Source: a virus. Taken from it: a stretch of DNA of 21,154 bases. The stretch covers positions 1 through 21,154 of IMG/VR virus record IMGVR_UViG_3300008259_000716, one strand, 5' to 3'. Both the position numbers and the translations under genes were made by a program. Each line of letters begins with the position of its first letter. Position 1 is the first letter of the stretch. Of the stretch, positions 1 through 21,154 are shown piece by piece. The notes below the pieces were generated by a model. That model saw only the letters and a list, made by a program, of their open reading frames with translations, made no database searches and was not told where the DNA came from.

Positions 1-2
1 CA

Positions 3-971
3 GCTGGTGGAACAGGTACAGCTGTGTCAGATAGCCCTTTGAGGGGAGCTTCCAATCCAAATCTTCCATCTTCTACAATAGATGACAAGAGAAAAGTAGA
101 CAATAGTGTTTTAAAATTTCCTGATGATCTTCCTGATGACTTTTATATATCTTTTAACACATTCAAGTATGTTAATGAAAGACCAGAAGAATCACGAAGA
201 ACTTTTAAATTTTATAAACCAATAGTATTACCTCTTCCAGCCAATCTTACAGACAGTGCCTCTGCATCCTACAATGCTGATAACTTATTCTACGCTGCTA
301 ATTTAGCAAAAAACACATTATCAACCATGGCAAATGAAAAAGGGATTGGCGGTACCGTGTCGTATATTGCTAGTAAGGAAGGGTATAATGACATTGTAAG
401 CAAGAGTATGGATGTTATGAAAAACATAGATGCATCCAATTTAGCTTTAGGTGCTGGAGTTAATATATTATCAGCTGTAGGCGGACCAGTTGCTGCGGCC
501 GCAAAAAGTGTAGCACAACTAACTTCCAATCCATTTCCTATAATGACTTTTCAAGGAACATCTTTCAAGCCTGCATTCACGTTTGACTGGGTATTATATC
601 CTGAATCGCTTTCTGAAGCAAAAAAAATAAAGAGCATAATTGGATTTTTTAGAAAAGAGATGTTACCTGAAAGGATGGAACAGAATACTTCTATTTTGAA
701 GGTTCCGTCCATTTTTGAAATAAAAATACACCCTTATATTGCAAGAGTGTTCAAGAGATGTGTACTTACTAATATGAATGTAGGTTATGCACCCAATGGT
801 CCATCATTCATTTATGATGTTACAGCTGAGGTAGGCTCTACTGAAAACCAAAAATATCCATCATCAGTTTCATTATCTTTGACATTTCAGGAAATTGAAG
901 TGTGGCTTGCAAACGATTATCTCAATGATGAGGAATTCTTTTTTGATCCTCGTCCAGAATTTTTTAAATAA
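3..971 (+). CDS. gp48: gp48/gp54-like baseplate tail-tube cap protein, 5' partial
   Basis: Likely the protein capping the central baseplate and seeding tail-tube polymerisation, as T4 gp48 and gp54 do. The C-terminal half has the tube-like pattern of that family: a segment around N-P-F-P-I-M-T-F-Q-G followed by F-T-F-D-W-V-L-Y-P, then a charged helix (E-A-K-K-I-K-S-I-I-G-F-F-R) and a closing beta region (S-L-T-F-Q-E-I-E-V-W). An Ala/Gly-rich hydrophobic stretch lies near residues 135-165, counted from the GTG at 24. The frame is open to the left edge and reads Gly/Thr/Ala-rich residues before that GTG, so the true start is probably upstream; GTG at 24 is possible but I judge it less likely. 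It lies 6 bases before gp53, and the hub genes follow. gp48 and gp54 are paralogues of one fold, and I cannot separate them firmly. Confidence 0.68.
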   Translation, partial: AGGTGTAVSDSPLRGASNPNLPSSTIDDKRKVDNSVLKFPDDLPDDFYISFNTFKYVNERPEESRRTFKFYKPIVLPLPANLTDSASASYNADNLFYAANLAKNTLSTMANEKGIGGTVSYIASKEGYNDIVSKSMDVMKNIDASNLALGAGVNILSAVGGPVAAAAKSVAQLTSNPFPIMTFQGTSFKPAFTFDWVLYPESLSEAKKIKSIIGFFRKEMLPERMEQNTSILKVPSIFEIKIHPYIARVFKRCVLTNMNVGYAPNGPSFIYDVTAEVGSTENQKYPSSVSLSLTFQEIEVWLANDYLNDEEFFFDPRPEFFK

Positions 972-977
972 TAATCA

Positions 978-1850
978 ATGGATAACTATTTCAAACACTA
1001 CCCTCTTGTAAGATATGGTAACACTGTATCTAATACAGTTTCTGTTAATTTATTAGCTAAAATAGCCTTCCAAAAAACCATTCAACAAAATTATGAAATT
1101 TTTCATCCCTACACATTAGAGGAGGGAGACAGAGCCGACACAATAGCTAATTATTATTATGGTGACCCTGGATATGATTGGATTGTTTATTACAGTAACA
1201 ATATTGTTGATCCATATTATGATTGGTTTATGGATACTCACTCTCTTAATAGATTTGTCGCATCAAAATACGGGTCATTAACTTCTGCTAAAAGGGACAT
1301 TAAGTTTTTTAGATCAAATTATCTTTCTGATGACTCAATGATAAGTCCAGCTGTGTATAGTGCACTTTCATCAAATCAAAAAAGGTTCTGGGCTCCTAAA
1401 ACTGGACAAAATAATAGTATATTAAGATACGAGAGAAAAAGAGAAGATATTATATTCCAGACAAATAAAATTCAACGACTATCTATCTCCCTTGTAGGAA
1501 ACACCTCATTTTCTAACAACGAGTATGTTTTTCAAACTAGTGGTGTTACTACTGTAGGATCTGCAAGTGTTGTTTTTGCAAATTCTTCAGTGTGTATTGT
1601 TTCAAATATTCTCGGTACAATATCAACGTCTAACAACTTAAAAGGTGGAAATAGCTCAGCTAATGCAACAGTATCATCTATCAACACAATATCAACAAGT
1701 ATCTCTTCTGATATACAGTCTTATTTTGAACCGGTGAGTTTTTTTGATTATGAAAATGAGATTAACGAGGAAAAGAAAAATATTAGGTTGATAGATGCAG
1801 TATATGTGTCTGCTATTGAAAGAGAGTTTAAAAAACTATTATCATCATGA
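978..1850 (+). CDS. gp53: gp53-like baseplate wedge protein
   Basis: Baseplate wedge subunit that joins neighbouring wedges around the hub in T4-like phages. The N-terminal 110 residues match the gp53 pattern: F-K-H-Y-P-L-V-R-Y at residues 5-13, then a LysM-like segment with D-T-I-A-N-Y-Y-Y-G-D-P-G-Y-D-W at 54-68 and a D-P-Y-Y-D-W repeat of the aromatic pattern. At 290 residues it is longer than T4 gp53 (about 200). The extra length is mostly a Ser/Asn/Val-rich insert at roughly residues 165-245, containing N-E-Y-V-F-Q-T-S-G, which resembles modules in the gp7- and gp8-like proteins downstream. The C-terminus (I-R-L-I-D-A-V-Y-V) returns to a gp53-like ending. The stop overlaps the next start (ATGA), indicating translational coupling. 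Confidence 0.82.
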   Translation: MDNYFKHYPLVRYGNTVSNTVSVNLLAKIAFQKTIQQNYEIFHPYTLEEGDRADTIANYYYGDPGYDWIVYYSNNIVDPYYDWFMDTHSLNRFVASKYGSLTSAKRDIKFFRSNYLSDDSMISPAVYSALSSNQKRFWAPKTGQNNSILRYERKREDIIFQTNKIQRLSISLVGNTSFSNNEYVFQTSGVTTVGSASVVFANSSVCIVSNILGTISTSNNLKGGNSSANATVSSINTISTSISSDIQSYFEPVSFFDYENEINEEKKNIRLIDAVYVSAIEREFKKLLSS

Positions 1851-3130
1851 ATATACAACCCTCTCAGTGTATTATAAAAAGTATTTCTATTAAAACACAG
1901 AACAATCAAGTCATAAACCAAGATAATAATTTTCTTGAATTTTTTGGATCACTAGACATATATCAAAATATGTTCAGTCCATTTTTAACAGCAGAATTAA
2001 TTATTCTTGATGGTGCAAGTTTTATAGAAAAATATAACATTTCAGGCAATGAAGATTTTGAAATTGAGTTCCAAGGATATGGTACTGAAGATACAAGTAA
2101 ATATAAATTTAAAATAGCAGAGTTGGTTACAAGTATATTATTACCAAATTTACGTGCTAAGCAAGTAGCAATGAGACTAGTAAGTGAAGAATTCTTAGTA
2201 GACTGTAGTACATCTATTTCTAAAAGTTATAGTATATCAACGAAGGAGATTATTAATGATATTGTAAAAATATTTTTGAAGTCAAATAAAAAAATGTTTA
2301 TTGAGGAATCAAAAAGTAGTCCTACTATTGTTATCCCTTATCTATCCCCTTTTAAGGCATTGGACTTCATAAAGCAGAGAACAGTATCCGAAAAATATAA
2401 GTCATCATCCTTTTTATTTTTTGAAAATAGCAATGGTTTCAACTTTGCAACCGTTGAGGGTATTGTTGATAAAGAATCCAAAAAGAAGATACAAGAATTT
2501 TTTCAATTTGAAGCTGTATCAAATAGTATTAAAGGTCCATTGCGCACAGATAGTGATTTGCACCATATTTTTTCAAATTACACAGTATCATCCAATTTCG
2601 ATTTGATTGCTACATTTAAAAACGGAGGACTAAAAAACAACGTTTCTCAATATGACCTGACAACAAAAAAATATCAATCCAGACTTTTTTTAAATCAACC
2701 AGGATCTAGTATTTTTATTGATACTACTTCAAATCAGAATCCACTTGTATCACAAAGCGTATTTCAACAATATTCTTCTAATAACTCAAAACCATTATTA
2801 ATACCATTTTCCAAGTATAGAGACACTAATAATTCCACATCTAATTTTATATTTGATAATGTTGCTGAAAGAATATGTTTTGCTAGTTTATTTACACAAA
2901 AAAGAACGTACATTGATATACCTGGCAATGTCTTACTTGGGGCAGGGTCTGTGATAAACCTAAATGTACCAAGGACTAATGCTTTACAGACTAACAAAGA
3001 GCTTAATGATATGGATAGTGGTTTATATCTTGTAACAGCTTGTAAACACAGTATTACTAACGCTGATACAGCAAAATATGATACTCATCTAGAACTGATG
3101 AGAATTGGAAGAGGAGTATTTGAGACATGA
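1847..3130 (+). CDS. gp27: gp27-like baseplate hub protein
   Basis: Predicted trimeric hub protein forming the ring between tail tube and spike. The length of 427 residues is close to T4 gp27 (about 390). Visible support is an N-terminal beta-rich region (F-F-G-S-L-D-I-Y-Q-N-M-F-S-P-F near residues 32-46, then T-A-E-L-I-I-L-D-G), a second region beginning around S-T-K-E-I-I-N-D-I-V-K, and a later stretch (P-Y-L-S-P-F-K-A-L-D-F-I-K-Q-R) of the kind seen in phage hub and VgrG/gpD-like proteins. It ends with a beta region, G-L-Y-L-V-T-A-C-K-H. Position is strong support: it is coupled by ATGA overlaps to gp53 upstream and to the gp5-like spike gene downstream. Sequence identity across gp27 homologues is low, so the call rests on pattern, size and context. 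Confidence 0.75.
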   Translation: MNIQPSQCIIKSISIKTQNNQVINQDNNFLEFFGSLDIYQNMFSPFLTAELIILDGASFIEKYNISGNEDFEIEFQGYGTEDTSKYKFKIAELVTSILLPNLRAKQVAMRLVSEEFLVDCSTSISKSYSISTKEIINDIVKIFLKSNKKMFIEESKSSPTIVIPYLSPFKALDFIKQRTVSEKYKSSSFLFFENSNGFNFATVEGIVDKESKKKIQEFFQFEAVSNSIKGPLRTDSDLHHIFSNYTVSSNFDLIATFKNGGLKNNVSQYDLTTKKYQSRLFLNQPGSSIFIDTTSNQNPLVSQSVFQQYSSNNSKPLLIPFSKYRDTNNSTSNFIFDNVAERICFASLFTQKRTYIDIPGNVLLGAGSVINLNVPRTNALQTNKELNDMDSGLYLVTACKHSITNADTAKYDTHLELMRIGRGVFET

Positions 3131-3921
3131 CAACATATGCAATAGGTGAAGAGGGGTTCAGGTGGTTTTTTGGGGTTGTGGAGGATAGAGAAGATCCTAA
3201 GAAAATAGGACGGGTTCGTGTGAGAATCTATAATGTTCATCCATTCACTTCTAGCGGTTCGCCAGATTTAGTTAACGTACCTACAGATCATCTACCTTGG
3301 GCAACGGTTATAAACTCAGTAATAAGTGCAGGTATCTTAGGAATTAACAGTGACGGTGTGGGCATCAGTCCTACGGGCATGATGGTAGGTACCACTGTAT
3401 TTGGTTTTTTTGCAGATGGTAGGGAAAGTCAGATCCCTGTAATTCTTGGTACTTTAGCCGGACTCACTGGTTCACAAGAAGATAATGAACTCCCTAAATC
3501 AGCTACAGGTATAAATTCAGCATCTCAAATTAAAGAATCAAAGAAAGTTAGCTCAGCTTCTCCTTTTCCAGGTGAACCTTCTCCTGCTTTCAATGCTAAA
3601 TATCCTTATAACAAAGTGCTGAGAACTGAATCTGGTCATTTGATAGAGATAGACGATACTGTTTCAAAAGAACGTATCCATATAATGCATAAAACCGGAA
3701 CATATGTTGAGATTGATGGGGAAGGTCAGGTTGTCATCAAGTCAGTAGATGATAGATTCGATATAACAACGAAAGATAACAACTCTATACCGGTTATTTT
3801 TGATAATGTTATAGAGTTTTCACCTTCTATACCTGAAGGACCGCATACAGAAGACCAACATAAAGAAATTGATAGTTGGAATGATAAATTAAAAGAGCTT
3901 TTGAAAAGAGAAAAGAAATAA
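3127..3921 (+). CDS. gp5: gp5-like baseplate hub/spike protein without lysozyme domain
   Basis: Central spike component that sits under the gp27-like ring and carries the PAAR tip. Residues about 10-115 form an OB-fold of the gp5/VgrG kind: F-F-G-V-V-E-D-R-E-D-P and K-K-I-G-R-V-R-V-R-I-Y near the start, H-L-P-W-A in the middle, then G-T-V-F-G-F-F-A-D-G-R-E and I-P-V-I-L-G-T-L-A-G. After a low-complexity linker, residues about 160-220 match the region leading into the spike of gp5/VgrG proteins (V-L-R-T-E-S-G-H, H-K-T-G-T-Y-V-E-I-D-G-E-G). The protein is 264 residues against 575 in T4: there is no lysozyme domain and only a short beta-helix stem. It ends in a charged Lys/Glu-rich helix. The stop overlaps the PAAR start (TAATG). 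Confidence 0.85.
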   Translation: MTTYAIGEEGFRWFFGVVEDREDPKKIGRVRVRIYNVHPFTSSGSPDLVNVPTDHLPWATVINSVISAGILGINSDGVGISPTGMMVGTTVFGFFADGRESQIPVILGTLAGLTGSQEDNELPKSATGINSASQIKESKKVSSASPFPGEPSPAFNAKYPYNKVLRTESGHLIEIDDTVSKERIHIMHKTGTYVEIDGEGQVVIKSVDDRFDITTKDNNSIPVIFDNVIEFSPSIPEGPHTEDQHKEIDSWNDKLKELLKREKK

Positions 3922-4211
3922 TGCCAGCAGTAACCAGAATTGGTGATCCAGATATAACTCACTGTAGCGGACCCGTTAGAGCTCAGGGTTCAGGAAATGT
4001 GTTTTGTAACGGTATCGCCGTTAGTCGTCAAGGAGATAACAATACTACTCATCTATTACCTGGCTCTCCTTGCCCACCTCACGCCGCTCCAATCACGGTT
4101 GGATCATCATCAGTGTTCATTAATAGTAAGGGATGTGGTCGGGTGGGTGACGCTATAACGGGGTGTACCTCAGTAGCAGGTGGATCTCCTAACGTTTTTG
4201 CTGGGGGATAA
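3921..4211 (+). CDS. PAAR-repeat spike tip protein (gp5.4-like)
   Basis: Small conical tip that caps the gp5-like spike and pierces the host outer membrane; the same fold tips T6SS VgrG spikes. The 96 residues match the usual size of a stand-alone PAAR protein (T4 gp5.4 is about 97). Features include A-V-T-R-I-G-D-P-D near the start, regularly spaced Gly, H14, H44, H54 and C82 placed as plausible metal ligands (PAAR tips bind zinc with three His and one Cys), and the typical ending G-G-S-P-N-V-F-A-G-G. Cysteines also occur at 15, 29, 51 and 72, more than most PAAR proteins have. The gene lies immediately between the spike stem gene and gp25, with its stop directly adjoining the gp25 ATG. Confidence 0.93.
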   Translation: MPAVTRIGDPDITHCSGPVRAQGSGNVFCNGIAVSRQGDNNTTHLLPGSPCPPHAAPITVGSSSVFINSKGCGRVGDAITGCTSVAGGSPNVFAGG

Positions 4212-4637
4212 ATGGCAACAACATATGCTGATAAGTTTACTGTTACTCCGCTGAGATCAGAGAGGTATAGTGATTTTTATAATAATTTAAGTAAAAATTT
4301 TGGAACAAAGGACATTGCTCGTCTAACCAATGAAGAGTCAGTTATCAACTCTTTAAAAAATATTATTCTTACTAGAAAAGGTGAAAGAGTATTTCAACCA
4401 GACTTTGGTTGTAACTTATCTGGGTTACTGTTTGAAAACTTTTCTAGATTCACATCCGATGCAATTGCAACAGAAATCAGAACTGCTGTTGAAAATTTTG
4501 AACCAAGGGTGAGAACCATCAAGGTTAAAGTTTCCGAATCACAAGACAATCACTCTATTGATATACAATTATTTTTTACTACTATAAATAATCCTGAAGA
4601 ACTATCCATTAGTTTTCTTCTATCAAGAATAAGGTAA
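4212..4637 (+). CDS. gp25: gp25-like baseplate wedge protein
   Basis: Baseplate wedge protein that contacts the tail sheath and is shared by myophages, T6SS (TssE) and other contractile systems. The length of 141 residues is near T4 gp25 (132). The defining stretch is present: residues about 43-75 run from N-S-L-K-N-I-I-L-T-R-K-G-E-R-V-F to Q-P-D-F-G-C-N-L-S-G-L-L-F-E, followed by a helix with A-I-A-T-E-I-R-T-A-V and the conserved E-P-R at the next strand (F-E-P-R-V-R-T-I-K-V). The start follows the PAAR stop with no gap, and gp6 begins one base after the stop. The gp25-gp6 pairing is the usual order in contractile-tail gene clusters. Confidence 0.95.
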   Translation: MATTYADKFTVTPLRSERYSDFYNNLSKNFGTKDIARLTNEESVINSLKNIILTRKGERVFQPDFGCNLSGLLFENFSRFTSDAIATEIRTAVENFEPRVRTIKVKVSESQDNHSIDIQLFFTTINNPEELSISFLLSRIR

Positions 4638-4638
4638 A

Positions 4639-6426
4639 ATGGCAAACTCATCTATTAATTTAATTGAATTAGATTTTCAAGGAATCAAATCCTCGCTGAA
4701 ATCTCACCTATCTAGCCAAGCTAAGTTTCAGGACTACGATTTTGATGGTTCGAATATGAGCGTGTTCTTAGATGTATTATCTTATAATACATATTTGAAT
4801 AGTTTTTATCTGAATATGGTTGCTAGTGAAATGTTTTTAGATTCAGCACAGCTTAGAGATAGTATAGTGTCTCATGCAAAAGAACTTAATTATCTACCGA
4901 GATCATTTAGGTCTGCTCAGGCTAATGTTAATATATCAATCACACCATCTACGAGTGTGTCATCGGTACTTATTCCATCTAAAACTTCATTTACATCTCG
5001 AATTGGTTCGAACACATTTAATTTTGTAACAAGAGATGCTATAGCTCTTACTGCGAGTAGTAATAATATTTTTTCTGCTACAAATATCACACTATATGAA
5101 GGTTCTTATGTTACAGAAAGTTTTATTAAAAATGATTCTATAACCAACCAAAGATTTTTACTTAACAATCAAAACATAGATACGACGAGTTTAGAAGTAG
5201 TTGTTTATGAAAACAGTGAAACAGATGTTTATAATTTTACTCAAGCATTTTCACTTTTTGGACTATCATCTAATACAAACAGTTTTTTCATTCAACCTGC
5301 TGAAAATGAACAATATGAAATAGTTTTTGGTGATAATATTTCTGGTAGAACCCCTCTTAATGGATCATTAATAGAAATATCATATAGAGTTTGTAACGGT
5401 GAACTACCTAATGGGTGTGACACATTTGTTAACAATTCTAGTATAGATGGACATTCTAATGTATCGATCACTGTTAACAAATCTGCTATAAGTGGTTCTG
5501 TGTCTGAAACTATTGAATCCATAAAGTTTAATGCTCCTAGAAGTCTACAGACACAAGAAAGAGCAGTAACAGAAAACGATTATGAAATTCTTTTATCTAG
5601 AGAGTTTACAGAAATAAGAGCTGTATCTGCATACGGTGGTGATAGAGAGAACCCTCCTCAATACGGAAAAGTTTATATTGCTGTTGATATTGAAGACTCC
5701 GACGGGGTTCCGGATATTAAAAAAACTCTATACAATAATTTTCTAAAAGATAAAGTACCTCTTGGAATAACAACAGAGATTACTTCTCCTGATTTCGTGT
5801 TTTTGAGAGTATTGTCTAATGTGTTCTTCAATAAAAATATAACATCCCAAACAACAGAGCAAATATCTACCAAGGTGAAAAACACTATCATCATCTTTAA
5901 TGATATATACCTTAACGACTTCAAATCCAAGTTTAGGTTTAGTAATTTTACTTCTGCTATAGACAACGCTGATTTGTCCATTATTAACAATGACACTACC
6001 GTTAATCCCTTTGTGTTACTCAGTTTAAAAACAAACACAAGTACAGATTTCAAATTCAATTTTAATACACCTATTTTAGAGACTACTCCAACTACCTCAT
6101 CTCATCCTTTAATAGTAGATAGAGGATTATTTTCAAGTTCATTTGTACAAAATGGATTGAACTGCCAACTAGAGGATGATGGTAAAGGAAATATTCGTGT
6201 AGTAAAAATAACCAATACGGAAATAGTAGAAGTATCTAAAATAGGTACAATAAACTATTCCACTGGAGAGATAATAATAACAAAATTATTAGTCGATAGT
6301 TTTACAGGTCCTGGAATAAAGATTTATATAAAACCAACCAGTCAAGATTATTTTTCTTCACAGAGAAACATATTGAAAATACAACCTGAAGATCTGATAA
6401 TTAACGTTACAGCGACAGAGATATGA
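4639..6426 (+). CDS. gp6: gp6 baseplate wedge protein (baseplate J-like)
   Basis: Main ring-forming wedge protein, whose dimers clamp into the iris around the hub. At 595 residues it is slightly shorter than T4 gp6 (660). The N-terminal region has the family pattern F-Q-D-Y-D-F-D-G-S-N-M, then L-S-Y-N-T-Y-L-N-S-F-Y-L-N-M and L-R-D-S-I-V-S-H-A-K-E-L-N-Y-L-P-R. The centre carries the baseplate-J signature: Y-E-I-V-F-G-D-N-I-S-G-R-T-P-L-N-G-S, I-S-Y-R-V-C-N-G, and an A-P-R-S-L-Q-T-Q-E-R-A-V-T-E-N-D-Y-E motif near residues 300-317. The C-terminal third is beta-rich and less conserved. It overlaps the next gene by ATGA. Confidence 0.93.
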   Translation: MANSSINLIELDFQGIKSSLKSHLSSQAKFQDYDFDGSNMSVFLDVLSYNTYLNSFYLNMVASEMFLDSAQLRDSIVSHAKELNYLPRSFRSAQANVNISITPSTSVSSVLIPSKTSFTSRIGSNTFNFVTRDAIALTASSNNIFSATNITLYEGSYVTESFIKNDSITNQRFLLNNQNIDTTSLEVVVYENSETDVYNFTQAFSLFGLSSNTNSFFIQPAENEQYEIVFGDNISGRTPLNGSLIEISYRVCNGELPNGCDTFVNNSSIDGHSNVSITVNKSAISGSVSETIESIKFNAPRSLQTQERAVTENDYEILLSREFTEIRAVSAYGGDRENPPQYGKVYIAVDIEDSDGVPDIKKTLYNNFLKDKVPLGITTEITSPDFVFLRVLSNVFFNKNITSQTTEQISTKVKNTIIIFNDIYLNDFKSKFRFSNFTSAIDNADLSIINNDTTVNPFVLLSLKTNTSTDFKFNFNTPILETTPTTSSHPLIVDRGLFSSSFVQNGLNCQLEDDGKGNIRVVKITNTEIVEVSKIGTINYSTGEIIITKLLVDSFTGPGIKIYIKPTSQDYFSSQRNILKIQPEDLIINVTATEI

Positions 6427-7025
6427 AACAGGTAGAAGACAATATTTCTTTACTGATAGAAAATCATTTTCCCAATTTTTACAAGGAATATGGAAACACG
6501 TTTATTGAGTTTGTTAAAGAGTATTACACTTGGACTCAACAAACTAACAATTCAATTTATTTTTCTAGAAACTTACTTGAGCATAGAGATATAGATAAAA
6601 CTCTAGAATCTTTCTTATATCATTATAAACTCAAATACCTAACTGGGATGCCTGTAAACGGAGTCTCTGATAGATTTAATATAAAACATTTTGGAGACTT
6701 TTACAAGACTAAGGGAACTGAGAGAGGAGTTAGTTTATTTTTGAAAAGAACATTTGATGCTAATGAAGTAGAAATATATGTTCCCAACAAAGATATTATA
6801 AAATCATCTGATGGTGAGTGGTATGTTCCAGTTTACCTAGAAATTTCTCAAACAATAAAAAATAAATCTTTTATTGGGAAATCTATAACAGGTTCTTCCT
6901 CAGGAGCAACGGCTATTGTCGAAGGTGTAGGTACTAAAGTAGTATCTGGAAAAGCTGTAGATATACTGTTTATTTCTAATATTCAAGGCTCCTGGAAGAG
7001 ATTTCTCAGTTGGAGATGTAGTTGA
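6423..7025 (+). CDS. gp7-position baseplate wedge protein, N-terminal part before a frameshift
   Basis: First 200 residues of a protein whose remainder continues in the +1 frame. The N-terminal region is a family common in marine T4-like phages: N-H-F-P-N-F-Y-K-E-Y-G, F-I-E-F-V-K-E-Y-Y-T-W, S-R-N-L-L-E-H-R-D-I-D-K-T, and D-F-Y-K-T-K-G-T-E-R-G-V-S-L-F. A beta module begins near residue 140. Homology-like sequence ends at about residue 190 (I-S-N-I-Q-G-S); the last ten residues (W-K-R-F and on) look like out-of-frame noise before TGA at 7023. Joined to the downstream frame the product would be 1008 residues, about the size of T4 gp7 (1032), and the order gp6, this gene, gp8 matches T4. The gp7 role is inferred from size and order, since marine gp7 is not well conserved. 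Confidence 0.7.
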   Translation: MKQVEDNISLLIENHFPNFYKEYGNTFIEFVKEYYTWTQQTNNSIYFSRNLLEHRDIDKTLESFLYHYKLKYLTGMPVNGVSDRFNIKHFGDFYKTKGTERGVSLFLKRTFDANEVEIYVPNKDIIKSSDGEWYVPVYLEISQTIKNKSFIGKSITGSSSGATAIVEGVGTKVVSGKAVDILFISNIQGSWKRFLSWRCS

Positions 7026-9450
7026 TATAATATCATCATCAAGAGGTAAGCAGGGTAAGGCGAGAATAGACTCCGTTGAATCCTCAACAGGTAAAATAAC
7101 TTTTACTTTATTGGATGGTGGTACGGGATACAGATTAGCTGCTAATGTGACGGTATCTGAAAAAATGCTACGGTTCACTAACAAAACCTTTTCAAATGTT
7201 TACATTAAAAACTTTTCATCTGGTGAAACTCTTTATCAACCTCTAGCTAATGTAGAATTCATTTCATCCAATACTAATTTTAGTATTGGTGATTCAATTA
7301 CGGCAGCTAACTCAACACAAAATGTGGCTACAGGAAGAATTGTTGGTAAATCTCAAGGAACTATTTCTGGTACCGCAACAGCTAACAGTACCTCTAATAC
7401 TGTTAATGGAACAAACACTTTATTTTCAATACAGCTATCAAATAACAGCTTTATAAAATTCCAAAGTAATAATTCCGTATTTCAAGTTAGTAACATAATA
7501 AGTAACACTATTCTCACACTGACAACCTTTGGGCCAGACGTAACGTCAAACTCTATGTTTCAGCCAAACGGAAGCTTTATGGTAATAGTCAATTCAGGCA
7601 ACTGGAACTCCGCTGATAGAATAGCTGGTTCTCAGGCACTTGTATCTAGTTTAACTAATGTTACTGCATCGGGAATTGTTCTTAGATCTAATAATGATAG
7701 TGTTGGATTAATAAATGTAGTAAATCAATTCACTGCAAATCAGTACAATTACATATACGGGTTGACATCTAATGTACATGCCAATGTTAGTATTGTTGGA
7801 ACTGGTACAGGAGCTACATTTACTATAGGAAGTTTGACAGATGAAGAAACTGTTTTTCTTAATACTGATTTGTTGAAATCCAATAATTCTATAGCAACAC
7901 TTACTATCAACGGTACAGTAACAAGTAACAACACAAATTCTCTTGTCACAGGAGTATCGACTTTGTTTACCACCGATCTTTATGAGGGTGCTTACATAAG
8001 ATTTGGAAGCAATACTACAGTATTCCAAGTCAATACTATCAGCAATAACACAATTTTGAATCTTAGAACAAATGCTATAAATGTTACATCTAATAGTATG
8101 GCATTAACAAGCGGGCCATACTTAACCACACCTCTAGATTCAGGTAAATATGGTTTTCCTCTAAATCAACAAGCAAATTTGGAGAGTACTATCAATAGTG
8201 CTCTAAATAAATCTTTTTTTGAAATAGGAACAATAGCCTCTCTTGCAAGTATTAATCCGGGATCTGATTATAATATTAATCCATTCGTAACACTCAACGA
8301 TGAAATTATTTCCAATTTCAATCGAAGAAATCTGAATATATCAATAAGCAATACTGTTGGAACATTTTTGGTTGGGGAGGAAATAACACAGGACTTTTCC
8401 ACTCCTTCTTTTACTTTGCAGACCTCAGGAACTACAGGATCTTTGAGTCTTGGAGAAACTTTGACACAGACTATTAATAGTACTGCTAATGGATATGGAT
8501 CTGTAGCGTCCTCAAATTCCACAATATCCGTAATAAATGTCTCAAACATATCTAACTCAACATTTGCAAATAGTTTCGTAAATTCTACTATATCTTCAGT
8601 GTTATCAGGAACAGTTTCATCTAACACCACTAATAATCAAGTTACTGGAGTAGGTACCCTGTTTTCTTCTGAACTAGCTAATGGAAATTTCATAAAATTT
8701 TCGAGCAATAGTTCTATTTTTAAAATTAACTCTATAACAAACAACACACTGATGACTCTCACAACAAACAGTGCTCTTATTGTTTCCAATAGTATTTTCA
8801 AGGCTTCTAATGTTGCTGTTTCAATAACTTCAAACAATTTTTTGTTTGTGAATAACTCAATCACTAACACCCAAATATCAATTTCAAGAGGCTCAATAAT
8901 AAACGCTACTTCAACAAGTTTAAGCGTGAGGAGGAAAACTTTCAATCAATCGTTTACACCAAATGTTTCTATTGTAGGTTCAATATCAGGAGCCACAGCA
9001 TCAGTCAATCGAGTCTCACAAATATCGAGATCATCTTTGATGGGAAACAATGCTACAGTTAACTCTTTTGCTGGAATTGTCAACGGTAGTATCTCAGCTC
9101 TAAGTGTCATAGATTCAGGATTCATGTATGAGGATGATGAAGAAATCACACTATCCAAAGCTAATAGTGCATTTGTTGCGACTGGTTATGCCAGAATATT
9201 AAACCAGGGAGTTGGTGAAGGATATTTTTTAAGTAATAGAGGATTTTTAAACAGTGATAAATATATTCACGATGGTGAATTTTACCAATTCTTTTCATAT
9301 CAAGTATCTTCTGGTATACCACTTGAAAAGTACGAGAACGCATTGAAAACAATTATGCACGTTGCAGGAACAAAACTTTTTGGAAAAGTTTTAAAGACTT
9401 CTAATGTAGATTTAACAATAAAAACCTCTGGTGTTGAAATAATTACATGA
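6994..9450 (+). CDS. gp7-position baseplate wedge protein, C-terminal part after a frameshift
   Basis: Continuation of the preceding gene in the +1 frame, open from 6961 to TGA at 9448-9450. Sensible protein starts at about 6994 (G-R-D-F-S-V-G-D-V-V-D-I), directly continuing the I-Q-G-S at the end of the first part; an internal ATG near 7111 is only a chance start. The roughly 818 residues are beta-rich and made of repeats. Three 53-residue copies of a G-T-V-x-S...V-T-G-x-x-T-L-F module lie at 7369-7527, 7912-8070 and 8608-8766, and G-E-x-L/I-x-Q modules lie between them. The last 130 residues are non-repetitive (Y-I-H-D-G-E-F-Y-Q-F-F-S-Y-Q-V, then L-K-T-I-M-H-V-A-G-T-K-L-F-G), a conserved-looking C-terminal domain. 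It overlaps gp8 by ATGA. Confidence 0.72.
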   Translation, partial: GRDFSVGDVVDIISSSRGKQGKARIDSVESSTGKITFTLLDGGTGYRLAANVTVSEKMLRFTNKTFSNVYIKNFSSGETLYQPLANVEFISSNTNFSIGDSITAANSTQNVATGRIVGKSQGTISGTATANSTSNTVNGTNTLFSIQLSNNSFIKFQSNNSVFQVSNIISNTILTLTTFGPDVTSNSMFQPNGSFMVIVNSGNWNSADRIAGSQALVSSLTNVTASGIVLRSNNDSVGLINVVNQFTANQYNYIYGLTSNVHANVSIVGTGTGATFTIGSLTDEETVFLNTDLLKSNNSIATLTINGTVTSNNTNSLVTGVSTLFTTDLYEGAYIRFGSNTTVFQVNTISNNTILNLRTNAINVTSNSMALTSGPYLTTPLDSGKYGFPLNQQANLESTINSALNKSFFEIGTIASLASINPGSDYNINPFVTLNDEIISNFNRRNLNISISNTVGTFLVGEEITQDFSTPSFTLQTSGTTGSLSLGETLTQTINSTANGYGSVASSNSTISVINVSNISNSTFANSFVNSTISSVLSGTVSSNTTNNQVTGVGTLFSSELANGNFIKFSSNSSIFKINSITNNTLMTLTTNSALIVSNSIFKASNVAVSITSNNFLFVNNSITNTQISISRGSIINATSTSLSVRRKTFNQSFTPNVSIVGSISGATASVNRVSQISRSSLMGNNATVNSFAGIVNGSISALSVIDSGFMYEDDEEITLSKANSAFVATGYARILNQGVGEGYFLSNRGFLNSDKYIHDGEFYQFFSYQVSSGIPLEKYENALKTIMHVAGTKLFGKVLKTSNVDLTIKTSGVEIIT

Positions 9451-11264
9451 GTAAACTAATAACAAATCATATCAAATTATTTAATGTTGACCAGTTCATT
9501 GAGTCATTCACTGAACCTGATTTCAACATATATTATTTTTATGTTGGTAATCCAATTCCTTTTGACAATGACAACTCTCCACCTACTTTGTATGATAATG
9601 TATCAACTACCTTTGTCGATCCATATGAAAATATGTTATACGGTAAACGTATAACATCTTCTGATATTGCACAGATGGTAACAAGATATAACTGGATATC
9701 GAACACAGTATATACAAAATACACTCATACTGACACAGATTTATATAATTCTAATTTCTATGTTCTTTCTGATGAAGGATCATCATATAGTGTATTTAAG
9801 TGCTTAGATAACAACTCTGGGGCACCATCAACATACAGACCAAGACTATCAGAAACATCCGCTGATGATGATTTTTACTTTACTACTGTTGATGGGTATC
9901 AGTGGAAGTATATGTACTCCATTAACACAACTCAGTTTAATAAATTTAGTACTAGCTCTCATATTCCTGTTTTTGTTAATGCAAATGTAGTTGGTAACTC
10001 TGTACCTGGATCAATAGATAATATACAGGTTTCAGGGGGTGGCAGTGGGTACAGTTCATACACTAACGGAGTTTTTCAAGAGGTTAGAGTATCTGGTAAT
10101 CCATTGATCTATTCTTTAGATCCATCCAGTTCGTCTTCAAATACAAACTTTTACGTCGACAGTGCAATAAAAGTTACGAGTGGTGTAGGTAGTGGTCAAC
10201 AACGAAAAATAACTGGTTACACTGTATCTGGAGCTACGAGAAGAGTTATTTTAGATTCGCCATTCAGTGTTAATCCTACAACTGCTTCAGGGTATGAGAT
10301 AACACCAATTGTAAATATTGAAGGTGATGGTACTGGGGCACAAGCCCGCGCCATTGTAAATAGTGTAAGTAACTCTATATTTAAGATTGAAATTGTAGAG
10401 AGGGGACAAGGTTACACCTATGCAAACGTTTCTATAACAGGTAACACTGGTATAATAAACGTTTCTTCTAACACTCTTGTTTCTCCAAACACCGCTGTTG
10501 CTAGTGTAATAATAAGTCCAAAAAATGGACATGGAAGTAATGCAGCTGCAGAGCTTGGGGCTCACTATGCAGGAATAAGCGTTACATTTGACAGTGCAAT
10601 ATCTGGTGGTAGTATTGTTGATGAGAATGATTTTAGAGTGGTTGGTATTTTAAAGGACCCTTTATTTTCCAATGTCACTCTCTCAATAAGTAATTCGACA
10701 GGAACCTTTACAGATGGTGAGATAGTTTACCAAAATGCAACTAACACTGCCAATGTTTTTGGAATAGTTACATTCTCCAATTCATCTTCAGTTAGATTAA
10801 CTAATGCTTTTGGTTTTTTTGTTTCTGGTAACTCAACATATGGTCTTTTGAACGGTGTGTCGTCAGGATTCACAGCTACTGTTGATAGCTCTACTCAACC
10901 CACAACACATTTTGATCAAACGTTCAAAGTAGTTGGATCATTACAGGGTGCCACTAGTTTTATTGAGGATGAATATGTCATTCAAGGTGGTCTTGGTGAC
11001 GAAAACGGGTCTGGATTTTTTTACTCTTCTAATGCAACAGTAGTTAGATTGTCAAACAAAAAAGGAGTATTCAACCAGAGTGAAGCTGGAGGATCTCAAG
11101 CTTTCATAAATGGAGTTGATTCAGGCGCTAGCTTCTTGGTATCTGGTTCTGTGTCTCCTGATTTAGTGAAAAACTCCGGAGACATCATATATATTGAAAA
11201 CTTTAGTCCAGTAACTAAAGTATCGAGTCAAACAGAAACATTAAAACTAGTTTTAGAATTTTAA
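9447..11264 (+). CDS. gp8: gp8-like baseplate wedge protein with C-terminal repeat extension
   Basis: Wedge protein that in T4 dimerises and binds gp7 and gp10 at the baseplate rim. The first 190 residues show the gp8 pattern: F-N-I-Y-Y-F-Y-V-G-N-P-I-P-F, D-N-S-P-P-T-L-Y-D-N, an M-L-Y-G-K-R-I-T-S-S-D-I-A motif near residues 63-75, and a later D-G-Y-Q-W-K-Y-M-Y block typical of phage wedge and tail-fibre-attachment proteins. At 605 residues it is nearly twice T4 gp8 (334). From about residue 190 the extension holds Gly-rich repeats (G-G-G-S-G-Y-S, I-E-G-D-G-T-G-A-Q-A, G-Q-G-Y-T) and two modules of the type G-E-I-V-Y-Q and D-E-Y-V-I-Q with downstream G-x-x-S-G-x-x-A-x-V. Eleven bases separate it from the next gene. 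Confidence 0.85.
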   Translation: MSKLITNHIKLFNVDQFIESFTEPDFNIYYFYVGNPIPFDNDNSPPTLYDNVSTTFVDPYENMLYGKRITSSDIAQMVTRYNWISNTVYTKYTHTDTDLYNSNFYVLSDEGSSYSVFKCLDNNSGAPSTYRPRLSETSADDDFYFTTVDGYQWKYMYSINTTQFNKFSTSSHIPVFVNANVVGNSVPGSIDNIQVSGGGSGYSSYTNGVFQEVRVSGNPLIYSLDPSSSSSNTNFYVDSAIKVTSGVGSGQQRKITGYTVSGATRRVILDSPFSVNPTTASGYEITPIVNIEGDGTGAQARAIVNSVSNSIFKIEIVERGQGYTYANVSITGNTGIINVSSNTLVSPNTAVASVIISPKNGHGSNAAAELGAHYAGISVTFDSAISGGSIVDENDFRVVGILKDPLFSNVTLSISNSTGTFTDGEIVYQNATNTANVFGIVTFSNSSSVRLTNAFGFFVSGNSTYGLLNGVSSGFTATVDSSTQPTTHFDQTFKVVGSLQGATSFIEDEYVIQGGLGDENGSGFFYSSNATVVRLSNKKGVFNQSEAGGSQAFINGVDSGASFLVSGSVSPDLVKNSGDIIYIENFSPVTKVSSQTETLKLVLEF

Positions 11265-11265
11265 T

Positions 11266-11271
11266 AGAGGA
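11266..11271 (+). promoter_or_regulatory. Shine-Dalgarno site of the 2271-residue gene
   Basis: AGAGGA lies four bases before the ATG at 11276 in one of the few true intergenic gaps of the cluster. Most other genes here begin inside or directly at the preceding stop. It supports ATG 11276 as the start, with the first residues M-A-L-D-T-D-F-N matching the family's beginning. Confidence 0.6.
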
Positions 11272-11275
11272 ATAA

Positions 11276-14200
11276 ATGGCACTAGATACAGACTTCAACG
11301 TTTCACCGTACTACGATGATTTTGACGAACAAAAAAATTATCATAGAATACTTTTCAGACCAGCTGTGCCTATTCAAGCTAGGGAACTTACTCAGCTTCA
11401 ATCGATACTTCAAAATCAAGTGGAAAGATTTGGTGATAACATATACAGACAGGGTACTATTCTCAAGGGATGTAACCTCTCATTTGATTTTAATTTTACA
11501 TATGTTAAAATACTCGACTTGCAAGTTGATGGTATAACGACGCTTGTTTCTAGATATGCGAATACATATGTAAAAGACAGTGCTAATCTAACCTCTGAAG
11601 TAATTAATCAAGTACAGGGTCTGGAATCACAAAACCCTGATCTTTCTACATTGTTTTTGAAGTACATTAATACAGGTACTGGTAGCAAAAAGAAATATGC
11701 TAATTCTGATGTACTAACAATTTTTGCTAAAGACTACTCGTTACAAAGTATCACAATATCTGCTGCAGGTACACTGTATGACAATACTGATACGGTTGTA
11801 ATAACAGGTGGTAGTGGGTCTGGTGCTAATGCAAGTATTGTAACTTTTTCTAATGGATCTATAAAGGATGTGATTATTAATTCCGGTGGTTCAGGATACT
11901 TGACAGCTCCAAATATCAACATAACGTCAGCTACTGGCTCATCTGGAGCGCTTGTAGGTTTAAATTATATTGCTCAGGTTAGAGTTGCTAACTCATCATT
12001 CACAGCCCCCGTAGGTACTGGCTCTGCAGTTACAATAGGTGATGGCATCATCTATCAAAAAGGTCATTTTGTCAGGGTTGAAGAACAAACTACAATAATA
12101 AGCAAGTATAATAATAAACCAAGTAATGTCTCCCTTGGTTTTGTAACTTCAGAAAGTATTGTTAATAATAGTGTTGATTCAACACTACTTGACAACGCTC
12201 AAGGATACAGTAATTATACTGCTCCTGGATCTCATAGACTCAAACTCACTCCTACATTCGTTGCAATACCGAGTACAGAAGCTCAGAGTAATTTGGAGTT
12301 CTTTTCTATTCTGGAGTTTGATGAGGGTGTTATATCAAAAAGAAGAACAGCTACAGAATTCAACTCTGTATCTTCTGAACTTGCAAAAAGAACAAGAGAG
12401 GAGAGTGGTGATTATGTTGTGAAACCTTTCAGTATTTACACAGAAGAAAAAACAGGTAACACTACACATTTGAATTTGTCAGTTAGTGCAGGGGTTGGTT
12501 ATGTTAATGGATTCAGAACAGAAATATCTGGAACAGTGAGAGTACCTTTCAGAAAGGGTACTGACACATCTACAAGCAATAATCAAACTATAAGTACAAA
12601 CTATGGTAATTATGTAGTTGTAAATGAGCTTCTAGGTAATTTTGATTTTTCTACTGGCTCGACTATAAACCTCAGAAACACAGCAGCAACAGACTGTACT
12701 GATAATTTTGGTGGATCTCCTACTTCACCGGGATCTGTTATCGGTACAGCGAAACTTAGATCTATTTTGTACGAATCAGGAGATGTAGGAACTCCTTCGT
12801 GCAAGTACAGGTTATATTTATTTGCAATAAAAATGACACCAGGACAAACGTTTGCTGGAGTAAGATCAGTTAATATATCAGGTGGTGGTACAGCTGATGT
12901 CGTCCTAACTGAAGGTAAAGCGGTATTAAAAGAAACTGATAGTGATTCTCTGATTTTTACTTCAGGGGCAAATGCTGTTAGTTTTTTTACTAACGAACAA
13001 TTTATATACAGAAGAAATGATAATGTAACAATTCAAACAACTGGAATAGGAACTTTGTCTGTAACTGGATCTGAAGAATTTCCTTACACAATATCAAGTA
13101 CACTAAATGACACTCAAGAGCGAGATTTTATTGTAATTCCACAAGCCAATTCTTTCTCAACAGTTAACTTAACTGGAACAGTTAGTACATCTGGTAATGT
13201 TGTCACTGGAACATCAACAAACTTCCTTTCCGAACTTGATGTAGGTGATTACATTAAGTTATCTGGAAATGATGACTTTTTTAGAGTCAGTACTTTGGTA
13301 AGTTCAACATCGATGACTTTGAATGGTACGAGTGTTCCGACAGTATCTTCTAATACATTTTCTTATGCATTTCCTAAGAATGTACCCGTTAGATTGGATA
13401 GAGGTAGTGCTAATGTAAGTATTGACAGTAATGGAAATACAGCATTCTTATTTGTTGGTACTACTTTAAATAGTTCTACGACCTGTTCGGTTTACTATAA
13501 CTCAAAAGTAGACGGTGCTTCTGCAAAAACAAAAACGGTTACAAAAGACGTTTACGTAAAATTATCCACTGACAAGCTAGCTAGTACAACAGTAGGTCCA
13601 TGGTGTATTGGTATACCGGATGCTTTTAGAATTACAGGGGTATTTGTTGGATCAAGCAATACATACTCTAATACAACTACAAATTTTGCAAGTAGTTTTG
13701 AATTAATTACAGGACAAACTGATAACTTGTATGGTCTTTCATTCATTAAGAGAAAACCAGGAAGTACAGTATCTCTTTCAGCAACTAGTAACTTACTTGT
13801 CAGAGTTGATATTTTCACTCATGGATCAGGATACTATCTTTCAACTGAATCATACCCAGTAGATGATTCTACTGTACCTGTTCCTAGTAATAAAATTAGA
13901 ACTGAAAGCATACCTTACTTTTTATCACCAAGAAATAATAAATATTTTAATCTAAGAGATTGTATAGATTTTAGACCTATAGTTGCTAACACTGCAAACA
14001 CCAGTGCAACATCTGTAGCAGGAGCAACAGTTGACCCATCTTCAACAGAAACACTGACCGGAACTCTTTATTTTCCTACTCCCAACGAAGCTTTTGAAGC
14101 TGATGTAACTCACTTTTTAAGCAGAGTAGATGCAGTTGTTATGGATGCTTATGGAACCGTGTCTATAGTTGAGGGTAAACCCGATCTAACACCTGTACCA

Positions 14201-17200
14201 CCAAAAGCAACTGATAGTACAATGAAACTAGGTACTATTGTTGTCCCACCATATCCTACGCTATCTCCCAAAGCGGCTACACTATCAAAACGATTCGAAT
14301 ATAGCACATTGGTCAAAACTGATCAAACTAGAGGCTATACTATGAAGGATATCAAACAAATTGAAGATAGAATTAACAGGATAGAGTATTACTCTCTACT
14401 GAATACTCTTGAGAAAAGTGCCACTGATATTAACCTTCCTGGTGAAGCAAATACTGCAATATCTAGATTCAAGAATGGTTTTTTTGCAGATTCATTCTCT
14501 TCTTATGATATATCAAATGTAAGTGATCCAGAGTATCTAATTTACATCGATACCAAAACATCTACAGCAAGACCGCAGATAGAGAAGAATCGTGTAGAAC
14601 TAATAGCTAACACTAGTTTATCTAGTAATGTAACTTTTAAAGGAGAGTATGCTCTTTTGAACTATGATGAGGTAGAATTCATCAATCAGCCTATAGCTAA
14701 TAAAACAAGAAATCCTGTTCAGTTATATTGGAATTTTAAAGGTCAAGCAAAGTTATTTCCAAAATACGATGATTACTACGATGTTCAAAAGGGAAGTGTG
14801 AATGTAACAATAGACTTAGCGACTCCTTTAAATCAACTGACACAAGCAATTAACGATAATGTTCAGTTTAAGAAAGACTCAAAACAGATAACAACTACTG
14901 ATACTGGCTTTCAAAATACTGTTCCTCCAACTAGATCTTCAACAGGGGTCGATCAGAGAACAGTTACACAGACAACAACTACAGTCAGTAATTCCTTACA
15001 GCCAGGTGACACAATTACTAATGTACAGCCTGTTGGAGAGTTTTTAACTGACTTTGGTATGAAACCGTATATTAGAGCTCAGTGGATAACTGTTGTAGCT
15101 GTAGGATTGAGACCCGATTCTGAACATTATGTATTTTTCGATAAAGTTAATATGGCTCAGTATCTCAGACCTGCTACTGTGGAAGATATTGAAACAATGG
15201 ATACCCGTGGACTTGCTTTTGAACCAACAGCTAAGTTTACAGGACCTACCGGTAGTACTATAACAACTGATTCAAACGGTACCTTAATAGCTGCTATGTA
15301 TATTCCAGCGGAGACTTTTTTCGTAGGTGAAAGATCTGTTATTATTGCAGATAATCCAGATATCGATGATTTAGATTCATCTATTTCAGCAGCTTCAACT
15401 TCTTATAATGCTTACAATTTCTACAAAGATACATCGGCTCTGACAATTACAACCAAGTCACCTGGTCCAGTTAAAGCTGTATCCAATACGACAGTAGATG
15501 TCAAAAAGACTACTACAACTAGACTTGTTCCTCAATTGCCTACTCCTGCACCTAGATGCTGTTGTTTTGTACGCGGTACTCAAATCACTATGGCAGATGG
15601 GACTTACAAAAAAATTGAGGACGTATTGATAGGTGATTACTTACTTGGCCAAGATGGAGCGCACAATAAAGTTGTAGAGTTTTTAAGACCAACTCTTGGA
15701 GATACCGGATCCTCTTTGATGGCATTCAACGGTGGTAAGCCATTCATGACAAGCGATCATCCTGTCTATATTCGAGGAAAAGGATGGAAGTCATTTGATC
15801 CAGAAATGACTGTTACAAAATATAACATGGTAGTTGGTAAATACAAAATTGGTGATGTTATAGAAACTCAAGATGGCGTTGGTTTTGAAATAACAAGTAT
15901 ACAAGAATACTTGTCAGAAAATCAAGATCAATTAATTTATAATTTTAGACTAGATGGAAATCACACTTACATCGCTGATAATCTGATTGTACACAATAAG
16001 GATCCTATAGCACAGACGTTTCTCGTTAATCCAACCTCTGGTGCAGATGGTGTTTTTGTAACTAAATCACATTTATTCTTTAGAAACAATTCATCTATTG
16101 CTATAAGCAACAATGCTTCAGAACCAACAGTTGTTACGTTTGATACTCCTGTTTATTTGAAAGCTGGTAGGGAGTATGCTATTGTAGCGATTCCTGATAG
16201 GTCTAGTCCAGAATTTAAGATGTGGGTTGGTGAGATTGGTGTACCGGATGTGGCCAACAGCAGCTTAGTGTCTGCAATCAATCTGATTTCTGGATCTATG
16301 TTTCTATCACAAAATGATACTACGTGGACTCCATATCAGAGTGAAGACTTAAAGTTTAAAATATTTATTGCAAACTTTAACAAGACATCAGGTACAGTTG
16401 TACTAGAGAATAATCCTACAGAATTTTTAACTTTATCTAACACACAAGGATCATTTATTGAATCTGAAGAAGTAGCTCAAAAAGCTAATACATACTTATC
16501 TGGAACCTTCACCTGTAACACATCTAGTGCTATTGTGAATACCTCGACTTCGCAGACAGGGTCTCTTTCAGTAGGTCAATATGTTTTACTAACATTTGCA
16601 AATACAGCTGTATCAAGAACAGGTACTGTGTCTAACACTACTGCTGTTATTTTAACTGGTACTGGTACTTTGTTTACTACTGAATATGCGGCCGGAGATT
16701 ATCTACTTGTTGACAGTCAAATACGTCAAATAGAATCTATTGCAAACAATACTCAACTGACACTAGATGCCCCTCTAGGTTCCAGTGTAAGTGCTAATGC
16801 ACATTTTGGTGTTAGTGAAAAATTTCAAGTATCTAGAGTGAATGCAGCTAATACAACAACAATAACACTCAAGGACATACCTAAACATATAATGGATGGT
16901 GGAACTACAAATCATGGATCAGTTCAAAGAGTAGTAAGAGCTGTTGTAGAAAAAATCAATGATGACGACACTATTGTACTCAAAGACTCCACTGCTTCCA
17001 ATTCAACCTTCAGATTTGAAGCTACTAAACTGTTAGTTGGTGAAGACTCGCAGGCTACAGCAACTATTTCATCAGTTGATAATAGGAGTGTAAATTTCAC
17101 TGAATCTTATCTAAGATATATTACTCCTCCCTCAACATCTACAACTATAGTTCAAAAAATACTAGCAAATACAGGTAGTACTGCAGCTAATAGTGTAGTT

Positions 17201-18091
17201 CAAGAAGGAGTATCTAATCAAATCAGATATGATGCTCAAATTAAATCAAGAAGTAATGAAATTCTTACTGGTGAAAAATCTATTAAGGTTTTTGCTGATA
17301 TTACTAGAGCAAATACATTTAATACTATGTCGCCAGTAATAGACACTGTACCTGCTAGTATCGTTCTCTTAGAAAATGTTATCAACAATAGCAATGCTAA
17401 TGAAACAACAAGATATGGTAATTCTCAAGTTAGATATATTTCTAAAAATGTTGTTTTAACTGATGGTCTAGATGCTGAGGATATCAAGGTTTATATTACA
17501 GCATATAAACCTTCAACCTCTGAAATTTACGTTTATGCCAAAATATTATCATCTGATGATGATACTAAGTTTGATGAAAGAGATTGGACATTACTAAAAC
17601 AAATATCTCCTGCTGGTACTTATAGTGATTCTCTCAATGAAAAGAGCTTCATAGAGCTCGAATATACTTTTGAGCAAACACCACCTTCGACAAGAATTAG
17701 TGGTATTATTACTTCAAACAGTAACACTACAATTTCTGGTGTAGGTACTACATTCACTTCTTCACTTACAGCGGGGGATATTGTAAAAATAGTAGAGTCT
17801 AATACTCTTTCCGACTATGATATTTCAGTTGTAGACACTATTGCTAACAACACATCACTAGCGTTAAAGACATCCACCTCATTTTCTGGTTCAGGCACTC
17901 TTGAGAAAGTAACACAGCCTGGTGCTGCTTTTAAATATAATAGAGATGAGAATATAGTAAATTATTTTAATCCAGATACATCTTTGAATTCTACTTACAA
18001 GACGTTTGCTATTAAGGTAGTACTGACGTCATCTTCAAAGAGAAATGTTCCTCTGCTCAAAGATATAAGAGCATTGGCTGTTTCTGTGTGA
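11276..18091 (+). CDS. Giant DUF4815-type baseplate/fibre structural protein with internal Hint domain
   Basis: Virion structural protein of 2271 residues, in the position of the peripheral baseplate or fibre-attachment proteins of marine T4-like phages. The N-terminus is characteristic of the DUF4815 family: Y-H-R-I-L-F-R-P-A-V-P-I-Q-A-R-E-L-T-Q near residues 22-40, then F-G-D-N-I-Y-R-Q-G-T. A helical stretch starting T-M-K-D-I-K-Q-I-E-D-R-I-N at about 1022 is also typical. After residue 1574 come D-P-I-A-Q-T-F-L-V, G-V-F-V-T-K-S-H-L-F-F and F-D-T-P-V-Y-L-K-A-G-R-E-Y, conserved beta-sandwich elements of the family. Residues 1430-1574 are a Hint domain, annotated separately. Three copies of the module seen in the gp7-position protein lie at 13175-13321, 16622-16768 and 17702-17872. 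The molecular role in the virion is inferred, not known. Confidence 0.85.
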   Translation: MALDTDFNVSPYYDDFDEQKNYHRILFRPAVPIQARELTQLQSILQNQVERFGDNIYRQGTILKGCNLSFDFNFTYVKILDLQVDGITTLVSRYANTYVKDSANLTSEVINQVQGLESQNPDLSTLFLKYINTGTGSKKKYANSDVLTIFAKDYSLQSITISAAGTLYDNTDTVVITGGSGSGANASIVTFSNGSIKDVIINSGGSGYLTAPNINITSATGSSGALVGLNYIAQVRVANSSFTAPVGTGSAVTIGDGIIYQKGHFVRVEEQTTIISKYNNKPSNVSLGFVTSESIVNNSVDSTLLDNAQGYSNYTAPGSHRLKLTPTFVAIPSTEAQSNLEFFSILEFDEGVISKRRTATEFNSVSSELAKRTREESGDYVVKPFSIYTEEKTGNTTHLNLSVSAGVGYVNGFRTEISGTVRVPFRKGTDTSTSNNQTISTNYGNYVVVNELLGNFDFSTGSTINLRNTAATDCTDNFGGSPTSPGSVIGTAKLRSILYESGDVGTPSCKYRLYLFAIKMTPGQTFAGVRSVNISGGGTADVVLTEGKAVLKETDSDSLIFTSGANAVSFFTNEQFIYRRNDNVTIQTTGIGTLSVTGSEEFPYTISSTLNDTQERDFIVIPQANSFSTVNLTGTVSTSGNVVTGTSTNFLSELDVGDYIKLSGNDDFFRVSTLVSSTSMTLNGTSVPTVSSNTFSYAFPKNVPVRLDRGSANVSIDSNGNTAFLFVGTTLNSSTTCSVYYNSKVDGASAKTKTVTKDVYVKLSTDKLASTTVGPWCIGIPDAFRITGVFVGSSNTYSNTTTNFASSFELITGQTDNLYGLSFIKRKPGSTVSLSATSNLLVRVDIFTHGSGYYLSTESYPVDDSTVPVPSNKIRTESIPYFLSPRNNKYFNLRDCIDFRPIVANTANTSATSVAGATVDPSSTETLTGTLYFPTPNEAFEADVTHFLSRVDAVVMDAYGTVSIVEGKPDLTPVPPKATDSTMKLGTIVVPPYPTLSPKAATLSKRFEYSTLVKTDQTRGYTMKDIKQIEDRINRIEYYSLLNTLEKSATDINLPGEANTAISRFKNGFFADSFSSYDISNVSDPEYLIYIDTKTSTARPQIEKNRVELIANTSLSSNVTFKGEYALLNYDEVEFINQPIANKTRNPVQLYWNFKGQAKLFPKYDDYYDVQKGSVNVTIDLATPLNQLTQAINDNVQFKKDSKQITTTDTGFQNTVPPTRSSTGVDQRTVTQTTTTVSNSLQPGDTITNVQPVGEFLTDFGMKPYIRAQWITVVAVGLRPDSEHYVFFDKVNMAQYLRPATVEDIETMDTRGLAFEPTAKFTGPTGSTITTDSNGTLIAAMYIPAETFFVGERSVIIADNPDIDDLDSSISAASTSYNAYNFYKDTSALTITTKSPGPVKAVSNTTVDVKKTTTTRLVPQLPTPAPRCCCFVRGTQITMADGTYKKIEDVLIGDYLLGQDGAHNKVVEFLRPTLGDTGSSLMAFNGGKPFMTSDHPVYIRGKGWKSFDPEMTVTKYNMVVGKYKIGDVIETQDGVGFEITSIQEYLSENQDQLIYNFRLDGNHTYIADNLIVHNKDPIAQTFLVNPTSGADGVFVTKSHLFFRNNSSIAISNNASEPTVVTFDTPVYLKAGREYAIVAIPDRSSPEFKMWVGEIGVPDVANSSLVSAINLISGSMFLSQNDTTWTPYQSEDLKFKIFIANFNKTSGTVVLENNPTEFLTLSNTQGSFIESEEVAQKANTYLSGTFTCNTSSAIVNTSTSQTGSLSVGQYVLLTFANTAVSRTGTVSNTTAVILTGTGTLFTTEYAAGDYLLVDSQIRQIESIANNTQLTLDAPLGSSVSANAHFGVSEKFQVSRVNAANTTTITLKDIPKHIMDGGTTNHGSVQRVVRAVVEKINDDDTIVLKDSTASNSTFRFEATKLLVGEDSQATATISSVDNRSVNFTESYLRYITPPSTSTTIVQKILANTGSTAANSVVQEGVSNQIRYDAQIKSRSNEILTGEKSIKVFADITRANTFNTMSPVIDTVPASIVLLENVINNSNANETTRYGNSQVRYISKNVVLTDGLDAEDIKVYITAYKPSTSEIYVYAKILSSDDDTKFDERDWTLLKQISPAGTYSDSLNEKSFIELEYTFEQTPPSTRISGIITSNSNTTISGVGTTFTSSLTAGDIVKIVESNTLSDYDISVVDTIANNTSLALKTSTSFSGSGTLEKVTQPGAAFKYNRDENIVNYFNPDTSLNSTYKTFAIKVVLTSSSKRNVPLLKDIRALAVSV
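15563..15997 (+). other. Hint (intein/BIL-type) autoprocessing domain, residues 1430-1574
   Basis: This 145-residue segment interrupts the DUF4815-type protein and has the blocks of a minimal Hint domain. The N-terminal block starts at C1430: C-F-V-R-G-T-Q-I-T-M-A-D-G-T followed by K-K-I-E-D-V-L-I-G-D. The block-B motif T-x-x-H is T1492-S-D-H1495 in M-T-S-D-H-P-V-Y-I, followed by G-W-K-S-F-D-P. The C-terminal blocks are Y-N-F-R-L-D-G-N-H-T-Y-I-A-D-N-L-I-V-H-N, ending in H1573-N1574. There is no room for a homing endonuclease. The next residue is Lys1575, not the Cys, Ser or Thr required for protein splicing, so by sequence it resembles bacterial intein-like or polymorphic-toxin Hint domains that cleave rather than splice. 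Two further cysteines (1428, 1429) precede C1430. Block assignment is firm; activity is unproven. Confidence 0.92.
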
Positions 18092-18096
18092 TAAAA

Positions 18097-18318
18097 ATGA
18101 CATTGATAAAAACAGATAAAGACCAGTTTGTGAGAGATGATTCTAATCACGCTCTACTAAATAATGATGTTAATGGCTATAAACAATATTTGCAAACAAG
18201 ACGTTCTCAAAAAAAAGTAATGGATGTTGAGAATGAGGTTAGAAACTTAAAAAATGAAATGAGCGATATAAAAAGTATGCTTATGATTCTCATCAATCAA
18301 AATAATAAAGAGATTTAA
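18097..18318 (+). CDS. Small coiled-coil protein between baseplate and fibre genes
   Basis: A 73-residue protein. The N-terminal half (Q-F-V-R-D-D-S-N-H-A-L-L-N-N-D and Y-K-Q-Y-L-Q-T-R-R) resembles a short hypothetical family that recurs in marine phage structural clusters. The C-terminal half, about residues 40-68, is a predicted coiled coil with hydrophobic residues at heptad spacing (V-M-D-V-E-N-E-V-R-N-L-K-N-E-M, then I-K-S-M-L-M-I-L-I). I chose ATG 18097, five bases after the preceding stop. A GTG at 18088 overlapping that stop would add three residues (M-I-K) but fits the family beginning less well. The next fibre gene starts two bases after its stop. Function is unknown; an oligomeric adaptor or fibre-assembly helper would fit but is inference. 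Confidence 0.65.
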   Translation: MTLIKTDKDQFVRDDSNHALLNNDVNGYKQYLQTRRSQKKVMDVENEVRNLKNEMSDIKSMLMILINQNNKEI

Positions 18319-18320
18319 CA

Positions 18321-19505
18321 ATGGCCTTCTCTACAAGTAATGTAAACCCAGTAACAGATACGTTTCAGACGTGGGTTGATAAAACTAATGAATTATTAGA
18401 TGCATACTCCACCACTATTTTGACTGCTGCTGCAAATAGTGAGGGAGGATTGACAACTGGAAACGCTACTATTGAAGGTATCTTCACTGCAAACTCAATC
18501 ACAGTTTATGGTACAGTGTCGGAGGGACTGAGGGGTGGTAATACTACTGTTGCAAACACTTTGTTCATTACGAGTAATGTATCTATTGGTAATTCTACTG
18601 TTAATACCACAATAACAACTAGTTCAATAAACACTGACCTTTCTCTAATAGTACTTGGTAGTACTTCTTTGTCTAACACACTCACTGTGGTTGGTAATAC
18701 TACAATCACTAATGTATTAGTGACTGGTGAGTTTCAACTACTTGGTAATTTAAATATATCTAACGGAACTTTGTTTGCTGATACTACTAATAACAGAGTT
18801 GGTATCAATAATACGGCTCCAGGAGTAGCTTTGAGGGTGACTGGAGCTGCGGATATATCATCCACAGCAAATATCCAAGGAAATGCCAATGTTGGCGGCA
18901 CCCTCGGTGTATCAGGAAATACAACCCTATCTGGGGGGGTACAAATAATCAATGGTAACACAAATTTTGATAGTGGAACATTGTTTATTGATGCTACTAA
19001 TAATAGAGTTGGTATTAATAATACAGCTCCAGGAGTAGCTTTGATGGTGACTGGAGCTGCGGATATATCATCCACAGCAAATATCCAAGGAAATGCCACT
19101 ATAGGTGGAACTCTCAATGTGACGGGTAATACTACAATCACTGGTATTACAACACTATCAGGAAATACTGTTCTTTCAGGTACTTTACAAACAATATCTG
19201 GTAACACGGTGTTTGATACCAACGTTCTTGTTATTGATTCGGTTTCTAATCGGGTGGGTATATTAACAGCTACACCAGGTGTTGCATTAGATGTAGTTGG
19301 ATCTGCAAATATATCAACCAGTGTCAACAGTGCTTTGTTAACAGTCGGCTCTAATTTCATTGCTAATAGCTCTGCTATCGTAGGAACCGGATTTGCTAAT
19401 ATATCAACCAGTGTCAACAGTGCTCTGTTAACAGTCGGTACTGATTTCATTGCAAACACAACTGGTGCATATCATACTGGCTTGATAAATGCAGCTAGTT
19501 TTTAA
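18321..19505 (+). CDS. Tail-fibre protein 1, N-terminal part before a frameshift
   Basis: Repeat-rich fibre protein. The N-terminus (V-T-D-T-F-Q-T-W-V-D-K-T-N-E-L-L-D-A-Y) is the attachment-type start common in marine phage fibres. The rest is a beta-repeat shaft of Asn/Thr/Ser-rich strands. It includes three copies of a motif N-R-V-G-I-x(4)-P-G-V-A-L-x-V-x-G-x-A-x-I-S, near residues 156-185, 226-255 and 310-335; this motif is widespread in trimeric phage fibres. The frame ends after N-A-A-S-F at TAA 19503, and the same style of protein continues at once in the -1 frame. The joined product would be 655 residues. As it stands the gene lacks its C-terminal domain, which lies in the next entry. 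Confidence 0.75.
   Translation: MAFSTSNVNPVTDTFQTWVDKTNELLDAYSTTILTAAANSEGGLTTGNATIEGIFTANSITVYGTVSEGLRGGNTTVANTLFITSNVSIGNSTVNTTITTSSINTDLSLIVLGSTSLSNTLTVVGNTTITNVLVTGEFQLLGNLNISNGTLFADTTNNRVGINNTAPGVALRVTGAADISSTANIQGNANVGGTLGVSGNTTLSGGVQIINGNTNFDSGTLFIDATNNRVGINNTAPGVALMVTGAADISSTANIQGNATIGGTLNVTGNTTITGITTLSGNTVLSGTLQTISGNTVFDTNVLVIDSVSNRVGILTATPGVALDVVGSANISTSVNSALLTVGSNFIANSSAIVGTGFANISTSVNSALLTVGTDFIANTTGAYHTGLINAASF
18781..19098 (+). repeat. 210-bp-period direct repeat in fibre gene 1
   Basis: Bases 18781-18888 and 18991-19098 are near-identical, differing at a handful of positions, with a period of 210 bases (70 codons, frame kept). They encode the N-R-V-G-I...P-G-V-A-L fibre motif and the following A-A-D-I-S-S-T-A-N-I-Q-G strand. 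A third, diverged copy of the motif follows at about 19225-19310. Confidence 0.9.
19140..19204 (+). repeat. 65-bp direct repeat, copy in fibre gene 1
   Basis: Identical over 65 bases to 21083-21147 (offset 1943). It encodes T-G-I-T-T-L-S-G-N-T-V-L-S-G-T-L-Q-T-I-S-G-N in both genes. Confidence 0.95.
19389..19502 (+). repeat. 114-bp direct repeat, copy in fibre gene 1
   Basis: Identical over 114 bases to 20606-20719 in fibre gene 2 (offset 1217), in the same reading phase. The right end of identity is at the T run where the fibre 1 frame breaks. Diverged copies of the same unit also occur around 19308-19363 and 19578-19696. Confidence 0.95.
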
Positions 19506-20287
19506 TATCAGCAAACACTGCTACTTTTAGTGGATCCGTATCAGGTATTACTACGCTAGGATCAGGTAATACAACTATCACTGGATTTGCTAATGTATCA
19601 ACTAGTGTCAATAGTGCATTACTGACTGTTGGTACTAACCTAATTGCGAATACAACTGGACTATATCATACTGGTCTTGTGAATGCAGCTAGTCATACAG
19701 TCGGTACTGATTTCATTGCAAACACAACTGGTGTATATCATACTGGAACTGTGAACGCTGATAGTTTCTCAACTTCTGCTCTTCTTGCTAACACAACAGC
19801 TTTAGTACCAACTTCTAATACTATACTACTTGGAAATAGTACTAGTAGATTTGTATTATCAGCAAACACTGGTAATTTTTCTGGTAATGTAACGCTATCC
19901 GCAAACACGACAAGCAATAATCTAGCAGTGAGCGGTAATCTTTCAATAAATAGTTTTGCAACTTTTCTGACCTTTGCAAATACAGATCTAGGTAGTAATA
20001 CAACTCATAGTATAACTGCTTTAAGTTTTCCTAAAGCAGATTCTCACACAGGAGAATTGTTAATTCACATCAAGCGTGGTTCAGAATACCAGATTACAAA
20101 AATATTATTTACACATGATGATATAGATATCAATCAGACAGTTTATGGATCATTAGTATCTCCAACCACTTCTTTAGAACTAGCTAATAATATTCTACTT
20201 TCTATCAATGTATCTAATATTGATTTGACATTGAGACAAAGATCCGCAAACACTACGGTAAAAATTTTAGCAAACATGATTAACTAG
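19502..20287 (+). CDS. Tail-fibre protein 1, C-terminal part after a frameshift
   Basis: Continuation of fibre protein 1 in the -1 frame. The frame has a stop at 19496-19498, so it is open only from 19499 and there is no ATG near its beginning (the first candidate is a GTG at 19679); independent translation looks unlikely. About 150 residues of shaft repeats (G-F-A-N-V-S-T-S-V-N-S-A-L-L-T-V-G-T and I-A-N-T-T-G-x-Y-H-T-G) are followed by a non-repetitive domain of about 100 residues: H-S-I-T-A-L-S-F-P-K, H-T-G-E-L-L-I-H-I-K-R-G-S-E-Y-Q-I-T-K-I-L-F-T-H-D-D, and a last strand ending T-T-V-K-I-L-A-N-M-I-N. This resembles the C-terminal beta-sandwich domain of other marine phage fibre proteins. 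No S74 chaperone domain is visible. Confidence 0.65.
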   Translation, partial: LISANTATFSGSVSGITTLGSGNTTITGFANVSTSVNSALLTVGTNLIANTTGLYHTGLVNAASHTVGTDFIANTTGVYHTGTVNADSFSTSALLANTTALVPTSNTILLGNSTSRFVLSANTGNFSGNVTLSANTTSNNLAVSGNLSINSFATFLTFANTDLGSNTTHSITALSFPKADSHTGELLIHIKRGSEYQITKILFTHDDIDINQTVYGSLVSPTTSLELANNILLSINVSNIDLTLRQRSANTTVKILANMIN

Positions 20288-20296
20288 GATAGTTGA

Positions 20297-21154
20297 ATGT
20301 CTACAGCAAATAGCAAATTAAAAATTGATTACGGATTTGAATCGTTTGGATCTAGTAATGTACACGGAGATTTGAAAGTAACAGGAGGACTTCAAGTTGA
20401 TGGTATTTTAGTTTATTCAGGAACTGCTTCTGGAGATTGGCTTCCTGATACTGATGGTCGCTTATTAGGAAACACAACACTAAGGTGGAATTTGAATGGA
20501 AGATCTGCTAATATAGCAAACAATTTGAGCGTATCAGGTTCAACCATATTAAATAATACTCTTACAGTTAGTGGTGTTACCAACAGCGTGAACACAACTA
20601 TTACTGGATTTGCTAATATATCAACCAGTGTCAACAGTGCTCTGTTAACAGTCGGTACTGATTTCATTGCAAACACAACTGGTGCATATCATACTGGCTT
20701 GATAAATGCAGCTAGTTTTACTTCTAATACAGTATTGTTAGGAAATAATACCAGTAGATTTGTAATATCAGCAAATACTATAAATGTATCAGGATTGATT
20801 GATAGTAGTAATAGTGCGAATTTCACAGGTCAAGTGAATTCAAGTACTGGGTTTATATCTGGTACAATAAATTCAACATCTAACGGGATATTTGCTAATT
20901 CAACTAATATATCATTAGGTAACTCTTCTGTTAATGTTAATATAACAACAGCTGGTATTACTTCTTCTGGTGGTAGTGGTGTTAATCCATCCTCTAATAC
21001 GTTAGGAACAACGTTGGGTACAAGTTCCCAACGTTGGTCGTTGGCGGCAAACACTGGTGATTTTTCTGGGAATGTTACTGTTACTGGTATTACAACACTA
21101 TCAGGAAATACTGTTCTTTCAGGTACTTTACAAACAATATCTGGTAATGTTGTT
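20297..21154 (+). CDS. Tail-fibre protein 2, 3' partial
   Basis: Open frame of 286 codons from ATG 20297 to the window end without a stop, beginning nine bases after fibre gene 1. The N-terminus is different from fibre 1 (K-I-D-Y-G-F-E-S-F-G-S-S-N-V-H-G-D-L-K-V), followed by a D-T-D-G-R-L-L-G-N-T-T-L-R-W motif that recurs later as L-G-T-S-S-Q-R-W. The shaft is built from the same strands as fibre 1, including a perfect 114-bp DNA repeat (20606-20719) and a 65-bp repeat (21083-21147). Here the G-L-I-N-A-A-S-F segment runs on in frame into T-S-N-T-V-L-L-G-N-N-T-S-R-F-V, the part that is missing at the frame break in fibre 1. Probably a receptor-binding or accessory fibre; the tip lies beyond the window. 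Confidence 0.8.
   Translation, partial: MSTANSKLKIDYGFESFGSSNVHGDLKVTGGLQVDGILVYSGTASGDWLPDTDGRLLGNTTLRWNLNGRSANIANNLSVSGSTILNNTLTVSGVTNSVNTTITGFANISTSVNSALLTVGTDFIANTTGAYHTGLINAASFTSNTVLLGNNTSRFVISANTINVSGLIDSSNSANFTGQVNSSTGFISGTINSTSNGIFANSTNISLGNSSVNVNITTAGITSSGGSGVNPSSNTLGTTLGTSSQRWSLAANTGDFSGNVTVTGITTLSGNTVLSGTLQTISGNVV
20606..20719 (+). repeat. 114-bp direct repeat, copy in fibre gene 2
   Basis: Second copy of the perfect 114-base repeat, encoding G-F-A-N-I-S-T-S-V-N-S through G-L-I-N-A-A-S-F. Here the frame stays open past the right end. Confidence 0.95.
21083..21147 (+). repeat. 65-bp direct repeat, copy in fibre gene 2
   Basis: Second copy of the 65-base perfect repeat, near the right window edge. 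Identity stops at 21147, where the copies read TGTTG here and CACGG in fibre gene 1. Confidence 0.95.

Follow-up and report, generated by a model that had tools for sequence, protein, structure and literature searches.

The window, a 21-kb virus record analysed over its whole length of 21,154 nucleotides, contains a T4-like baseplate gene cluster. The cluster encodes a tube cap, wedge and hub subunits, a PAAR protein, and gp25-, gp6-, gp7-, and gp8-like proteins (the gp names are our reading of PHROG matches), followed by an open reading frame of 2271 residues. An apparent frameshift breaks the gp7-like wedge gene, since phrog_17744 is matched by each of two stop-to-stop frames, one at 6405-7025 and the other at 6961-9450. 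The 2271-codon frame is uninterrupted, as the initial annotation had read it, and the segments of its product that are discussed below are as follows.

11276-18091, + strand: gene of the VrlC/DUF4815 baseplate protein, 2271 residues, host of the Hint module; a single stop-free frame matching PF16075, phrog_358, and PDB 9euf
11276-15478, + strand: N-terminal part of VrlC, residues 1-1401, the upstream flank; aligns to Hint-free homologues
15479-15562, + strand: proline-rich linker, residues 1402-1429, predicted to be disordered (pLDDT about 37-41) and hypervariable, ending in Cys-Cys directly 5' of the Hint module
15563-15997, + strand: Hint module, residues 1430-1574 (145 residues), lacking an endonuclease insert; identified by profile, fold, and conservation
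15563-15565, + strand: C1430, intein residue 1 (nucleophile of the N-S acyl shift), invariant in 108 of 108 modules
15749-15760, + strand: T1492-S-D-H1495, block B, whose His is invariant across all 87 aligned modules
15992-15997, + strand: H1573-N1574, the His-Asn pair that closes the module (Asn cyclisation), found without exception in the 108 modules
15998-16000, + strand: K1575, the +1 residue, a position occupied by Lys or Arg in 95 of the 108 modules and in every main context
16001-18088, + strand: C-terminal part of VrlC from D-P-I-A-Q-T-F, residues 1576-2271, the downstream flank; conserved in Hint-free homologues and a separate gene in phage DLP_6

The product of the frame matches PF16075 (DUF4815) with an E-value of 1.8e-58, phrog_358 with 1e-282, and the DUF4815 chain of PDB 9euf with 1.9e-44. 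Proteins of the phrog_358 type are annotated as VrlC in many phages. This homology and the neighbouring baseplate hub, wedge, and PAAR protein genes place the protein in the VrlC/DUF4815 family, and the earlier assignment of the host as a virion structural protein holds. A single AlphaFold2 model of residues 1240-1720 has an overall pLDDT of 65, which is too weak to position the Hint module relative to its neighbours; it has been used for the disordered linker, for the mostly well-folded residues 1240-1396, and for a weak match of the flanks to a cryo-EM entry of the phi812 baseplate, which ranks first in the fold search.

Residues 1430-1574 are confirmed to form a complete Hint domain, and a chance resemblance is excluded. 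The Hint blocks that had been recognised by eye, C1430, T-x-x-H at 1492-1495, and H1573-N1574, are correct to the base, and the combination of the Hint fold, a position 1 residue from the set Cys/Ser/Thr, and a block-B T-x-x-H (T1492-H1495) assigns the segment to the Hint superfamily. C1430 is directly preceded by two additional cysteines, C1428 and C1429. The Pfam profile Hom_end_hint matches the domain above the family cut-off (E 7e-12), and BIL domains are matched in a PDB profile search with E-values of 6e-21 to 8e-21. The AlphaFold2 model of the domain, calculated with 87 phage relatives, has a pLDDT of 91.5 and a pTM of 0.84, and shows the Hint fold. Foldseek ranks the BIL2 domain of Tetrahymena thermophila BUBL1 first (E 7e-10, TM-score 0.80 by target length), followed by the gp41-1 intein and the Clostridium thermocellum BIL; the probability given by the program for BIL domains and inteins is 1.00. 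PF14623 (Vint) has been rejected as a family name because its match by itself is below the cut-off, and the NCBIfam intein models give only sub-threshold matches. The Hog domain of Hedgehog proteins shares the Hint fold and, with part of the phage family, the C-terminal position; however, the window module ends in His-Asn and is matched weakly by the Pfam Hint module profile. Of the 87 phage Hint modules, 63 are also matched by the Pfam profile AXH (ataxin-1/HBP1 module), with a best E-value of 6e-21 (window 15563-15890), and ataxin-1 chains match the Hint domain in the PDB search. AXH and Hint look homologous; no paper linking AXH with inteins was found in the literature search.

The Hint module is inserted directly before the D-P-I-A-Q-T-F block, with K1575 as the only intervening residue. 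As had been proposed, the site is a domain boundary rather than an active site: the linker is predicted to be disordered and is hypervariable among homologues, with a mean pairwise identity among 80 homologues of 9.9% in the 40 residues upstream of the site versus 28.6% in the 40 residues downstream. Alignment has also yielded the alleles without the insert for which a search had been suggested. Homologues L103, L104, and L105 lack exactly the module that is present in L002 and L005, so that the empty allele L103 reads ...PQLPRGGGGGGKDPLAQTF where the window reads ...PQLPTPAPRCC, the Hint module, and KDPIAQTF. The Hint-free close relatives are 73-80% identical to the window in conserved parts. 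L103 shares 73% of residues with the window in the N part (residues 1-1380) and 66% in the C part, and the Hint-bearing L002 shares 73% and 63%. About 33 residues present in L002, L005, and L103-L105 (KDPSLGxTVQIR...NGYP...) are missing from the window just past DPIAQTF (16050-16110).

Fifteen close loci, which share 49% identity or more over a conserved segment, comprise seven with the Hint module and eight without it, although the independent counts are lower, since L304, L305, and L312 among the seven look like near-copies, as do pairs among the eight. In the full set of 80 loci, seven have the module, 48 are empty, and 25 do not cover the site. None of the 80 further VrlC homologues listed contains a Hint domain, a count that is not an estimate of frequency. 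The intact Hint-VrlC form is absent from cultured phages, whose Hint matches fall in genes other than VrlC. The patchy distribution fits a dispensable element, which counts against the reading preferred below. The module could be a relative of mini-inteins that is spread by recombination among virion genes and kept in linkers through self-removal, with nearly neutral effect and no function for the phage; we regard such a self-splicing passenger as rather unlikely, because the module carries no homing endonuclease and its site lies outside conserved motifs. The pN/pS ratio between the window and L002 is 0.24 in the module versus 0.25 in the host protein, with synonymous sites near saturation; selection on the module matches that on its host, in favour of the self-processing reading. 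The GC content of the module, 0.356, is like that of its flanks (0.36 and 0.349), and composition gives no sign of a recent foreign origin.

In inteins and related domains, the Cys at position 1 and the block-B His bring about an N-S acyl shift, and the terminal His-Asn enables Asn cyclisation. The window module has these residues; however, it is followed by Lys. Without a nucleophile at the +1 position the branched-ester route is closed, and the standard intein mechanism is therefore excluded. The module is not a canonical (class 1) intein, because K1575, like the 69 Lys and 26 Arg among 108 family members, is not Cys, Ser, or Thr, and because the insertion site is not a conserved essential motif. 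The Cys at position 1 rules out class 3. The inteins of phage helicases, terminases, and polymerases, which account for most Hint matches in cultured phages, share the fold and the catalytic blocks with the window module. By contrast, they reside mostly in replication and packaging enzymes, whereas the window module has Lys at +1, is positioned in a variable linker, and lacks an endonuclease. The PT-HINT domains of polymorphic toxins, whose profile matches 64 of 87 phage modules, likewise precede a C-terminal part; however, the segment downstream of the window module is VrlC's own DPIAQTF domain, common to Hint-free VrlC proteins, and not a toxin, for which reason a polymorphic toxin has been rejected. 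HINT domains have been reported never to occur with T6SS or PVC systems, whose neighbourhoods hold genes related to phage tails and baseplates (Zhang et al., PMC3482391).

The known domains that resemble the module best are the type A BILs of C. thermocellum (PDB 2lwy) and Tetrahymena (BUBL1 BIL2, PDB 6tmm and 6y75). They share with it the Hint fold, C1, the block-B His, the terminal His-Asn, a +1 residue that is not Cys, Ser, or Thr, the lack of an endonuclease, and the position between folded domains; the HN-K end and the location in a variable inter-domain region conform to this class. The phage modules differ from type A BILs in being hosted by baseplate and tail proteins, in the nearly fixed Lys or Arg at +1, in tandem arrays with single-residue spacers, and in proteins that end at HNK. 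The analysis has shown the fold, the catalytic residues, the exact insertion with its empty alleles, the tandem arrays, and a family common to unrelated virion proteins; on these grounds it is probable that residues 1430-1574 are a type A BIL-like self-processing module, and that VrlC is a self-cleaving or self-ligating precursor. The degrees of confidence expressed for this and the competing readings overlap and do not sum to one. The module is inserted in frame just before K1575, where the linker predicted to be disordered separates one half of VrlC from the other. After folding, C1430 would form a thioester with residue 1429, and cyclisation of N1574 would break the bond before K1575. VrlC would then end up as two chains, 1-1429 and 1575-2271, or, if the free amine of K1575 attacked the thioester, as a re-joined protein shorter by 145 residues. 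In either case it would be synthesised as a precursor that matures by autocatalysis. Splicing by amine attack is open to type A BILs, although cleavage predominates in them (PMC4031507).

Profile searches of viral contigs have identified 254 relatives, 80 loci of which were read. C1 and the terminal HN are present in all of 108 distinct full phage modules. An alignment of 87 non-redundant modules shows five columns without variation, namely C1, F2, the block-B His, the penultimate His, and the terminal Asn. These amount to the catalytic set, while much of the rest varies. The Hint fold might have been retained as a rigid spacer without chemistry, to which the tandem rows, resembling beads in a fibre, and the loss of the block-B His in DLP_6-type relatives would correspond; however, the invariant columns of the family are the catalytic residues, amid much variation elsewhere, and a spacer would give no reason to expect HN to be fixed. 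We consider an inactive decoration very improbable. The +1 residue is Lys or Arg in 31 of 32 modules that precede another Hint domain and in 17 of 17 that precede DPxxQxF. Fifteen modules close the open reading frame exactly at HNK, with Lys at +1 in each.

The host proteins include VrlC in many contigs, a glycine-rich tail-fibre protein (L004), central tail-fibre J-like proteins (L059), and a family marked by the motif KGTLFSADF; in several of them the upstream tails are rich in Cys and Gly. Modules occur in tandem rows of four (L024 and L311), four plus a partial one (L025), three (L028), and three intact plus one broken by a frameshift (L003). Neighbouring modules are separated by just one Lys or by a few residues, and arrays of up to four modules stay in frame within open reading frames of 2400-3022 residues. 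In a maximum-likelihood tree, both modules of the L004 fibre and that of L023 nest within the VrlC clade of the window with support of 100/99, which indicates that modules have moved between unrelated virion proteins. The tree requires 28 changes of host class versus 44.5 in shuffles, a count in which some truncated VrlC loci are labelled as other. Patchy presence and this transfer, which involved a tail-fibre protein with an S74-like domain, speak for a near-neutral self-excising passenger, which tandem duplication would also suit. However, proteins that end at HNK keep the catalytic residues though splicing there has no C-terminal flank, and in each of 20 viral contigs of up to 276 kb Hint modules are restricted to one gene, save for a few weak extra matches in one contig.

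VrlC can also be encoded in two pieces. Stenotrophomonas phage DLP_6, which is in culture, has a VrlC gene whose 3' end encodes a glycine run and a Hint-like domain that has kept C1 and HN but lost the block-B His, and the next gene begins at the equivalent of KDPIAQTF. Four more sequences of this form have been aligned, three from Xanthomonas and Erwinia phages and one from a second DLP_6 copy, and profile-profile comparison relates the DLP_6-type domain to the Hint family with a probability of 95%, in a match that covers what follows the first block. Caulobacter phage Cr30 likewise divides VrlC between two genes, about 130 residues upstream of DPxxQTF, without a Hint domain. Judging from these gene splits, a two-chain VrlC is viable. 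It is a realistic possibility that the module only cleaves, acting as a maturation switch that cuts VrlC in two, or releases the upstream protein, and never re-joins it, with the HNK end as the remnant of C-terminal cleavage. The hypervariable linker needs no traceless joining, the products of type A BILs are mainly those of cleavage, and where a protein ends at HNK nothing is left to ligate. Splicing cannot take place at such ends, and re-ligation is therefore not the sole outcome of the family. However, cleavage alone does not need a conserved Lys or Arg at +1, and leaves the arrays of consecutive modules unexplained.

The conserved +1 Lys, retained even at protein ends, could instead indicate that the C1 thioester is passed to a lysine side chain, and that an isopeptide links the upstream part of the baseplate or fibre to itself or to a neighbour. 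BUBL1 BIL2, the closest solved fold, has been reported to form a lysine isopeptide (PMC8616854), and the Cys- and Gly-rich upstream tails would be compatible with such a reaction. However, the acceptor lysine of BIL2 is in a downstream domain and is not stated to be at +1 (PMC8616854), and Arg, which cannot form an isopeptide, occupies +1 in 26 of 108 modules, so that the +1 residue is not an obligate nucleophile. We regard ligation to lysine as improbable. It is comparably speculative that Hint modules ending in HN-K/R are lysine-directed transpeptidases of phages, which would form a thioester where a baseplate or fibre segment ends and, with no need for ATP, ligate that segment to an amine of the same or a neighbouring virion protein or of the host surface. 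If so, tails would be covalently welded, and the length of a tandem row would determine how many reactive units there are.

The earlier proposal of a structural or maturation role rather than simple parasitism is favoured by the missing endonuclease, the +1 Lys, the invariant residues, the arrays, and the HNK ends; the autoprocessing reactions of VrlC, their balance, and any benefit to the phage are the part that we infer. To our knowledge, self-processing in phage tails is represented mainly by Peptidase_S74 chaperones and dedicated proteases. The S74 tail-fibre chaperones resemble the Hint modules in autoprocessing inside phage tail proteins, which is predicted for the latter, but differ in fold and chemistry. 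Hint, BIL, and intein domains and VrlC are all known already; however, in searching the open-access literature we came across no description of a Hint domain in VrlC or any baseplate protein, of Hint modules in tandem with single-Lys spacers, or of an HN-K/R family among tail proteins. The family suggests that in some phages components of the tail are produced in precursor form and then cut or re-join themselves. Its presence in unrelated tail proteins and in tandem, with catalytic residues kept in the absence of a C-terminal partner, would add a distinct chemistry of virion maturation. The presence and absence alleles in near relatives, together with the natural split of DLP_6, make passenger, cutter, and ligase directly testable against each other, and BIL-like chemistry with a charged +1 residue may serve protein ligation.

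In L004, the second Hint module adjoins an S74-like domain (HNK followed by SDARLK; 8975-8995), whose match is slightly below the cut-off. If S74 cleavage takes place in front of the Ser of that domain, HNK would be the end of the mature fibre as well. The tail tape measure protein of Ruegeria phage DSS3-P1 (L100, 4001-4500) has a Hint-like domain that ends in HN-T, apparently an intein within a further virion protein. A gene near the baseplate hub gene of Achromobacter phage 2-1 (L098, 4083-5525) contains a Hint domain that is preceded by Cys (CNCDCNCSCFPAGT) and has no terminal HN. Searches of bacterial and archaeal genomes matched 92 domains, 37 of them with the HN-K/R form, which therefore extends beyond phages. 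Many of these lie at the C-terminus of Bacteroidetes proteins or close to it, several of the proteins also having RHS or FGE-sulfatase/Lcl_C domains, and the proteins of Bacteroidetes contigs L231, L236, L244, L249, L259, and L265 end at, or a few residues past, the HNK of a C-terminal Hint domain.
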